Below are positions 1 through 64,000 of a DNA stretch of 64,000 bases, piece by piece. The DNA comes from Nitratireductor aquimarinus (lineage in GTDB: Bacteria > Pseudomonadota > Alphaproteobacteria > Rhizobiales > Rhizobiaceae), in NCBI RefSeq assembly GCF_017255295.1, contig NZ_JAFKDE010000003.1:434001-498000 (forward strand), written 5' to 3'. The notes under the pieces are model-generated. The model was not told the origin of the DNA and did no database searches. It saw only the letters and a list, made by a program, of their open reading frames with translations. A program made the translations under genes and the position numbers. The first letter of the stretch is position 1; each line of letters opens with the position of its first letter.

Positions 1-1185
1 CTGCACACGGCCCGCTCGCGCAACGACATGGACCATACGGTCTTCAAACTCACATTGAAGGCCCATGCCGACACGCTGATCGAAAAGGCGCAGGCCCTTG
101 CCTCCGCCCTGATCGCCAAGGCTGAAGCCGAGCGCGACACGCTGATCGTTGCCTACACGCACGGCCAGCCGGCACAGCCCTCGACCTTCGGCCACTATCT
201 GTCGGCTGCCGTCGAAGTGCTTCTTCGCGACATCGAGCGCCTTCAGGCCGCGCGCGCCAATATCGACCATTGCCCGATGGGCGCAGCCGCAATCACCACC
301 AGCGGCTTCCCCATCGACCGCGCCCGCATGGCCGATCTGCTGGGCTTCTCCGAGCCGCTGCGCAATTCCTATGGCTGCATCGCCTCGGTCGACTATGTCA
401 CCGGCCTCTACAGCGCGATGAAGCTGACCTTCCTGCATCTTGGCCGCCTGATCCAGGACATGCAGTTCTGGTCGGCCTTCGAGGTGGGACAGCTCCATGT
501 GCCCGGCAGCCTCGTGCAGATCTCCTCGATCATGCCGCAGAAGCGCAATCCGGTGCCCATCGAGCACCTGCGCCACCTCGCTTCCATGACCTGTGGTCGG
601 GCCGATGCGGTCGTCAACACGATGCACAACACGCCGTTCACCGACATGAATGACAGTGAGGGCGAGGTTCAGGTGGCCGGCTATGCGGCTTTCCAGAGCG
701 GCGCGCGCGTGCTCGACCTTCTGGCAGCCCTGATCAGCGCCGTTTCCATCGATGGCGAGCGCGTGGCCAGAAACATCGACGCCGCCTGCATCACCGTGAC
801 GGAACTGGCCGATACGCTGGTGCGCCGCGAGAACCTGTCCTTCCGGCAGGCGCATGAGATCGCAGCCGCCACGGCCCGCGCCGTCATTGCCGCCGGCAAG
901 CCGCTCGCCGAAGGGTTCGAGGCGTTCTCCGAAGCCTTTACGGGCCTGACCGGCCGCGACAGCACGCTCGACCGCGCAGCCTATGGCGAAGCCGTCAGCG
1001 CGCGTCATTTCGTGACGGTGCGCGAACGTTTCGGCGGTCCCGCGCCCAAAGCCATGAACGAGGCGCTTGAAACCTACCGCGCCACGCTTGCCAGCCTTTC
1101 AGAACAACAGGCCGCGGCCCTTGCCCGCGCTGCCAATGCCGGGGCCGCGCTCGACGCCGCCTTTGGCGCACTCTTGCAGGAGTAG
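1..1185 (+). CDS. Argininosuccinate lyase-like enzyme, 5' end outside the window
   Basis: Member of the fumarase/aspartase/argininosuccinate lyase superfamily. The open frame runs in from base 1 without a start, so the N-terminus is missing. The first visible residues are LHTARSRND, matching the family HTxRSRND block. The superfamily signature SSIMPQKRNP lies near residue 180. These enzymes eliminate fumarate or a related acid from an aspartate-type adduct. The gene is followed 4 bp later by a sugar-type ABC ATPase and then a PfkB kinase, not by arginine biosynthesis genes. I therefore infer a catabolic paralogue acting on an imported compound rather than the housekeeping ArgH. The exact substrate is unknown. 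The superfamily assignment is secure; the paralogue interpretation is inference. Confidence 0.8.
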   Translation: MHTARSRNDMDHTVFKLTLKAHADTLIEKAQALASALIAKAEAERDTLIVAYTHGQPAQPSTFGHYLSAAVEVLLRDIERLQAARANIDHCPMGAAAITTSGFPIDRARMADLLGFSEPLRNSYGCIASVDYVTGLYSAMKLTFLHLGRLIQDMQFWSAFEVGQLHVPGSLVQISSIMPQKRNPVPIEHLRHLASMTCGRADAVVNTMHNTPFTDMNDSEGEVQVAGYAAFQSGARVLDLLAALISAVSIDGERVARNIDAACITVTELADTLVRRENLSFRQAHEIAAATARAVIAAGKPLAEGFEAFSEAFTGLTGRDSTLDRAAYGEAVSARHFVTVRERFGGPAPKAMNEALETYRATLASLSEQQAAALARAANAGAALDAAFGALLQE

Positions 1186-1189
1186 ACCC

Positions 1190-2248
1190 TTGGCCACACT
1201 CAACCTTCGCAAACTCGTCAAAACCTATGGCAAGGTCGAGGTGCTGCACGGCATCGACCTTGATGTGGCGGATGGCGAATTCGTCGTCTTCGTCGGCCCT
1301 TCGGGTTGCGGCAAGTCCACCACGCTGCGCATGATCGCCGGCCTCGAAGAGGTTACCGGCGGCGAGATCCACATTGGCGACCGCCTGGTCAACAATCTGG
1401 AGCCCAAGGACCGCGACATCGCGATGGTGTTCCAGAACTACGCCATCTATCCGCACATGTCCGTGCGCAAGAACATCGGTTTCGGCCTGCGCACCTCCAA
1501 ACTCTCGAAAGAGGACAAGGACAGGCGCATTGACGAGGTTGCCGCCATTCTCGGCATGACCGACCTTCTCGAGCGCCGTCCCAACCAGCTTTCCGGCGGT
1601 CAGCGGCAGCGCGTCGCCATTGGCCGCGCCATGGTGCGCGACCCTGCCGTCTTCCTGTTCGACGAGCCGCTCTCCAACCTCGATGCGCAATTGCGCACGC
1701 AGATGCGACTTGAGATCAAGAAGCTGCATCAACGCGTTGGAAACACGATCATTTTCGTGACCCACGATCAGGTTGAAGCCATGACCATGGCTGACCGTAT
1801 CGTCATCATGAAGGACGGCTATATCCAGCAGGTCGGCACGCCGCTGGAGGTCTACCACAAGCCCGCAAACACCTTTGTCGCCCAGTTCATCGGCGCGCCC
1901 TCCATGAACATGCTGCCGGGCACCTGGAACGGCAATGGCGTGAAGCTCGGCGACGGTCTCGGCATCGAACTGCCCCACCGCAAGGCCACCGAAGGCGCTG
2001 ACGTGGTGGTCGGCGTGCGTCCGGACGATCTGGTCGTGACCGGCGACAAGGGCCTCTTCTCCGGCAAGGTCAACATCGTCGAGCCGCTTGGCGCGGACAC
2101 GCTGGTCTATGTCGGCGTGAATGGCTACGAAGTGATCGCCAAGGCGTCCGGCCGTGAGCCGCCGAAGCCCGGCGAGACGGTCAATCTGACGGCAAGCGCC
2201 GGCGAGATGCATCTCTTCGACGCGAAATCCGGGGAGGCCCTGCCGTGA
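1190..2248 (+). CDS. Sugar-type (CUT1/UgpC-like) ABC transporter ATP-binding protein
   Basis: Energising subunit of an ABC importer. I chose the TTG at 1190, preceded by GCAGGAG, because it gives MATLNLRKLVKTYGK and a 352-residue protein, the normal length for the MalK/UgpC/MsmK group; the longer open frame would run back into the lyase gene. Visible motifs are Walker A GPSGCGKST, Q-loop VFQNYAIYPHM, signature [14 protein letters not shown], Walker B VFLFDEPLSNLD and a C-terminal TOBE-type domain (GVRPDDL). Permeases and binding protein are not in the window and probably lie upstream. Its stop overlaps the start of the downstream kinase gene (GTGA), so the genes are translationally coupled. 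Confidence 0.9.
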   Translation: MATLNLRKLVKTYGKVEVLHGIDLDVADGEFVVFVGPSGCGKSTTLRMIAGLEEVTGGEIHIGDRLVNNLEPKDRDIAMVFQNYAIYPHMSVRKNIGFGLRTSKLSKEDKDRRIDEVAAILGMTDLLERRPNQLSGGQRQRVAIGRAMVRDPAVFLFDEPLSNLDAQLRTQMRLEIKKLHQRVGNTIIFVTHDQVEAMTMADRIVIMKDGYIQQVGTPLEVYHKPANTFVAQFIGAPSMNMLPGTWNGNGVKLGDGLGIELPHRKATEGADVVVGVRPDDLVVTGDKGLFSGKVNIVEPLGADTLVYVGVNGYEVIAKASGREPPKPGETVNLTASAGEMHLFDAKSGEALP

Positions 2249-3147
2249 CGCGAGCCAAACGCTCGGGCCGCGTTTTGAGTGTGGGCCGACTTTACTGCGA
2301 CCTTATCTTCACCGAACTGCCGAAGATGCCGACACTCGGCGAAGAGGTGTTCGCCGGCGGCCTGTCGATCAAGCCCGGTGGCGGCGCGTTCATCACCGCA
2401 GCCTATGTGGCCGCTCTCGGCCGCCCGGTTTCGCTCGCCTCGGCGCTTCCATCCGGCCCCTTTGCCAGCGCCCTGATGGCCGACCTTGAGGCAAGCGGCG
2501 TCGACCTTTCGGCATCGGAGGAAACCCCGGCCAATCTCGATCCGCAGATCACGGTGGCCATGGCGTCGGGCCTGGAACGCGCCTTCCTGACGCGCCGCGC
2601 CGGCCCCGCCGTACCCGGGGCTTTCGATGCGGCAGTTGCAAGCGGCGCGTTTGCGCATCTCCACATCGGCGAGCTTGCCACGCTGGTCGAAGCGCCCGAC
2701 CTCATCGAGAAGGCGCGTTCGGCGGGCCTGTCCATTTCGCTGGACTGCTCCTGGGACGATGCGGTGCTCGCGCGCGACGATCTGGCCGGGCTGATTTCCG
2801 CCGTGGACATCTTCCTTCCCAACGAAACGGAGGCAGAGCGGCTTGGCATTCTGAAGGCGGCAACCCCGCCCGCCCCGCTCACAATCGTGAAGCGTGGGCC
2901 GGACGGCTCCATCGCGATCACGGCGGAGGAAACCGTTTCAGCACCGACAAAGCCCGTGGATGTCATCGATTCCACCGGTGCGGGCGACGCATTCAATGCC
3001 GGCTTCATCGACGCCTGGCTTTCGAAACTGCCGCTAAAACAGTGCCTTGAAGCGGGCAATCGATGTGGTGCTGAAGCCGTGATGCGTGTTGGCGGAGCCT
3101 CGGACCTGCCAGACCTCAGCGCCCTTGCGCAAGAGGCCGAAGCTTAA
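2245..3147 (+). CDS. PfkB-family (ribokinase-like) carbohydrate kinase
   Basis: A 300-residue PfkB sugar or nucleoside kinase that phosphorylates a small substrate with ATP. The N-terminal substrate-binding GG region is KPGGGAFITAAYVAALG, and the C-terminal PfkB signature is DSTGAGDAFNAGF with the catalytic Asp in GAGD. The start is GTG at 2245, overlapping the ABC ATPase stop by four bases. It is the last gene of the lyase/ABC operon and ends 18 bp before a convergent GntR gene. It presumably acts on the solute brought in by the transporter or a product of the lyase. The substrate cannot be read from sequence. Confidence 0.87.
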   Translation: MTRAKRSGRVLSVGRLYCDLIFTELPKMPTLGEEVFAGGLSIKPGGGAFITAAYVAALGRPVSLASALPSGPFASALMADLEASGVDLSASEETPANLDPQITVAMASGLERAFLTRRAGPAVPGAFDAAVASGAFAHLHIGELATLVEAPDLIEKARSAGLSISLDCSWDDAVLARDDLAGLISAVDIFLPNETEAERLGILKAATPPAPLTIVKRGPDGSIAITAEETVSAPTKPVDVIDSTGAGDAFNAGFIDAWLSKLPLKQCLEAGNRCGAEAVMRVGGASDLPDLSALAQEAEA

Positions 3148-3165
3148 GAGAGCCACTCACTGCGC

Positions 3166-3858
3166 CTAAACCTCGTCGGGCAGCACATCGCCGCGCGCAC
3201 GCGCCTTGAGCCTTGCATAGCTCATCGCCACATGCGCCCGGCGCACCTGCCCGACCGTTTCCAGCGCCCCGCACGAAACCGCCGTGGCGATGTCAGAGAT
3301 TTCGCGCAGGAAATAGTCCGTTTCGCTGGCAAGCGCTTCTTCATGGCGCTCAAGACCGGCCACCGTCTTCAGCCAGAAGCGCGTGGTCTGGTAGTAGAGC
3401 CGTTCGGAAAACTCCCGCAGCGGCTCGTTCTCCGTGAGCGTCATCAGGAGATCCAGAAAATCCATGTTGAGCTGCGCGAAGGTGCGCTGGTCCGGCGCTT
3501 TCGCCAGCGCCTCGCAGCGCCGCCGCATGACATCGAAAGCCTCGATGGTCTCCGCGTCCGGCACGATGGGCGAAAGCCGGCCGATCAGTTCGGAAAGCTC
3601 CACGCGCAGCCGGTAGACCTGCTCGAGCGAGGCGCTGTCGATATCGGTCACCATTGTGCCAACACCGTGCACCGAGCGCACATAGCCTTCGTCTTCAAGC
3701 CGCGCCAGAACGCGCCGGATCGGCGTGCGGCTGGTTTCGAATTCCTCCGCGAGGTCTTCTTCACGCAGCCGCATGCCCGGCGGGTAATCCAGAAGACAGA
3801 TCCGGGAGCGCAGCAGCGCATAGATCCGCTCGAACCGCGCCCGTCCCTCGCCTGTCAT
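3166..3858 (-). CDS. GntR-family regulator, FCD subfamily
   Basis: A 230-residue transcription factor. The N-terminal winged helix-turn-helix contains EEDLAEEFETSRTPIRRVLARLEDEGYV, typical of GntR. The rest is an all-helical FCD effector domain that usually binds organic acids through a metal. It is the last gene of the minus-strand arm doeA-M20-gntR and starts 19 bp after the M20 gene. The usual regulator of ectoine catabolism is EnuR, a MocR-type GntR fused to an aminotransferase domain. This protein lacks that domain, so it may be a replacement regulator for the locus (inference). FCD proteins usually bind TNGTNNNACNA-type palindromes, and TTGT/ACAA-like sites occur in the doeA-eutB control region. 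Confidence 0.85.
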   Translation of the reverse strand: MTGEGRARFERIYALLRSRICLLDYPPGMRLREEDLAEEFETSRTPIRRVLARLEDEGYVRSVHGVGTMVTDIDSASLEQVYRLRVELSELIGRLSPIVPDAETIEAFDVMRRRCEALAKAPDQRTFAQLNMDFLDLLMTLTENEPLREFSERLYYQTTRFWLKTVAGLERHEEALASETDYFLREISDIATAVSCGALETVGQVRRAHVAMSYARLKARARGDVLPDEV

Positions 3859-3877
3859 CGTTTTTGCTCCATCGTCC

Positions 3878-5041
3878 TCAGCTCATCCTTTTTCCCAGCC
3901 GCTCGAGCATCCCAAGACACTGGTCGAGTTGTTCGATGGAAACGAACTCGTCCGCCTTGTGGGCCTGCTCGATGGAACCCGGCCCGCAGATGACGGACGA
4001 GATGCCCGCCTTCTGGAAGAGCCCGGCCTCTGTGCCGAACGCCACCACTTCCGCTTCGGTAAGACCGGTCAGCTCCGAAACGATCTGCCGCGCTTCGGAT
4101 TCGGTCACCGGCTCCAGCCCGTCCACTTCGCCGATCACGTGGGTCACGATGTCGGCGTCCTCAAACACGGCGCGCATCGCCGGTTTCAGTTCCAGCTCTG
4201 CATAGGCGCGAATGCGGTCTTTTACAAAGTCCGCATCCTCGTTGCGCACCGGCCGCATCTCCCATTCCACAGAACAGTGATCGGCAATCACGTTGCGCGC
4301 AGCACCGCCCGAGATCGTCCCCACCTGAAGCGTCGTCCAGGGCGGGTCAAACCGGTTGCCGAGCGGCGCCCGCGTCTTGAGTTCCTCGGCAATCGCCATC
4401 AGGCGCGTGATATAGCGCACCGCATATTCGACCGCATTGACCCCGCGCTCCGGCCCGGAGGCATGGCCCGCAAGGCCACGGAACTCGGTCGTGTATTCAA
4501 AACAGCCCTTGTGCCCCTCAATGATGCGCATCATGGTCGGCTCGCCGATAATGGCGACGGACGGGCGGATTTCGGCCCGTTCCAGTTCCTCCACCAGCGC
4601 CCGCGCACCGAAGCACCCCACCTCCTCGTCATAGGTGAAGGCGAAATGCAGCGGCCGTTTCAGGTCGAGCCCGGCGTAGTGCGGGGCCATGGCGAGACAG
4701 CAGGCGATAAACCCCTTCATGTCGCATGTGCCGCGCCCATAGAGATTGCCGTCGCCCATGCGCAGCGCAAACGGATCGCCGGTCCAGTCCTGTCCGTCCA
4801 CCGGCACGACATCGGAATGGCCGGAGAGGACGATGCCACCATCGCCCTCCGGCCCGAGCGTGGCGAACAGGTTCGCCTTGTGCCCGCTTTCATCCAGCGT
4901 CACCGAAAGCCGCGCGCCCAATGCGCTCAGCATTTCGCTGGCATAGGCGATCAGTTCCAGATTGCTCTCTGCCGAAATGGTGGGAAACCCCACCAGATCG
5001 GCCAGAATGCGGGTCGTGTTATCAAGCCTTTCAGTGCGCAT
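3878..5041 (-). CDS. argE: M20-family deacetylase, ArgE-like; candidate N-acetyl-diaminobutyrate deacetylase
   Basis: A 387-residue zinc-dependent M20 amidohydrolase most like acetylornithine deacetylase. Metal-binding motifs are SGHSDVVPVD near residue 75 and GRGTCDMKG near 107, followed by the catalytic TYDEEVGCFG. It lies 3 bp after doeA, so the two are almost certainly co-transcribed and coupled. In the standard ectoine pathway N-acetyl-L-2,4-diaminobutyrate is deacetylated by DoeB/EutE, an aspartoacylase-type protein that is absent from this cluster. Acetylornithine and acetyl-diaminobutyrate are close homologues, so I infer that this enzyme fills the DoeB step. The ArgE symbol reflects family resemblance only; arginine biosynthesis is an alternative role, but the context argues against it. 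Confidence 0.82.
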   Translation of the reverse strand: MRTERLDNTTRILADLVGFPTISAESNLELIAYASEMLSALGARLSVTLDESGHKANLFATLGPEGDGGIVLSGHSDVVPVDGQDWTGDPFALRMGDGNLYGRGTCDMKGFIACCLAMAPHYAGLDLKRPLHFAFTYDEEVGCFGARALVEELERAEIRPSVAIIGEPTMMRIIEGHKGCFEYTTEFRGLAGHASGPERGVNAVEYAVRYITRLMAIAEELKTRAPLGNRFDPPWTTLQVGTISGGAARNVIADHCSVEWEMRPVRNEDADFVKDRIRAYAELELKPAMRAVFEDADIVTHVIGEVDGLEPVTESEARQIVSELTGLTEAEVVAFGTEAGLFQKAGISSVICGPGSIEQAHKADEFVSIEQLDQCLGMLERLGKRMS

Positions 5042-5044
5042 GGA

Positions 5045-6229
5045 TCACGACTTCACGATCAGTTCGCGCGGGCGGCGGCACAGCGCCTCGGCCGGACCGT
5101 CTTCCGTGATCAGGATGCTCTCGGTGATTTCGAGCCCCCAGTCGGCCATCCACAGGCCCGGCATGAAATGGAAGGTCATGCCCGCTTCCAGCACCGTCTC
5201 GTCCTCGCGGCGCAGCGAAATTGTGCGCTCGCCCCAGTCCGGCGGATAAGAAATGCCGATCGGATAACCGCAGCGCCCGTCACGCGTTATGCCGGCCCGC
5301 TCCAGCGCGCCATAGAGCGCATCGGCGATCTGGCCTGCGCGGTTGCCCGGTCGTGCGATCTCAAGCCCGGCCTCGATGCCTTCCACCAGCGCCTTTTCCG
5401 CATCCAGCATGTGCTGCGGCGGCGTCCCGAGAAACACGGTGCGGCAGAGCGGCGCGTGGTAGCGGCGATAGCAGCCGGCGATCTCGAAGAAGGTCGCATG
5501 CCCCTGTTCGAACCGCCGCCCGTCCCAGGTCAGGTGTGGTGCGGCCGCATCGGAGCCCGTCGGCAGCAGCGGCACGATGGCCGGATATTCGCCCCAGTCG
5601 TCATCCACGCCGCGAATGGCGTCCGCATAGATCTCGGCCACCAGGTCGTTCTTCTTGAGACCCGGCTCGATGCGTTCGACAATGCCGTCGATCATCTTTT
5701 CCGAAATCCGCGCCGCCCGGCGCATGAAGACGATTTCCTCTTCGGATTTCACCGCGCGCTGCCAGTTCACCAGCGCCGTCGCGTCGACGAAGGTGGCGTT
5801 CGGCAGTTCTTCCTTCAAAACCAGATAGGCCTTGGCGGAGAAGTAATAATTCTCCAGCTCCACGCCGATGCGCTGACTGCCATAGCCGTGAATGCGCAGG
5901 ATTTCCGCCAGATGCTGCATGGGATGCAACGTGTTGGCCTGCACATAGTGATCCGGATAGCGCAGCACCCTCTCATCATCCATGTAGACGGTGCGCACCG
6001 CGCCGTTTCCGTCCATGGCGCGGCCCCACCAGATCGGATCGGCATCCTTGAAGACGATCACGCCCTGATGGACGTAGAACGACCAGCCATCATAGCCTGT
6101 GAGCCAGGCCATGTTGGACGGATCTTCCACGAAGAGAACGTCGATACCCTTCGCCTCCATGGCGTTGCGGGTCTTTTCCAGACGCGCGGCATATTCCTGC
6201 GCGCTGAAGGGCATTTCGGCTGCTGGCAT
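5045..6229 (-). CDS. doeA: Ectoine hydrolase (M24 creatinase/prolidase-like)
   Basis: About 394 residues. DoeA/EutD opens the ectoine ring to give N-acetyl-L-2,4-diaminobutyrate in the cytoplasm. The start at 6229 is preceded by GTGGAGGAACC, a strong ribosome binding site; the longer frame has none. The N-terminal creatinase domain includes VLFVEDPSNMAWLTGYDGWSF, and the C-terminal pita-bread domain includes GYPIGISYPPDWGE and TFHFMPGLW..GLEITES, as I recall from the DoeA group rather than from true prolidases. It is the first gene of the minus-strand arm and divergent from eutB. The family call rests on both motif and context, because the neighbours eutB, eutC, doeX, doeC and doeD make a coherent pathway. 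Confidence 0.88.
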   Translation of the reverse strand: MPAAEMPFSAQEYAARLEKTRNAMEAKGIDVLFVEDPSNMAWLTGYDGWSFYVHQGVIVFKDADPIWWGRAMDGNGAVRTVYMDDERVLRYPDHYVQANTLHPMQHLAEILRIHGYGSQRIGVELENYYFSAKAYLVLKEELPNATFVDATALVNWQRAVKSEEEIVFMRRAARISEKMIDGIVERIEPGLKKNDLVAEIYADAIRGVDDDWGEYPAIVPLLPTGSDAAAPHLTWDGRRFEQGHATFFEIAGCYRRYHAPLCRTVFLGTPPQHMLDAEKALVEGIEAGLEIARPGNRAGQIADALYGALERAGITRDGRCGYPIGISYPPDWGERTISLRREDETVLEAGMTFHFMPGLWMADWGLEITESILITEDGPAEALCRRPRELIVKS

Positions 6230-6500
6230 GGTTCCTCCACCTGAGAAAAGCCGGACGCTGACGCACCCGGACAAACCGTACACCGATCAGGCTCTCCCAC
6301 CTTGTGTACAACTAATCCATCATCACATTTTTGAACGCCTGAATCGCACAGAAACGACATCAAATGTCGTTGTTCTATTCTCCACCCGGATGATGATGTG
6401 TACAAATCCTCTGATCATCAAGTATTCGCGCATCACGGGGCGCGCATTACGGGGGCCTTTTCATGTGTCACACGACCTCACGCATTCCGGTCGCGCCCAA
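6230..6500. promoter_or_regulatory. Divergent control region between doeA and eutB
   Basis: 271 bp without a convincing gene between two divergent catabolic arms. It is visibly more AT-rich than its flanks, especially from 6300 to 6425. It holds two near-identical sites, TTGTGTACAA (6302-6311) and ATGTGTACAA (6396-6405), on either side of a perfect inverted repeat (6353-6371). These are plausible operators for the GntR/FCD protein and the AsnC/Lrp protein encoded in the two arms. Promoter hexamers cannot be assigned with confidence. Confidence 0.6.
6353..6371. promoter_or_regulatory. Perfect 8-bp inverted repeat, candidate operator
   Basis: AACGACAT-CAA-ATGTCGTT is a perfect palindrome with 8-bp arms and a 3-bp spacer, located midway between doeA and eutB. 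Its size and symmetry fit a dimeric helix-turn-helix regulator. The two candidate binders encoded in the locus are the GntR/FCD protein at 3166-3858 and the AsnC/Lrp protein at 8499-8999. Which one binds cannot be told from sequence. Confidence 0.55.
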
Positions 6501-7514
6501 ATGACGTCGCTCACCCTTGCAGACATTCTGGCCGCCCGTAAACGCATTGCCGGCATCGCCACGCTCGACACGCCTTTGCCGCCCTCGCCCTATCTCAGCG
6601 CCATCGCCGGTGACGATGTTCTCCTGAAGCTCGAAATCGGTCAGGCGACCGGCGCCTTCAAACTGCGCGGCGCGGCGAACGCCGTCCTGAGCCTGCCGGA
6701 GAGCACGAAAGGCGTCACCTGCTGCTCGACCGGCAATCACGGCCGGGCCGTCGCCTATGCCGCCCGTGCGCGCGGCTTCCGGGCTGTTATCTGCATGTCG
6801 AGCCTCGTCCCCGAGGCCAAGCTTGCCGGCATCCGCGCTCTGGGCGCGGAAGCGCGGATCATCGGCAAGAGCCAGGACGAGGCGCAGGTGGAAAGCCGCC
6901 GCCTCGCCGAGGAAGAGGGTTTCCACGAGATATCGCCCTTTGACGATCTTCATGTGATCGCCGGCCAGGGCACGATCGGGCCTGAGCTTCTGGAACAGCG
7001 CCCGGACCTTGAGACCGTGCTGATCCCGCTGTCGGGCGGCGGTCTTGCCGGCGGCATCGCCTTTGCGCTCAAGACGATCAAACCATCGATCCGGGTCGTC
7101 GGCATCACCATGGAGCACGGCGCGGCCATGCACGCCTCGCTTGCGGCCGGAAAACCGGTGGCAGTCACCGAAATGGCGAGCCTTGCCGATTCGCTCGGCG
7201 GCGGCATCGGGCTCGAAAACCGCCATTCCTTCGCACTCTGCCGCGATTTCCTCGATGAGGTGATCCTCGTCAGCGAGGAAGAAATCTACCGCGCGATGCA
7301 GGTGCACTACCATGAAGACCGGCTGGTCTGCGAAGGCGCAAGTACGGTGGGCGCGGCCGCACTGCTTTCCGGCAGGCTGGGCAGGCACCCCGGCCCCACG
7401 GCCACGCTCATAACCGGGCGCAATGTCGACATGCAGGTTTTCACCGACATCGTGTCTGGCCGGGCGGTGCAGCTCGGCGACACAACGCTCAAGGGACACA
7501 TCCATGCCGCATGA
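6501..7514 (+). CDS. eutB: Threonine dehydratase-like PLP enzyme of hydroxyectoine use
   Basis: A 337-residue fold-type II PLP enzyme. The PLP lysine lies in TGAFKLRGAANA near residue 53, the phosphate-binding glycine loop is PLSGGGLAGG, and CCSTGNHGRA is the substrate loop. The start at 6501 gives the usual family length; upstream in-frame codons run into the control region. EutB is proposed to act with EutC in converting 5-hydroxyectoine to ectoine. Its stop overlaps the eutC start by 11 bp. It heads the plus-strand arm and is divergent from doeA. On its own it would be called a threonine/serine dehydratase; the eutB call depends on the gene order, which matches ectoine loci. No eutA gene is present in this cluster. 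Confidence 0.83.
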   Translation: MTSLTLADILAARKRIAGIATLDTPLPPSPYLSAIAGDDVLLKLEIGQATGAFKLRGAANAVLSLPESTKGVTCCSTGNHGRAVAYAARARGFRAVICMSSLVPEAKLAGIRALGAEARIIGKSQDEAQVESRRLAEEEGFHEISPFDDLHVIAGQGTIGPELLEQRPDLETVLIPLSGGGLAGGIAFALKTIKPSIRVVGITMEHGAAMHASLAAGKPVAVTEMASLADSLGGGIGLENRHSFALCRDFLDEVILVSEEEIYRAMQVHYHEDRLVCEGASTVGAAALLSGRLGRHPGPTATLITGRNVDMQVFTDIVSGRAVQLGDTTLKGHIHAA

Positions 7515-8496
7515 CATTCTCGTTCTGACCGAAGCCGATCTGCGCAAGGCCGTCCGGCTCGACCTCGAAGCGATCGACGTGGTGGAAGAAGCCTTCCGCG
7601 CGCTCGCCTCGGGCGCGGTCATCATGCCGCCCATCCTGTCCATGGACATTCCGCAGGTTCATGGCGAGGTGGATGTGAAGACCGCCTATATTCCCGGCTT
7701 CGACGGGTTCGCCATCAAGGTCAGCCCCGGTTTCTTCGACAATCCGAAAATCGGCCTGCCAAGCCTCAATGGCCTGATGATCCTGTTTTCGGCGAAAACC
7801 GGGCTGGTGGAAGCGCTTCTGCTCGACAATGGCTTTCTCACCGATGTGCGCACCGCTGCCGCCGGCGCGGTCGCCGCCCGCCATCTGGCCCCGTCGAGTG
7901 TCGAGACCGCCGGCGTCATGGGAACCGGTGTGCAGGCCCGCCTGCAAATGATCGCCGCCCATCAGGTACGCCCCTTCTCCCGTCTTCTCGTCTGGGGGCG
8001 CGATGCGGCAAAGGCAGAAGCCTGCGCAGCCGATCTGGCCAAAATCCTCGGCATCGACGTGAAAGCTGAAGCAGACCCGGCCCGTCTCGTTGCCGAAAGC
8101 CAGCTTGTCGTCACCACCACGCCCGCGCGCGACCCGGTTCTGATGGCCGACTGGCTTCATCCGGGCCTTCACGTCACGGCCATGGGGTCCGATCAGGAAG
8201 GCAAGAACGAGTTGCAGCCGGCAGCGCTTTCCCGCGCCGATCTCTATGTCGCCGACCGTGTGAGCCAGTGCGAAAAACTGGGCGAACTGGCGGCAGCGAT
8301 CCGTGCCGGCGACTGGAATGGCGGCACGCCCGCAGAGCTCGGCGAGATCGTGACCGGAGCCAGATCCGGTCGCACCGGCGACGACCAGATCACCATTTGC
8401 GACCTCACCGGAACCGGCGCGCAGGACACGGCCATCGCCACCCTGGCGCGTGAACGGGCCTTGACAGCGGGAGCCGGTACGACGATCCAGAGCTGA
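7504..8496 (+). CDS. eutC: Ornithine cyclodeaminase/mu-crystallin family protein EutC
   Basis: A 330-residue NAD(P)-dependent protein of the ornithine cyclodeaminase/mu-crystallin family. The Rossmann motif is MGTGVQARLQM near residue 140, and TDVRTAAAGAVAARHLAP is the substrate and cofactor block typical of the family. The start at 7504 is preceded by AAGGGA and overlaps the end of eutB, so translation is coupled. With EutB it is thought to handle the hydroxyl group of hydroxyectoine. Two bases separate its stop from the start of the AsnC/Lrp gene. The family is certain; the function is assigned from context. Confidence 0.85.
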   Translation: MPHDILVLTEADLRKAVRLDLEAIDVVEEAFRALASGAVIMPPILSMDIPQVHGEVDVKTAYIPGFDGFAIKVSPGFFDNPKIGLPSLNGLMILFSAKTGLVEALLLDNGFLTDVRTAAAGAVAARHLAPSSVETAGVMGTGVQARLQMIAAHQVRPFSRLLVWGRDAAKAEACAADLAKILGIDVKAEADPARLVAESQLVVTTTPARDPVLMADWLHPGLHVTAMGSDQEGKNELQPAALSRADLYVADRVSQCEKLGELAAAIRAGDWNGGTPAELGEIVTGARSGRTGDDQITICDLTGTGAQDTAIATLARERALTAGAGTTIQS

Positions 8497-8498
8497 CC

Positions 8499-8999
8499 AT
8501 GCTCAAGCTCGACGACCGCGATCTCAAAATCCTCGGTATCCTTCAAAGGGAAGGCCGCATCTCCAAGGCGGCGCTGGCCGAACGGGTGAATCTCACGCCC
8601 GCCCCCTGCTGGGAGCGGCTGAAACGCCTTGAAAAGGCGGGGATCATCACAGGTTACCGCGCCGAAGTGGCGCTGGCGAAGCTCGCCCCGCACATCGCCG
8701 TCTTCATGGCGGCGGAGCTTGCCGGCCACCGCGCCGAAGACTTCCAGCGATTCGAGCGCAGCGTTCAGGAGATCGATGAAATCACCGGTTGCTGGGCTGT
8801 CGGCGGCGGTTTCGACTACATTTTGCAGATCATCGCCCGCGATATCGACACCTATCAGCGTCTGGTCGACCGGCTTCTGGACATGAATGTCGGTCTGGCG
8901 CGCTATTTCACCTACATCGTCACCAAGCCGGTGAAGCAGCCGGGCGCGTTCCCGCTTGGCGTTCTGGTGAACACCGACGATACGACACAGAAGGAATAG
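8499..8999 (+). CDS. doeX: AsnC/Lrp-family regulator of ectoine catabolism
   Basis: A 166-residue feast/famine regulator. The N-terminal helix-turn-helix is ILGILQREGRISKAALAERVNLTPAPCWERLKRLEKAGII, and the C-terminal RAM domain contains VGGGFDYILQIIARDIDTYQRLVDRLL. Lrp/AsnC proteins of this type accompany doeABCD in other bacteria (DoeX, called AsnC in rhizobial eut operons). It is embedded between eutC and doeC in one transcription unit. The likely target is the doeA-eutB control region, and the likely effector is a pathway intermediate such as N-acetyl-diaminobutyrate or diaminobutyrate (inference from the known system). The gap to doeC, 9000-9126, is noncoding. Confidence 0.85.
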   Translation: MLKLDDRDLKILGILQREGRISKAALAERVNLTPAPCWERLKRLEKAGIITGYRAEVALAKLAPHIAVFMAAELAGHRAEDFQRFERSVQEIDEITGCWAVGGGFDYILQIIARDIDTYQRLVDRLLDMNVGLARYFTYIVTKPVKQPGAFPLGVLVNTDDTTQKE

Positions 9000-9126
9000 T
9001 GGGCGCACGGCGCGAAGTTCAGAAGAAACGTTGGCGCGCCATGGCAAGTTCATCAGAAAATTTGGCGGCCCGAACGGCATAATTCCAGTCAATCCAAACA
9101 CTGGAAATCCGCTTGGGAGTGAGCCG

Positions 9127-10611
9127 ATGTCCGCTATTGCAGCCCTTCAGAAAACCGCCCTTTCCGATCTCGCCGATCCGCGCCTTTTCCGCGAATACGC
9201 CTATGCGAACGGTCACTGGATCGCCGCCCCCGGCGACCCGGTCGTGGATGTCTTCAACCCGGCCGATGGCGCGCGGCTCGGCTGCGTCCCGGCACTCGCC
9301 GCCGAACAGGTCGATGAAACCATTGAAGCGGCTCACGCGGCGTTTCCCGGCTGGGCGGCCCTCCTTCCGCAGGAGCGCGCGCAGATCCTGATGCGCTGGT
9401 ACGATTTGATCGTCGCCGCCAAGGAGGACCTCGCTCATCTGATGGTTCTGGAGCAGGGCAAACCCCTTTCTGAAGCGCGTGGCGAGATCGATTACGCCGC
9501 CTCCTTCGTCTCCTTCTACGCCGAGGAAGCAAAGCGCGTTTCGGTCGAAAGCGTTGCCTCACACCTGCCGGGCGCCGACATGCAGGTTTCGCGCGAGCCA
9601 TTGGGCGTTGCAGCCCTCGTCACGCCGTGGAACTTCCCCTCCGCCATGCTCACCCGCAAGGCGGCGGCAGCGCTTGCCGCCGGCTGCACCGTGGTCGCGC
9701 ATCCCTCTTCCGAGACGCCGTTCTCCGCACTCGCCCTTGCCGAGCTGGCCGAGCGCGCTGGCGTTCCGGCAGGCGTCTTCAACGTGCTCACCGGCAAGGC
9801 CGCCGAAGTGGTCGGCGCGATGACCGCCTCAACCCGTGTGCGCGCCGTTTCCTTTACCGGCTCCACCGAGATCGGCCGCCTGCTCTACGCGCAGTCCGCG
9901 CCGACCGTGAAGCGTCTGGTCATGGAGCTTGGCGGCCATGCGCCCTTCATCGCCTTTGCCGATTGCGACCTCGATCACGCGGTCGAGAGCGCCATTTCGG
10001 CCAAGTTCGCCACCTCCGGGCAGGACTGCCTTGCCGCCAACCGCTTCTATATCGAGCGCTCCATCTATGACGCCTTCGTCGCCGCATTCGCCCGCAAGGT
10101 CGAGGAACTGACCGTCGGCAATGGCCTCAGCGATCCCGATATAGGCCCGCTCATCCATGAGCGCGCCGTCGCCAAGCAGACCGAACAGGTCGCCGATGCG
10201 CTCGCAAAAGGCGCGCGTCTGGTAACGGGCGGAAACGTGTCGCGGCACGGCCCCACCTTCTTCGAACCCACGGTTCTGGCCGATGTGCCCGAAAACGCGC
10301 TCATCTTCCGCGAGGAAACGTTTGGGCCGATTGCCGCCTTCACCCCCTTCGATGACGAAGCGGACGTGCTCAAAAAGGCGAACGACACCGAAACCGGCCT
10401 TGCCGCCTATCTGCACACGCAGGACCCGAGCCGCATCGCCCGCCTTTCGCGCGGCCTGGAATTCGGCATGGTCGCGGTCAACCGCACCAAGATCACCGGC
10501 GCGCCCATCCCCTTTGGCGGGGTCAAGCAGGCCGGCCTCGAGCGCGAGGGCTCCCGCCACGGGCTGGAAGCCTTCACCAACATCAAATACGTCTGCCGCA
10601 ACATCGGTTGA
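9127..10611 (+). CDS. doeC: Aldehyde dehydrogenase DoeC (aspartate-semialdehyde to aspartate)
   Basis: A 494-residue NAD(P)-dependent aldehyde dehydrogenase close to succinate-semialdehyde dehydrogenases. The start at 9127 follows GGGAG. Motifs are VTPWNFPSAM for cofactor binding, FTGSTEIGR, the catalytic glutamate in MELGGHAPF and the nucleophilic cysteine in TSGQDCLAANRFY. In the doe pathway it oxidises L-aspartate-beta-semialdehyde, made by the DoeD transaminase, to aspartate. It stands between doeX and doeD, exactly as needed for that role. By sequence alone GabD-like activity is equally possible; a separate gabD-like gene lies at 30379-31836, which favours the specialised role here. Confidence 0.86.
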   Translation: MSAIAALQKTALSDLADPRLFREYAYANGHWIAAPGDPVVDVFNPADGARLGCVPALAAEQVDETIEAAHAAFPGWAALLPQERAQILMRWYDLIVAAKEDLAHLMVLEQGKPLSEARGEIDYAASFVSFYAEEAKRVSVESVASHLPGADMQVSREPLGVAALVTPWNFPSAMLTRKAAAALAAGCTVVAHPSSETPFSALALAELAERAGVPAGVFNVLTGKAAEVVGAMTASTRVRAVSFTGSTEIGRLLYAQSAPTVKRLVMELGGHAPFIAFADCDLDHAVESAISAKFATSGQDCLAANRFYIERSIYDAFVAAFARKVEELTVGNGLSDPDIGPLIHERAVAKQTEQVADALAKGARLVTGGNVSRHGPTFFEPTVLADVPENALIFREETFGPIAAFTPFDDEADVLKKANDTETGLAAYLHTQDPSRIARLSRGLEFGMVAVNRTKITGAPIPFGGVKQAGLEREGSRHGLEAFTNIKYVCRNIG

Positions 10612-10653
10612 GCAGCGCTGACTGACACAGTCTGAGAATAACAGGAGAGTGAC

Positions 10654-12030
10654 ATGCTGTTGAAGAACGACCAACTCGACCAGTGGGACCGCGAGGCCTT
10701 CTTCCATCCCTCGACCCATCTGGCCCAGCATGCGCGCGGCGAAAGCCCCAACCGCATCGTGACCGGCGGCAACGGCGTCTATATCGAGGACCGTGACGGC
10801 AACAGGCTGCTCGACGCCTTTGCCGGCCTCTATTGCGTCAATGTCGGCTATGGCCGCACCGAGATCGCCGACGCCATTGCCGAGCAGGCCAGGGAGCTTG
10901 CCTATTACCACGCCTATGTGGGCCACGGCACGGAAGCCTCGATCACGCTTGCCAAGATGATTGTCGACCGCGCGCCGGAGAACATGTCCAAGGTCTATTT
11001 CGGCCTCGGCGGCTCCGACGCCAACGAAACCAACGTCAAGCTGATCTGGTACTACAACAACATTCTCGGCCGCCCCGAGAAGAAGAAGATCATCTCGCGC
11101 TGGCGCGGCTATCACGGCTCCGGCCTGATGACCGGCTCGCTGACCGGCCTTGAGCTGTTCCACAAGAAGTTCGACCTGCCGCTGGCCCAGGTGGTTCACA
11201 CCGAAGCGCCCTATTACTACCGCCGCCCGGACCTCGCCATGAGCGAGGAGCAGTTCACCGCCCATTGCGTGGCCGAGCTTGAAGCGCTGATCGAGCGCGA
11301 GGGCGCGGACACCATCGCCGCCTTTATCGGCGAGCCTGTGCTCGGCACGGGCGGCATTGTGCCGCCACCGGCCGGATACTGGGCCGCGATCCAGAAAGTG
11401 CTGCGCAAGCACGACATCCTGCTCGTCGCCGACGAGGTGGTGACCGGCTTTGGACGCCTCGGCTCCATGTTCGGCTCCATCCATTACGACATGGAACCCG
11501 ACCTCATCACCATCGCCAAGGGCCTCACCTCGGCCTATGCGCCGCTTTCCGGCTCCATCGTCGGCAAGAAGATGTGGGAAGTGCTTGAGCGCGGCACGGA
11601 CGAATACGGCCCCATCGGCCATGGCTGGACCTATTCGGCCCACCCCATCGGCGCGGCAGCCGGCATCGCCAATCTCGAACTGGTCGACAAGCTCGGCCTC
11701 GTCAAGAATGCCGGCGAGACGGGCGCTTACTTCGTCAACGCCATGCGTGACGCCATCGGCGCACACGCCCATGTCGGCGAAGTGCGCGGCGAAGGCATGC
11801 TCTGTGCAGTCGAGTTCGTGAAAGAGCGTGAGAACCGCCGGTTCTTCGACGCTTCCGAGAAGATCGGCCCGCAGATGGCCGCAGCCCTTCTCGAACAGGG
11901 CGTCATTGGCCGCGCCATGCCGCAGGGCGACATTCTGGGCTTTGCGCCCCCGCTCTGCCTGACGCGCGAAGAAGCCGACCGCATCGTCGATGCGACCGCC
12001 AAGGCCGTGAAGACCGTCTTCAAGGACTGA
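10654..12030 (+). CDS. doeD: L-2,4-diaminobutyrate transaminase (class III)
   Basis: A 458-residue PLP-dependent class III aminotransferase. FGLGGSDANETNVKL is the cofactor phosphate region, VADEVVTGFGRLG carries the PLP-pyridine aspartate, and the Schiff-base lysine is in TIAKGLTSAYAPLSG. It is preceded by AACAGGAGAG. DoeD moves the terminal amino group of diaminobutyrate onto an acceptor to give aspartate-semialdehyde, which DoeC oxidises. It ends the core ectoine genes; a 118-bp noncoding gap follows before the next pair. A second class III enzyme at 52378 is more distant and lies in another context. Confidence 0.87.
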   Translation: MLLKNDQLDQWDREAFFHPSTHLAQHARGESPNRIVTGGNGVYIEDRDGNRLLDAFAGLYCVNVGYGRTEIADAIAEQARELAYYHAYVGHGTEASITLAKMIVDRAPENMSKVYFGLGGSDANETNVKLIWYYNNILGRPEKKKIISRWRGYHGSGLMTGSLTGLELFHKKFDLPLAQVVHTEAPYYYRRPDLAMSEEQFTAHCVAELEALIEREGADTIAAFIGEPVLGTGGIVPPPAGYWAAIQKVLRKHDILLVADEVVTGFGRLGSMFGSIHYDMEPDLITIAKGLTSAYAPLSGSIVGKKMWEVLERGTDEYGPIGHGWTYSAHPIGAAAGIANLELVDKLGLVKNAGETGAYFVNAMRDAIGAHAHVGEVRGEGMLCAVEFVKERENRRFFDASEKIGPQMAAALLEQGVIGRAMPQGDILGFAPPLCLTREEADRIVDATAKAVKTVFKD

Positions 12031-12057
12031 CCCCGAACTTTCGGCGCTTCGGGTCCC

Positions 12058-12106
12058 TGCCCCGGAGCGCCGGTTCACGCTCTCGCCGGGCTTGCCCCGG
12101 AGCGCC
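12058..12106. repeat. 14-bp direct repeat downstream of doeD
   Basis: TGCCCCGGAGCGCC occurs at 12058-12071 and again at 12093-12106 in the gap between doeD and the hydrolase gene. A weak GC hairpin (CCCGAA...TTCGGG, about 12032-12053) precedes it. It may mark a weak transcript end or processing site. Confidence 0.45.
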
Positions 12107-12148
12107 AATTGAGCCATCTCTTTCTCCGCAGTCATCTGGGAGAATTTC

Positions 12149-12844
12149 ATGGCCGATTTCGTTTTTCCGCCCGCCAGCCAGCCCTCCGTCGCCGTAGCCG
12201 GCGAAGAAGCGCGCTTTCCCGTGCGGCGCATCTTCTGCGTGGGGCGCAACTATGCCGCCCACGCCCGCGAAATGGGCCATGAGCCGGAGCGCGAGCCGCC
12301 ATTCTTCTTCACCAAACCCGCTGACGCCGTGGTCGATGCCGACACGGTGATTCCCTATCCCGCACTCACGCAGGATCTGCATCACGAAATCGAGATGGTC
12401 GTCGCCATCGGCAAGGGCGGCAGCAACATCGATCCGGCCCATGCGCTCGACCATGTCTACGGCTATGCGGTGGGGCTCGACCTCACCCGCCGCGACCTGC
12501 AGGCCGAAGCCAAGAAGAAGGGCCGCCCGTGGGACTGGGCCAAGGCGTTCGACCGCTCGTCGCCCTGCGGCCCCATCGTGCCCGTTGCAAAGACCGGCCA
12601 CCCGTCGCAGGGCCGTGTCTGGCTCGCCGTCAATGGCGAAATCCGCCAGGAAGGCGATCTCGACGAGCTGATCTGGCCGGTGGCCGACGTGATCGCGCTG
12701 TGCAGCCAGGCCATGGAGCTGAAGGCCGGCGATCTGATCTACACCGGAACACCTGCCGGCGTCGGCGCGCTTCAGCCGGGCGACCACGTGGAAGGCGGCG
12801 TTGACGGCGTCGGCGAGATCGCCATCACCATTGGCGAGGCCTGA
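12149..12844 (+). CDS. nagK: Fumarylacetoacetate hydrolase-family protein, fumarylpyruvate hydrolase-like
   Basis: A 231-residue FAH-fold hydrolase. The metal site is read from LHHEIEMVVAIGKG (E-x-E) with a downstream aspartate in GYAVGLDLTRRDLQ. RIFCVGRNYAAHAREMG is the typical N-terminal block of the short FAH proteins. The start at 12149 follows GGGAG. The next gene, one base after its stop codon, is a zeta-class glutathione transferase resembling maleylpyruvate isomerase. This matches the nagK-nagL pair of the gentisate pathway, in which maleylpyruvate is isomerised and hydrolysed to fumarate and pyruvate. No gentisate dioxygenase is in the window, so the in vivo substrate is open. It may be co-transcribed with the ectoine genes upstream. 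Confidence 0.78.
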   Translation: MADFVFPPASQPSVAVAGEEARFPVRRIFCVGRNYAAHAREMGHEPEREPPFFFTKPADAVVDADTVIPYPALTQDLHHEIEMVVAIGKGGSNIDPAHALDHVYGYAVGLDLTRRDLQAEAKKKGRPWDWAKAFDRSSPCGPIVPVAKTGHPSQGRVWLAVNGEIRQEGDLDELIWPVADVIALCSQAMELKAGDLIYTGTPAGVGALQPGDHVEGGVDGVGEIAITIGEA

Positions 12845-12845
12845 T

Positions 12846-13496
12846 ATGGGCGAAGTCGTTCTGCACAACTACTTCCGCTCCTCGACCTCCTACCGGGTGC
12901 GCATCGCGCTCGCCATGAAGGGCATCGACTATCGCTACGCCGCGCATCATCTGCGCCACGGCGAACATCGCGGCGAGGCCTATCTGTCGGTCAATCCGCA
13001 GGGCCTCGTGCCCGCACTCGTGTGGAGCGACGGCACGATGATCGCGCAGTCCATGGCGATCATGGAGTTTCTGGACGAGACGGTGCCCGAGCCCCCGCTC
13101 CTGCCTGCCGATGCGCATGGGCGCGCACGGGTTCGCATGCTCTCCCAGATGGTCGCCTGCGAAATCCATCCGGTGAACAATCTGCGCATTCTGAACGCGC
13201 TCAAAGAGCGTTACGGCGCAGACGACGCAGAAATTGGCGCATGGTTCCGCCACTGGGTGAACGCCACGTTCGAACCGCTTGAAAAGATGCTCGCCGAGAG
13301 CCCGCAGACCGGCGTCTTCTGCCATGGCGACGCGCCCGGCATGGCCGATATCTGCCTCGTTGCGCAGGTGGCGAACAACAAGCGCTTCGACGTCGACATG
13401 ACGCCCTATCCCGTCATCCAGCGCATCAACGAGGCCTGCATGGAACTGGAAGCGTTCCGCAAGGCCGCGCCGATGAACCAGCCCGACGCGGAATGA
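12846..13496 (+). CDS. nagL: Zeta-class glutathione transferase, maleylpyruvate/maleylacetoacetate isomerase-like
   Basis: A 216-residue GST. The glutathione-site motif is NYFRSSTSYRVRIAL. It lacks the SSCSxR cysteine of eukaryotic maleylacetoacetate isomerases and so resembles the bacterial maleylpyruvate isomerase NagL. The C-terminal half contains IHPVNNLRIL and the GDAPGMADICLVAQV helix cap. The start at 12846 (MGEVVLHNYF) was chosen over an upstream frame that runs into the FAH gene. It forms a two-gene unit with that hydrolase. The reaction is a glutathione-dependent cis-trans isomerisation of a maleyl keto acid. The exact substrate is inferred from the pair. Confidence 0.8.
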   Translation: MGEVVLHNYFRSSTSYRVRIALAMKGIDYRYAAHHLRHGEHRGEAYLSVNPQGLVPALVWSDGTMIAQSMAIMEFLDETVPEPPLLPADAHGRARVRMLSQMVACEIHPVNNLRILNALKERYGADDAEIGAWFRHWVNATFEPLEKMLAESPQTGVFCHGDAPGMADICLVAQVANNKRFDVDMTPYPVIQRINEACMELEAFRKAAPMNQPDAE

Positions 13497-13505
13497 TTCA
13501 ACCGG

Positions 13506-13528
13506 AAGGCCGGCTCAGCCGGCCTTTT
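13506..13528. terminator. Bidirectional terminator overlapping the end of the MaoC gene
   Basis: AAGGCCGGC-TCA-GCCGGCCTT is a perfect 9-bp stem with a 3-nt loop followed by T residues. It ends the plus-strand eutB-to-isomerase unit and the minus-strand MaoC gene. The loop TCA is the reverse complement of the MaoC stop codon, so one stem arm codes for the last residues of MaoC. Confidence 0.85.
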
Positions 13529-13979
13529 CGTCCAGAATAAGCATGATAATGGTTTCGGCCGCGAGCGCGGGCGTGTCCTCGCCCTCGATCTCCACCTCGC
13601 CGTGATGACGCACGAGAAGCCGGCCCGGAGCCTTTTCCTCGACACCTTTCAGCGTGCTGCGCAGGCGCACGCGGCTGCCAGCCTTCACCGGCGCCAGAAA
13701 GCGCAGCTTGTCGAGGCCGTAATTGATGATCGTGCCCAGATGCACCGGCCACGCGCCACAGTCATAAGACAGGCTTGATAAGAGCGACAGCGTGAGGAAA
13801 CCGTGCGCCACGGGCCTGCCGAACGGGCTTTCGCGCTCCGTGCGCTCGCGATCCACATGGATCCACTGATGGTCATTGGTGCAATCGGCGAAACGGTCGA
13901 TCATCGACTGGTCGACAACCACCCAATCGGAAACGGTCGTGCCGCCGCCGATCTGCGCTTCAAGAACATGTGCGTTCAT
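13515..13979 (-). CDS. MaoC-like (R)-hydratase family protein
   Basis: A 154-residue single hot-dog protein. The R-hydratase active site is visible as DxxxxH in CTNDHQWIHVD followed by SPFGRPVAHGFLTLSL. Such proteins hydrate 2-enoyl-CoA to (R)-3-hydroxyacyl-CoA, often to supply PHB or act in acyl-CoA catabolism. The start at 13979 is preceded by AGGGAAGG at good spacing; the longer frame begins with TTG and lacks a site. It is transcribed alone, convergent with the isomerase gene and sharing its terminator. The precise acyl substrate is unknown. Confidence 0.85.
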   Translation of the reverse strand: MNAHVLEAQIGGGTTVSDWVVVDQSMIDRFADCTNDHQWIHVDRERTERESPFGRPVAHGFLTLSLLSSLSYDCGAWPVHLGTIINYGLDKLRFLAPVKAGSRVRLRSTLKGVEEKAPGRLLVRHHGEVEIEGEDTPALAAETIIMLILDEKAG

Positions 13980-14363
13980 GAGCTGAGCCTTCCCTGTCAA
14001 ATTCTGCAGCAGCGCGGGCGCATCCGACCGGACACAAGAACGCGGCAGAGTAGTCCTTCATTCAGCGGATCGGCTCGCCGCCAGCCCGTGGGCTGCATGC
14101 GGCCGAAACGCCCCTGCGCCCGGTCACACAAAGCAGCCGGGACTGATTGCTTTCACCATTTCAGGCTGGGCACCCATTCCCCTAGCGCCTCGATATTGTG
14201 CAACGCAACATAATTCGCATAAACGCACGTTCAGCGCCCTTGCGCGGACACCCGTTCGCAAGGCACATAAAGTTGATTTGTTTTGTCAGATTTTACCAGA
14301 CTCACTCTGGAATTATTCTAAACAATAAGCCATATTACGGGAACGTTATCTGAAAGGATTGTT
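13980..14363. promoter_or_regulatory. Noncoding region between the maoC-like gene and rirA
   Basis: 384 bp between divergent genes with no supported ORF. The half nearest rirA (from about 14190) becomes AT-rich and contains the Irr-like box at 14306-14322 and the rirA ribosome binding site GAAAGGA near 14350. The part before 14190 is GC-rich and shows no recognisable feature beyond the MaoC start region. Confidence 0.5.
14306..14322. promoter_or_regulatory. Irr-box (ICE)-like operator upstream of rirA
   Basis: TCTGGAATTATTCTAAA consists of a left half-site TCTGGAA (5 of 7 matches to TTTAGAA), a 3-bp spacer and a perfect right half TTCTAAA. This is the layout of the iron-control element bound by Irr in rhizobia. 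It lies about 40 bp before the rirA start. In several Rhizobiales Irr represses rirA under iron limitation, which fits this placement. Assignment is by eye. Confidence 0.55.
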
Positions 14364-14825
14364 ATGCGCTTAACGCGACAAACCAACTACGCCATTCGCA
14401 TCCTCATGTACTGCGCGGCCAATGAAGGTCGTCTGAGCCGCATCTCGGAGATCGCGAAGGCGTATTCGCTCTCCGACCTGTTCCTGTTCAAGATCCTTCA
14501 GCCCCTCGTGGAGAACGGTTTCGTGGAAACCGTGCGCGGCCGCAATGGCGGCGTGCGCCTTGCAAAGCCGGCAGAAGACATCACCCTGTTCGAAGTGGTG
14601 CGCGTGACCGAAGACAATTTCGCCATGGCGGAGTGCTTTGAGAACGACGATGCGGAATGCCCGCTGGTCGATAGCTGCGGCCTGAACGAGGCTCTGCGCA
14701 AGGCGCTCAATGCCTTCTTCGAGGTTCTGGGCAGCTATACGATTCGCGATCTGGCCGATTCCAAGCCCGACATGCGCTTCCGGCTTGGTCTGGACGAGTT
14801 ACCCGAGCGCGCAGCGGCGCGCTAG
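14364..14825 (+). CDS. rirA: Rrf2-family iron-sulfur iron-responsive regulator RirA
   Basis: A 153-residue Rrf2 protein. The N-terminus MRLTRQTNYAIRILMYCAAN and the helix-turn-helix through ETVRGRNGGVRLAKP match rhizobial RirA. The three cysteines that ligate the Fe-S cluster are C91, C99 and C105 in AECFENDDAECPLVDSCGL. With iron, cluster-loaded RirA represses uptake genes; when iron is low the cluster is lost and repression ends. It lies tail-to-tail with the hmu operon, which is a classical RirA target, and an Irr-like box precedes it. NsrR or IscR are less likely given the overall match. Confidence 0.93.
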   Translation: MRLTRQTNYAIRILMYCAANEGRLSRISEIAKAYSLSDLFLFKILQPLVENGFVETVRGRNGGVRLAKPAEDITLFEVVRVTEDNFAMAECFENDDAECPLVDSCGLNEALRKALNAFFEVLGSYTIRDLADSKPDMRFRLGLDELPERAAAR

Positions 14826-14841
14826 AAAAGCGAAATTTGAG

Positions 14842-14880
14842 AAAAAGGACCGCCAGTTTGACGGTCCTTTTCTTTATTTT
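14842..14880. terminator. Bidirectional terminator between rirA and hmuV
   Basis: A GGACCG...CGGTCC stem, extended by A/T pairs on both sides, encloses a 9-nt loop and is followed on the plus strand by TTTTCTTTATTTT. The A-run on its left gives a T-run for minus-strand transcripts, so it can end both rirA and the hmu operon. Confidence 0.85.
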
Positions 14881-14904
14881 GATTCTGCTTTTCCGGCATT
14901 TCTC

Positions 14905-15699
14905 TCAAAGCTGCGCGGATTGCGGCAGGATATAGGGCAATGCGCCCATGGGCGGCACGCCCACCTGTATCCGGCATTCGAACACGTCAGAAATCAGCGT
15001 GTCGTTGAAAACCTCCGCCGGCGTTCCCGTCGCCACCAGTTTTCCGCGATGCATCATGGCCACCCGGTCGGCAAAACGCGCCGTCAGGTTCAGATCATGC
15101 AGCACGGCCAGCACCCCGCCACCGGCCGCTGCAAACTGGGCGGCAATATCCATGATGATGAGCTGATGCTTGATGTCGAGGCTCGACACCGGTTCATCGA
15201 GCAGCAGGTAGCGCGGCTGTCCGTCCAGCACCGGACGCCAGACCTGACAGAGCACACGGGCGAGCTGCACACGCTGCTGCTCGCCGCCTGAAAGCTCCTG
15301 ATAGAACCGCCCTGAAAAGCCGCCGAGATCGACACGCTCAAGCGCGATTTCGGGCAAACGCTCCTGTTCGGCGCGGGTTGTGCCCGAGCGGCCGCTCAAC
15401 AGGCCCAGCTTCACGACTTCGCGGACCTTGTAGGGAAAGGACAGCGCGCTCGCCTGCGGCAGCACGGCCCTGTGCCCCGCCGCCTCCCATGGCTTCATGC
15501 CGTGAAGCGATGCGCCATTGATCCGCACCATTCCCGTGAAAGGCAGATCGCCCGAGATCGCTTTGAGGAAGGTCGTCTTGCCCGATCCGTTGGGGCCGAC
15601 AATGGCCGTCACCTCACCGGGTTTTGCACAAAGCGCCACATCCGAGAGGATCTGCTTGCGCCCCACCCGCACACCAAGATTGCTGACTTCAATCGACAT
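14905..15699 (-). CDS. hmuV: Hemin ABC transporter ATP-binding protein
   Basis: A 264-residue ATPase that powers heme import across the inner membrane. Walker A is GPNGSGKTT, the signature LSGGEQQRVQLARVLCQ and Walker B YLLLDEPVSSLD, all typical of siderophore/heme ATPases. The start at 15699 (MSIEVSNLGVRVG) overlaps the hmuU stop as TGATG, so the two are translationally coupled. It is the last gene of the hmuP-S-T-U-V operon and is followed by a shared terminator. Confidence 0.93.
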   Translation of the reverse strand: MSIEVSNLGVRVGRKQILSDVALCAKPGEVTAIVGPNGSGKTTFLKAISGDLPFTGMVRINGASLHGMKPWEAAGHRAVLPQASALSFPYKVREVVKLGLLSGRSGTTRAEQERLPEIALERVDLGGFSGRFYQELSGGEQQRVQLARVLCQVWRPVLDGQPRYLLLDEPVSSLDIKHQLIIMDIAAQFAAAGGGVLAVLHDLNLTARFADRVAMMHRGKLVATGTPAEVFNDTLISDVFECRIQVGVPPMGALPYILPQSAQL

Positions 15700-16799
15700 C
15701 ACAGATCCAACAATCCTCTCTGCCGCAGCAGGATCCACAGGAAGAACGGCGCGCCGATGGCGGCGGTCACGATGCCGATCGGCAGTTCTGCCGGCGCGAC
15801 GACCACCCGGCTGATCGCGTCTGCCACGAGCAGAAGGCTTGCTCCCAGAAGCGCCGAAGCCGGCAGCAGGTAGCGGTGTTCCGGGCCGATGGTGAGCCGC
15901 AGGAGATGCGGCACAACGATGCCGACAAAGCCGATGCCGCCCGAAACGGCCACCGATGCGCCCGTGGCGGCTGCCACGGTGACGATGGCGGTGTTCTTCA
16001 CCCGCTGCACGCGCACGCCCAGATGATTGGCCGTCGCCTCGCCCAGCACCATTGCGTCAAGCCCCCGCGCCAGAAACGGCGTGACCAGAAGCCCCGCCAG
16101 GATGAACGGGCCGGCAGCCCAGATTTTCGCCCATGTCGCGCCGGCCAGCGAGCCAAGCCCCCAGAAGGTCAGGTCCCGCAATTCCTGATCGTCGGCGACG
16201 AACACGAGTATGCCCGACAGCGCCCCCGCCAGTGCGCCCAGCGCAATGCCGGCCAGAAGCATGGTGGCAACCGAGGTCTGCCCGCGCCGCGTCGCCACGC
16301 GGTAAAGAAGCAGCGTCGAGGCAAGGCCGCCGAAGAATGCCGCCAGCGGCAGCGCGTAGATGCCAAGCACCCCGATCACCGGAGCAAGCACGGTGCCGCC
16401 CAGAACGATGATCGTGATTGCGCCCAGCCCCGCGCCGGACGAAACGCCCACAATGCCGGGATCGGCAAGCGGGTTGCGGAACAGCCCCTGCATGACCGCG
16501 CCCGAAACCGCCAGCGACGCACCCACCAGCGTACCAAGCACGATGCGCGGCAGGCGAATGTCGTTGATCACCACGCGGTCGCGCAGCGACAGTGCTTCGC
16601 TGCCGCCGCCAAGCCAGGCAACCGCCGCATCCCAGAACGAGGTGTCAGACGCCCCGGAACCAAGGCTGAACAGGAACAGGAGGACATAGAGAGCGACGAG
16701 AGCGAGGATGACCGCTTTCGCCCGCATGGAGCGATCGCCATCCACCGCATCGCGCCAGCGCCATGAGGAAGCTGGCGCCATTTCTTCACGCACAGCCAT
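15699..16799 (-). CDS. hmuU: Hemin ABC transporter permease
   Basis: A 366-residue FecCD-family permease with about ten hydrophobic segments. PRIVLGTLVGASLAVSGAVM and NPLADPGIVGVSSGAGLGA are the family hallmarks, and VPHLLRLTIGPEHRYLLPAS is the coupling region near the C-terminus. The start at 16799 follows the hmuT stop by one base (TGACATG). A roughly 50-residue polar tail precedes the first membrane segment; an internal Met (MRAKAVILAL) could be the true start, since the family is often about 330-360 residues. It moves heme from HmuT through the inner membrane. Confidence 0.92.
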   Translation of the reverse strand: MAVREEMAPASSWRWRDAVDGDRSMRAKAVILALVALYVLLFLFSLGSGASDTSFWDAAVAWLGGGSEALSLRDRVVINDIRLPRIVLGTLVGASLAVSGAVMQGLFRNPLADPGIVGVSSGAGLGAITIIVLGGTVLAPVIGVLGIYALPLAAFFGGLASTLLLYRVATRRGQTSVATMLLAGIALGALAGALSGILVFVADDQELRDLTFWGLGSLAGATWAKIWAAGPFILAGLLVTPFLARGLDAMVLGEATANHLGVRVQRVKNTAIVTVAAATGASVAVSGGIGFVGIVVPHLLRLTIGPEHRYLLPASALLGASLLLVADAISRVVVAPAELPIGIVTAAIGAPFFLWILLRQRGLLDL

Positions 16800-16800
16800 G

Positions 16801-17715
16801 TCAGTCGACCACCGGGCCCGCGCCATGCAGCTTCTTAGAGAGTTCGCGGATCGCATCCGCCGTTCGCGGACCGAAGCCAAGCAGATAAGAGCCATCCATG
16901 CGGATCAGCGCCCGGTTTTCTCCGGCCGGCGTGGAAGCGATTGCTGGATTGTCCATGATGTCATCCGATGCATGTTCGCTGCTTTCGCCGCGTGACATCA
17001 TCAGAACCACATCCGGTTTGGCGGCGATCACGGCTTCTTCGGAGACGAGCTTGTAGCCAATAAAACCGTCCATGGCGTTCGTGCCCCCGGCCATGCGGAT
17101 AATGCCATCGGCGGCATTGTCCCGGCCTGCAGCCATGATCCGTCCCGCCTGAACGCTCAGAATGAAAAGAACACGCTTCTCTTCACCGCTCTGATGCGCC
17201 AGCGACTCGGCTTCTTCAAGATCCGCCTCCAGTTCACGCGCCAGCGCCTCGGCCTTGTCGTTCACGCCCAGCGCTGCACCCGTCACCCGCACCTTGCGCA
17301 GGATCGCCTCACGGTCGAAACCCTCCGGCACGGTAACCAGTGGGATGCCCGCCTTTTCAAGAACCCCCATGGTCTCCGCCGGTCCGCTGCCTTCGGATGC
17401 CAGAATGGCGCTCGGACCCACGGAAAGAACGCCCTCGGGAGACAGGGCGCGCATATAGCCGACATCCGGCAGTTCCTTGACTTCAGCCGGATAGATGCTC
17501 GTCTGGTCGCGGGCGACGAGCCTGTCTTCTTCCCCGAGACGGTAGACGATCTCGGTGACCGCGCCACCAATGCTTACAACCTTCGAAGTGTCGGCAAAAG
17601 GCTTCGGCAGCGCTTCATCAGCCATGGCCACGGGGGCCACGCCACCCATAAGGCCAGCGATCAGGACCGCGCCGCCCAAAAGGACGCGGCCGCTCATTAA
17701 TTCGGTGATAGGCAT
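16801..17715 (-). CDS. hmuT: Periplasmic hemin-binding protein
   Basis: A 304-residue periplasmic binding protein of the heme/cobalamin/siderophore class. A signal peptide is visible (hydrophobic VLLGGAVLIAGLMGGVAPV then AMADE). The mature part starts with VVSIGGAVTEIVYRLGEEDRLVARDQTS, a typical block containing the heme-binding tyrosine region. It hands heme to HmuU. The start is set at 17715; a Met six residues later also fits. It lies between hmuS and hmuU in the operon. Confidence 0.92.
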   Translation of the reverse strand: MPITELMSGRVLLGGAVLIAGLMGGVAPVAMADEALPKPFADTSKVVSIGGAVTEIVYRLGEEDRLVARDQTSIYPAEVKELPDVGYMRALSPEGVLSVGPSAILASEGSGPAETMGVLEKAGIPLVTVPEGFDREAILRKVRVTGAALGVNDKAEALARELEADLEEAESLAHQSGEEKRVLFILSVQAGRIMAAGRDNAADGIIRMAGGTNAMDGFIGYKLVSEEAVIAAKPDVVLMMSRGESSEHASDDIMDNPAIASTPAGENRALIRMDGSYLLGFGPRTADAIRELSKKLHGAGPVVD

Positions 17716-17731
17716 GGGTCAGTTGATCTCC

Positions 17732-18790
17732 CTAGGCCACCTGGCGGCATTCAAGCCGTGGCAGGCCTTCGACCATGGCGCGCCAGTCATCGCGCTCCGC
17801 GCGCCCTTCCAGCCGCTCGCCGAAGAACTGCGCAATCAGCTGGCCATCGGCGCCATAGGCTTCCATGGAGGTCACATGCCCGTCCCTGGTCGGCTTTCGC
17901 ACGGCCCAGAGTTCTTTCACATGGTCGGTGCGCAGATGAAGGTTGAAGCCGGGATCGAGAATGTTGATCCACGGTCCCATCGGCTTCACGGTCTGGATCG
18001 GGCCGGTGTGAATCTGGATACAGCCGCTGCTGCCCACAAAGCACATGATCGGCACTTCGCCGCTCACCGCCTCGTGGAGCATCGTCGTCAGCGCGTCCTC
18101 TTCCAGCCGCCAGGCGTAATCCTCACCGATCAGGTGAACGGCCTGATGCCGCGTCAGTTTCAGCTTGCGCAGGATGTTGAAGAGCTGATGAACATCCGTC
18201 ATCGCGCTCCAGCGCTCGCGCAGCAGATCGGCAGCCGGAAGCTCCTCGCTGACCACGTCATCGACGATTTTCTCGGCCTGCACCTCGATCTGCGGATCCT
18301 GCTCTGGATGAAGCAGCTCCTCAACGAGGTTCTGATAGGCATAGAGGTTGGATTTCGGCCGCAGATGAACCTTGTGGACGGCGTCGCCCGCCGCGTCAAA
18401 GAATTGCAGGCTGCGCCGAACCGTGTCGCCGTCGCGTTTTTCCACCGCAAATCCGAATGCCCAGCGCCCCGGGAAAATGCGCAGATCGATGTCGCGGCCC
18501 AGCACGATCGCATGCTGCGCGCCGCTTGAGCATTTCTCATAAACGCCGACCTTTTCATGCACCGCGCTTTCATTGCGGGTGAGAACCATCACCTCGCCCA
18601 GCGCTTCGAGCAAGGGGAGAAGAGCAGCAACATTCGGTTCGATGCGCGTTGCACCCTCACCGATGTGAGCCGCAACCAGTTCCGCTTCGGAGACACCGAG
18701 TTTGAGCGCCAGGTCGCGCTCACGCATTTTCGGGTTTTCGTTGCGGGCGCGCCTGATCACCTCAGGCGCGCGAACAGCCTGAACAGTCAT
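17732..18790 (-). CDS. hmuS: Hemin-degrading/heme-trafficking protein HmuS
   Basis: A 352-residue HemS/ChuS family cytoplasmic protein built from two similar halves; the second half repeats the pattern of the first around CSSGAQHAIVLGRDIDLRIFPG and CFVGSSGCIQIHTGPI. MTDVHQLFNILRKL is the region that carries a candidate heme-ligand histidine. It binds imported heme and releases iron or passes the heme on. It is the second gene of the minus-strand operon, 9 bp after hmuP. Confidence 0.92.
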   Translation of the reverse strand: MTVQAVRAPEVIRRARNENPKMRERDLALKLGVSEAELVAAHIGEGATRIEPNVAALLPLLEALGEVMVLTRNESAVHEKVGVYEKCSSGAQHAIVLGRDIDLRIFPGRWAFGFAVEKRDGDTVRRSLQFFDAAGDAVHKVHLRPKSNLYAYQNLVEELLHPEQDPQIEVQAEKIVDDVVSEELPAADLLRERWSAMTDVHQLFNILRKLKLTRHQAVHLIGEDYAWRLEEDALTTMLHEAVSGEVPIMCFVGSSGCIQIHTGPIQTVKPMGPWINILDPGFNLHLRTDHVKELWAVRKPTRDGHVTSMEAYGADGQLIAQFFGERLEGRAERDDWRAMVEGLPRLECRQVA

Positions 18791-18799
18791 TCTGTAAAC

Positions 18800-19000
18800 C
18801 TACTTGTTGAGAATTAGCTTTCCCTGACGGGTGATCTTCAGCCGGTAATACGCACCATGGTGCTCGATGCCGATTTCACGGCGACCGCCGAACAGATCGA
18901 CGCTCGAGATCGTACGGTCAGGTGTAACGGTTCCATGTCTGGCGGCCAGATGCTGCATATCCGCCTGCCCCTGCGGGTCGATCGACAAATAGGTCTTCAT
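18800..19000 (-). CDS. hmuP: Hemin uptake protein HmuP
   Basis: A 66-residue protein with the conserved HmuP core SVDLFGGRREIGIEHHGAYYRLKITRQGKLIL. In rhizobia HmuP is a small activator or co-factor needed for expression of the outer membrane heme receptor. It heads the hmu operon and is divergent from the receptor gene, as expected for that role. The reverse strand upstream of the ATG at 19000 reads AAAAAGGAGG, a strong ribosome binding site. Confidence 0.92.
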   Translation of the reverse strand: MKTYLSIDPQGQADMQHLAARHGTVTPDRTISSVDLFGGRREIGIEHHGAYYRLKITRQGKLILNK

Positions 19001-19073
19001 TGGAAAAAACCTCCTTTTTGAATGTGCTTGCGACGGCTCGCATCACGGTGAAAAATTCGCCCCTCCGCTTTCT

Positions 19074-19088
19074 TGACTTTTATTATCA
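19074..19088. promoter_or_regulatory. RirA iron-responsive operator (IRO)-like site between hmuP and bhuA
   Basis: TGA-N9-TCA (TGACTTTTATTATCA) fits the IRO pattern predicted for RirA targets in rhizobia. It overlaps a TTGACT -35-like hexamer (19073-19078), sits in the most AT-rich part of the divergent hmuP/bhuA gap and could control both directions. rirA itself is 4 kb away. Assignment is by eye and the motif is short. Confidence 0.55.
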
Positions 19089-19206
19089 TATTTTATAGCC
19101 ACCGCAATACCGGAGTGAAATTATCAAGATAAATTTCCTAGCCGGTTAACCGTCGACAAGCCAGTGCCAGTCGGCCCGTTGAGTTTGTTTTCTGGAGAAG
19201 GCGGGA

Positions 19207-21276
19207 ATGCAGGATAACAGTTTAAACGGACGGCTCGGCCTGTTGTGCGGAACCTCCATCGTGACGCTGGCGCTGAGCATGGGCGCCATGGCGCAGGAAG
19301 ACCCTTCCATGATGATGGCGGACGCTGCAGGCAGCGTCACGCTTCTCGATCGCATCACCGTGGTCAGCCGCACCGGCGACAGCGCGCTCGACACGCTCGC
19401 CTCGGTCAGCCAGATCAGCGGTGAAGAGCTTGAGCGCCGCATGGCGAGCAATGCCAACGACATCTTCTTCGGCGTTCCGGGCATCAAGGTCTATTCGAAC
19501 GGCCGCCCCGCCGTCAGCAACATCAACATTCGCGGCCTGCAGGATGCCGGCCGTGTCGCGGTCATCGTCGATGGCGCGCGCCAGAACTTCCACAAGGCCG
19601 GCCACGAGGTCGCCCGCATGTTCTGGCTGGACCCGGAACTGGTGCAGCAGGTCGATGTGATCCGCGGCCCCAGCGCCAACACGTTCGGCTCCGGCGCCAT
19701 CGGCGGCGTGGTCTATTTCGAGACAAAAAAGGCCGAAGACTTCCTGCGCGACGACGAGAATTACGCCCTGTCGCTGACCGGCCGCTACGAATCAAACGGC
19801 TCCGGCTGGACGACCAGCGCCGTCGGCGCATACCGCTTCAATGAAGCCGCCTCCATTCTCGGCAACATCGTCTGGCGCGACTATGGCGACTACAAGGATG
19901 GCGGCGGCGTGCGCGTCGGCCATTCCGGTTTCGACGTGCTGTCCGGCCACCTCAAGGGCACCATCAAGCCAACGGAAAACAGCGAGCTGACGCTTGGCTG
20001 GACCGGTTCGCGCGACGAGTGGTCCTCCAAGGCAACCCGCGACTACCGCCTCGACAGCGACATGTTCACCGGAGAGTTCAAGATCTCCGACGCCGGGGAA
20101 AAGTGGGTGAACCTCAACATCAAGGGCGCGATCAACAATCTCGACCTGCGCCAGACCGATACCGGTTCACGCCCCGGCACAACCGGTTATGACCTGCGCA
20201 CGAGCAGCCTCGACATCTGGAACACCTCCTATTTCGAGACCGGTCTGTTCGCCCACGAACTGACGGTCGGCGGCGACTGGGTTTATGACGACTTCACCTC
20301 GAAGACCGGCAGCGGGGCCGCCGACACTTACAACCCCACCGGCACACGCTCTGTCTGGGGCGCCTATGTTCAGGACAAGATCACCTATGACTGGCTCGAG
20401 ATCGTCGCCGGGCTGCGCTACGATTCCTACGAACTGGAAGGCTCCGGAAAAAGTTCTGGCGACCGTTTCTCGCCGCGCCTCAGCATCGGCGTCTCGCCCT
20501 TCAGCGAAGGCGCACTCTCCGGCCTTCAGGTCTACGGCTCCTATGCCGAGGGCTACCGCGCGCCCAACACATCCGAAGCCTATATCACCGGCGGACATTC
20601 CTTCCCCGGCTTCAGCTTCGCCTTCCTGCCCAATCCGGACCTGAAGCCGGAAACCGGCAAAACCTGGGAAGCGGGCGTCAACTACAAGGCTGACGGGCTC
20701 ATTCAGGCCGATGACACGCTGCGTCTCAAGGCGGCCTATTTCCACAACGACATCAAGGATTACATCACCATCCCCACCTTCCCGGCGACGCCGGGCAGCG
20801 AATGCGTCAGCCTCGGCCACACCATGTGCGCCCAGTACCAGAACATGTATTCGGCCAGGATTCAGGGCTTCGAGCTTGAGAGCCGCTATGATGCAGGGCG
20901 TTATTTCGCGGGCCTCAGCGCCTCCATCATCGATGGCCACCAGACCGACCGCAGCGGCGTGCGCAAGGATCTCACCACCATTCCGTCAGCCAGCGTCACG
21001 GTGGATGGCGGCATGCGCTTTCTTGAACGTCGCCTGACGCTGGGTGGTGAAGTCCAGTTCAACAAGGCGCCCAGCGGCTCCTCCTTTGCCAAGGACTACA
21101 CGCTGGTCAATCTCTACGCGAACTATCAGCCCACCGAGAATCTTCGGTTTGATTTCCGCGTCGATAATCTTTTCGATAAGAGATACGTGCTGCCCATCGT
21201 CGACACGTCCGATGGCGTCTTCGCGCAGCCCGGCCTGACCGTAAAGCTCGGCGCGACCGTGCGTTTTGGAGGATAG
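19207..21276 (+). CDS. bhuA: TonB-dependent outer membrane heme/hemoglobin receptor
   Basis: A 689-residue TonB-dependent receptor. A signal peptide ends near MGAMAQED, the plug domain follows (GIKVYSNGRPAVSNINIRGLQDAGRVAVIVDGARQ, IRGPSANTFGSGAIGGVV), then the barrel, ending with LTVKLGATVRFGG with a terminal aromatic two residues from the end. LLDRITVVSRTG near residue 48 is a TonB-box-like segment. It belongs to the heme/hemoglobin group (BhuA, ShmR, HmuR). The start is preceded by TGGAGAAGG. It is the first gene of a six-gene run with exbB, two exbD and tonB, so the receptor comes with its own energising system. Confidence 0.9.
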   Translation: MQDNSLNGRLGLLCGTSIVTLALSMGAMAQEDPSMMMADAAGSVTLLDRITVVSRTGDSALDTLASVSQISGEELERRMASNANDIFFGVPGIKVYSNGRPAVSNINIRGLQDAGRVAVIVDGARQNFHKAGHEVARMFWLDPELVQQVDVIRGPSANTFGSGAIGGVVYFETKKAEDFLRDDENYALSLTGRYESNGSGWTTSAVGAYRFNEAASILGNIVWRDYGDYKDGGGVRVGHSGFDVLSGHLKGTIKPTENSELTLGWTGSRDEWSSKATRDYRLDSDMFTGEFKISDAGEKWVNLNIKGAINNLDLRQTDTGSRPGTTGYDLRTSSLDIWNTSYFETGLFAHELTVGGDWVYDDFTSKTGSGAADTYNPTGTRSVWGAYVQDKITYDWLEIVAGLRYDSYELEGSGKSSGDRFSPRLSIGVSPFSEGALSGLQVYGSYAEGYRAPNTSEAYITGGHSFPGFSFAFLPNPDLKPETGKTWEAGVNYKADGLIQADDTLRLKAAYFHNDIKDYITIPTFPATPGSECVSLGHTMCAQYQNMYSARIQGFELESRYDAGRYFAGLSASIIDGHQTDRSGVRKDLTTIPSASVTVDGGMRFLERRLTLGGEVQFNKAPSGSSFAKDYTLVNLYANYQPTENLRFDFRVDNLFDKRYVLPIVDTSDGVFAQPGLTVKLGATVRFGG

Positions 21277-21277
21277 A

Positions 21278-21724
21278 ATGCCATCACGATTATCCGTCTC
21301 CGCCCGTTTCCTCGCCGCCAGCCTCGTGCTGGCGGCGGCAGGCGGCAGTCCGGCCCTGGCCGAAAACGCTCCTCAAGGCATGATCGACCTCGAACTCAAT
21401 GCGCTTGAGAAGAGCGACAAAGGGTGCCGGATCACCTTCGTGGTGAAGAACAGCCTTGGCAGCGACGTCACAAGGACCGTCTACGAGATTGCGCTTTTCA
21501 ACAGGCAGGGGCTTGTCGAACGGCTCATGAAGCTCGAATTCAAGGATCTTCCGGACGAGAAGACGAAAGTCAGCCGCTTCGATCTGGCCGATACCGATTG
21601 CGACGCCATCGGTCGCGTCCTGATCAACGATGCCGACGCCTGTGAGGGTGACGGCGTTCAGGCGGGCGACTGCATCGCCAGACTGAACGCGACGAGCCGC
21701 AGCTCCGTCACCTTCGGTAAATAA
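21278..21724 (+). CDS. Small secreted protein of the heme-uptake operon, function unknown
   Basis: A 148-residue protein I cannot assign to a characterised family. The start at 21278 is preceded by GGAGG, which lies at the end of bhuA. Residues 1-28 form a clear signal peptide ending LAENAPQ. The mature part has four cysteines (one in KGCRITFV, one in DTDCDAIG, then DACEGDGVQAGDCIARL), so disulfides are likely, and an Ig-like beta pattern (ITFVVKNSLGSDVTRTVYEIALFNRQG). It starts 1 bp after the bhuA stop and precedes exbB by 23 bp, which suggests a periplasmic helper in heme uptake or TonB coupling. Confidence 0.75.
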   Translation: MPSRLSVSARFLAASLVLAAAGGSPALAENAPQGMIDLELNALEKSDKGCRITFVVKNSLGSDVTRTVYEIALFNRQGLVERLMKLEFKDLPDEKTKVSRFDLADTDCDAIGRVLINDADACEGDGVQAGDCIARLNATSRSSVTFGK

Positions 21725-21747
21725 CCAGAAACTGCGACACCACGGGA

Positions 21748-22464
21748 ATGCCAAACATGTTCGACGGCGTCATCAACTCCATCGGCTCCTTTCTCAAGCT
21801 GGGCGGCCCTGTCGTTGCCATCCTGCTCGTGCTCTCGGTCTTCGCCCTGGCGATGATCCTTCTGAAATTCCTTCAGTTCCAGCGCGAGCGCGTGGGGCGG
21901 CATGGACGGTCCAACCGGGCGCTTCACGCCTGGTTCCACCACAATCAGGGCGAGGCGCGGGCCATGCTCGCCAATGCCCGTTCGCCGCTCGAGGAAACGC
22001 TCTCCACCACCATGCGGCTCGCAGCGGCCAAAGCCGACAAGAGCGCCATTGAGGATGAGGTGAGCCGTCTGGCGCTTGGCCGCCTGCATGATCTGCAACG
22101 CGGCTTCCGCGCGCTGGACGCCATTGCCCAGATTGCCCCGCTGCTTGGCCTGTTCGGCACCGTTCTCGGCATGATCGAGGCGTTCCAGAAGCTTCAGGAA
22201 GCGGGCAATTCGGTCGATCCGTCCCTGCTTGCAGGCGGCATCTGGGTGGCCCTTCTGACAACGGCCTGCGGCCTTGCCGTCGCCATGCCGGTCTCGCTGG
22301 TGCTCACCTGGTTTGAAACCCGCATCGAAAACGAGCGCGTCGCCATCGAAACCATGACCGCCACCGTGCTTTCGCACGCTTCAATCGAGGCAGCGGAAGC
22401 CGGAGCCACGCCGGTCAGCGGCAGCACGCCGAGGCTCGTGACGGGTGAAGGCCATGCGCATTGA
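21748..22464 (+). CDS. exbB: ExbB/TolQ-family proton channel subunit
   Basis: A 238-residue MotA/TolQ/ExbB protein. Three membrane segments are visible: residues about 17-40 (GGPVVAILLVLSVFALAMILL), about 128-150 (IAQIAPLLGLFGTVLGMIEAF) and about 167-195 (LLAGGIWVALLTTACGLAVAMPVSLVL). Long cytoplasmic stretches separate the first two, as in ExbB. With ExbD it converts proton flow into motion of TonB. Its end overlaps the start of exbD. Confidence 0.9.
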   Translation: MPNMFDGVINSIGSFLKLGGPVVAILLVLSVFALAMILLKFLQFQRERVGRHGRSNRALHAWFHHNQGEARAMLANARSPLEETLSTTMRLAAAKADKSAIEDEVSRLALGRLHDLQRGFRALDAIAQIAPLLGLFGTVLGMIEAFQKLQEAGNSVDPSLLAGGIWVALLTTACGLAVAMPVSLVLTWFETRIENERVAIETMTATVLSHASIEAAEAGATPVSGSTPRLVTGEGHAH

Positions 22465-22843
22465 CGCAATCAGGGTCAGGAAGCGAAAGCCGCTTTCGCT
22501 CACATCGCTGATCGATGTGATCTTCCTGCTGCTTCTGTTCTTCATGCTGACCTCCACCTTCACGCGCTTCGCCAAGGTCGAGATTTCAGGCGGACCGGCT
22601 TCGGCCTCCGCCGGCGGCAAGCCGCCGGACGTGCTGATCCGCGTGGACGATCCGGCCGGCTGGCGCATCAATGGCCAGACACTGGCCGAGGATGCCGCCA
22701 TCCTCGAGCTTGCGCGCCTGCAGGTAGCCGGCGCAGAGACCGCCGTGCTGCTCGTTCGGGGCGAATTAACGTCACAGGACCTCGTCAGCGCCGTCGAGCG
22801 CATCCGCCGCAACACACAACTTAATCTTTCCGTCGCGAGGTAA
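22454..22843 (+). CDS. exbD: ExbD-family protein with the conserved proton-path aspartate
   Basis: A 129-residue ExbD/TolR protein with one N-terminal membrane segment, LTSLIDVIFLLLLFFMLTS, carrying the essential aspartate at D21, and a periplasmic domain. The ATG at 22454 was chosen; a GTG nine bases earlier is possible. It overlaps exbB by 11 bp. It is the catalytically competent ExbD of a pair; the next gene encodes a second ExbD that lacks this aspartate. Confidence 0.9.
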   Translation: MRIDAIRVRKRKPLSLTSLIDVIFLLLLFFMLTSTFTRFAKVEISGGPASASAGGKPPDVLIRVDDPAGWRINGQTLAEDAAILELARLQVAGAETAVLLVRGELTSQDLVSAVERIRRNTQLNLSVAR

Positions 22844-22848
22844 TCCCC

Positions 22849-23259
22849 ATGCTGCGCCTTGCCCGTCCCACACAGACACGTCAGCGGGAAAGCACGATTG
22901 CCCTAATCAACATCGTCTTCCTGATGCTGATCTTCTTTCTTGTCGCCGGCACCCTCACCCCGCCGCTCGACAATGATGTCAGCCTGATTTCCACCATCGA
23001 GGCGGATCGGTCTCAGCCACCGGACGCCCTTTTCGTCACCAGTGAGGGCGAAATGCGCCTGCGTGGAACCGCCACGGATGCGCAGAGCTTCATGCTGGAG
23101 CGTGTCGACACGCTCGGCGAAACAGCCGCCCGCGAGCTTGAAATCAAGGTCGCCGCCGATCGCGAACTGCCGGCTGCGAAGCTGGTCGACATTGTCGGCG
23201 CGCTGAAAGCCGCCGGCGCAAGCCGGATCAGCATCATCACTGAACGTGTGCCGCAATGA
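22849..23259 (+). CDS. Second ExbD-family protein, Asp replaced by Asn
   Basis: A 136-residue ExbD-like protein. The membrane segment reads STIALINIVFLMLIFFLVAG, and the position of the proton-path aspartate (residue 21) is asparagine, so it should not carry protons itself. The periplasmic domain continues to IKVAADRELPAAKLVDIVGALKAAGASRISIIT, the typical ExbD fold. It is 5 bp after the first exbD and overlaps tonB by four bases (ATGA). ExbD works as a dimer or higher assembly, so this may be the partner half of a heteromeric unit (inference). Confidence 0.87.
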   Translation: MLRLARPTQTRQRESTIALINIVFLMLIFFLVAGTLTPPLDNDVSLISTIEADRSQPPDALFVTSEGEMRLRGTATDAQSFMLERVDTLGETAARELEIKVAADRELPAAKLVDIVGALKAAGASRISIITERVPQ

Positions 23260-24197
23260 AGATGCGGGCGAAGATGCGGGCATGGAAATGGGCTGCAGCA
23301 CTCGCGGTCTCGTTGGCAGTGCATGCCGGCGCTGCCGTCTACGTGATGGAGCGCACTCCGGATATCGAGATTGCCGGAGGCGGCGTGACAGAGATCGCCC
23401 TTGCCGGCAATGCCTTTGCCGACATGGTGTCCGCGGGCGACGCCGTTGACGAGGCCGAGCCCTTAACGGAAACGGCAACCGAAACGGTTCAGCCGGAAAC
23501 CGTGGCTGAAATCGTGACCGAGACTGCGGTTGAGGCGACAAGCGCCGCCACCGTGGAAAGCGTAAGCGAAGAATCTCCGGTGCAGCCGGTGGAGGCAGAG
23601 GAGCCCGTCGAGCAGGCCCCAGAGGCCGAGACCGCTGAAGAAATTGTCGAACCGGTCGAAAACGCGCAGGTCGTGGCAGCCCTCGCCGAAATACCGGTTC
23701 CCACCCCCCGCCCCGCCTATACACCGCCTCCCAAACCCAAGGTAGAACGCAGGCAGAAGGTGGCGAAAGCCGCACCTCCGAAGAAGCGTCAGGCCGGCTC
23801 AAGAGGAAAAGACCAGCAGGATGCACGCCGCGGCACCGCATCGGGCAGCCAGAACGCCCGGAAGGCGACCGAGGGCCGCAAGACCGCCCGCGCCACCCAA
23901 AGCGGCAATGCGCAGGTTTCCAACTACCCCGGAAAGGTGAGGACCAAGCTTCGTAGAGCGCAGCGCTATCCCAGCGCAGCCAAGCGCCAGCGCCTGAAGG
24001 GCGAAGCTCATGTCCGCTTCACCATTGCGCGCAATGGATCGGTCAGCGCCATACGTATCGTTCGCAGCTCCGGCTCGGATATACTTGATCAGGCGGCTGT
24101 CGACACCGTGCGCCGCGCCGCCCCCTTCCCCAGAATTCCGGATGGCGCAGGCCGTTCAAGCTGGGGCTTCACGGTGCCTCTCGCCTTCCGGCGCTAA
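23256..24197 (+). CDS. tonB: TonB energy transducer
   Basis: A 313-residue TonB-family protein. It has an N-terminal signal-anchor (WAAALAVSLAVHAGAAVYVM), a long acidic then Pro/Lys-rich periplasmic spacer (VPTPRPAYTPPPKPKVERRQK) and a C-terminal TonB domain with YPSAAKRQRLKGEAHVRFTIARNGSVSAIRIVRSSG and AAPFPRIPDGA. The histidine in the anchor (SLAVHAG) matches the conserved SHLS-type histidine. The acidic Glu/Val/Thr-rich stretch, about residues 65-140, is unusually long. It ends the operon and is followed by a strong terminator. Confidence 0.9.
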   Translation: MKMRAKMRAWKWAAALAVSLAVHAGAAVYVMERTPDIEIAGGGVTEIALAGNAFADMVSAGDAVDEAEPLTETATETVQPETVAEIVTETAVEATSAATVESVSEESPVQPVEAEEPVEQAPEAETAEEIVEPVENAQVVAALAEIPVPTPRPAYTPPPKPKVERRQKVAKAAPPKKRQAGSRGKDQQDARRGTASGSQNARKATEGRKTARATQSGNAQVSNYPGKVRTKLRRAQRYPSAAKRQRLKGEAHVRFTIARNGSVSAIRIVRSSGSDILDQAAVDTVRRAAPFPRIPDGAGRSSWGFTVPLAFRR

Positions 24198-24204
24198 CAG
24201 AACG

Positions 24205-24240
24205 AAAAACGGGCGGAGATTTCTCTCCGCCCGTTTTTCT
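24205..24240. terminator. Strong terminator after tonB, shared with putA
   Basis: A perfect 15-bp stem (24205-24219 with 24224-24238) with a TTTC loop. The GC core GGGCGGAGA/TCTCCGCCC is flanked by A5 and T5. It can terminate tonB on the plus strand and putA on the minus strand. Confidence 0.93.
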
Positions 24241-24277
24241 TTCTGCATCAGGCACAATCGCCTGAACTGTGTTTCCG

Positions 24278-27200
24278 CTAGACAGAAGCCAGAAGGCTCG
24301 CATTGCCGCCGGCTGCCGTCGTGTCGACGCAGATGGCGCGCTCATGAGCGTAGGCTGCCGGATAGATCGGCTCGATCACCAGCGGCACGATGGCCCCGTC
24401 CCGCCCGGCAAGCGCCCCGCGCAGGCTCTTCAGCCAGGCAGCATCACCGCTGGCCGCCACCAGATCGAGCCTCAGCGCGCCCAGCGCCTCGGGCGCTGCC
24501 ACACCGTCTGCAGCTTCAACCGGAAGCCCCTGACCAAGCAGCGGCTTCAGGATGCGACGCGCCTCGGGATGAACGGCCAGAACCGCATTGCCCGTGGCCA
24601 GCGCCTGCACGACCTGCGCCATCAGCGTGTCTTCATCCGCGCCGAGGCAGAGCGCGCGTCCGCGCGGCGTCAGCATCAGCGAGTTGGCCTCACCGGTCGG
24701 TCCGGGCAAATCCACCGGGCCCTGATCGAGCGCTGCGGCAGCCGCCATGGCCGCCTGCGCCTGCCCGCGCAGGATCTTGCGCAGCGCCGGCAGACGGTCC
24801 GCACGCGCAGCCCACTTGCCGTCCACCGCCGGCATCAGCCTGTCCAGCGTGCCGGAAGAGAGAACGGCCCCCTCAGGCGCAGCACCCGCGCCTTCCGAAC
24901 CACGGCGGAAACGGCGCAGATAGTGCGGGCCACCAGCCTTGGGACCGGTGCCCGAAAGCCCTTCACCACCAAATGGCTGGGAGCCAACGACCGCACCGAT
25001 CTGGTTGCGGTTCACATAGATATTGCCCGCATGTACCCGGTCCACCACATGCTGCGCACGCGCATCGATGCGTGTGTGAAGCCCGAAGGTCAGTCCATAA
25101 CCCTTTGCGTTGACGTCGGAAATCACCTTGTCGATGTCTTCTGCGTCGAAGGTGGCCACATGCAGGATCGGCCCGAAGATCTCGCGCTCCATTTCGCCGA
25201 TGCCCGACACCTTGAATGCCGCCGGCGCCACGTAACGCCCGCCAGCCGGCACATCCAGCGCCGCGATCAGCCGGCCCTTGCTCGTCATCTGCTGCGCATA
25301 GCCGCCAATGGTCTGAAGCGCTTCGGCATCGATCACCGGCCCCACATCCGTCGACACGTCCCACGGATCGCCAATGCTGAGCGCCTGCATCGCGCCCTTG
25401 AGCATTTCCAGAACCCGGTCCTCCACATCCTTCTGGACATAGAGCATGCGCAGCGCCGAGCAGCGCTGTCCCGCACTCTGGAATGCGGAGGCCACGATGT
25501 CGCGCACCGCCTGCTCCGGCAGCGCGGTGGAATCGACGATCATGGCGTTGAGACCGCCCGTTTCCGCGATCAGCATCGCCTCCGGTCCGGCATTGGCAGA
25601 AAGCTGGCGCTCGATCAGACGCGCCACTTCCGTCGAGCCGGTGAAACACACACCTGCAATGCGTGGATCAGCCGTCAGCGGCCCGCCCACGGTCGGGCCA
25701 TCGCCGATCAGAAGCTGAAGCGCATCCGCCGGCACACCGGCTTCGTGCATCATCGCCACGGCGCGCGCCGCGATCAGCGATGTCTGCTCTGCGGGTTTGG
25801 CGACAACGGCATTGCCCGTCACCAGCGCGGCTGCGACCTGGCCCGTGAAAATGGCAAGCGGGAAGTTCCAGGGCGAAATACACACGATGACGCCGCGCGC
25901 ATCCGTGTCCTTCTCCACATGTGCCGCTTCACGCGCATAATAGCGCAGGAAGTCGACCGCTTCGCGCACCTCGGCAACGCCATCGGCAAGCGATTTTCCG
26001 GCCTCCCGGTTGGCAAGCGCGAAGAACTCGGCGGCATGCTCTTCATAGAGGTCGGCAACCCGGCGCAGGATCGCGCCGCGCTCGGCCACCGGCGTACCTG
26101 CCCATGCGGGCTGCGCCTTCAGGCCGATTTCCACCGCCGCCGCAGCCTGTTCGCTGGTCGCATCCTGCACCGAGCCGACGATCTCGCCGAGCTTCGCCGG
26201 ATTGATGACATCGCGCGTTTCGCCCTTGCCCCCCCTGGCTTGGGTAATGGACGCGGCGTCCCACCGGTGCGGCGCGGCAAAGGGAGCGCGCGCTGCATCA
26301 AGTTCGGCCATGGTGACCGGATCGGTCACGTCCCAGCCCTTCGCATTCCGGCGTCCTGCGCCAAAGATCTCCGAAGGACGGCGAATTGCCGTATTCGTCG
26401 CCTCGGCTTCCGCCTCGACTGCGGCAAACGGATCGGCTGCAATCTCTTCCGCGCTCACATCGGTATCGACGATCTGATGAACGAAGGAGGAGTTCGCACC
26501 ATTTTCCAGAAGGCGGCGGACCAGATAGGCCAGCAGATCCTGATGCGCACCGACCGGCGCATAGATGCGGCACCGCGTGCCCTCGCTCTTGCGCACGGCC
26601 TCGTGCAGCGCTTCGCCCATGCCGTGCAGGCGCTGGAACTCAAACGCGCTCTTGTCCGTGGCCATGGCGAGGATCGCCGCCGCCGTATGCGCATTGTGGG
26701 TGGCGAACTGCGGATAGATGCGGTCCGTCATGCCCAGCAGCTTGCGCGCACAGGCGATGTAGCTCACATCCGTGTTCGACTTGCGGGTGAAAACCGGGAA
26801 ACCGTCAAGCCCGAGCACCTGCGCGCGCTTGATTTCCGTGTCCCAGTAAGCGCCCTTCACCAGCCGCACCATGATGCGGCGGTCAAGCCGTGTTGCAAGG
26901 TCGTTCAGCCAGTCGATGACAAAGGGCGCGCGCTGCCCGAATGCCTGGACAACCACGCCGAACCCGTCCCAGCCGGCCAGATCCGGATCGGACAGAACGG
27001 CTTCGATCACATCCAGCGAGAGGTCGAGGCGGTCTGCCTCTTCGGCATCGATGTTCAGCCCCATGCGGGCGTCACGGGCGGCGAGCGCAAGGCTCTTCAG
27101 CCGCTCCACCATCACCGGCAGCATATGTTCCTTCTGCGTCGCCTCATAGCGCGGGTGAAGCGCGGAAAGCTTGACCGAAATGCCCGGATTGGCGCGAATG

Positions 27201-27895
27201 TCGTCACGGTTGGAAAAACGCTTCAGCGATGCGATGGCGTCGCCATAGGCCTTGAGGTAGCGCAGTGCGTCGGCCTCGGTGCGGGCCGCTTCGCCGAGCA
27301 TGTCGAACGAGTAGGTGTAGCCCTTCTCTTCCATCGACTTGCCGCGCTTCAGCGCCTCGTCGATGGTGCGGCCCAGAACGAACTGCTCGCCCATCTCACG
27401 CATGGCGCGCGATACGGCGCGGCGGATCACCGGTTCGCCCATGCGGCGCACCAGCCCGCGCAGCGTGGCTTCCACGCCCTGCCCTTCATCGTCCAGCACC
27501 CGGCCCGTCAGCATCAGCGCCCAGGTGGACGCGTTCACGAAGATCGAGGCGGATTCGCCCGAATGCGCCGACCAGTCATGCGGCGCGATCTTGTCGCGGA
27601 TCAGATCGTCCATCGTCTCCGCATCCGGCACGCGCAACAGCGCCTCGGCCAGACACATCAGCGCAACGCCTTCCTCGGTGGAAAGACCGTATTCGGAGAG
27701 GAAAGCCTCCATCAGGTCCATGTCGCTCGATGCGCGGACATTGCGCACGAGATCGGCCGCGCGCTTCGAAATCTGCTGGCGGTCCTCCCGCGACAGTCCG
27801 GAAAGCTCGATCAGCCTGCGCAGAGCCTCGGCCTCATCGGCCAGATAATGGGCTCTGATGTCCTCTCGCAAGTTTGCGGGCGCTTTGTTCTGCAT
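24278..27895 (-). CDS. putA: Bifunctional proline dehydrogenase / P5C dehydrogenase
   Basis: A 1205-residue PutA that oxidises proline to glutamate by two linked active sites. The FAD proline dehydrogenase barrel is in the N-terminal half (VKLVKGAYWDTEIKRAQ-type region, here RLVKGAYWDTEIKR, and GTRCRIYAPVGAHQDLLAYLVRRLLENGANSSFV). The P5C dehydrogenase domain has CISPWNFPLAIF, FTGSTEVARLI and the catalytic cysteine in SAGQRCSALRML. It ends in an extra C-terminal domain. The protein starts MQNKAPANLREDIRAHY, so the ribbon-helix-helix DNA-binding domain of enterobacterial PutA is absent; regulation falls to the divergent putR. The long reverse-strand frame opposite this gene is a codon-bias artefact. 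Confidence 0.95.
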   Translation of the reverse strand: MQNKAPANLREDIRAHYLADEAEALRRLIELSGLSREDRQQISKRAADLVRNVRASSDMDLMEAFLSEYGLSTEEGVALMCLAEALLRVPDAETMDDLIRDKIAPHDWSAHSGESASIFVNASTWALMLTGRVLDDEGQGVEATLRGLVRRMGEPVIRRAVSRAMREMGEQFVLGRTIDEALKRGKSMEEKGYTYSFDMLGEAARTEADALRYLKAYGDAIASLKRFSNRDDIRANPGISVKLSALHPRYEATQKEHMLPVMVERLKSLALAARDARMGLNIDAEEADRLDLSLDVIEAVLSDPDLAGWDGFGVVVQAFGQRAPFVIDWLNDLATRLDRRIMVRLVKGAYWDTEIKRAQVLGLDGFPVFTRKSNTDVSYIACARKLLGMTDRIYPQFATHNAHTAAAILAMATDKSAFEFQRLHGMGEALHEAVRKSEGTRCRIYAPVGAHQDLLAYLVRRLLENGANSSFVHQIVDTDVSAEEIAADPFAAVEAEAEATNTAIRRPSEIFGAGRRNAKGWDVTDPVTMAELDAARAPFAAPHRWDAASITQARGGKGETRDVINPAKLGEIVGSVQDATSEQAAAAVEIGLKAQPAWAGTPVAERGAILRRVADLYEEHAAEFFALANREAGKSLADGVAEVREAVDFLRYYAREAAHVEKDTDARGVIVCISPWNFPLAIFTGQVAAALVTGNAVVAKPAEQTSLIAARAVAMMHEAGVPADALQLLIGDGPTVGGPLTADPRIAGVCFTGSTEVARLIERQLSANAGPEAMLIAETGGLNAMIVDSTALPEQAVRDIVASAFQSAGQRCSALRMLYVQKDVEDRVLEMLKGAMQALSIGDPWDVSTDVGPVIDAEALQTIGGYAQQMTSKGRLIAALDVPAGGRYVAPAAFKVSGIGEMEREIFGPILHVATFDAEDIDKVISDVNAKGYGLTFGLHTRIDARAQHVVDRVHAGNIYVNRNQIGAVVGSQPFGGEGLSGTGPKAGGPHYLRRFRRGSEGAGAAPEGAVLSSGTLDRLMPAVDGKWAARADRLPALRKILRGQAQAAMAAAAALDQGPVDLPGPTGEANSLMLTPRGRALCLGADEDTLMAQVVQALATGNAVLAVHPEARRILKPLLGQGLPVEAADGVAAPEALGALRLDLVAASGDAAWLKSLRGALAGRDGAIVPLVIEPIYPAAYAHERAICVDTTAAGGNASLLASV

Positions 27896-28057
27896 AACAT
27901 CCTCAGATGGCTGGAAAGGTCTTCGCGGCGCTCCCATCGCCGCCATTCGGGCGATCATAGCATAACAAAAACAGCCAATCGGGCTGATTAGTTGCCGTCG
28001 ACAGCCCAAATGGACTATGTTGATCGCAGCAATAACACCCATAGGGATGGAATTCCC
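27896..28057. promoter_or_regulatory. Divergent putA-putR control region
   Basis: A 162-bp gap between divergent genes. It contains an inverted repeat CAGCC-AATCG-GGCTG at 27972-27986, and another CAGCCC at 28001-28006. The region just after putA's start is AT-rich (ATAGCATAACAAAAAC). PutR, an Lrp-type protein, is expected to bind here and activate putA when proline is present. Confidence 0.5.
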
Positions 28058-28510
28058 ATGTCAACAGAACGTGTGGACCGCATCGACCGCAACATACTGG
28101 ACGCGCTAACCAAGGATGGCCGCCTGTCCATCGCCGAACTGGCCCGCCGGGTCGGGCTCTCCAAGACCCCGGTTCAGGCGCGCTTACGCCGGCTTGAGAA
28201 GGATGGTTACATCCGTGGCTACTCGGCCATCATCGACCGGGCGCGCATCGGCGAGGGTCACATCGCCTTCGTGCAGGTGGAGCTGGAAGACACCCGCTCA
28301 TCGGCGCTTGCCGCCTTCAACAAGGCCGTTCTCGCGGTTCCCGAAATCGAGCAGTGCCACATGACGGCAGCCGGTTTCGACTATCTGCTCAAGGTGCGCA
28401 CGCGCGACATTTCCAGCTATCGCAAGATTTTGGGCGAGCGCATTTCCGCCCTGCCCCATGTGGCGCGCACATCCACCTTCGTGACGATGGAGACGGTCAA
28501 GGACCGTTAG
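28058..28510 (+). CDS. putR: Lrp/AsnC-family proline-responsive activator PutR
   Basis: A 150-residue Lrp/AsnC protein. The helix-turn-helix is LDALTKDGRLSIAELARRVGLSKTPVQARLRRLEKDGYI; the RAM effector domain contains AAGFDYLLKVRTRDISSYRKIL. The start at 28058 gives MSTERVDRIDRNILD, the usual family start. It is divergent from putA, the arrangement known for PutR in alphaproteobacteria. It overlaps the 3' end of the convergent cytochrome gene by four bases, so no terminator space exists between them. Confidence 0.9.
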   Translation: MSTERVDRIDRNILDALTKDGRLSIAELARRVGLSKTPVQARLRRLEKDGYIRGYSAIIDRARIGEGHIAFVQVELEDTRSSALAAFNKAVLAVPEIEQCHMTAAGFDYLLKVRTRDISSYRKILGERISALPHVARTSTFVTMETVKDR

Positions 28511-29748
28511 GGGGACCGCCCAGGGGGACCGCTAAGCGGCTCCACATCCAGCGTCTTCAGAAAGGCGATCAGCGCCCGGCGTCCACGGTCGGTGAACACC
28601 ACGCCGCGAATCTCGCTTTCCCCGGAAACAGCCTCCGGCGCAGTGCTGTAATGATCGATCACCCCGTCGAGCGTGTTGATCTGGCCCGCATGCATATAGG
28701 GCGGTCTGCTGGCCGCCCCGCGCAGCGACGGCGTCTTGTAGGCCCGTTCCATCACCGCCGCATCGCGCTGCATGAAGCGCAGCGCCTCGCAGGCCTCGGG
28801 GGCGGCGTCGCTGTAGGGTCCAAGACAATTGAACGGATCGGCCAGAACATCGGCCATGCCTTTGGCGCGGCCCAGATCGTCCGGCAGCCCTGCGACGGGC
28901 GGAACGCCGGTATTGTGGAAATGATCGTCGGTGAAACGCGGGCCGTTGTGGCATTCGAGGCAGTTCGCCTTGCCGATGAACAGCCTCAGCCCCTCCTGCT
29001 CCAGATCGCTGAAGGCGGCGTCGCCCTTTGCCACTTCGCCCGCCGCCACGGCGCGCGCAAACCGGTCAAAGCGGGTTTCGGGCGGGTGCAGCGTGCGTTC
29101 GAACGCACCGATTGCCTTGCCCAGATTGGCGAAAACCCGGTTCACCGCATCACGCTCGTCCTCGCCCATCGCGGCCCAGGCCGCGCGCTCGGCCTCATTG
29201 CCAAGCGGGCTGGCATTGGCCGGCAGCCCATCGAGTACCGGCAGCGCGCCAAAAACCTCTGCATAGCCGTCTGGATATGTCGCCGCGATGTAGTGTGCGA
29301 AGGCGGTCCGGTTGCCGGCATGCTCGCGCTGGTCTTCCAGCGGCGTCAGCGCCTGTGACCAGAGGCTGTCGCGCCGCCCGTCCCAGAACTGCCAGACATT
29401 CCACCCCGTGCCCGCCAGCGGCATGGTGCGCCGGTCGCTTTCGCCCACCGCGACACCGCGCGGCAGACCATCCTGAAACTGCAGATCGGGCATGTGGCAG
29501 GTGGCGCAGGAGACATTCCCCTCGCCGCTCAGGCCCTCCTCGAAGAACAGAAGCTGCCCGAAAGCCGCTGCACGCGGATGATCGGCAAACCGGTTGCCGG
29601 GTGACGGCGGCAACGGCCCCAGCGCGTCAATGGAAAGCGACGCGATCTTTGCCTTTTCATCCTCGCTCAGTTCGGAGGAATCGCAACCGGCAAGCGCGAC
29701 AAGCCCGCCAAGGGCAAACGACACGAAAAGCCGTCGCGCCATCCCCAT
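28507..29748 (-). CDS. Diheme cytochrome c peroxidase / MauG-like lipoprotein
   Basis: A 413-residue secreted protein with a lipoprotein signal (LGGLVALAGCDSSEL). Two c-type heme sites are visible, CATCH near residue 83 and CLECH near 268, the pattern of bacterial diheme peroxidases and MauG. A conserved tryptophan region (WNVWQFWDGRRDSLWSQA) lies between the hemes, and YKTPSLRGAASRPPYMHAGQINTLDGVIDHYS is the C-terminal family block. It could detoxify peroxide or modify a partner protein. It is followed 2 bp upstream on the same strand by a FixH/YtkA-like membrane protein gene, with which it probably forms an operon. Confidence 0.88.
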   Translation of the reverse strand: MGMARRLFVSFALGGLVALAGCDSSELSEDEKAKIASLSIDALGPLPPSPGNRFADHPRAAAFGQLLFFEEGLSGEGNVSCATCHMPDLQFQDGLPRGVAVGESDRRTMPLAGTGWNVWQFWDGRRDSLWSQALTPLEDQREHAGNRTAFAHYIAATYPDGYAEVFGALPVLDGLPANASPLGNEAERAAWAAMGEDERDAVNRVFANLGKAIGAFERTLHPPETRFDRFARAVAAGEVAKGDAAFSDLEQEGLRLFIGKANCLECHNGPRFTDDHFHNTGVPPVAGLPDDLGRAKGMADVLADPFNCLGPYSDAAPEACEALRFMQRDAAVMERAYKTPSLRGAASRPPYMHAGQINTLDGVIDHYSTAPEAVSGESEIRGVVFTDRGRRALIAFLKTLDVEPLSGPPGRSP

Positions 29749-29750
29749 CG

Positions 29751-30206
29751 TCAGAGATCCAGATTGAACACCGCCTCGTCGAGGCCGGGTTCGGCGTCTA
29801 TCCCGATGCGGATTTCCCAGTGCCCGCCCATATTGAAGCGCATGCCTTCCACGCGGTAGCGCCCCTCGCCCGGATTCTCGCTGGCCTCGGGCTCGGTCGG
29901 CAGGCCATGACCGTGATCCGGCATGCCGCCATCAATGGAAATCTGCGCATCCTCGACCGCAGCCCCCTCCGGCGTGGTGATCACCACCACCCAGTCATGC
30001 GTCTCATTGAGCGGAACCGGCTGCGTCTCCGGCTCGAACATCACCTGATAGAGACCATCACGGCTCACGGTGTTGTAGGCAGTGTCCATTTCGGGCGGCG
30101 GCGGGGCAAACAGCCGGAATGCCGCATAGATGGCGACAGAAGCCACCAGCAGTCCAGCACCTGCAAGAATGAGGCGCTGTTTTCCGTTCGCGCGTTGCGC
30201 CGCCAT
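29751..30206 (-). CDS. FixH/YtkA-like membrane-anchored periplasmic protein
   Basis: A 151-residue protein with one membrane segment (RLILAGAGLLVASVAIYAAFRLF) and a periplasmic beta domain. The domain contains THDWVVVITTPEGAAVEDAQISIDGGMPDHGHGLPTEPEASENPGEGRYRVEGMRFNMGGHWEIRI, which fits the YtkA-like/FixH fold; MPDHGHGLP has histidines and Met that could bind copper. The start at 30206 follows GGAGGG; upstream Met codons have no site. It precedes the diheme cytochrome gene in an operon, suggesting a role in electron or metal transfer to it. Function unproven. Confidence 0.78.
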   Translation of the reverse strand: MAAQRANGKQRLILAGAGLLVASVAIYAAFRLFAPPPPEMDTAYNTVSRDGLYQVMFEPETQPVPLNETHDWVVVITTPEGAAVEDAQISIDGGMPDHGHGLPTEPEASENPGEGRYRVEGMRFNMGGHWEIRIGIDAEPGLDEAVFNLDL

Positions 30207-30331
30207 ATCGTCCCTCCGATTCACCAGCATTGCCAGGCCACTACATAACCCGCGCCCTGACCGCAGTTCCACCACCGGGTTGTCGCATCCATGCGCCCAC
30301 ACGAAAAACGGGCGCGAAAAACGGGCAAAGA

Positions 30332-30358
30332 AAAACCGGCGTCGATGACGCCGGTTTT
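30332..30358. terminator. Terminator downstream of gabD
   Basis: AAAACCGGCGTC-GAT-GACGCCGGTTTT is a perfect 12-bp stem with a 3-nt loop. It lies 20 bp beyond the gabD stop, so it ends gabD transcription (minus strand). An ACGGGC repeat lies just to its left. Confidence 0.9.
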
Positions 30359-30378
30359 CGATTTCAGCCGATTGTGGC

Positions 30379-31836
30379 TCAGAGGCCGAGGCCGCCGATG
30401 CACACATATTTGGTGTCGAGATAGTCCTCGATGCCCTGATGGCCGCCTTCCTTGCCCATGCCGGACTCTTTCAGGCCGCCAAACGGCGCTTCCACCGTGG
30501 TGATGATGCCTTCATTGACGCCCACCAGACCGTATTTCAGCCCTTCCATCACGCGGAAGGCGCGGCCCAGATCGCCCGTATAGAAGTAGCAGGCCAGACC
30601 GAACACCGTGTCATTGGCAAGCTTGATCGCCTCTTCTTCCGTCTCGAAACGGAAGACCGGGGCCACCGGGCCAAAAATCTCTTCCTGCATGAAACGCATG
30701 TCGGAGCTGGCGTTGGAAATGACGGTCGGCTGGAAGAACGAGCCGCCCAGCGCGTGGCGCGCGCCACCGGCCGTCACCTTGCCGCCCTTGCCGGTGGCGT
30801 CGGCGATCAGTTCCTCGACCTTCTCGACAGCCTTCTCATCGATCAGCGGTCCCTGCTGCGTGCCTTCCTCAAGGCCCGAGCCGACCTTCAGCCTGTCGGC
30901 AGCAGCCGAAAGCTTCTCGACGAATTTGTCGTAGATGCCGGCCTGTACGAAGAAGCGGTTGGTGCAAACGCAGGTCTGGCCCGAATTGCGATATTTGGCG
31001 GCAATCGCCCCCTCGACCGCGCGGTCCAGATCCGCATCGTCGAACACGATGAACGGCGCATTGCCGCCGAGTTCCATCGAAACCTTCTTCACCGTGCCGG
31101 CCGTCTTCTGGATCAGAAGCTTGCCGATCTCGGTGGAGCCGGTGAAGGTGATCTTGCGCACCAGCGGGTTTTCGCACAGCTCGTCGCCAATCTCGGAAGC
31201 CGAACCGGTGACGATGTTCACCACGCCCTTCGGGAAACCGGCTTCTTCACACAGAACACCCCAGGCAAGGCCCGAATAAGGGGTCTGCGAAGCAGGCTTC
31301 GCCACGGCGGTGCAGCCCGTCGCCAGCGCCGGACCGAGCTTGCGCGCCAGCATGGAGGACGGGAAGTTCCACGGCGTGATCGCGCCAATGACGCCCACCG
31401 GCTCCTTGGTCACGAGAATGCGGCGGTCTGCCCAGGGCGACGGCACCACATCGCCGTAAACCCGGCGGCCCTCTTCCGCATACCAGAGGATATAGGCCGC
31501 CGAGCTGCCGACCTCGCCCTTTGCCTCGGCAAACGATTTGCCCTGCTCCATGGTCAGCAGTTCGGCCAGCGCGTCCTGATTGTCCATGATCGCGTCATGC
31601 AGCCTGCGCAGCAGCGTTGCGCGGTGCGCCGCCGAGGTCTTCTTCCACGAATGGAAGGCCGTTTCGGCAGCCTCGATGGCGCGGCGCGTTTCTGCACCGC
31701 CCGAACGCGGCACGGTGCCGATCTTTTCGCCATTGGCCGGATTGAAGACATCGACGGTCTGCCCCGAATCCGCGTTGACCCAGGCTCCGTCGATGAAGTT
31801 CGCCTGACGCAGGAAATGATTTGTTTTCTGAAGCAT
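30379..31836 (-). CDS. gabD: NAD(P)-dependent succinate-semialdehyde dehydrogenase
   Basis: A 485-residue aldehyde dehydrogenase oxidising succinate semialdehyde to succinate in the GABA shunt. It has ITPWNFPSSMLARKLGPALATGC, FTGSTEIGKLL, the glutamate MELGGNAPF and the nucleophile in NSGQTCVCTNRFF, where the cysteine pair (C-V-C) is characteristic of the GabD group. It is preceded by GGAGAAG. It stands alone between its own terminator and an AEC transporter gene. It differs clearly from the aldehyde dehydrogenase in the ectoine cluster (TSGQDCLAANRF). Confidence 0.9.
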   Translation of the reverse strand: MLQKTNHFLRQANFIDGAWVNADSGQTVDVFNPANGEKIGTVPRSGGAETRRAIEAAETAFHSWKKTSAAHRATLLRRLHDAIMDNQDALAELLTMEQGKSFAEAKGEVGSSAAYILWYAEEGRRVYGDVVPSPWADRRILVTKEPVGVIGAITPWNFPSSMLARKLGPALATGCTAVAKPASQTPYSGLAWGVLCEEAGFPKGVVNIVTGSASEIGDELCENPLVRKITFTGSTEIGKLLIQKTAGTVKKVSMELGGNAPFIVFDDADLDRAVEGAIAAKYRNSGQTCVCTNRFFVQAGIYDKFVEKLSAAADRLKVGSGLEEGTQQGPLIDEKAVEKVEELIADATGKGGKVTAGGARHALGGSFFQPTVISNASSDMRFMQEEIFGPVAPVFRFETEEEAIKLANDTVFGLACYFYTGDLGRAFRVMEGLKYGLVGVNEGIITTVEAPFGGLKESGMGKEGGHQGIEDYLDTKYVCIGGLGL

Positions 31837-31904
31837 TTGCTTCTCCTTTTGTTTCGCGCGGCAACCTAATGGTCCAGACGTCAGCGACTAGGGGCTGTCT
31901 GGCC

Positions 31905-32846
31905 CTATTGATAGGTCCAGTGGACCACTGACAGCCAGAATGCCGTCGTAAATACGGCAAAGAGCGTGCCTATGGTCATCGCGTTCGACGCCAGAGCCTG
32001 TCCGGTGCCGAACCGCGAGGCGATCAGATAAGGGTTCACCCCGGAGGGGAGCGCTGCCGCCACCACCGCAACCTGCGCGCTGAAGGCCGGCAGTCCGACC
32101 GCCAGCGCCACACCGAGGGCAACGGCGGGCATGAGGAAAAGTTTCAGCGTCGCGATCACGATGGCCGGACGCACATCGCCCGTAATGCCAAACCGGTTCA
32201 GGCCAAGCCCCATGGCAAACAGCGCCACCGGCCCCGCCACATTGGCCAGCGCATCCACGAAACGCGTGCCAAGGGCGGGCATTTCAAGCCCCGAGAAGCG
32301 CCACAGAAGCCCCGCGACGATGCCCAGGATCAGCGGGCTTGAGAAAAGCTTCGTCAGGAACTCGCGGGCAATACCGATTGCGCCCGTTCCCTTGCGCCCG
32401 ACCAGCGAGAACAGAAGGATCGATGCCCCCAGCATCACCGGCAGGTGGATCGACACGATAAGCGACAGCACCTCGAACCCCTCTTGCCCGTAAACACCGA
32501 GCATGAAGGGAATACCGAGCAGAACAAGGTTGGAGAAACTGGTGGACAGGCCCGCCACCACGCCGACACGCGCATCGCGGCCGAAAAACCGCATGATGGT
32601 GAAGTGCCCTGCGACCCAGGCAACGCCGACGGCGCTGAAATAGGTGATCCAGAGCGCCCAGGGGATGCTGGAGCCAAACTCTGCCCCCGCCATGGTGCGA
32701 AACAACAAAAGCGGAACCGCAATGGTAACGGCAAACTCACTCAACGCTTCGCCGGTCTCCGTCTTCAGCAAACCGGTCCACCCGGAGATATAGCCGAAAG
32801 CGACGAGACCGAAGACGAAGGCAACAGTTTCGACAAGTGGCGACAT
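31905..32846 (-). CDS. AEC-family (auxin efflux carrier-like) transporter
   Basis: A 313-residue inner membrane protein with about ten hydrophobic segments in two five-segment halves, as in the AEC/malonate-carrier group. The N-terminus VETVAFVFGLVAFGYISGWTGLL and VPLLLFRTMAGAEF are typical. It may export or import dicarboxylates or auxin-like acids; the substrate is not predictable. It is upstream of gabD on the same strand, with a 68-bp gap, so co-transcription is possible and would fit a role near succinate metabolism. Confidence 0.85.
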   Translation of the reverse strand: MSPLVETVAFVFGLVAFGYISGWTGLLKTETGEALSEFAVTIAVPLLLFRTMAGAEFGSSIPWALWITYFSAVGVAWVAGHFTIMRFFGRDARVGVVAGLSTSFSNLVLLGIPFMLGVYGQEGFEVLSLIVSIHLPVMLGASILLFSLVGRKGTGAIGIAREFLTKLFSSPLILGIVAGLLWRFSGLEMPALGTRFVDALANVAGPVALFAMGLGLNRFGITGDVRPAIVIATLKLFLMPAVALGVALAVGLPAFSAQVAVVAAALPSGVNPYLIASRFGTGQALASNAMTIGTLFAVFTTAFWLSVVHWTYQ

Positions 32847-33061
32847 GCAGCCTGTTTAGACGCAAACCCAGGTGGAAGGAAAGCCACTGGACAAGCAGCG
32901 CGCGAAACTGGCCCAGCAGGCGCGCCTCCCCGCTTCCGTGCCGCCCGGCCGCCCAGCCCCATGCGCCGGGGATCGTGGCGGGGCAGCGACGGCAAGGCAC
33001 CTTTCAAGCTGCCCCCACATGCCTATATGCTTCAGAAGAAGTATATTTTGAGGATTGCCAC

Positions 33062-33613
33062 ATGTTTCGATTGCTCGCCGTCATCGCCCTTCTTCTCGGC
33101 GTATTGCCAGCACAGGCGACGGAAGCCGGCTGGGCGCTGTTGCGCAATGGCGGTCAGGTGGTTCTGATGCGGCATGCCATCGCACCGGGCAATGGCGATC
33201 CGGCCAATTTCGACATCGAGAACTGTGGCACGCAGCGCAACCTCTCGGAGCGCGGTCGCCTGCAGGCACGCCGCATCGGCGCACTGATCGAGGCACGCGC
33301 CGCGCCGGTCGAAAAGGTGCTGACCAGCCGCTACTGCCGCGCTCGCGACACCGCCACGCAGGCCTTCGGCGCAGGCCCGGTCGAAATCTTCGAGGCTCTG
33401 GACCTGCCGGCCGACGATGCCGCGCTCGAACAGCAGAAAGCTGAAATTCTGAAGCGAATCAACGAATACACCGGATCCGGAAACCTGATCATGATCACCC
33501 ATCTTGAGATCATACAGGCGCTGATCGGTGGTCAGGCGCGTGAGGGCGAGGCCATTATTTTGTCACGCGGAGGCGACAATCTGCACGCTTCGGCAAGGAT
33601 CAAATTCAACTGA
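33062..33613 (+). CDS. Secreted histidine phosphatase-superfamily protein
   Basis: A 183-residue protein with a signal peptide (LLAVIALLLGVLPAQATEA). The phosphatase motif is LMRHAIAPG (RHG-type, with Ala for Gly) near residue 35, then LTSRYCRARDTATQAF and the second histidine in MITHLEIIQAL. The catalytic His, Arg and second His are present, so it is probably active on a small phosphate ester in the periplasm. It stands alone between AEC and acpXL, facing away from the AEC gene. The upstream 215 bp (32847-33061) carry no other gene. Confidence 0.85.
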   Translation: MFRLLAVIALLLGVLPAQATEAGWALLRNGGQVVLMRHAIAPGNGDPANFDIENCGTQRNLSERGRLQARRIGALIEARAAPVEKVLTSRYCRARDTATQAFGAGPVEIFEALDLPADDAALEQQKAEILKRINEYTGSGNLIMITHLEIIQALIGGQAREGEAIILSRGGDNLHASARIKFN

Positions 33614-33719
33614 TACCGGCATCGCCCGGAGCCTTAGCCCTTTTCCTGCCGCGAAAAACCGATTAGAGACCCCCGATCATCCAATTGTAAAAGAATCTCC
33701 CCAGACCTGAGGGCCCCAA

Positions 33720-33998
33720 GTGACGACATTCGACAAGGTTGCTGACATCATCGCTGAGACCAGCGAGATCGACCGCGAGAAAATCACCCCCGAGAGCCAC
33801 ACGATCGACGACCTTGGCATCGACAGCCTGGACTTCCTCGACATCGTGTTCGCAATCGACAAGGAATTCGGCATCAAGGTTCCGCTCGAGAAGTGGACCC
33901 AGGAAGTCAATGACGGCAAGGTTTCGACGGAAGAGTATTTCGTCATGAAGAACCTGTGCGCCAAGATCGACGACCTCGTGGCCGCCAAGGCCGGCTGA
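33720..33998 (+). CDS. acpXL: Specialised acyl carrier protein for lipid A VLCFA
   Basis: A 92-residue ACP, longer than the 78-residue FabC-type AcpP. The phosphopantetheine serine is in [25 protein letters not shown]. The start is GTG (GTGACGACATTCGAC). AcpXL carries the 27-hydroxyoctacosanoate-type chain that LpxXL transfers to lipid A in Rhizobiales. It heads the block acpXL-KAS-KAS-adh-lpxXL. In other rhizobia a fabZ gene follows acpXL; here the next start is only 37 bp away. Confidence 0.93.
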
Positions 33999-34034
33999 TC
34001 GCATTTCCGACACCGCATCGTTGAAGAGGCAGGC

Positions 34035-35222
34035 ATGAGCCCGCGCGACGTAGTTATCACCGGTATGGGCATCGTTTCCTCGCTTGGCGAGGGCGCGGAC
34101 GCCCACTGGCAGGCACTGACAGCCGGCACGCCGGCTCCCGTGCTCGATAAGGAGCGCTTCGCGCCCTACACCATCCACCCCCTTCCCGAGATCGACTGGG
34201 GTCAGCAGATCCCGCGCCGCGGCGATCAGCGGCAGATGGAGACCTGGCAGCGCCTGGGCACCTATGCAGCCGGTCTGGCGCTCGATGACGCCGATATGAA
34301 GGGTGACGAGGCGCTCTGCGCCTCCATGGATATGGTGGTGGCCGCCGGTGGCGGCGAGCGCGACGAGACCGTGGATGAGGGCATTCTCGCCGCATCGCTC
34401 GAGCGCAGCGATCATGATCTGCTTCTCAACGAAAAGCTCACGACCGAGCTGCGCCCGACCCTGTTCCTGGCGCAGCTTTCCAATCTGGCCGCCGGCAATA
34501 TTTCCATCGTCCACAAGGTGACCGGCTCGTCCCGCACCTTCATGGGCGAGGAAGGCGCTGGCGTTTCGGCCATTGAGACGGCTGCGGCCCGCATCCGCTC
34601 CGGCCAGTCCTCGCACGTTCTGGTGGGCGCGTCCTTCCAGACCGAGCATTCCGACATGCTGCTCGCCTACGAGCTCGGCGGCTTTCTGCACCGTGGTGAC
34701 TGGGCGCCGGTCTGGCAGCGCGCCAATGGCGAAGGCGGCGGCGTGGTCACCGGCTCCGGCGCGGCCTTCCTGGTTCTGGAATCGCGCGAGCATGCCGAAA
34801 AGCGCGGCCGCAAGGCCTATGCCGCCATCGGCCCCGTCGTTTCCCGGCGCAGCCGCCGCAAGGCGGAGCCGCTTGCCGCAGGCGTTTCCGAAATGATCGA
34901 CCGGCTCGAGCTGCCCGACGCACCGCTCATGGCGCTCTCGGGCGCATCGGGCGCGCATGAGGCAACCGCTGCCGAGCTGGAAGCCTTTGGCAGCCGCGAG
35001 AACATGGCGCTGCGTGGTTTCTCCTCGCTCACCGGCCACATGAAGGAGGCGCAGTTCCCCTTCGCCGTGGCGCTTGCAGCGCTCGCCGTTCACCACGGAC
35101 AGGCCTACCCTGCATTTGACGATCAGCGCGAAGCCGCATTCGATGGCAGCCTCGACGCCGTTCTGGCAACGGCCGTCGGCTATCACTGCTATGAGGGCAT
35201 GGGGCTCATCACCAAAGCCTGA
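34035..35222 (+). CDS. fabF2XL: Ketosynthase homologue FabF2XL, catalytic Cys and first His missing
   Basis: A 395-residue beta-ketoacyl-ACP synthase-fold protein (MSPRDVVITGMGIVSSLGEG; IRSGQSSHVLVGAS; GEGGGVVTGSGAAFLVLES). Aligned without gaps around the nucleophile elbow with the next gene (STACASGATAI), residue 173 is Glu where Cys is needed (GEEGAGVSAI). The NAHGTST histidine is replaced (SGASGAHE has Ala), and the lysine before GH is Ser; only the GH histidine (TGHMKEA) remains. It should not condense by itself. It probably pairs with the following ketosynthase, like the chain-length factor of type II polyketide synthases (inference). It is the second gene of the lipid A operon. Confidence 0.88.
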   Translation: MSPRDVVITGMGIVSSLGEGADAHWQALTAGTPAPVLDKERFAPYTIHPLPEIDWGQQIPRRGDQRQMETWQRLGTYAAGLALDDADMKGDEALCASMDMVVAAGGGERDETVDEGILAASLERSDHDLLLNEKLTTELRPTLFLAQLSNLAAGNISIVHKVTGSSRTFMGEEGAGVSAIETAAARIRSGQSSHVLVGASFQTEHSDMLLAYELGGFLHRGDWAPVWQRANGEGGGVVTGSGAAFLVLESREHAEKRGRKAYAAIGPVVSRRSRRKAEPLAAGVSEMIDRLELPDAPLMALSGASGAHEATAAELEAFGSRENMALRGFSSLTGHMKEAQFPFAVALAALAVHHGQAYPAFDDQREAAFDGSLDAVLATAVGYHCYEGMGLITKA

Positions 35223-35287
35223 CCCGACAGTCGGGAAGGCCCGGGCCCGTAAGTTTATGAGCCGGAAGATTTAGAGAAAGCGATCAC

Positions 35288-36556
35288 GTGAAAACGACCG
35301 ACAGCTTTGGAAGACCCGTTATCGCCGTCACCGGCATGGGCGTTGTCACCTCTCTCGGCCAGGGACGTGCGGAAAACTGGGATGCGCTGATCAATGGCCG
35401 TTCCGGCATCCATCCCATCACGCGCTTTCCCATCGACCATCTCGCCACCACCATTTCCGGCATGGTCGATTTCCTGTCGTCCAGCACCCGTGGCGCAAGC
35501 GTTCACACCCATGAGCTTGCCGATCTGGTTGCGGCGGAAGCCATCGAACAGTCGGGCCTTCCCGCGTCCGATTTCGGCGGCCCCCTGTTCCTTGCCGCGC
35601 CCCCGGTGGAGCTTGACTGGCATCACCGCCTGGCGCTCTACGCCAAGGCCCGCGAGCACAATGGCAACACCTCGCTGATCGAGGCTGCCCGCGAGGCGCA
35701 CGCCACCGAACTCTTCGAGGAAAGCCAATTCGGCACCATCGCCGACCGCCTTGCAGAACGTTACGGCACGCGCGGCCTGCCCATCACCCTGTCGACGGCC
35801 TGCGCATCGGGCGCGACCGCCATTCAGCTCGGCACGGAAGCGATCCGTCGCGGCGAATGCGACCGCGCGCTCGCCATTGGCGCAGACGGTTCGGCAACCG
35901 CCGAGGCGCTTATCCGCTTTTCGCTCCTTTCCGCGCTCACCACCCAGAACGACGATCCCGAAAAGGCATCGCGCCCCTTCTCCAAGGACCGCAGCGGCTT
36001 TGTTCTGGCCGAGGGCGCAGGCGCACTGGTTCTGGAATCGCTCGAAAGCGCCCTTGCCCGTGGCGCCGAGATCCTCGGCATCATGAGCGGCTGCGGCGAA
36101 AAGGCCGACGATTTCCACCGCACCCGGTCCAAGCCGGACGGTTCGCCGGCCATTGGCGCCGTCCGCGCCGCGCTCGCTGACGCCGGCATGTCGACCGAAG
36201 ACATCGAATACATCAATGCGCACGGCACCTCGACGCAGGAAAACGACAAGATGGAGCACATGTCTCTGTCGACCGTTTTCGGCGAGCGCATGAAGACGCT
36301 GCCCATCTCGTCCAACAAGTCGATGATCGGCCACACCCTCTCGGCCGCCGGCGCCGTGGAAGCCGTCTTCTCGCTCATGACCATGCGCGAAGGCGTCATT
36401 CCGCCGACCATCAATTACGACACGCCCGACCCGGCCATCGAGCTCGACGTCGTGCCGAATGTGAAGCGCGAGGCGCAGGTTTCGACCGTGCTTTCCAACT
36501 CGTTCGGCTTCGGCGGACAGAACACCTGCCTTGTCATGGCCAGGGAACCGGTCTAA
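35288..36556 (+). CDS. fabF1XL: Beta-ketoacyl-ACP synthase FabF1XL, catalytic triad intact
   Basis: A 422-residue KAS II-type enzyme that elongates the acyl chain on AcpXL. The triad is C172 in STACASG, H312 in NAHGTST and H349 in NKSMIGHT, with K344. It lies 65 bp after the KAS homologue lacking the triad; the two are about equal in length and likely arose by duplication. In the VLCFA pathway this is the condensing activity. Its gene is followed by a 203-bp noncoding gap before the dehydrogenase. Confidence 0.92.
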   Translation: MKTTDSFGRPVIAVTGMGVVTSLGQGRAENWDALINGRSGIHPITRFPIDHLATTISGMVDFLSSSTRGASVHTHELADLVAAEAIEQSGLPASDFGGPLFLAAPPVELDWHHRLALYAKAREHNGNTSLIEAAREAHATELFEESQFGTIADRLAERYGTRGLPITLSTACASGATAIQLGTEAIRRGECDRALAIGADGSATAEALIRFSLLSALTTQNDDPEKASRPFSKDRSGFVLAEGAGALVLESLESALARGAEILGIMSGCGEKADDFHRTRSKPDGSPAIGAVRAALADAGMSTEDIEYINAHGTSTQENDKMEHMSLSTVFGERMKTLPISSNKSMIGHTLSAAGAVEAVFSLMTMREGVIPPTINYDTPDPAIELDVVPNVKREAQVSTVLSNSFGFGGQNTCLVMAREPV

Positions 36557-36759
36557 TCGACCGGTTCAGACCGGTGGAATGCGTTTGGCGTTCGGTGCCT
36601 GCGCGGTGTGTCGCGCTCCACGAACGCCGAATTTGATCGTTCCGCCGGAAACGCAAACTTGCCGGTGGCCTTCCTTTTTCCAGCCTTGGCGCTCATCCCC
36701 GAAACGGATCGAACGCAAATGCCGGAAACAGACCACCAGCCTGAACATCGGAAGACATG

Positions 36760-37788
36760 ATGCGCGCACTTCAACTCGTCGCCGACCGCAAGCTTGAAAC
36801 CGTCGATCTTGCGCCGCCCCCCGCTCCCGGACAGGGAGAAGTGACGCTGAAGATCCGCGCCGTCGCGCTCAACCACATCGATGTCTGGGGCTGGCGCGGC
36901 ATGGCGTTCGCCAAGCGCAAGATGCCGCTCGTGGTCGGTGCGGAAGCCTCCGGCGTGGTCGAGACGGTCGGCCCCGGCGTGAGCAACCTGCTCCCCGGCC
37001 AGCTCGTCTCCATCTACGGCGCGCGCACCTGCGGCCTCTGCCGCCCCTGCCGCGAAGGCCGTGACAATCTGTGTGAGCACGTCTCCGGCGTTCATGGCTT
37101 CCATCTCGATGGTTTTGCGCAGGAAAAGATCAACCTGCCGGCCCGCCTCCTCGTCCCCGCGCCGCCCGGCGTCGACGAGATCGGCGCAGCCGTCGCACCC
37201 GTCACCTTCGGCACGGTCGAGCACATGCTGTTCGACAATGCGAAGCTTGAGCCCGGCGAGACGATCCTCGTCCAGGCCGGCGGCTCCGGCATCGGCACCG
37301 CCGCCATCCAGCTTGCCAAAAGCATGGGCTGCACCGTCATCACCACGGTCGGCTCCGACGACAAGATGGAGAAAGCCCGCGCACTCGGCGCGGATCACGT
37401 CATCAACTACCGCGAAGACCGTTTCGAGGGCGTGGTGCGCAAGATCACGAAGAAGCGCGGCGTCGACGTGGTGTTCGAGCATGTGGGCGCAGACACCTGG
37501 GCAGGCTCGCTTCTGTGCATGAAGCGCGGCGGCCGTCTCGTCACCTGCGGCTCCACCTCCGGCGTCTCCACCAACATGAACCTGATGCAGCTCTTCCAGC
37601 AGCAGCTCAAGATCTTCGGTTCCTTCGGCTGCCGCATGGAAAACATGGCCGACGCCATGCAGAAGATGGCGCGCGGGCTGGCTTCGCCGGTCATCGACAC
37701 CGAAGTGAGCTTCGACGACATCGACAAGGCGCTTGCCCGCATGGAAGGCCGCGACGTGTTCGGCAAGATCATCCTGCGCGTCGACTGA
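36760..37788 (+). CDS. Zinc-type MDR alcohol dehydrogenase/enoyl reductase-like, VLCFA operon
   Basis: A 342-residue medium-chain dehydrogenase/reductase. The structural zinc cysteines are visible (CGLCRPCREGRDNLC), and the nucleotide site is VQAGGSGIGTAAIQLAKSMGC. The second of two adjacent ATG codons is chosen because CGGAAG is then 5 bp away. This is the adh gene found between the ketosynthases and lpxXL in rhizobial lipid A clusters; it may act as an enoyl reductase or in forming the omega-1 hydroxyl group. Neither role is proven. The stop is 10 bp before lpxXL. Confidence 0.85.
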   Translation: MRALQLVADRKLETVDLAPPPAPGQGEVTLKIRAVALNHIDVWGWRGMAFAKRKMPLVVGAEASGVVETVGPGVSNLLPGQLVSIYGARTCGLCRPCREGRDNLCEHVSGVHGFHLDGFAQEKINLPARLLVPAPPGVDEIGAAVAPVTFGTVEHMLFDNAKLEPGETILVQAGGSGIGTAAIQLAKSMGCTVITTVGSDDKMEKARALGADHVINYREDRFEGVVRKITKKRGVDVVFEHVGADTWAGSLLCMKRGGRLVTCGSTSGVSTNMNLMQLFQQQLKIFGSFGCRMENMADAMQKMARGLASPVIDTEVSFDDIDKALARMEGRDVFGKIILRVD

Positions 37789-37798
37789 TCCATCCAGC

Positions 37799-38719
37799 AT
37801 GAAGCGCTTTCTTTTCCTTCTCGGCAGGCGTCTGAAGACGCTGGAATACTGGCTGACCGCCAAACTGGTGATCGGCGTTCTGGCGCTGCTGCGCCGCCTG
37901 CCGCCTGAAAAGGCGCTCAATCTGGCAGACCGGGTCGCGCGCACATTCGGCCCGAAGGTCGGACGGCATCGCCTCGCTGTCGACAATCTGCGTCAGGCCT
38001 ATCCCGAAAAGAGCGACGCCGAGATCGAAACCATTGCCCGCGACATGTGGGGCAACATGGCGCGGCTCGCCGTCGAATACGTGTTTCTCGACAAGCTGTT
38101 CGATTTCGACCCGGAAGCCGAGACGCCCGGCCGCGTCGAAGTGGAAGGCGTGGAGATCTTCAAGCGGCTGCGCGAGGAAAAGGGTGTCCCGCACATCTTC
38201 TTCACCGGCCATATGGGCAATTTCGAGTTCCTGCCCATTGCCGCAGCCCGCTTCGATCTGACCACCACCTCGCTCTTTCGTCCGCCAAACAACCCGTTTG
38301 TCGCCGACTACATTCTCGAGACCCGGCGCAGCGCCATGGGCGGGCTCGTGCCCTCTCAGGCCGGTGCGGCCCTCCAGCTTGCCCGCGTTCTCGATGATGG
38401 CGGCAATATCGGCGTTCTGGTCGATCAGAAATTCCGCAAGGGGGTGAAGACCCGCTTCTTCGGCCGTGAATGCCGCACCAATCCGCTGCTCGCAAAGCTC
38501 GCGCGGCAGTATGAGTGCGATGTCTACCCGGCGCGCTGCAAGCGTCTGCCCGGCGGCCGCTACCGCCTGATCGTGGAAGACAAGGTCGCCCTGCCCCGCA
38601 ACGCCGACGGCGTCATCGACATCGAGGCCAGCGCCCAGATGCTCAACGACGTGGTCGAACGCTGGGTGCGCGAAGACCCCGGCCAGTGGATGTGGTTCCA
38701 CAAACGCTGGCAGATGTAG
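37799..38719 (+). CDS. lpxXL: Lipid A very-long-chain acyltransferase LpxXL
   Basis: A 306-residue LpxL/HtrB-superfamily acyltransferase. The catalytic HX4E motif is HMGNFE near residue 140 (TGHMGNFEFLPI), followed by LFRPPNNPFVADYI and VLVDQKFRKGVKTRFFG. One N-terminal membrane segment (LVIGVLALLRRL) anchors it. It transfers the 27-hydroxyoctacosanoyl-type chain from AcpXL to the lipid A acyloxyacyl position. The start at 37799 gives MKRFLFLLGRRL; the longer frame overlaps adh. It ends the operon. Confidence 0.93.
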   Translation: MKRFLFLLGRRLKTLEYWLTAKLVIGVLALLRRLPPEKALNLADRVARTFGPKVGRHRLAVDNLRQAYPEKSDAEIETIARDMWGNMARLAVEYVFLDKLFDFDPEAETPGRVEVEGVEIFKRLREEKGVPHIFFTGHMGNFEFLPIAAARFDLTTTSLFRPPNNPFVADYILETRRSAMGGLVPSQAGAALQLARVLDDGGNIGVLVDQKFRKGVKTRFFGRECRTNPLLAKLARQYECDVYPARCKRLPGGRYRLIVEDKVALPRNADGVIDIEASAQMLNDVVERWVREDPGQWMWFHKRWQM

Positions 38720-38738
38720 CGGAAGCGCGCCTGCGCTT

Positions 38739-38773
38739 CCCCGTCATCCCCGTCAGCCCCGTAATCCCCGTCA
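38739..38773. repeat. Short tandem repeat, four 9-bp units
   Basis: Four copies of a 9-bp unit, CCCCGTCA plus one base (the third copy has CCCCGTAA), run between lpxXL and the convergent L,D-transpeptidase gene and reach into its stop codon. It may be a low-complexity expansion. Length may vary between strains. Confidence 0.7.
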
Positions 38774-39202
38774 GTCCGTCACGACGATTCGCGTGTTGCC
38801 CGGTCCGATCTTCTTCACCAGCGCGTAGAGCCGCTTCGCATTTGTTGTGTGCAACCGCACACAGCCATGCGAGGCCGGACTTCCCAGCCTGGAGACGGCA
38901 TTGGTGCCGTGGATGGCATAACCGCCATAATAGAAGATCGAATAGGGCATGGGCGACATGTTGTATTTGCGCGAATGCCACATCTTGTGCATGCGCTTTG
39001 GTCTCCACTGACCGCGCGGGGTCACATAACCGCGCCGCGCCGTGGAAACACGCCAGCGATGCAGGACACGTCCGCGATGCATCACCGTCATGGTCTGCTT
39101 GGATACACTGACCTTAGCCACCAGGCTTGCAGCGAAGCTTTGGTCCACGCCGCCAGAAAGAATCATGCCTGCAATGGCTACAGCAAAGAAAAATCGTTTC
39201 AT
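38771..39202 (-). CDS. L,D-transpeptidase (YkuD) of the cell wall
   Basis: A 143-residue secreted protein with a signal peptide (FFFAVAIAGMILSGGVDQSFAAS). The YkuD domain spans the rest: GYAIHGTNAVSRLGSPASHGCVRL carries the catalytic histidine and cysteine (HGCVRL). It forms 3-3 crosslinks in peptidoglycan or attaches lipoproteins to it. It is a compact single-domain protein without LysM. It is convergent with lpxXL and divergent from the M20 gene. Confidence 0.92.
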   Translation of the reverse strand: MKRFFFAVAIAGMILSGGVDQSFAASLVAKVSVSKQTMTVMHRGRVLHRWRVSTARRGYVTPRGQWRPKRMHKMWHSRKYNMSPMPYSIFYYGGYAIHGTNAVSRLGSPASHGCVRLHTTNAKRLYALVKKIGPGNTRIVVTD

Positions 39203-39391
39203 GAGCGCCCCCCGCTACATGTGTGAAGTTTCTACCCGTAGTCTTGAGAAGCTTAGCTTCAAAACATAACGAAACCCCAAACTTCCCGATTAAAATTGAA
39301 CTACACGCCCGCGTAACGTGCAAGTTCCGGGGCTTCACAATCGCGTGCGAAGCATCTTGCCAAGCCGCTTTCGTATCGCTCTATTGCTCGC

Positions 39392-40675
39392 ATGAATGAA
39401 CAGCTTGCCTTAGCCGTACGACGCAGGACGGAAGAACTCGTCGCCCTCACCATCGATCTGATCCGCTTCCCGACGGTCAACCCGCCGGGAGACGCCTACA
39501 CGCCCTGCTGCGAGTACATCGCACGCCGTCTCAAGGCGAAGGGATTTGCCACCCAGTTCATCCGGGGCGTCGGCGCGCCGGGTGATTCCGACCGTTATCC
39601 GCGCACCAATGTGGTCGCCCGCCGCGAGGGCCGCAGCCCCGGTGCGACCGTGCATTTCAATTCCCATATCGACGTGGTGGAAGCCGGCGAAGGCTGGACG
39701 CTTGATCCCTATGCGGGCGTGGTTCGCGACGGCAAGGTGTTCGGTCGCGGCGCATGTGACATGAAGGGCGGCCTTGCCGCTTCCATCATCGCCGCAGAAG
39801 CCTTTCTGGAAATCTATCCGGATTTCCCCGGCGCCATCGAGATTTCCGGCACGGCTGACGAAGAGTCCGGCGGTTTTGGCGGCGTTGCCTATCTGGCCCG
39901 CGAAGGCTTCTTCTCCAAGCCCCGCGTCGATCACGTGATCATTCCCGAGCCGCTCAACAAGGACCGCATCTGCCTGGGCCATCGCGGCGTCTGGTGGGCG
40001 GAGATCGAAACCCACGGCGCAATCGCCCATGGGGCAATGCCGTTCCTCGGCGATTCGGCCATCCGCCACATGGGCGCCCTGCTTCACGCCTTCGAGGAGG
40101 AGCTTTTCCCCGCACTCGACGCCAAGCAGACCCGCATGCCCGTCGTGCCGGAGGGCGCGCGCCGTTCGACCCTCAACATCAATTCGGTCCATGGCGGCCA
40201 GACGGAGGATTTCTTCCCCGGCCTGCCCTCACCCAATGTCGCCGATTCGTGCCGCATGGTGCTCGACCGCCGCTTCCTCATCGAGGAGGACATTTCCGAG
40301 GTGAAGGGCGAAGTCGTCTCGATCCTCGAACGCCTGAAGCAGGAACGGCCGAAATTCGACTATTCCATGCGCGACCTGATGGAAGTGCTGCCGCTGATGA
40401 CCGAGGAAGACGCGCCCGTACCCAGCGCCATCGCCGCCGGCATTCGCGAAGTGTTCGGCAAGGAGCCGGAATATGTCATTTCGCCCGGCACCTATGACCA
40501 GAAGCACATTTCGCGCATCGGCCATCTGCATGACTGCGTTGCCTATGGCCCCGGCATTCTCGATCTGGCGCACCAGCCGGACGAGTGGGTCGGCATCGAG
40601 GACATGGTGCAGTCGGCCACCGTCATGGCCATGAGCCTTGACGTGCTTTTGCGCGGTGTCACACCGCCGAAATAA
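39392..40675 (+). CDS. M20-family metallo-amidohydrolase (ArgE/DapE-like)
   Basis: A 427-residue zinc peptidase/deacylase. Metal residues are visible in HFNSHIDVVEAGEGW and GRGACDMKGG, the catalytic glutamate in GTADEESGGFGG, and VIIPEPLNKDRICLGHRG follows. It is distinct from the 387-residue enzyme in the ectoine locus. It begins an operon-like run with a complete peptide-type ABC transporter starting 82 bp downstream. It probably deacylates or hydrolyses what the transporter imports, such as an N-acyl amino acid or small peptide. Confidence 0.85.
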   Translation: MNEQLALAVRRRTEELVALTIDLIRFPTVNPPGDAYTPCCEYIARRLKAKGFATQFIRGVGAPGDSDRYPRTNVVARREGRSPGATVHFNSHIDVVEAGEGWTLDPYAGVVRDGKVFGRGACDMKGGLAASIIAAEAFLEIYPDFPGAIEISGTADEESGGFGGVAYLAREGFFSKPRVDHVIIPEPLNKDRICLGHRGVWWAEIETHGAIAHGAMPFLGDSAIRHMGALLHAFEEELFPALDAKQTRMPVVPEGARRSTLNINSVHGGQTEDFFPGLPSPNVADSCRMVLDRRFLIEEDISEVKGEVVSILERLKQERPKFDYSMRDLMEVLPLMTEEDAPVPSAIAAGIREVFGKEPEYVISPGTYDQKHISRIGHLHDCVAYGPGILDLAHQPDEWVGIEDMVQSATVMAMSLDVLLRGVTPPK

Positions 40676-40757
40676 CCCCTTCCAAAACACGCGATTTACA
40701 CGTGCCCTGAATCGCGCTTCAATCCATAAAAATGACACGGCCCTGCGGGAGAGACAC

Positions 40758-42239
40758 ATGAAAACCATCAAGTCCATCATTGGCGGAGCCGCGCTGTTAT
40801 TGGCAGCGGGCACCGCTGCATTTGCAGCACGCACCGACCTCGTCATCGGCGTGGTTCTTGAACCGCCGCATCTCGACCCGACCGCCAGCGCTGCTGCCGC
40901 CATTGACGAAATCCTCTACGCCAATCTCTTTCAGGGTCTGACCCGCATCGGCCGCAATGGCGAAGTGCTTCCCGCACTGGCCGAAAGCTGGACCGTTTCC
41001 GACGACGGCAAGGTCTACACGTTCAACCTGCGTTCGGGCGTCACCTTCCATGACGGCACCGCGTTCGACGCCGAGGACGTCAAGTTCACGCTCGACCGTG
41101 CACGCGCCGACGATTCGACCAATGCGCAGAAGCAGCTTTTCGCCGCCATCGACACGGTCGAGGTGGTGGACCCGGCCACCGTCAAGGTCACGCTGAAATC
41201 CCCGCAGGGCTCATTCCTCTACAATCTGGGCTGGGGCGACGCCGTCATGGTCGCGCCCGAAACGGCTGACGGGAACAAGGAGAAGCCGGTCGGCACCGGC
41301 CCGTTCAAGTTCGGCAACTGGGCCAAGGGCTCTTCCATCACCCTCGTCAAAAACCCGGATTACTGGGGCGAGCCCGTCGCGCTGGAGAAAGCCGAGTTCC
41401 GCGTCGTTCCGGATGCCGCAGCCGCCATTCCCGCCCTCTTATCGGGCGATGTGCAGGCATTCCCGCAGATGCCCGCCGGCGATGCGCTCATCCAGATCGA
41501 GAGCGATCCGCGTTTCGTCGTCGCCATCGGCGCCACCGAGGGCGAGACCATCCTGTCGACCAACAACGGCAAAGAGCCCTTCAACGACATTCGCGTGCGT
41601 CAGGCCATCGCCCACGCCCTCAACCGCGAAGACATCATCGCCGGCAATGGCTCCGGCTATGGCACGCCCATCGGTTCGCATTTCTCGCCGGCCAACGAGG
41701 CCTATGTCGATCTGACCGAAACCTACGCCTACGATCCGGCAAAGGCGAAGGAACTGCTTGCCGAAGCGGGCTACCCGGCTGGCTTCAAGGCAACGCTGAA
41801 ACTGCCGCCGCCGGCCTATGCGCGCGATGGCGGCCAGATCGTCGCTTCGCAGCTTCGCCAGGTCGGCATCGATCTGGAAATCATCCCCGTCGAGTGGGCC
41901 CAGTGGCTGGAACAGGTCTTCAAGAACAAGGACTACGACCTGACCATCATCTCCCACACGGAGCCGAACGACATCAACATTTACGCCCGTGACGACTATT
42001 ACTTCGATTACAACAATCCGGCCTTCAAGGAGGTCATGAACACGCTCGAAGCCACCGCCGATCCGGCACGGCGTGTCGAGCTGTACAAGACCGCGCAGAA
42101 GATCATCGCCGAAGATGCGGTGAACGGCTTCCTGTTCCAGCTTCCCAAGATCGGTGTCTGGGACGCCAAGCTCGAAGGCATGTGGGAGAACTCTCCCATT
42201 CAGGCAAACGACCTGACCGACGTGAAGTGGGCTGACTGA
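40758..42239 (+). CDS. Peptide/opine-type ABC transporter substrate-binding protein
   Basis: A 493-residue family 5 solute-binding protein. A signal peptide ends at AAFAARTDL; the start at 40758 follows GGGAGAG, and the longer frame is spurious. VIGVVLEPPHLDPTASAAAAIDEILYANLFQGLTRIGRNGEVLPALAESW is the classic N-terminal block. It captures a di/oligopeptide, opine or similar ligand in the periplasm for the permeases downstream. A strong hairpin lies right after its stop, commonly seen after binding-protein genes in transporter operons. Confidence 0.9.
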   Translation: MKTIKSIIGGAALLLAAGTAAFAARTDLVIGVVLEPPHLDPTASAAAAIDEILYANLFQGLTRIGRNGEVLPALAESWTVSDDGKVYTFNLRSGVTFHDGTAFDAEDVKFTLDRARADDSTNAQKQLFAAIDTVEVVDPATVKVTLKSPQGSFLYNLGWGDAVMVAPETADGNKEKPVGTGPFKFGNWAKGSSITLVKNPDYWGEPVALEKAEFRVVPDAAAAIPALLSGDVQAFPQMPAGDALIQIESDPRFVVAIGATEGETILSTNNGKEPFNDIRVRQAIAHALNREDIIAGNGSGYGTPIGSHFSPANEAYVDLTETYAYDPAKAKELLAEAGYPAGFKATLKLPPPAYARDGGQIVASQLRQVGIDLEIIPVEWAQWLEQVFKNKDYDLTIISHTEPNDINIYARDDYYFDYNNPAFKEVMNTLEATADPARRVELYKTAQKIIAEDAVNGFLFQLPKIGVWDAKLEGMWENSPIQANDLTDVKWAD

Positions 42240-42250
42240 ACCTTCATGAA

Positions 42251-42285
42251 CCGCCCTGCCGTCCGCGTGAGCGGGCGGCGGGCGG
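42251..42285 (+). terminator. GC-rich hairpin between binding-protein and permease genes
   Basis: CCGCCCTGCCGTCCGC pairs with GCGGGCGGCGGGCGG around a short loop, with one bulge and one wobble. No T-run follows, so it is more likely an mRNA-stabilising or attenuating stem that raises the level of the binding-protein transcript relative to the permeases than a full terminator. Confidence 0.6.
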
Positions 42286-42321
42286 GCTGCAATCATATGG
42301 ATAGGTTCTGACCCCGGACTC

Positions 42322-43269
42322 ATGCTCGTCTATCTTCTCAAGCGCATTGCCATTGGCCTCGCCACGCTGCTCGTGGCGTCCGCCGTGGTGTTCTCCGTCC
42401 TGGAAATCATTCCCGGCGACCCGGCCCTCTTGATGCTCGGCATGAACGCCGAGCCCGACACGCTCGCCGCCCTGCGCGAGCAGATGGGCCTCAACCAGCC
42501 GGTTTTCCTGCGCTATCTCGACTGGGTGTCGGGTCTCGCCGTCGGTGATTTCGGCACGTCCTACACCTATTCCTCGCCGGTTCTGGAGCTGATCGGCGAG
42601 CGCGTCATGGTCTCCCTGCCGCTCGCTCTCATCTCGTTATTCCTGTCCACCGTCATCGCGCTGCCCGTCGGCATTTTCGCTGCCGCCCGCCGCGGCAAGC
42701 CCGCCGACACCATCACCATGGGGGCGGCGCAGGTGGGTGTCGCCATCCCCAATTTCTGGTTCGCGCTGCTCCTGATCTACCTGTTCGCCGTCTGGCTCCG
42801 CCTTGTGCCCGCCGGCGGCTTTCCCGGCTGGGATGCGGGCATCTGGGCCGGTCTCAAGGCACTCATCCTGCCGGCCATCGCGCTGGCGCTGCCGCAGGCG
42901 GCCATCCTTGCCCGCGTCACCCGTTCGGCCATGCTCGAAGTGCTGGGCGAGGATTACATCCGCACCGCCCGCGCCAAGGGCATGCCGCGCCGCATCGTTC
43001 TGTGGCACCACGCGCTGCGCAATGCGCTGATCCCGGTGCTCACCATTCTCGGCCTGCAATTCGCCTTCCTGCTCGCCGGCACCATCATCATCGAGAACGT
43101 GTTCTACCTGCCGGGTCTTGGCCGTCTCGTTTTTCAGGCCATCACCCAACGCGATCTCATCGTCGTTGAAGGCGTGGTGATGCTGCTCGTCGCCACGGTG
43201 ATCATCGTCAACATTCTCGTCGATATCGGCTACGCCATCGTCGATCCGCGCCTGAGGACACGCCGATGA
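42322..43269 (+). CDS. Peptide-type ABC transporter permease (DppB-like)
   Basis: A 315-residue inner membrane permease with six hydrophobic segments. The N-terminus MLVYLLKRIAIGLATLLVASAVVFSVLEIIPGDPALLMLG and the coupling loop EDYIRTARAKGMPRRIVLWHHALRNALIPVLT are the DppB/OppB hallmarks. It forms a heterodimer with the next gene product, whose start overlaps its stop by four bases. It belongs to the M20/ABC operon. Confidence 0.92.
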   Translation: MLVYLLKRIAIGLATLLVASAVVFSVLEIIPGDPALLMLGMNAEPDTLAALREQMGLNQPVFLRYLDWVSGLAVGDFGTSYTYSSPVLELIGERVMVSLPLALISLFLSTVIALPVGIFAAARRGKPADTITMGAAQVGVAIPNFWFALLLIYLFAVWLRLVPAGGFPGWDAGIWAGLKALILPAIALALPQAAILARVTRSAMLEVLGEDYIRTARAKGMPRRIVLWHHALRNALIPVLTILGLQFAFLLAGTIIIENVFYLPGLGRLVFQAITQRDLIVVEGVVMLLVATVIIVNILVDIGYAIVDPRLRTRR

Positions 43270-44138
43270 GCCAGGACGCAAGCATGCCCCCCGCACCGCC
43301 GCAGAACCATTTCCTGCAAATGGCGCTCGCCAACCGTTCCTTCATGATCGGCCTTTTCATAACGCTGATCATCACCGGAATGGCGCTCCTGTCCTTTGTC
43401 TGGACGCCCTACGACATTACCCATCTGGTGGTCTCCGACCGCATGCAGGGCCTGTCATGGGCGCATCCGCTGGGCACCGACCACCTTGGCCGCGACATCC
43501 TTTCCATGATCATGATCGGCGCGCGCAACTCCATCGCCGTGGCCATTGTCGCCGTTGGCATCGGCATGGGCGTCGGCGTGCCGCTCGGCTGCTGGGCAGC
43601 CGCGCGTGGCGGCGTGGTCGATGAAGTCCTGATGCGCTTCAACGATCTGGTCTTCGCCTTCCCGGCCCTTCTCTCGGCCATCATGATCACCGCCATTTTC
43701 GGCCCCGGCGCGATCAACGCCATCATCGCCATCGGCATTTTCAACGTTCCGGTCTTTGCCCGCGTGGCGCGCGCCGGCGCGCTCTCCATCTGGCCGCGCG
43801 AGTTCATTCTGGCAGCCCGCGCCGCCGGCAAGAACAGGGTGCTCATCACCATCGAGCACATCCTGCCCAACATCGTCGCGCTGCTCCTCGTTCAGGGCAC
43901 CATCCAGTTTGCGCTTGGCATTCTGGCCGAGGCGGGCCTGTCCTATCTGGGGCTTGGCACGCAACCGCCCATGCCCTCCTGGGGGCGCATGCTGTTCGAG
44001 GCGCAGACCCGCATGATGATCGCCCCCCATCTGGCCATCTTCCCCGGCCTCGCCATCGTCATCACCGTGCTCGGTCTCAACCTGCTCGGCGACGGCCTGC
44101 GCGACCTTCTCGACCCAAGGCTGAGGCGCGAGCGATGA
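43266..44138 (+). CDS. Peptide-type ABC transporter permease (DppC-like)
   Basis: A 290-residue second permease. After an N-terminal segment it has HPLGTDHLGRDILSMIMIGARNSIAVAIVA and the coupling loop REFILAARAAGKNRVLITIEHILPNIVALLLV, both typical of DppC. It starts within the stop of the upstream permease and its own stop overlaps the ATPase start (ATGA), so the three are translationally coupled. Confidence 0.92.
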   Translation: MSQDASMPPAPPQNHFLQMALANRSFMIGLFITLIITGMALLSFVWTPYDITHLVVSDRMQGLSWAHPLGTDHLGRDILSMIMIGARNSIAVAIVAVGIGMGVGVPLGCWAAARGGVVDEVLMRFNDLVFAFPALLSAIMITAIFGPGAINAIIAIGIFNVPVFARVARAGALSIWPREFILAARAAGKNRVLITIEHILPNIVALLLVQGTIQFALGILAEAGLSYLGLGTQPPMPSWGRMLFEAQTRMMIAPHLAIFPGLAIVITVLGLNLLGDGLRDLLDPRLRRER

Positions 44139-45769
44139 GCCTGCTTGAAATAGAAAACCTGTCCCTTTCCATCGCCGGCCACCCGGTTCTGAAGGATGTC
44201 GACCTTCAGATCGCTCCCGGCGAAGTGCTCGGCGTCGTCGGCGAATCCGGTTCCGGCAAATCCATGAGCGCCCTCACCGTGATGCAGCTCCTGCCGGAGC
44301 TCACCCGCGCTCAAGGCCGCGTCACCTTTGACGGGATCGACATTCTCGCCGCCCCCGAAGAGGCCATGTGCCGCCTTCGCGGCGATGATCTCGGCATGGT
44401 CTTTCAGGAGCCCATGACCGCGCTCAACCCGGTCAAGACCATCGGCGAACAGGTGGCCGAGGGCATTCGCTGGCACACCGGCGCCAACCGTCCGGACGCC
44501 GAAGCGCGCGCCCGCGCCATTCTCGACCGTGTCGGCCTGCCCGAGAGCAAGTTTCCGCTCTCGCGCTTTCCTCACGAGCTTTCCGGCGGCCAGCGCCAGC
44601 GCGTCGTCATCGCCATCGCCTGCGCGCTCAAGCCCAAGCTCCTGATCGCCGACGAGCCCACCACCGCGCTCGATGTCGTGCTTCAGGCGCAGATCCTCGA
44701 TCTGCTGCGCGACCTGGTGGAAGAAAACCGCATGGGCCTCATGCTCATCTCGCACGATCTGGCCGTCGTCGCCGACATGGCCGACCGTGTGACCGTCATG
44801 CGCCATGGCGTGGTGATGGAAAGCGGCCCCACGGCCACCGTTCTGCGCGAGCAGAAACACCCCTACACCCGCCAGCTCGCCGAGGCCTCCACCCATGTGC
44901 CGGCCCGCGCCCGCCCGCAGGAAGAGGCCGGGAAGGAGGAGCAGACGCCCCTCCTCAGCGTCTCCAGCGTCACGCGCGACTATCCCGGTCGCCGCAAGGG
45001 GCTTTTCTCCAAGCCGGAACCCTTCCGCGCCGTCGACAATGTCAGTTTTTCGCTGGTTCCCGGCCATGCGGTTGCGCTGGTGGGACGTTCAGGGTGCGGA
45101 AAGTCGACGCTTGCCCGCATGATCCTTGCGCTCGATCGTCCCACATCCGGCGAAATCCGCCTCGACGGCGAAGCGCTTGGCGGCAAGAGCGAACATGAAC
45201 TGCGCCACGCCCGGCGCAACATGCAGGTGGTCTTTCAGGACCCCTATGGCTCGTTCAATCCGCGCCATCAGGTGGAGCGGCTGGTGGCCGAGCCCCTGCA
45301 TCTGCTCGACACGAAACCGTCCGTCACCGAACGCCGCGAGCGTGTCGCCGAAGCGCTCGAATCCGTCGGCCTCAAGGCCAGCGACATGCAGAAATACCCG
45401 CATGAGTTTTCCGGTGGCCAGCGCCAGCGCGTATCCATTGCCCGCGCCATCATCACCCGTCCGAAGCTGATCGTGGCCGACGAGCCTGTCTCCGCTCTTG
45501 ACGTGTCGATCCGCGCGCAGATCCTCGACCTGTTCGCCGATCTGAACCAGCGGCTCGATCTCACCTATCTCTTCATCACCCATGATCTGACGGTGGCGCG
45601 CGCCATCACAGACGAAGTCATGGTCATGCATGACGGGCGCATCGTGGAAAGCGGCCCCACCGCCGCCGTTCTGGAAAACCCGGAATCGGAAGCGGCAAAG
45701 GCGCTCGTCGCCGCCGCGCCCGATCTGGAACGCGCCATCGCGGCACGGCTCGCCCGGGAGAAGGCCTGA
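44135..45769 (+). CDS. Fused dual ATP-binding protein of the peptide-type ABC transporter
   Basis: A 544-residue protein that joins DppD-like and DppF-like ATPases. First half: Walker A GESGSGKS, signature [14 protein letters not shown] and Walker [13 protein letters not shown]. Second half: [23 protein letters not shown] and [12 protein letters not shown]. The linker is around residues 255-275 ([16 protein letters not shown]). Separate genes are common in enterics; the fused form is frequent in rhizobia. It energises the two permeases upstream and ends the operon. Confidence 0.92.
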
Positions 45770-45898
45770 GCCCGGTCATAACGCCAGACCGACGGCATTG
45801 CGCAAGCGCCCGCCCCGGTCTGGCGTCACATCATCAAACATCAGAGGATTCTCTCTGCCGGCCACATTTTGACCGATCCGAAACCGCATCCGGTTTGA

Positions 45899-46555
45899 AT
45901 GAAAAAGATTCTGAAAACAGCCTCTACCCTCATCCTTGCCATTTTCGCCGCCGCGCTTGCCTATGGGGGATGGGGCTATCTCGATGCAATCAAGGATGCC
46001 GATGCCCTGAAACTGCGGGCAGATGCGCTCATCGCCGAGAACCGCGGCGGGCAGTCGCTTGGAGACGCCCGGTTGCAGCAGTTGCTGCAGGTGCAGGATC
46101 CAAACTTCCAGGGCCATTCCGGTGTCGACATGATCACCCCCGGCGCAGGCGTCACGACCATCACCCAGTCAGCCGCCAAACGCCTGGCTTTTGAGGCGTT
46201 CAAACCCGGCATCGGAAAAATCCGCCAGACCGGCTATGCCCTTGGGCTGGAAAGCGAACTCACCAAAGAGCAGATCCTCGCGCTCTGGCTCGACACGCTG
46301 GAGATGGGCAAAGGTCCCGATGGCTGGGTCACCGGCTTTCACCGTGCAAGCGAAAAAGTTTTCGGCAAAGCGCCCACAGACCTTCAGGAAACCGAGTTCC
46401 TGAGCCTCGTGGCCGTTCTGATTGCGCCTGCAAAATACCGGCTTGGCACGGACGATCCGGCCCTTGCCGAACGCGTAGAGCGCATCGCACGTCTTGTTTC
46501 AGGATCGTGCAGCCCGCTGGACAATGGGGACGTCTGGCTGGAGGGATGCCGTTGA
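45899..46555 (+). CDS. GT51 (peptidoglycan transglycosylase)-like protein, catalytic Glu to Gln
   Basis: A 218-residue protein with an N-terminal signal anchor (STLILAIFAAALAYGGWGY) and a shortened GT51 transglycosylase domain. GVTTITQSAAKRLAF corresponds to GGSTITQQLAKNL, and LTKEQILALWLDTLEMG to the sKeEILElYLN block. The catalytic glutamate of EDxxF is Gln here (VQDPNF, Q66), and the second catalytic Glu of KIKEA is also Gln (KIRQT, Q110). If active-site numbering holds, it cannot polymerise lipid II in the normal way and may be a regulatory pseudoenzyme. It has no transpeptidase domain. It is alone between an ABC operon and a convergent TerB-like gene. Confidence 0.8.
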   Translation: MKKILKTASTLILAIFAAALAYGGWGYLDAIKDADALKLRADALIAENRGGQSLGDARLQQLLQVQDPNFQGHSGVDMITPGAGVTTITQSAAKRLAFEAFKPGIGKIRQTGYALGLESELTKEQILALWLDTLEMGKGPDGWVTGFHRASEKVFGKAPTDLQETEFLSLVAVLIAPAKYRLGTDDPALAERVERIARLVSGSCSPLDNGDVWLEGCR

Positions 46556-46571
46556 GCCTCGGAGCCGCGCT

Positions 46572-47024
46572 CTAGCCCGACAGATGCGCCACTTCATCTG
46601 CGCCGAGCCCCAGTACATCGCACACCCGCGCCGTCAGCCGGTCAGCGCGGGGACCAAGCTCCGCGTCGCGCGCGGCCAGATCAAACAGTGTCTCGGCAAG
46701 GATCAGCCGCCGCTCGTGGCTGGTCTGGCGCAGGTTCGCGCGCGCCTGCATCACTTCGGCCTCCGTCGCCAGCGCCGAAAGCGCGGCGACAAGCTCTGCA
46801 ATCTCGTCTTCGGATAAAGCAAGCGCGCCAGCGGCGACGCGGCCAAGGAGCGTCTTCTCACGCTCCCCCAGCGGCTCGTCGGTCAGTGCCAGCCGTAAGA
46901 GCAGCAGCACGTCGCCGGCCATGGCGTTCAAAGCGGCTGACATCTCATGGCCCTCCGCCCCTGAGCCGGAGTTTGGCCCGGACTCTGGCCCGGCATCTGG
47001 CCCGGAATCTGGCGAAGTAAACAT
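46572..47024 (-). CDS. TerB-like helical protein
   Basis: A 150-residue protein. The first 25 residues are a Ser-Gly-Pro repeat tail (SPDSGPDAGPESGPNSGSG), then an acidic, helical domain with LLLLRLALTDEPLGEREKTLLGRVAAGALALSEDEIAELVAAL that resembles the TerB tellurite-resistance-like fold. The start at 47024 follows GGGAG. No metal residues were identified. Function unknown; TerB-like proteins often act in stress signalling at the membrane. It is convergent with the GT51-like gene, 16 bp apart. Confidence 0.7.
   Translation of the reverse strand: MFTSPDSGPDAGPESGPNSGSGAEGHEMSAALNAMAGDVLLLLRLALTDEPLGEREKTLLGRVAAGALALSEDEIAELVAALSALATEAEVMQARANLRQTSHERRLILAETLFDLAARDAELGPRADRLTARVCDVLGLGADEVAHLSG
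46972..47013. repeat. 12-bp tandem repeat within the TerB-like gene
   Basis: Three full units of TCTGGCCCGGMA (12 bp; the first begins TTT) followed by a partial unit, in frame, encode the Gly-Pro-Asp/Glu repeats of the N-terminal tail. A 12-bp unit keeps the frame, so copy number could vary without breaking the gene. Confidence 0.8.
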
Positions 47025-47294
47025 GGCTTGCTCCCGGTCTCTCTGTTCCTGACCACAATACGGTGCCACTGCCCAACTGGATCACCGGGCCGGGCATCGC
47101 GCCATAACGCAACCGCCACGAAAGTGCTCAAACACAACACTTCCGGTGAGGGTCGACACGCATCGTCGTCAAGGCCGTTCCTTCATTGATTGCGCCACAG
47201 CGCAAAGCTTCCTGTACAACTGCCGAAACCGCCTTGCGGAGCGCATCCGGTTGTGATGCAAGAAGCCATCCTTATCGCTGGCTACTCCGTGAAC

Positions 47295-48080
47295 ATGTTT
47301 GAAGCAAGTCTCGAGATTCTCCTCCTTCTGACCCTGGCAGCCTTTTTTGCCGGCTTTATGGATGCAATCGCCGGTGGCGGCGGTCTCGTCACCATACCCA
47401 CCCTGCTTCTGGCCGGCTTTCCACCGGTGCTTGCACTCGGCACCAACAAGCTGCAGGGCATGTTCGGCAGCGGAGCCGCAGCATACGCCTATGCCAAGGC
47501 GGGGCATGTGCGCATTTCCGACCAGATATGGCCCGCGATCTTCTCGTTTCTGGCCTCGATAGCCGGCGCGCTGGTGGCAACGATCCTGCCGGCCGATCTC
47601 CTGCGCGGCATGCTTCCCGTGCTCCTGATCGCGGTCGCGCTTTATTTCGCGTTTAAACCCAATTTGAACGACATCGACCGCGCGCAGCGCATCACGCCCT
47701 TCGTTTTCGGCTTAACCGTCGCGCCTTTTCTCGGCTTCTACGACGGCGCATTCGGCCCCGGCACGGGCTCCTTCTTCATGCTCGCCTTTGTGGGCCTCGC
47801 CGGTCAGGGCCTGCTCAAGGCCACAGCGCACACCAAGTTTCTGAACTTCGCGTCCAATGTCGGTGGCTTCGCAGCCTTCGCCATGGTCGGCGCCATCGCG
47901 TGGAAGGTCGGGCTGATGATGGGACTGGCGCAGATCGCCGGCGCGCGCATCGGTGCAGCCTTCGCCATGAAGAAGGGTTCTCGCGTCATCAAGCCGCTTC
48001 TGGTGATCACCTGTCTGGCGCTTGCGGTTCGTCTCCTGATGGATCCCGAGAACCCGCTGCTGCGGTCTATTGGCCTATAA
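47295..48080 (+). CDS. TauE/SafE-family membrane permease
   Basis: A 261-residue membrane protein with about eight hydrophobic segments. FFAGFMDAIAGGGGLVTIPTLLLAGFPPVLALGTNKLQGMFGSGAA is the family N-terminal block, and APFLGFYDGAFGPGTGSFFMLAFV is the repeated second-half block. Such permeases export or import sulfite, sulfoacetate or other organosulfonates. The start at 47295 (MFEASLEIL) gives the family length; an earlier ATG at 47256 is possible. The 270 bp before it contain no other gene. Confidence 0.88.
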   Translation: MFEASLEILLLLTLAAFFAGFMDAIAGGGGLVTIPTLLLAGFPPVLALGTNKLQGMFGSGAAAYAYAKAGHVRISDQIWPAIFSFLASIAGALVATILPADLLRGMLPVLLIAVALYFAFKPNLNDIDRAQRITPFVFGLTVAPFLGFYDGAFGPGTGSFFMLAFVGLAGQGLLKATAHTKFLNFASNVGGFAAFAMVGAIAWKVGLMMGLAQIAGARIGAAFAMKKGSRVIKPLLVITCLALAVRLLMDPENPLLRSIGL

Positions 48081-48132
48081 GCCCGATCCGGCCCTAACCT
48101 GATCCCCGCTATCATCACCATCGGGGATTCCC

Positions 48133-48303
48133 ATGACACTCAACGCACCCACAAAAGTCGTCTTTCTGCTCAGCCTGGTCATCGCGATCATCGGGGTCGT
48201 CGCAGCGTTCAATCTCCTGACCTTCGTGCCGATCCCCGCCTTCTGGATCATGACGCTGGCCTATCTTCTGATGGTCGGCGGCTCGCTTTTGAAAGGCGTA
48301 TAG
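48133..48303 (+). CDS. Small 56-residue membrane protein
   Basis: A short ORF: ATG at 48133, TAG at 48301-48303. Two hydrophobic helices are visible, KVVFLLSLVIAIIGVVAAFNLL and PAFWIMTLAYLLMVGGSLL, joined by a TFVPIP turn. A helical hairpin this regular is unlikely by chance. GGGGATTCCC precedes the start at about the right distance. I do not recognise a named family. It lies between the permease and cobQ on the plus strand and may share the permease transcript, 52 bp after its stop. Confidence 0.7.
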   Translation: MTLNAPTKVVFLLSLVIAIIGVVAAFNLLTFVPIPAFWIMTLAYLLMVGGSLLKGV

Positions 48304-48378
48304 GGAAAGACATCAGGAGCCACCGGCCTGAAGAGCAGTGTATGATAGCGTAATCGGGGTGCGTTCAGGGTCAGGACC

Positions 48379-49851
48379 CTAGCGGGCGGCAGCAAGCAGC
48401 GCGTCGCAGTCCAGATGCTCTTCAAGTTGCATGGCGATGTTATCCAGCGCCTGCTCGACCTGCGCGCGATAATTCGTTCCCCCCGTCTCGATGCCAAATT
48501 CCCTGAGGAATCGCGCCCGAAACGCGTCGGAGCCGAACAGACCGTGCAGATAGGTGCCCGTGACAAGGCCATCGCTGGATGTCGCACCGTCCGGGCGGTC
48601 GCCGATCATGGCCACCGGGCGGGCGCAATCCGCCCCTTCGGTCCGGCCGATATGGATCTCATAGCCGGACAGGGCCACGCCGTGGCGCGGAGAGAGCGCC
48701 TCCACCTCGCGCAGCGCCTTTTGCGGCTGCATCACCGTCTCCACATCGAGCAGCCCCAGCCCCTCGAAGCGCCCGGCCTCGCCCTCGAACCCTTCCGGAT
48801 CATCGACGCTGCGGCCAAGCATCTGATAGCCCCCGCACAGGCCGACAATGCGCCCGCCGCGCGCGTGATGCGCTTTCAGATCCTCATCCCAGCCCTGCCG
48901 GCGCAGAAACGCCAGATCGCCGATGGTCGATTTCGACCCCGGCAGAACGATCAACCCCGCATCGCGCGGCAGACGCTCCCCCGGCGGCACGAACACCACC
49001 TCCACCTCCGGCTCCGCCGACAGCGGATCGAGATCGTCGAAATTGGCGATGCGTGAGAGCATCGGCACGGCAACCTTGAGCTTCGCCGGCAAATGGCTCG
49101 CCCGTCGCGCCAGCGTGACGGAATCCTCCGGCGGCAGGCGGCTTGCGTCGGCCAGCCACGGCACCACCCCGAAGGAGGGCCAGCCGGTGAACCGGCCAAT
49201 CGCGGCAATCCCGTCATCGAACAGCGAGAGGTCACCGCGAAACTTGTTCACGATGTAGCCGACGATCATGCGCCGGTCTTCCTCGCTCAGGATCAGATGC
49301 GTGCCCGCGAGTGCGGCGATCACCCCGCCCCGGTCGATATCGCCGACCAGCACCACTGGCACGTCCGCCTGCGTGGCAAACCCCATATTGGCGATGTCAC
49401 GGGCGCGCAGATTGATCTCGGCGGGCGAGCCTGCCCCTTCGACGATCACCAGATCGGCTTCTTTGCGCAGCCGCTCGAACGATTCGAGCACCGGCCCGAT
49501 CAGCGCGCCCTTGCTGCGCTGATAGTCGCGCGCTCGCGCCGAGCCGCGCGAGCGGCCCTGCACCACGAGCTGCGCGCCCATGTCGCTCTCCGGCTTGATC
49601 AGAACGGGGTTCATGTCCACGCTCGGCGCGACCCCGCAGGCCAACGCCTGCAGCCATTGCGCCCGGCCGATCTCGCCCATCTCGTCGCCACCGCCCGGCA
49701 TCGCGGCAATCGCGGCATTGTTCGACATGTTCTGCGGCTTGAACGGGCGCACATCGAAACCCCGCCGCTTCGCCATCCGGCAGAGCCCGGCCACCAGCAC
49801 CGACTTGCCCACATCCGAACCCGTGCCCTGCAGCATGATGGCGCGCGCCAT
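48379..49851 (-). CDS. cobQ: Cobyric acid synthase (adenosylcobyric acid)
   Basis: A 490-residue amidotransferase that amidates four side chains of adenosylcobyrinic diamide in cobalamin synthesis. The N-terminal P-loop is [21 protein letters not shown], the family block [13 protein letters not shown] follows, and the C-terminal glutaminase has the nucleophile in [11 protein letters not shown] and a late histidine in TYLHGLFG. The start at 49851 gives [11 protein letters not shown]; ATGs 6 and 18 bp upstream are alternatives. No other cob gene is in the window, so the rest of the pathway is elsewhere. Confidence 0.92.
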
Positions 49852-49994
49852 GGTCATCCCCGTCTTCATCCTGTCCGCGCCCCAATCCTGTCCGCGTTTG
49901 ATGCACAGCGCCTGTGCCGCACCTCGCATTGCGCGGCCCACTCAATGCACTAAACTGATCCGACTGGGAAGATTTTCCATTTCGGGAGGACGTC

Positions 49995-51164
49995 ATGGAC
50001 GCCAATGCTTCGTCTGGCGCAGAGCAGTTCGAGCTCAACGCCGATCAGCGCGCCATTCAGGAAATGACGGAGAGCTTCGCCGCCGACCGTGTTGCCCCCA
50101 ACGCGCTCGACTGGGACCGTGACAGGCATTTCCCTGCCGATGTGGTGCGCGAGACCGGGCCGCTTGGCTTCGGCGGCATCTATGTGCGCGACGATGTGGG
50201 CGGCTCAGCGCTCGGTCGGCTCGACGCCGTGCTCATCTTCGAGGCTCTGGCCGCCGCCTGCCCCGGTTTTTCCTCCTTCATTTCCATTCACAACATGGCC
50301 GGCTGGATGATCGACACGTTCGGCAGCGAGGAGCAGCGCCAGCGCTTCCTGCCGAAACTCACCTCCATGGAGTGGCTGGCAAGCTACTGTCTCACCGAGC
50401 CCGGCTCAGGCTCCGATGCCGCAGCGCTCAAGACCAAGGCCGTCAAATCCGGCGACCACTATGTGCTGAACGGCACCAAGCAGTTCATTTCGGGTGCCGG
50501 TGAAAACGACATCTATGTCGTCATGGCCCGCACCGGCGAGGACGGCCCCAAGGGCGTTTCAACGCTGATCGTGCCCAAAGACGCGCCCGGTCTCTCCTTC
50601 GGCCCGGCCGAGTTCAAGATGGGCTGGCACATGCAGCCGACCCGTCAGGTCATCTTCGAGGATTGCAAAGTGCCCGCCGAAAACCTTCTCTCCAATGAGG
50701 GAGCAGGCTTCAGCATCGCCATGGCCGGGCTCGATGGCGGTCGCCTCAACATCGCCGCCTGCTCGCTGGGTGGCGCGCAATCGGCCCTCGACAAGGCGCT
50801 CGCCTACACGGCAGAGCGCGAGGCGTTCGGACAGGCCATCAACCGCTTTCAGGCGCTCCAGTTCAAACTCGCCGATATGGAGACCAGTCTCCAGGCCTCG
50901 CGCATGATGCTCTACACCGCCGCCGCCCGGCTGGACGCCAAGACACCGGACGCCTCCAAATGGTCGGCCATGGCCAAGCGTTTCGTCACCGATACCTGTT
51001 TCGATGTGGCCAATGACGCGCTGCAGCTTCATGGCGGCTATGGCTATCTGCACGAATATGGCGTTGAAAAACTGGTGCGCGATCTGCGCGTCCACCAGAT
51101 CCTTGAAGGCACCAACGAGATCATGCGCCTGATCATCGCAAGACAGTTGGTCGGTCGCTCCTGA
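49995..51164 (+). CDS. Isobutyryl-CoA dehydrogenase-type acyl-CoA dehydrogenase
   Basis: A 389-residue FAD acyl-CoA dehydrogenase. YCLTEPGSGSDAAALKTKA is the first signature and LQLHGGYGYLHEYGVEKLVRDLRVHQILEGTNEIMRL the second, which contains the likely catalytic glutamate in EGTNE. It is followed 50 bp later by mmsB, which places it in valine catabolism: isobutyryl-CoA to methacrylyl-CoA. The start is preceded by TCGGGAGGA. Short-branched-chain or glutaryl-CoA specificity cannot be excluded from sequence. Confidence 0.88.
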   Translation: MDANASSGAEQFELNADQRAIQEMTESFAADRVAPNALDWDRDRHFPADVVRETGPLGFGGIYVRDDVGGSALGRLDAVLIFEALAAACPGFSSFISIHNMAGWMIDTFGSEEQRQRFLPKLTSMEWLASYCLTEPGSGSDAAALKTKAVKSGDHYVLNGTKQFISGAGENDIYVVMARTGEDGPKGVSTLIVPKDAPGLSFGPAEFKMGWHMQPTRQVIFEDCKVPAENLLSNEGAGFSIAMAGLDGGRLNIAACSLGGAQSALDKALAYTAEREAFGQAINRFQALQFKLADMETSLQASRMMLYTAAARLDAKTPDASKWSAMAKRFVTDTCFDVANDALQLHGGYGYLHEYGVEKLVRDLRVHQILEGTNEIMRLIIARQLVGRS

Positions 51165-51214
51165 CCCCAAACGAGAACACGACGCTCAGCCCGCATTTCC
51201 GGAGGAACCCCAAT

Positions 51215-52099
51215 ATGGCAACCATCGCATTCATCGGTCTCGGCAATATGGGCAACCCCATGGCCGCCAATCTGGTCAAGGCCGGGCACAGCGTTCAGGG
51301 CTTCGACCTGATCACGGAGAACCTCGAAACCGCCGCCAGCAATGGCGTCACCGTCATGGCCAGCGCCGAAGCGGCGGTGAAGGATGCTGCCGTGATCATC
51401 ACCATGCTGCCGGCGGGAAAGCATGTGCTCTCCGTCTATGCCGACATCGCCCCGAAAGCCGCCCGTGGCGCGCTCTTCATCGATTCCTCCACCATCGACG
51501 TGGAGTCGGCCAGAAAAGCCCACGCCATCGCCGCCGAAAACAATCTTCTCTCCATCGATGCGCCGGTCTCCGGCGGTGTGGGCGGCGCGGAAGCGGGCAC
51601 CCTCACCTTCATGGCCGGCGGCTCTGCCGACGCCTTCGCAAAGGCCAGCCCCATTCTGGAGCCGATGGCCGGCCGCGTCGTGCACTGCGGCGAAGGTGGT
51701 GCGGGCCAGGCCGCCAAGATCTGCAACAACATGATCCTCGGCATTTCCATGATCGGCGTCAGCGAGGCCTTCGTGCTGGCCGAAAAGCTCGGGCTCTCCC
51801 ATCAGGCGCTGTTCGACGTGGCGTCCACCTCGTCCGGCCAGTGCTGGTCGCTGACGAGCTATTGCCCGGTGCCCGGCCCCGTGCCCGCCTCACCCGCAAA
51901 CCGCGACTACAAGCCCGGTTTCGCCGCAGGCCTCATGCTCAAGGATCTGCGCCTTGCACAGGAAGCCGCGCAGGGCGCCGGCGCAGTTACGCCGCTCGGT
52001 GCGGAAGCCACCCAGCTCTACGCACTTTTCAACGCCATGGGCCACGAAGGCACGGATTTTTCAGGCATCGTGAATTTCCTGCGCGGCAAGGAAAGCTGA
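51215..52099 (+). CDS. mmsB: 3-hydroxyisobutyrate dehydrogenase
   Basis: A 294-residue beta-hydroxyacid dehydrogenase that oxidises 3-hydroxyisobutyrate to methylmalonate semialdehyde. The Rossmann motif is FIGLGNMGNPMAANLVKAGH, the substrate-binding block DAPVSGGVGGAEAGTLTFMAGG, and the catalytic lysine lies in GAGQAAKICNNM. It forms a valine-degradation pair with the acyl-CoA dehydrogenase upstream. The start follows CCGGAGGA. Its stop faces a 278-bp structured intergenic region. Confidence 0.93.
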   Translation: MATIAFIGLGNMGNPMAANLVKAGHSVQGFDLITENLETAASNGVTVMASAEAAVKDAAVIITMLPAGKHVLSVYADIAPKAARGALFIDSSTIDVESARKAHAIAAENNLLSIDAPVSGGVGGAEAGTLTFMAGGSADAFAKASPILEPMAGRVVHCGEGGAGQAAKICNNMILGISMIGVSEAFVLAEKLGLSHQALFDVASTSSGQCWSLTSYCPVPGPVPASPANRDYKPGFAAGLMLKDLRLAQEAAQGAGAVTPLGAEATQLYALFNAMGHEGTDFSGIVNFLRGKES

Positions 52100-52145
52100 A
52101 AAAAAATAGTCTGCCGGCAAAAAAGATGCGTTTTTATACTTCCCG

Positions 52146-52332
52146 CTAACCTCCCGGTAACCATGAGGGGCTAGAAATGACGTCGAGGCGGATTTGAAGC
52201 CTCCCCGACGCCGGAACAGGTCTCGCGTACCGGTACGGGAAGTTTTCGCAGCGTAGCGTATTTGCGAAGACAGCGTATTCGAGTAGCAAAAAACCGCGTC
52301 TCTTCCCGCCCGAAGAAACGCGGTTTTTTTTT
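52146..52332 (+). ncRNA. Candidate small RNA in the mmsB/aminotransferase intergenic region
   Basis: The 278 bp between two convergent genes carry a chain of structures. They are a hairpin CGTC-GAGGC...GCCTC-CCC-GACG (52181-52210), a 12-bp palindrome CGTACCGGTACG (52226-52237), a TTCGCA...TGCGAA hairpin (52245-52268) and a strong terminator with nine T residues (52288-52332). A TTATAC box at 52134-52139, with CTGCCG 17 bp upstream, could be its promoter. The CTCCCGG segment at 52151-52157 is unpaired in this sketch and pyrimidine-rich enough to pair with ribosome binding sites. The start is a guess. It could also be an extended mmsB 3' UTR. Confidence 0.45.
52288..52332. terminator. Strong bidirectional terminator
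   Basis: AAAAAACCGCGT pairs with ACGCGGTTTTTT and an inner TCTTC/GAAGA stem extends it. Nine T residues follow on the plus strand and a six-T run serves the minus strand. It can end mmsB or a small RNA on one side and the aminotransferase gene on the other. Confidence 0.93.
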
Positions 52333-52377
52333 GTGCTTGTGAGAACGCCGGGTGCACACACCCGGCTGCAAACCTCT

Positions 52378-53757
52378 CTACCCCTTCCGCAGATCCGCTT
52401 CCGCGCGATCAAGCGCTGCGCCGATCCGCTCGCAGGCCATGTCGATGGTCTCCCGCGTCCAGATCAGCGGCGGCGACAGGATCATCGTGTCGCCCACGGC
52501 CCGCATCATCAGCCCGCCGGAAATCGCATGATCGCGCACGCAGGAAGCCGCCGCGCCATCACCTGGAAAACGCGCCCGCGTTTCCCGGTCCGCCACGATC
52601 TCGATCGCCGCCATCAGACCAAAGGCCCGCACCTCGCCGACAATGCCGTGATCGCCCAGCCGCGCCTGAAGCGCTTTGGCAAAATAAGGCCCGGTGTCCG
52701 TGCGCACCCGTTCGACAAGCCCTTCACGCTCGATGATCTCCAGGTTCTTCAGCGCCACCGCACACGCCACCGGATGCCCCGAATAGGTGTAGCCGTGATA
52801 GAACTCGCCGCCCTTCTTCACCAGCGTCTCGGCAATCCGGTCGCCGACCAAAAGGGCCGAAAGCGGCTGGTAGCCGGATGTCAGCGCCTTGGCAGTCGTG
52901 ATGGTGTCGGGCTCAAGCCCAAGCCGCTCGGCCGCAAACCATTCGCCCGTGCGGCCATAGCCCGTGATCACCTCATCCAGCATCAACAGCACATCATGTT
53001 TCTTGCAGATGCGGTCGATCTCCGGCCAATAGCTTTCCGGCGGGATTTTCACGCCGCCGGCCCCCATCACCGGCTCACCGATGAAGGCGGCGACATTGTC
53101 CGGCCCGGCTTCCAGAATGGCGTCCTCCACGGCCTTCGCAGCGCGAAGGCCGAAATCATGATCGCTCTCGCCCTCTTCCCGCAGCTCAAACGCATAGGGC
53201 GGCATCACATGGGCGATGTTCGGCACTTCGCCATAAAGCTGGCCATGCATCGCCGACATGCCACCCAGCGACGTCGCCGCCACGGTTGAGCCGTGATAGG
53301 CCCAGTTGCGCGAGATGATGCGGTTCTTTTCCGGTCTGCCTTCCAGCGCCCAGTAATGACGCACCAGCCGCAGCGCAGTGTCATTGGCCTCCGAGCCCGA
53401 CGATCCGTAGAATACCTGGTTGATGTTGGCGGGCGCGATCTCCGCCAGTTTCTGCGCCAGAAGCACCGGCGTCGGCGTCGTGCAGCGGAAGAAGGAATTG
53501 TAGTAGGGCAACTCCTTCATCTGTTCACAAGCGGCCTCGGCCAGTTCGTCCCGCCCATAGCCCACATTCACGCACCACAGCCCCGCCATGCCGTCGAGGA
53601 TTTCATTGCCCTCCATGTCATAGACGAAAGGCCCGTCCGCGCGCGTCACGATGCGCGAGCCCGCAGCCCGCAGATCCGCGTGGTCGGTGAACGGATGCAG
53701 ATGGTGCGCAGCATCCATCGCCTGAAGCTGATCCAGGGAAAAATTCTTGTATGTCAT
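52378..53757 (-). CDS. Class III omega-aminotransferase (putrescine/SpuC-like)
   Basis: A 459-residue PLP aminotransferase. YGSSGSEANDTALRLVRHYW, MLDEVITGYGRTGEWFA and the Schiff-base lysine in TTAKALTSGYQPLSA are all present. The N-terminus DAAHHLHPFTDHADLRAAGSRIVTRADGPFVYDMEGNEILDGMAGLWCVNVGYGR matches the SpuC/omega-amino acid:pyruvate transaminase group. The start at 53757 (MTYKNFSLDQLQ) is taken; an ATG 27 bp upstream is possible. Likely substrates are putrescine, beta-alanine or related amines. It may share a transcript with the PhnD-like and desaturase genes upstream on the same strand. Confidence 0.87.
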   Translation of the reverse strand: MTYKNFSLDQLQAMDAAHHLHPFTDHADLRAAGSRIVTRADGPFVYDMEGNEILDGMAGLWCVNVGYGRDELAEAACEQMKELPYYNSFFRCTTPTPVLLAQKLAEIAPANINQVFYGSSGSEANDTALRLVRHYWALEGRPEKNRIISRNWAYHGSTVAATSLGGMSAMHGQLYGEVPNIAHVMPPYAFELREEGESDHDFGLRAAKAVEDAILEAGPDNVAAFIGEPVMGAGGVKIPPESYWPEIDRICKKHDVLLMLDEVITGYGRTGEWFAAERLGLEPDTITTAKALTSGYQPLSALLVGDRIAETLVKKGGEFYHGYTYSGHPVACAVALKNLEIIEREGLVERVRTDTGPYFAKALQARLGDHGIVGEVRAFGLMAAIEIVADRETRARFPGDGAAASCVRDHAISGGLMMRAVGDTMILSPPLIWTRETIDMACERIGAALDRAEADLRKG

Positions 53758-53927
53758 AGACTTGCTCTCTTCGCTTGAATTCATTCGGCAAGGCCGAAAA
53801 CCGGTTCAGGCGAAGAGCGGCGGTGAGTACCCTATGCGCGCGCAAAGCCGCAGAAGCTCCGTGTGCCGTGTGCGCGGCGACGGTCTGGCGGTCGGCAGTT
53901 TGGCGCTTGTCAGTGTTTGACGACGGC

Positions 53928-54683
53928 TCATGGCGCAAGTCTATCCCCGCCATCATTCACCTTGCAAGATGCCTCCGCCAGCACGGCGCGCAGCGCAGCC
54001 CGTGTCTGCGCATCCGTCGCAAAGCTCGTGATATAGGGCAGCCCCGGCCGCCGCGCCGTCCACCCCGCCACAAGCAGGAGATCCATGCCCGGCTCGAAAC
54101 GCTGCGCCAGCGCCCAGCTTCGACAGTCTACTGCACACAAATCCGCACGCCCGTCGCGCACGGCCCGAAGCGACTGGCGATGCCCGCCTGTTTCAAGACA
54201 TTGTGAAAACAAATCAATGCCTTCTCCGGCCTCTCTCAGATCCTGAATCAAGCCTAGACAGCCCGACCGGGAGACCGGATCGTTAAACGCAAGCCGCATC
54301 CCGCCCATGCGATCAAGCGGCAGGCGCGCCATGCCGTCCTCCGGCGAACGCACGCTCATGGCTCCCCCCGCAGCATCACGGCGCATCACGATGGCGCTCG
54401 AATAGAGCGGCCCCGCACCGCCCTCAAAGGCGGAATAATCCGGCTGCGCCAGCACCTGCACGTCATTCGCCAGCCCCGCCTCCAGAGGCCCCCAGCAGGT
54501 CTGCGCCAGAAGCAGGTCCGGGTCCCGCCAGATCGCCTGCACATCGCCGCCGCGCGTCAAAGCATCCGGCGCGGCCACGCCACGGGCGCGCAGCCCGTCA
54601 CGAATGACCCGCCACAGCGCATCGGTTTCGTCCCGGCACTCCGGCCAGTCATACATGGGAAGGGCTGCCAAAGGTTCGCTCAT
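53928..54683 (-). CDS. PhnD-like substrate-binding-fold protein without a signal peptide
   Basis: A 251-residue protein of the phosphonate-binding PhnD/SsuA fold. LPMYDWPECRDETDALWRVIRDGLRARG and a late GGHRQSLRAVRDGRADLCAVDCRSWALA are the family blocks (the latter contains the serine/aspartate ligand region). The N-terminus MSEPLAALPMYDW has no signal peptide or lipobox, and no permease or ATPase genes lie next to it. It may be a cytoplasmic sensor or enzyme rather than a transport subunit. It follows the desaturase gene by 40 bp. Confidence 0.72.
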   Translation of the reverse strand: MSEPLAALPMYDWPECRDETDALWRVIRDGLRARGVAAPDALTRGGDVQAIWRDPDLLLAQTCWGPLEAGLANDVQVLAQPDYSAFEGGAGPLYSSAIVMRRDAAGGAMSVRSPEDGMARLPLDRMGGMRLAFNDPVSRSGCLGLIQDLREAGEGIDLFSQCLETGGHRQSLRAVRDGRADLCAVDCRSWALAQRFEPGMDLLLVAGWTARRPGLPYITSFATDAQTRAALRAVLAEASCKVNDGGDRLAP

Positions 54684-54723
54684 AAAACCTTATCCGATGG
54701 CTGGAAGGATGATGGCAAGCGCC

Positions 54724-55737
54724 CTACTCCTTCACGGGCCTTGCCGGAACCGGCACACTTCCCGTCCCGCTCATCGAACGGCCATGGGCGCGCGGACGAA
54801 ACGCGCTGGCGGCTTCCCGTGCCCGTCGAAGTGCGGGATGCGGCACCGGCTCCTTCGTGCGAAAGGCAAAGTCCTTCGCCAGCGCAAAATAGCCCGGATA
54901 GCTGTACCCGTCATTCATGGCGAGCCACTCCGCCCGTCGCGCACGATAAAGCGCCGGCAGCCGATACCACGGCGCACCCGGCATCTTGTGATGGACCAGA
55001 TGCAGATTGTTGTTCAGAAACAGCAGCGCCAGCGGCGAGCGCTCCACGATGATCGTGCGTCCGTCCGGCCGCTCGGACCATTGATGCTCTGCAAAGGTGC
55101 GAACCGAGATCAGCGATTGCCCCAGCCAGGCCGGCCCCAGCACATAAAGCCACAGCGGCATCCCGAACCCGAAAACGACCACCGGCAGCAAAACCGCCAG
55201 CCCCGCCGCATGCAGAAGCCACGCCCTGCGCACACCGGGGGCATCTTCCCGGATCAGCTTCATCTCCGCAGCGAGAAAGCCTGCCGTCATGATCGCCGGT
55301 CCCAGCACGAACCGACCGGCCATCGTGTTGTTGATCCCAAGAAGACGCCGCGCCCAGCCCGGCATTTCCTCATAGCGCCACCGCGCCCGGTAATAGCTCT
55401 CCGGGTCCTCGAACGGATCGGTCAGGCGCTCGTCTGCGTGATGGCGCAAATGCAGCGCCCTGAAACGGCGATAGGGATAGACAAGCCCCAGCGGCAAGAA
55501 CACCAGCGCCTCGTTCACCAGCGCCCGCCGCGTCGGGTGGCCGTGGAGGCATTCGTGCATCAGCGAGCTCTGCAGCGCGACCGTCAACGCCAGAAGCGCC
55601 AGTGCCGTCAAAGGCCAATCCGGCCACAGAAAAAGCCCCGCCGCAGCCCAGGCTCCGTAGCATAAGAAAATCAGCGCAAGCGTCGGCCATTCCACCGCCG
55701 CACGGCCTGCGCCCCGGCGTCTGGTTGTCATATTCAT
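54724..55737 (-). CDS. Membrane fatty acid desaturase-family protein
   Basis: A 337-residue membrane protein. The three histidine boxes of di-iron desaturases are visible: HECLHGH near residue 60, HLRHHAD near 96 and HLVHH near 245. Four to five hydrophobic segments surround them (LALIFLCYGAWAAAGLFLW; LTALALLALTVAL; LVYPYRR-flanked helices). It introduces double bonds into acyl chains or hydroxylates a lipid. The start at 55737 follows GGGATAGAG; a Met two codons later is an alternative. It is divergent from an XRE regulator that may control it. Confidence 0.85.
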   Translation of the reverse strand: MNMTTRRRGAGRAAVEWPTLALIFLCYGAWAAAGLFLWPDWPLTALALLALTVALQSSLMHECLHGHPTRRALVNEALVFLPLGLVYPYRRFRALHLRHHADERLTDPFEDPESYYRARWRYEEMPGWARRLLGINNTMAGRFVLGPAIMTAGFLAAEMKLIREDAPGVRRAWLLHAAGLAVLLPVVVFGFGMPLWLYVLGPAWLGQSLISVRTFAEHQWSERPDGRTIIVERSPLALLFLNNNLHLVHHKMPGAPWYRLPALYRARRAEWLAMNDGYSYPGYFALAKDFAFRTKEPVPHPALRRAREAASAFRPRAHGRSMSGTGSVPVPARPVKE

Positions 55738-55935
55738 CTCTATCCCGGTTCTGCGCCGCACGGCCCCAATCGCTCCCCGCTCTCGGCCCGGAAACGCGGC
55801 GCGCCGTGCATCCTGACATGAAACTGTCAGGAGGGCCCCGGCACACGCAATGCGAGAATACGCACAATGCGTTGACTTTGCGCACCAAGAGCATCAATTG
55901 TTTACAAAACTCATCAGTCGACGATTGAGCGCATC
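55738..55935. promoter_or_regulatory. Divergent control region between desaturase and XRE genes
   Basis: 198 bp with an inverted repeat CTGACA-TGAAAC-TGTCAG at 55813-55830 and a TTGACT hexamer near 55872. AATGCG occurs twice just before it. The XRE protein is the natural candidate to bind here. Confidence 0.5.
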
Positions 55936-56787
55936 ATGGACAGGATTGTCATCGACAAACGCGATCTCTCCGGCACGTTCCGCGAGCGCCTGAAAACCCT
56001 GCTCAAGCGCTCGGGCCTCAACCAGTCGGCCTTCGCCAGCGCCGTCGGCATAGACCGCTCGGCCCTCTCCCAGCTTCTCTCCGGCGCGTCCACACGCCTG
56101 CCGCGTGCCGAAACGCTCATCAACATCGCTGCCGAACACAAGGTCTCGCTCGACTGGCTCCTTGGCCTCAGTCAGGATGAAGGCATCACCGGCGACCTGC
56201 GCGAAAGCCTGGAGATCGCCGAGGCGCAGGGCGGTTTCAACGACACGCTGCTCGCCAAATGGCACGCCGAGGCCGTCGGCACCAAGATCCGCTACGTGCC
56301 ATCGGGCATTCCGGATCTGCTGCGCACCGAAGCCGTCATCCTCTACGAAGCCGAAGCCATGCCGCAGCGCCGCGCCACCCAGATCAGCGAAGCGCAGTAC
56401 CGGGTCGATTACAACCGCAGGCCGGAAACGGACATGGAAGTCTGCATGCCGCGCCAGACACTCGAGCTCTTCGCCAAGGGAGAAGGCGTCTGGCGCACCC
56501 TGCCCGAAAAGGTGCGCGCCGAGCAGGTCGTGCACATGGCCCGCCTGCTGGACGACCTCTACCCGACCTTCCGCCTCTTCCTGTTCGACGGGCGCAAACG
56601 CTTCTCCGCGCCCTACACGATCTTCGGCCCCTACCGCGCCGCGCTCTATATGGGCGGCGTCTATCTGGTCCTCAGCGCCACCAGCTCCGTGCAGCGCCTG
56701 ACGCGCCATTTCGACGGTCTCATTCGCGATGCCGAGATCAACGCCCATGAGGCCGCCGGTTTTGTAAAGAGCCTGCGGCTCGGCTGA
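55936..56787 (+). CDS. XRE-family transcriptional regulator with a large C-terminal domain
   Basis: A 283-residue protein. Residues 14-75 form a Cro/CI-type helix-turn-helix (RLKTLLKRSGLNQSAFASAVGIDRSALSQLLSG). The rest (about 200 residues) resembles the C-terminal part of a group of rhizobial regulators; RAALYMGGVYLVLSATSSVQRLTRHFDGLIRDAEI is a distinctive block, but I cannot name its ligand. The start at 55936 is the only good Met. It is divergent from the desaturase, suggesting local control of membrane lipid saturation (inference). Confidence 0.8.
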   Translation: MDRIVIDKRDLSGTFRERLKTLLKRSGLNQSAFASAVGIDRSALSQLLSGASTRLPRAETLINIAAEHKVSLDWLLGLSQDEGITGDLRESLEIAEAQGGFNDTLLAKWHAEAVGTKIRYVPSGIPDLLRTEAVILYEAEAMPQRRATQISEAQYRVDYNRRPETDMEVCMPRQTLELFAKGEGVWRTLPEKVRAEQVVHMARLLDDLYPTFRLFLFDGRKRFSAPYTIFGPYRAALYMGGVYLVLSATSSVQRLTRHFDGLIRDAEINAHEAAGFVKSLRLG

Positions 56788-56893
56788 TCGCCTTCCCGCG
56801 TCCCGTCCGGGCCTTCCGGGAGGATTGACGGGCATAAACGCCTCTCTATACCCTCAACGCCTGAAACAGCGCCGCCCGAATGGAGGGCACCCG

Positions 56894-57931
56894 ATGCAAG
56901 CTTCTTCGATCCCCAATCCCATCGATGCCCTCATCGCCGAAAAAGGCGTTCTCCTCGCCGATGGCGCGACCGGAACCAACCTCTTCGCCATGGGGCTTGA
57001 GTCCGGCGATGCGCCGGAATTGTGGAATGAGGATGCGCCGGAAAAGATCGAGGCGCTGCATCAGGGCTTCATCGATGCAGGCGCCGACATCATCCTCACC
57101 AATTCCTTCGGCGGCACCCGCCACCGGCTGAAACTGCACAATGCGCAGGACCGCGTCTTCGAGCTAAACAGGAAAGCCGCCGAAATCGCCTGCCGCGTCG
57201 CGGAAAAGGCCGGCCGCCGCGTCATCGTCGCCGGTTCCGTCGGCCCCACGGGCGAGCTTCTCGAACCACTCGGCGCGCTCACCTACGATGAAGCGGTCGA
57301 AGCCTTTGCCGAGCAGATGGAAGGCCTCAAGGCGGGCGGCGCGGAAGTCGCCTGGATCGAGACCATGTCTGCGCCTGAAGAAATCCACGCGGCTGCCGAA
57401 GCCGCGATCCGCGTTGGCCTGCCCTACACCTATACCGGCTCCTTCGACACTGCCGGCCGCACCATGATGGGCCTTGCGCCGAAGGACATTCACGGCGTTG
57501 TCGACGATCTCGGCCAGCCGCCTGTCGCCGTCGGGGCCAATTGCGGCGTCGGTGCACCCGACATCCTCGCCACCCTTCTCGACATGACCGAAGCCCGGCC
57601 AGACGCCACAATCGTGGTGAAGGGCAATTGCGGCATTCCCGAATTTCGCGGCACGGAAGTCCATTATTCCGGCACGCCTGAATTGATGAGCGAGTATGTG
57701 CGGCTTGCCGTCGATGGCGGTGCAAAGATCATCGGCGGCTGCTGCGGCACCTCCTTCGAGCATCTGGCGGCCATGCGCACGGCGCTCGACGGCCACAAAA
57801 ATCCCGAACAACGCCCGACCATCGAAGATGTCGTCGCCCGCGTCGGCCCGCTGCGCAACAAGTCCGCCTCCGAAAGCGGTTCCGCCACAGGCACGCGCCG
57901 CTCCCGCCGCGCACGCTCCGGCGAGAGCTGA
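56894..57931 (+). CDS. bmt: Betaine-homocysteine S-methyltransferase-like enzyme
   Basis: A 345-residue homocysteine methyltransferase of the BHMT/MetH N-terminal family. LLADGATGTNLFAMGLESG is the start block, VGANCGVG and IIGGCCGTSFEHLAAM carry the zinc-binding cysteines (one plus two). The start at 56894 follows GGAGGG. It transfers a methyl group from glycine betaine (or a related donor such as DMSP) to homocysteine, linking osmolyte use to methionine supply. A Ser/Arg-rich tail ends the protein. No other betaine gene is adjacent. Confidence 0.85.
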   Translation: MQASSIPNPIDALIAEKGVLLADGATGTNLFAMGLESGDAPELWNEDAPEKIEALHQGFIDAGADIILTNSFGGTRHRLKLHNAQDRVFELNRKAAEIACRVAEKAGRRVIVAGSVGPTGELLEPLGALTYDEAVEAFAEQMEGLKAGGAEVAWIETMSAPEEIHAAAEAAIRVGLPYTYTGSFDTAGRTMMGLAPKDIHGVVDDLGQPPVAVGANCGVGAPDILATLLDMTEARPDATIVVKGNCGIPEFRGTEVHYSGTPELMSEYVRLAVDGGAKIIGGCCGTSFEHLAAMRTALDGHKNPEQRPTIEDVVARVGPLRNKSASESGSATGTRRSRRARSGES

Positions 57932-58050
57932 ACGCCGCCAGACCCTACGCCTTTTGGACGATATGTCCGCCGCCATCAGCGGACATTGATTGGTGTATAC
58001 TGATCGGCTCAAACCACATCGCACCTCTCAGACAAGATCCGGAGGGCGCC

Positions 58051-58821
58051 ATGAGCAAACCCATTGGCCTCTATTGGTGGCAGGCTCCAAAAGGCAATTT
58101 CGGCGATGATCTGTCGCCGCTCATCGTTGAACACTACGCACAGCGCCCCGTTCGGCACGCAAGCATCAAGTCCTGCGACATGATCGCAATCGGCAGTCTT
58201 CTGGGGCAGGCAACCAAGCGACGCTGGCAACGCGCAATCCGCAAGCCACTGCGCAGAACACACATCTGGGGCACCGGCTGCTTCGGCGACATTTCCGGTC
58301 GCTACCATCATGCAAGCGTCAGCGGCGTGCGCGGCCCGCTCACCCGCCGGATGATGAACCTCCCCGCAGAAACGCCTTTGGGCGACCCGGCCCTTTTGTT
58401 ACCCAGAATTCTTGACCGACCCGCCAGAAAGCACCGCTGGGGCCTCATCCCCCACATTCACCATCAGGAAAGCCCGCTCATTCGGGAACTGGCCAAGTCT
58501 TCCGGCGTCCACCTGATCGACCTCACCAGCAAAGACACACTCGAAATCGCCTGTGACATCGCACGCTGCGACTTCGTGCTCTCCTCCAGCCTGCACGGCC
58601 TCATCGCCGCCGATTCCTTCGGCGTGCCCAATGTCTGGCTCCAGGTCGGCGCGTCGATGGGAAACTGGAAATTCGAAGATTACTTCCAGAGCGTGAACCG
58701 CACGGCCTCTCCCATCACGCAACCCGTGGACCTCGTTTCCCTTGAACAAACCGCAACCGCAGCCGATCCGGGAATCGTCTCACGACTGGCAGACGGTCTG
58801 GAGCGATCCTTTCCCTATTGA
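58051..58821 (+). CDS. Polysaccharide pyruvyl transferase-family protein (ExoV-like)
   Basis: A 256-residue protein. GNFGDDLSPLIVEHY near residue 15 is the N-terminal signature of the pyruvyl transferase family, and VLSSSLHGLIAADSFGVPNVWL near 180 is its C-terminal donor-binding block. These enzymes add pyruvate ketals to exopolysaccharide sugars. GGAGGG precedes the start. It stands alone: no exo or glycosyltransferase genes are nearby, so the polysaccharide is unknown. Its codon use is less GC-extreme in places (CAAACCCATTGG...), hinting at a different history, but this is only an impression. Confidence 0.82.
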   Translation: MSKPIGLYWWQAPKGNFGDDLSPLIVEHYAQRPVRHASIKSCDMIAIGSLLGQATKRRWQRAIRKPLRRTHIWGTGCFGDISGRYHHASVSGVRGPLTRRMMNLPAETPLGDPALLLPRILDRPARKHRWGLIPHIHHQESPLIRELAKSSGVHLIDLTSKDTLEIACDIARCDFVLSSSLHGLIAADSFGVPNVWLQVGASMGNWKFEDYFQSVNRTASPITQPVDLVSLEQTATAADPGIVSRLADGLERSFPY

Positions 58822-58848
58822 AAGCGTCCGCTGCCGCCTCCGTCGTCT

Positions 58849-58887
58849 CCCCGTCACACGCCCCCGTTACACGCCCCCGTTACACGC
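58849..58887. repeat. Three tandem 13-bp repeats upstream of the MATE gene
   Basis: CCCCGTYACACGC is repeated three times without gaps (58849-58861, 58862-58874, 58875-58887); the first copy has C and the others T at the variable position. The repeats lie in the gap between the pyruvyl transferase and MATE genes. Confidence 0.8.
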
Positions 58888-59026
58888 AAAGCTTGCTGGA
58901 CCAAACGAAACCGCCTTGCCTGTCAGGCTGGGCGCGTTAAAAGCGATGCTTCGCCGAAGGCATCCTCCTTCCGCGATTGATTCCGGCAGGCGTTGAACAT
59001 TCCGCCCGCCGCAAGGGGTAGACGAC

Positions 59027-60436
59027 ATGACGGTTTTTGCTTCCGGCGCACGCGCGCCGGTCAATCCGTGGATCGCGGAAGCGCGGGCGACACTCTCGCT
59101 CGCCTGGCCGATGGTGCTCACCAATCTGGCGCAGAACGCCATGACCACCACCGACGTCATGATGATGGGCCGTCTGGGACCGGATGCGCTGGCTGCCGGC
59201 ACGCTCGGCTACAACCTCTATTTCGCACCGCTCATCTTCGGCCTTGGCCTGCTTCTTGCCACCTCACCCATGATGGCGACCGCGCTTGGCCGCAAGCTGC
59301 ATGCGGTGCGCGATGTGCGCCGCACCGTGCGTCAGGGCCTGTGGCTCGCCATTGCCGTGTCCCTTCCCATCTGGCTGCTTCTCTGGCAGTCCGAGAGCAT
59401 CCTTTTATGGATGGGACAGGACCCGGAACTCGCCCGCATCGCCGGCAGCTATGTGCGCACGCTGCAATGGGCGGCCCTGCCCTTTTTCGGCTACATCATC
59501 CTGCGCTCCTTCATCTCGGCGCTGGAGCGCCCCGGCTGGGCGCTTGGCATCATGTTCGTCATGGTGGCTTTCAACGTGCTGGCCAACTGGGCGCTGATGT
59601 TCGGCAATCTCGGCTTTCCGGCCCTTGGCGTTCCAGGCTCCGGCATCGCCACCACGATTTCGAGCACGCTCATGTTCCTCGGCCTTGCCCTCGTCGTTTC
59701 GGTCGAGCGCAATTTTCGCCGCTATCAGCTTTTCGGCCGTTTCTGGCGCGCCGACTGGCCGCGCTTCTTCGAGCTGATCCGGCTTGGCCTGCCAATTGCC
59801 GGCTCCATGACCTTCGAAGTCACGATCTTCAACGCCGCAGCCCTCTTGATGGGCCTCATCAGCGCGCCCGCACTTGCCGCGCACGCCATCGCCATCCAGA
59901 TCGCGTCGATCAGCTTCATGGTGCCGCTTGGCCTCAGTCAGACCGCGACGGTCCGCGTCGGTCGCGCCTTTGGCGCACAGAATCTCGACGGCATCACCCG
60001 CGCCGGCTGGACCGCCTTTGTCATGTGCATCGCTTTCATGGCGCTGATGGCGCTTTTGATGGTCACGATACCCGAACTGCTCATCGGTGCGTTCCTCGAT
60101 CTCGACCTGCCGGAAAACGCAGAGGTGATCGGTCTGGCCATCACCTTCCTGGCCTTTGCCGGCCTGTTCCAGATCTTTGACGGCGCACAGGCAGTTGCGG
60201 CGGGCATGCTGCGCGGCCTGCACGACACCAAGGTGCCGATGGTCTATTCGCTTCTGGGCTATTGGGGGCTCGGCATGACATCGAGTGTCGTCCTCGCCTT
60301 CACGCTCGGCATGGGCGGCCCCGGCATCTGGATCGGCCTCGTCAGCGGCCTCGCCATCGTCTCGGTGCTGCTCTACGTGCGCTGGCTCCGGCGTGACCGG
60401 CTCATCCCCTGGCTTCGACCGAACGCGGCAACCTGA
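59027..60436 (+). CDS. MATE-family multidrug efflux transporter
   Basis: A 469-residue inner membrane protein with twelve hydrophobic segments in two bundles. ATLSLAWPMVLTNLAQNAMTTTDVMMMGRLGPDALAAGTLGYNLY is the typical first-bundle start, and LGLPIAGSMTFEVTIFNAAALLMGLISAPALAAHAIAIQIASISFM is the second-bundle equivalent. It exports cationic drugs or secondary metabolites using a proton or sodium gradient (NorM group). Its last 35 bp overlap the convergent HPD-motif gene. Confidence 0.92.
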   Translation: MTVFASGARAPVNPWIAEARATLSLAWPMVLTNLAQNAMTTTDVMMMGRLGPDALAAGTLGYNLYFAPLIFGLGLLLATSPMMATALGRKLHAVRDVRRTVRQGLWLAIAVSLPIWLLLWQSESILLWMGQDPELARIAGSYVRTLQWAALPFFGYIILRSFISALERPGWALGIMFVMVAFNVLANWALMFGNLGFPALGVPGSGIATTISSTLMFLGLALVVSVERNFRRYQLFGRFWRADWPRFFELIRLGLPIAGSMTFEVTIFNAAALLMGLISAPALAAHAIAIQIASISFMVPLGLSQTATVRVGRAFGAQNLDGITRAGWTAFVMCIAFMALMALLMVTIPELLIGAFLDLDLPENAEVIGLAITFLAFAGLFQIFDGAQAVAAGMLRGLHDTKVPMVYSLLGYWGLGMTSSVVLAFTLGMGGPGIWIGLVSGLAIVSVLLYVRWLRRDRLIPWLRPNAAT

Positions 60437-60902
60437 ATTTGCCGCGTTTGGCCTCATCGATCAGCATGTTCGCCACCTGCATGCGCTCCATCGCATTGGC
60501 GCGCAGATGTGACGGCACACGGTCGGGGTGATTGTTGAAGGCGAAGTCGCGGCGAATCCGGCCAAGCAGGCCCGCATCAATGTCCGCATACAAGCCGAGC
60601 TCCCGGGCAATCTCGTCGGGATCGGTGGAAAGCGGCAGCGCTGCCGGTGGCTCGTCTTCCGCGGCGGCCTTGACCTCATCAACCGCGTCGGGCGTCTCGT
60701 CCGACGCAAATGCTTCCTCGGCGTCATAGGCGTCCTGCGCCCGCTTGTCGGTGAAGTTGATCCGGCCCGAATGCAGCTCTTCGGCGACCGACAGATAATC
60801 GAGCGAGTTGAGGCTCGTGGCCGCACCGCCGGTGCGCTCTGCCTCCTCGCTGATCAGTTCGTCCAGTAAGGCCGCAAAATTGCGGTTTCCTCCGATCGCC
60901 AT
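60402..60902 (-). CDS. Protein with a C-terminal J-domain-like HPD motif
   Basis: A 166-residue protein. The middle is acidic and low-complexity (DETPDAVDEVKAAAEDEPPAA). The C-terminal 60 residues have LLGRIRRDFAFNNHPDRVPSHLRANAMERMQVANMLIDEAKRG, where HPD (125-127) sits between two helices as in helix II, the loop and helix III of DnaJ J-domains. It may recruit DnaK to a specific partner. The start at 60902 follows GGAAAGAGAG. It is convergent with, and overlaps, the MATE gene. Function is inferred from the motif only. Confidence 0.7.
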   Translation of the reverse strand: MAIGGNRNFAALLDELISEEAERTGGAATSLNSLDYLSVAEELHSGRINFTDKRAQDAYDAEEAFASDETPDAVDEVKAAAEDEPPAALPLSTDPDEIARELGLYADIDAGLLGRIRRDFAFNNHPDRVPSHLRANAMERMQVANMLIDEAKRGKFRLPRSVEARG

Positions 60903-61182
60903 GTCTCTCTTTCCGGCCACCTTCAGGCCCGAAGCGCACAAACGCCTCCCGTTTGCGCAAAGCCTGCCAGCTTCAGCCTTAGCCGGCTGCGGTTAAGAAA
61001 TCCCCCAGCGAAAACACACTATTTGAACGAGCAGCGCAACGCACCCTGCGCGAGAGCTGCGCGACGCAGCTGCCTCCCCATCGCCCCGGACACAATCCGG
61101 GCAATCTTGGAACAGTAACATCTGTCCGAATCGACGCACGCCGCGTTACTCTCCCGCCAGTTTCAAAGCCGAGGAGGCCATG

Positions 61183-62211
61183 ATGAGACCCGTTCTAACG
61201 ACCGCCGCAATCCTTGCCGCGCTTCAGGCTCCGGCCTTTGCCCAGCAGCAGGACGCCTATCTGGACGACCGTTCGAGCCCCGAAACGCTGCTGCGCTCGC
61301 TCTACAACGCGGTCAACCGCAAGGAATATGCGCGCGCCTACGACTATTTCTCAACGCCCCCGGCAAAGAGCCTCGATGCCTATCAGGAAGGCTACGCCAA
61401 CACCGCCAATGTCGAGCTCGCCACCGGCGCGGTCAGCTCCGAAGGCGCAGCCGGCAGCATCATCTATTCGCTTCCCGTCGCCATCCGCGCCACCGACAAT
61501 GACGGCAAGGAGCAGGTTTTCGCCGGTTGCTACACGCTTCGCCTCTCCAACCCGACAATCCAGGGAACGCCCTACAACCCGCTCCACATCGAGAAGGCAT
61601 CGCTCAAGCCCGCAAGCGGCGAATTGACGGATGTTCTGCCGGCAAGCTGCGGCGATGGTTCCCCCGACGAGACCGACAGGGTTCTGGCCGAGGCCAAGGC
61701 GATGTTTGCTGCGGTCTACGCCGAAACCTGCCCGCCACCGCCGGAAAATTTCGATCTGGTGGACAGCTACACCATCCCCTTCAACTATTCCTACGAGACC
61801 CCGGACACGCCCAAGCACGAGGCGCGGCTCTTCCGCTTCTATTGCGGCACCGGCGCCTATAACGAGATCCACGCCTATATTCTGGCCAGCCCGCAGGGCG
61901 GCGTGTCGCCGGTCCAGTTCGCCGTGCCGGAAACCAGCGTTCAGTACGAGAATGGCGACAGCGACGGCAAGGTCGAGGATATCCGCATCGTCGGCTACAC
62001 CGCCGAGAGCACGCTGGTGAACTCGGACTATGATCCGGGAACGCAGACACTTACCAGCTACAACAAGTGGCGCGGCGTCGGAGACGCCTTCTCTGCCGGT
62101 ACATGGATCTTCCGCGAGGGCGCGTTCACTCTGGTGCGCTACGATGTGGATGCGTCCTATGACGGCGAGCAGAACCCGGTCACGATCCTCGACTATCACA
62201 CCGGCCCGTAG
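61183..62211 (+). CDS. Secreted protein, DUF1176-like, function unknown
   Basis: A 342-residue periplasmic protein. A signal peptide ends at PAFAQQQDAYLDD; GAGGAGG lies upstream of two adjacent ATG codons, and the second is spaced better. An N-terminal SPETLLRSLYNAVNRKEYARAYDYFSTPPAKSL resembles SnoaL/NTF2-like folds. The C-terminal LTSYNKWRGVGDAFSAGTWIFREGAFTLVRYDVDASYDGE resembles the DUF1176 block. Paired cysteines (AGCYTL, PASCGDG, ETCPPPP, RFYCGTG) suggest disulfides. It stands alone before a convergent hydrolase gene. I cannot assign a role. Confidence 0.65.
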   Translation: MRPVLTTAAILAALQAPAFAQQQDAYLDDRSSPETLLRSLYNAVNRKEYARAYDYFSTPPAKSLDAYQEGYANTANVELATGAVSSEGAAGSIIYSLPVAIRATDNDGKEQVFAGCYTLRLSNPTIQGTPYNPLHIEKASLKPASGELTDVLPASCGDGSPDETDRVLAEAKAMFAAVYAETCPPPPENFDLVDSYTIPFNYSYETPDTPKHEARLFRFYCGTGAYNEIHAYILASPQGGVSPVQFAVPETSVQYENGDSDGKVEDIRIVGYTAESTLVNSDYDPGTQTLTSYNKWRGVGDAFSAGTWIFREGAFTLVRYDVDASYDGEQNPVTILDYHTGP

Positions 62212-62227
62212 GCCAGGGCCTCACGCA

Positions 62228-63124
62228 TCACGGCTGCGCGAGCATCCAGTTCAGGGTCTCGCGCCAGTCGCTCATACGGATCGGCGTGCCGTGCGTCCCG
62301 CTCTCAAAGCGCACGAAGCGCGCCGGATAACCCTTTGCCGACGAACGGATTTTCCTGAAAAACGCTTCCTGGCTTCCAACCGGGAAAACCCGGTCTTCGC
62401 TGCCATGCCCGAAGAAAACCGGCACCCGTTCAGCAAAGGCCGGGCTTTGCAGGAACGCATCGTTCCACATCGAACCGAGCAGCAAAAGTCCGCCCAGCCG
62501 GTCGGCTGTTACCCGGTCCTGCGCCAGCCGCCAGCACAGCGCGCCGCCCATCGAACCACAGGCCACGAACACCCGCGCGCCGGGTGAACGTTCCGCATAA
62601 TACGCGATCAGCGCCGCGATTTCCTGTGCGCCCCGCGCCTCGAAATCCGAGAAATCGGGCGACAGGTAGAGCCCGCCGCTCTTTGCCATAAGGTTCTTGA
62701 TGCGGTTGAAATTGCCCCCGAAGGTGAAGTCGTCCACCCCCTGCCGACGGTTGCCGCCCTGACCATGCAGGTAGAGCACGATGGCGCTCGCACCCTCGGT
62801 CTTGCCGACCGCGACATGGCGCACCGTGCCCGCCTTGGTCTGCAGCGCCAGATCCTGCTGCGCCCGCCGCACACCGGTGGAGATGTAGCGCCCGTCCACG
62901 CGGCGCTCGGGCACCGCGTCGCGCCCGTTGATGTCCCGCATCTCCCGATAGTCGACCACCCGGTAAGCGCCGCCATCGCTCGATGACAGAACCGCCGGAT
63001 AGGCAAACAGCCGGTCCTTCTGCGAGGCAAGCTCCAGCGCCTGTGCGTTCACACCAGAGAAAGCCACCACAAATCCGGCAAAAGCCAAGCGAATACAGCT
63101 CCTTGCAAGAGACATCGCACTCAT
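62228..63124 (-). CDS. Secreted alpha/beta-hydrolase-family protein
   Basis: A 298-residue protein with a signal peptide (LAFAGFVVAFSGVNAQALE). The fold is read from IVLYLHGQGGNRRQG (oxyanion region), the nucleophile elbow VACGSMGGALCWRLA (serine), GHGSEDRVFP (acid) and ESGTHGTPIRM (histidine). All triad residues are in order. It hydrolyses an unknown ester or amide in the periplasm. It overlaps the start of the downstream MobA-like gene region (63121-63124), so it and the next gene form an operon on the minus strand. Confidence 0.82.
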   Translation of the reverse strand: MSAMSLARSCIRLAFAGFVVAFSGVNAQALELASQKDRLFAYPAVLSSSDGGAYRVVDYREMRDINGRDAVPERRVDGRYISTGVRRAQQDLALQTKAGTVRHVAVGKTEGASAIVLYLHGQGGNRRQGVDDFTFGGNFNRIKNLMAKSGGLYLSPDFSDFEARGAQEIAALIAYYAERSPGARVFVACGSMGGALCWRLAQDRVTADRLGGLLLLGSMWNDAFLQSPAFAERVPVFFGHGSEDRVFPVGSQEAFFRKIRSSAKGYPARFVRFESGTHGTPIRMSDWRETLNWMLAQP

Positions 63125-64000
63125 CGATTCAACACGCCGCCTGCCTTTTCCAGCGCCTCCGGCGTGTCCACATCCAGATGCGCGGCAGCGCCCGTCTCCA
63201 CATCGACAATGCCGACCAGCTCCTGCTCCACCACATGCCGCGCGCCGGTGTCGCCCTCAAGCCGCGCCACTTCGGCAAACAGCGCGCGCGGCAGGATCAC
63301 CGGATTGCCCCGCTTGCCGTTATGCGTCGCCCTGACCACCGCATTGCCGCCTGCCTTCACAAAGGCCTCCACCAGACGGTCGAGATCCGCAGTGCTGATT
63401 TCCGGCATGTCGGCCAGCATCACCAGCGCGCCCGCCGCCTCCTCCGGCAGCGCCGCAATGCCGGCTTTCAGTGAGGTCGACAGTCCTTCCGCATAAGCGT
63501 CATTGACCGCCACCGCCATGCCAAGCCCGTCCAGCGCGCCCTGCACGCGCTCCGCCTCATGCCCGAGCACGGCGACAGCCCCGTCGACACGGCTTTGCGC
63601 CAGCGCCGCTCCCGTGCGCCGCACCAGCGGCACGCCGTCGAACGACGCCATAAGCTTGTTGTGTTCACCCATGCGCCGCGACTGTCCCGCCGCCAGAAGC
63701 ACGCCCCAGACAGAGGGCGCACGCTCCGCTATCCTGCCTTCACGCGGCTGCGGCCGCGTCGGAATTTCGGCCAATAGCCCGCCAACGCCCATCCCGGCAA
63801 TGTCCGCCGAGGAAAGGTCGAGCCCCGCCATCAGCCGGTCGAGCACCCAGTCGAAACCATTCGTCTTGGGGCTGCGTGCGCATCCCGGCGCGCCGATCAC
63901 CGGCCGCCCCTCGATGGCCCCCAGCACCAGAAGATTGCCCGGATCGACCGGCATGCCGACCCGCTCCACCGTTCCACCCGCCTTGCGGATGGCGGCGGGG
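63121..64000 (-). CDS. MoeA-like/MobA-like fusion protein, 5' part outside the window
   Basis: The frame continues past base 64000 without a stop, so the N-terminal part is missing. At the window edge the residues IRKAGGTVERVGMPVDPGNLLVLG followed by VIGAPGCARSPKTNGFDWVLDRL come from a molybdopterin-binding (MoeA/MogA-like) domain. From about residue 88 on, WGVLLAAGQSRRMGEHNKLMASFDG is the MobA-type nucleotidyltransferase signature, with MLADMPEIS and KRGNPVILPRALF as later blocks. Such fusions accompany molybdenum hydroxylase (XDH/CO dehydrogenase-type) maturation, adding CMP to the cofactor. It is followed by the secreted hydrolase gene. Confidence 0.85.
   Translation of the reverse strand, partial: PAAIRKAGGTVERVGMPVDPGNLLVLGAIEGRPVIGAPGCARSPKTNGFDWVLDRLMAGLDLSSADIAGMGVGGLLAEIPTRPQPREGRIAERAPSVWGVLLAAGQSRRMGEHNKLMASFDGVPLVRRTGAALAQSRVDGAVAVLGHEAERVQGALDGLGMAVAVNDAYAEGLSTSLKAGIAALPEEAAGALVMLADMPEISTADLDRLVEAFVKAGGNAVVRATHNGKRGNPVILPRALFAEVARLEGDTGARHVVEQELVGIVDVETGAAAHLDVDTPEALEKAGGVLNR

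Follow-up and report, generated by a model that had tools for sequence, protein, structure and literature searches.

The DNA analyzed here, called the window, is a stretch of 64,000 nucleotides from Nitratireductor aquimarinus (contig NZ_JAFKDE010000003.1, positions 434,001 to 498,000). Within it, a 3-hydroxyisobutyrate dehydrogenase gene (mmsB) and a class-III aminotransferase gene converge on a gap that contains a promoter-like box, several hairpins, and a terminator (Table 1). A sequence-only reading had proposed a small RNA in this gap and gave its length as one argument. At 278 bp, it is the third largest of the 16 convergent gaps in the window when these are ranked between greedily called open reading frames of at least 100 amino acids; this rank makes length a weak argument for a small RNA.

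Table 1. Features of the gap, its surroundings, and selected loci in other genomes. Positions in loci L048 to L136 are those of the extracted locus.
Feature	Locus	Position	Strand	Remark
cobQ	window	48379-49941	-	2.2 kb from the RNA, opposite strand
mmsB	window	51215-52099	+	left of the gap
Gap	window	52100-52377		278 bp
Promoter-like box TAAC-N7-TAAC	window	52147-52161	+	CtrA-like direct repeat; putative regulator
CTCCC, first copy	window	52151		spacer of promoter box, before predicted start
-10-like element TAGAAA	window	52172-52177	+	TA in 57/57, first A of next AA in 51/57; putative function
Predicted small RNA	window	52184-52332	+	about 149 nt; 5' end predicted from -10 position
Hairpin 1	window	52185-52203	+	GAGGC/GCCUC here; stem sequence differs between genera; predicted fold
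CTCCC, second copy	window	52201		3' side of hairpin 1
Hairpin 2	window	52204-52239	+	core CCGG-loop-CCGG
Loop of hairpin 2	window	52215-52229	+	(A)UCAGGU-NN-YGCGUA
Palindrome	window	near 52223-52240
GCGUA copy 1	window	52225-52229	+	hairpin-2 loop
Hairpin 3	window	52242-52271	+	6/6 pairs changed on both sides
GCGUA copy 2	window	52251-52255	+	hairpin 3
GCGUA copy 3	window	52256-52260	+	hairpin 3
GCGUA copy 4	window	52273-52277	+	site of hairpin 4 in other genera
Terminator hairpin with nine T	window	52288-52332	+	8/10 pairs changed on both sides
Inverted repeat of terminator	window	52288-52305/52312-52329
Nine-T run	window	52324-52332
Perfect palindromic hairpin	window	52347-52366		GCCGGGTG-CACA-CACCCGGC; 3' of terminator, outside the RNA
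Class-III aminotransferase	window	52378-53784	-	right of the gap
cobQ-like gene	L111	1772-3143
cobQ-like gene	L113	1-1372
Cobalamin riboswitch match	L048	834-1072
Cobalamin riboswitch match	L062	956-1189
Cobalamin riboswitch match	L067	948-1180
Cobalamin riboswitch match	L052	4-241
Cobalamin riboswitch match	L061	1-189
Hairpin-2-like, terminator-like stem	L130	1218		other family
Hairpin-2-like, terminator-like stem	L133	1500		other family
Hairpin-2-like, terminator-like stem	L136	1500		other family

The predicted RNA folds at -58.4 kcal/mol, against a mean of -45.6 for shuffled sequences (z -3.36; none of 200 shuffles was as stable). The minus strand of the gap gave a z of -4.48 and the plus strand of 52100-52340 gave -2.62, so folding alone would favor the minus strand. 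Among the parts named by the sequence-only reading, the hairpins and the nine-T terminator with its inverted repeat are real, and the terminator hairpin could also be used by the minus-strand gene, with six T on that side. The palindrome at 52347-52366 falls outside the RNA; it has no counterpart in the nine other congeneric loci aligned, and its sole other site in the genome at up to two mismatches is on contig C6.

Relatives were searched for the element by DNA and by neighboring protein. A DNA search of 60 genomes found it in its own genome and in all nine others of the genus, mostly through the part of the query that ends near the terminator, and the core was matched in two genomes from other genera. 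A query with the dehydrogenase protein gave 80 loci among the matches listed, which were scanned with an nhmmer profile and a strict loop pattern; 40 provided new sequences, two were duplicates, and 38, including Microvirga, Bosea, Afipia, and Rhizobium records, lacked the loop pattern. The element lies 3' of the dehydrogenase gene in Mesorhizobium, Chelativorans, Pseudaminobacter, Aquibium, Phyllobacterium, Brucella, Ochrobactrum, Falsochrobactrum, and Nitratireductor. In all, the strict loop pattern yielded 52 distinct sequences, to which the DNA search contributed 12.

Covariance models were built on 43 (R1) and 57 (R2) sequences, and the window matches at 52172-52329 (105.1 bits, E 1.5e-27). 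Searching 397 genomes of the order with R1 at E 0.01 gave matches in 20 of the 21 genomes of the window's family, two of them weak, and in 27 of the 376 outside it, none better than E 2.3e-4. One genus, taken as Mesorhizobium, had matches in 145 of 146 genomes, including all 139 good ones, with one strong copy each; three genomes had an additional weak second match. With R2 at E 0.001, the element was found in 256 of the 297 family genomes, which span 98 of 109 genera and include 239 of 273 good genomes, and 41 had no match; judged by its members, the family sampled is the GTDB Rhizobiaceae. The element is mostly present in one copy per genome. Two R2 matches each were seen in G651, G654, G700, G710, G730, G779, and G801, where the RNA may be duplicated; both matches were strong in G651 alone (E 1.8e-18 and 1.9e-17). 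Three genomes of genus g55 have a weak match (E 7.8e-4 or better; the ten genomes compared at this step included one, G185, from another family), and two copies from this genus that were examined closely retain the promoter and hairpin 2, the rest having diverged. Among the rows listed, both sampled genomes in each of the genera g7, g10, and g21 lack an R2 match at E 0.001; these are possible losses, which could serve as natural knock-outs.

Covariation in relatives was assessed mainly with alignment A3, which covers all 57 sources and does not include the weak g55 copies L120 and L153. An earlier alignment, A1, covers 43 of the 52 element-bearing sequences; it omits L044, L053, L055, and L070 (terminator pattern), L040 (duplicate transcript part), and additionally L029, L035, L043, and L045. 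A further alignment of 72 matches that include weak antisense and partial ones (A2) was not used for counts. In A3, which was fitted to the model and so favors the structure in its counts, 90.4% of cells pair, against 38.6-45.6% when partners are slid by one to three columns. Two-sided change occurs in 26 of 33 pairs, vs. a mean of 17.5 in shuffles; the covariation score was 0.359 vs. 0.180, a value that none of 500 shuffles equaled. Because they come from related sequences, these counts are not independent. Hairpin 1 has two-sided change in four of its five model pairs. In hairpin 2, 95.5% of cells pair and the core pairs are nearly invariant. On A1, unaided RNAalifold recovered only the terminator and hairpin 2; on A3 it added hairpin 3, and it missed hairpin 1 on both. 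Folding of 43 sequences part by part placed a hairpin at the expected position in most, with some alternatives. The covariation analysis that the sequence-only reading had suggested thus finds compensatory change in the stems.

The same alignment bears on strand and coding capacity. A G-U pair on one strand is an A-C mismatch on the other, and G-U cells exceed A-C cells (142 vs. 59; 72 vs. 43 without the terminator), which supports the plus strand. The model matches the minus strand weakly (27.7 bits), mostly through the symmetric terminator. The symmetry and this weak match would suit a bidirectional terminator alone, with the other hairpins there by chance; covariation in hairpins 1 to 3 and an invariant promoter box refute this as a full account, and its probability is next to negligible. 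The spacing between the -10-like element and the loop ranges from 45 to 53 and that between the loop and the end from 89 to 120, without a multiple-of-three rule, which argues against a conserved reading frame. With its compensatory changes, conserved promoter-like box, terminator, and occurrence across the family, the segment 52147-52332 very probably holds a small RNA gene, as the sequence-only reading had proposed.

In the window and in the element-bearing dehydrogenase loci, the RNA lies 3' of mmsB on the same strand. This position favors a role as the 3' untranslated region of the mmsB mRNA, acting as terminator and stabilizer and perhaps processed off, a reading that is very improbable given that the element has its own conserved promoter box, that 38 of the 80 mmsB-type loci listed lack the loop pattern, and that the Rhizobium-type element is divergent from its upstream gene with no mmsB within the 3 kb examined. 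Neighbors differ among genera. In the Mesorhizobium loci examined, the element stands between mmsB and an opposing gene, and in the Brucella-type loci examined the next gene runs in the same direction as the RNA. In two Rhizobium-type loci (L111 and L113), a substrate-binding-protein gene diverges from the RNA on one side, and on the other a cobQ-like gene follows on the RNA's own strand after about 130 nt; in two genomes of 1.5-1.6 Mb, taken as Bartonella, the RNA adjoins tgt (genes in these loci were named by eye).

The Rhizobium-type arrangement would suit a cobQ leader (attenuator) acting in cis, which in the window's genus has become separated from its gene. This is extremely improbable: cobQ in the window is 2.2 kb away on the opposite strand, other genes come next in the Brucella and Mesorhizobium loci examined, and tgt adjoins in the two small genomes. 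A cobQ-like gene is near the RNA in the window, L111, and L113 with differing orientation, which we read as old synteny with rearrangement. In Brucella, Phyllobacterium, and related loci, cobalamin riboswitches precede the element by about 4-5 kb. The promoter-like box stays with the RNA while the neighboring genes differ, and the element is thus probably neither an mmsB 3' untranslated region nor a cis leader. Trans action would fit these differing neighbors.

The promoter proposed by the sequence-only reading is visible only through comparison: generic sigma-70 and terminator scans returned no sites, and the relatives reveal a conserved box. TAAC followed seven bases on by TAA is identical in all 57 upstream sequences, then come T and G (57 and 56 sequences) and a TA that starts 14 bases past the start of the second TAA (57/57). 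No sequence among the 52 had to be left out for want of this box. Further half sites (TTTAG, TTAAG) precede it in most genera with a phase of about 10-11 bp, which suggests a regulator of the OmpR family. The CtrA box is TTAA-N7-TTAA. NTAA-N7-NTAA is present in 57 of 57 sequences, and the second half is TTAA in L110 and L116 (two small-genome rows) only. CtrA appears to be the best-fitting candidate of that family, as far as the motif can tell. ChvI was considered and rejected, because its published motifs are TTGC-N3-GCAA or GCC-N8-GCC vs. the invariant TAAC-N7-TAA here; a literature search for ChvI with GTAAC found nothing relevant among the papers listed. The exact string TAACN6GTAACNATG occurs in the window's own genome at this locus only. 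With one mismatch there are five sites, three ending in TTAACCATG, against four for a reversed control; since this is hardly an excess, no regulon is claimed.

Hairpin 2, with the form CCGG-(A)UCAGGU-NN-YGCGUA-CCGG, is nearly invariant in A3. The motif GCGUA occurs 118 times in the 57 RNAs, or 2.07 copies each vs. 0.25 in dinucleotide shuffles, and the hairpin-2 loop accounts for 53 of these copies, hairpin 4 for 37, hairpin 3 for 25, and other places for three. The window's RNA has four copies, one at the site where hairpin 4 of other genera is barely formed in this species. The loop may be complementary to 23S rRNA. The literature searched, which lacked most subscription papers, contained no paper related to the loop strings. 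The main rival to base pairing as a mechanism is titration, in which the repeated GCGUA loops would capture an RNA-binding protein in several copies and not mRNAs. Repetition of the motif in loops of up to three hairpins, with at least two copies outside the terminator part in 44 of 57 RNAs, agrees with titration; 13 of 57 fall short of two such copies, two RNAs have none, and we know of no candidate protein. We consider titration unlikely, and pairing of the loops with mRNAs is the mechanism we retain.

A pattern for hairpin 2 was also sought in other families of the order. At up to two mismatches it was found in 15 of 376 genomes, five of these with one mismatch, vs. two of 376 for the reversed pattern. 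Eleven of these loci were inspected by eye; in three, the hairpin is closely followed by a terminator-like stem (Table 1), and the promoter box was absent from all 11. Several look like chance, and they are taken as a lead only; those with a stem are possibly a module common to other RNAs. A broader reading, in which the element is a core, mostly single-copy, CtrA-driven regulator of the family with one repeated GCGUA loop code, and its hairpin-2 module is reused in other families of the order with a terminator-like stem directly after it in some loci, is speculative and rather doubtful.

Known RNA families gave no identity for the element. The covariance search that the sequence-only reading had suggested found no match to Rfam 15 at the element where this was run: in the window, every family stays under its threshold, and within the gap even the best matches at up to E 5 fall far short. 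Ten loci searched at the gathering score had cobalamin riboswitches elsewhere only, and ten further loci searched up to E 1 had nothing at the element. BASRCI27 was rejected at 16 bits vs. a gathering score of 59.8, over 52281-52376 only. The ar45 RNA (Smr45C, RF02347) is similar in size (148 model positions) and occurs in the same family; it was rejected because it is a separate locus in six of six genomes (in G000, ar45 is at C4:137096-137243 and the element at C3:486172).

Some published rhizobial small RNAs resemble the element in part. EcpR1/SmelC291, described in the available sections of its report as a trans-acting RNA encoded beside divK-pleD, is likewise conserved in rhizobia, and its stable stem carries a strongly conserved loop; its loop motif is UCCGCCGCAUCU, in contrast to (A)UCAGGU-NN-YGCGUA, and it was rejected (PMC4414408). 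The anti-Shine-Dalgarno RNAs SmelA075 and SmelA099 also repeat one short motif in several loops, but from what their report gives in its available part that motif is CCUCCUCCC and not GCGUA, and SmelA075 has several copies per genome whereas the element mostly has one (PMC3927594). This class (CUCCC/CCUCCUCCC) was set aside because CTCCC is present in only 17 of the 57 aligned transcripts and there is no conserved C-rich loop motif; the same count gives no support to the unpaired CTCCC segment that the sequence-only reading took for a working part, and CTCCC was rejected as a seed. PmaR, like the proposed element, is a trans-acting RNA of the family working through its loop; the accessible text describes an RNA confined to Agrobacterium and one Rhizobium strain, whose single spoon-like stem carries a C-rich loop, so that structure and range both differ, and it was rejected (PMC6234868).

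The best link to published data is MH_s11 of Mesorhizobium huakuii 7653R, a 165-nt RNA by RNA-seq on the plus strand between convergent genes (1432008-1432172). It was among nine RNAs tested by Northern blot, and homologs were stated for Bartonella; MH_s22 and MH_s16 are likewise between convergent genes (PMC5596092, available portion). Compared by description only, MH_s11 agrees with the element in orientation, size, and Bartonella range, and it may be an ortholog that has already been detected. Its coordinates had no counterpart among the element sites listed for the 146 genomes. Entries of the type '-> -> ->', such as Bmsr3, are possible Brucella orthologs, going by the part of the source at hand (PMC9751625). 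The main text of the Sinorhizobium meliloti small RNA literature searched had no mention of SMc02737, cobQ, or choX; cobQ, cobyric, and glycine betaine were likewise absent from the literature searched for Agrobacterium tumefaciens and Rhizobium etli, and a search for a Bartonella small RNA with tgt found no paper. By a new RNA, we mean one that is in neither Rfam nor the literature searched, mostly without subscription papers.

On comparative evidence, there is an element here with a definite strand, structure, and promoter motif, and it is independent of its neighbors. The reading we prefer, and hold to be reasonably probable, is that 52147-52332 is a family-wide small RNA gene driven by a CtrA-like regulator, whose loops pair with several mRNAs in trans. 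A CtrA-like response regulator and the housekeeping polymerase would start transcription near 52184, and transcription would end at the nine-T terminator to give an RNA of about 149 nt. This RNA would fold into hairpins 1 to 3, a fourth that varies, and the terminator; it would display the nearly invariant hairpin-2 loop and more copies of GCGUA in other loops, and these loops would pair with UACGC-type sites of several putative target mRNAs.

Most of the genomes sampled from a family with nitrogen-fixing symbionts and pathogens encode the RNA, and it is probably important. It adds a family-wide RNA that has no match in Rfam 15 where tested. If the CtrA link is true, the RNA would give the alphaproteobacterial cell cycle a conserved RNA arm.
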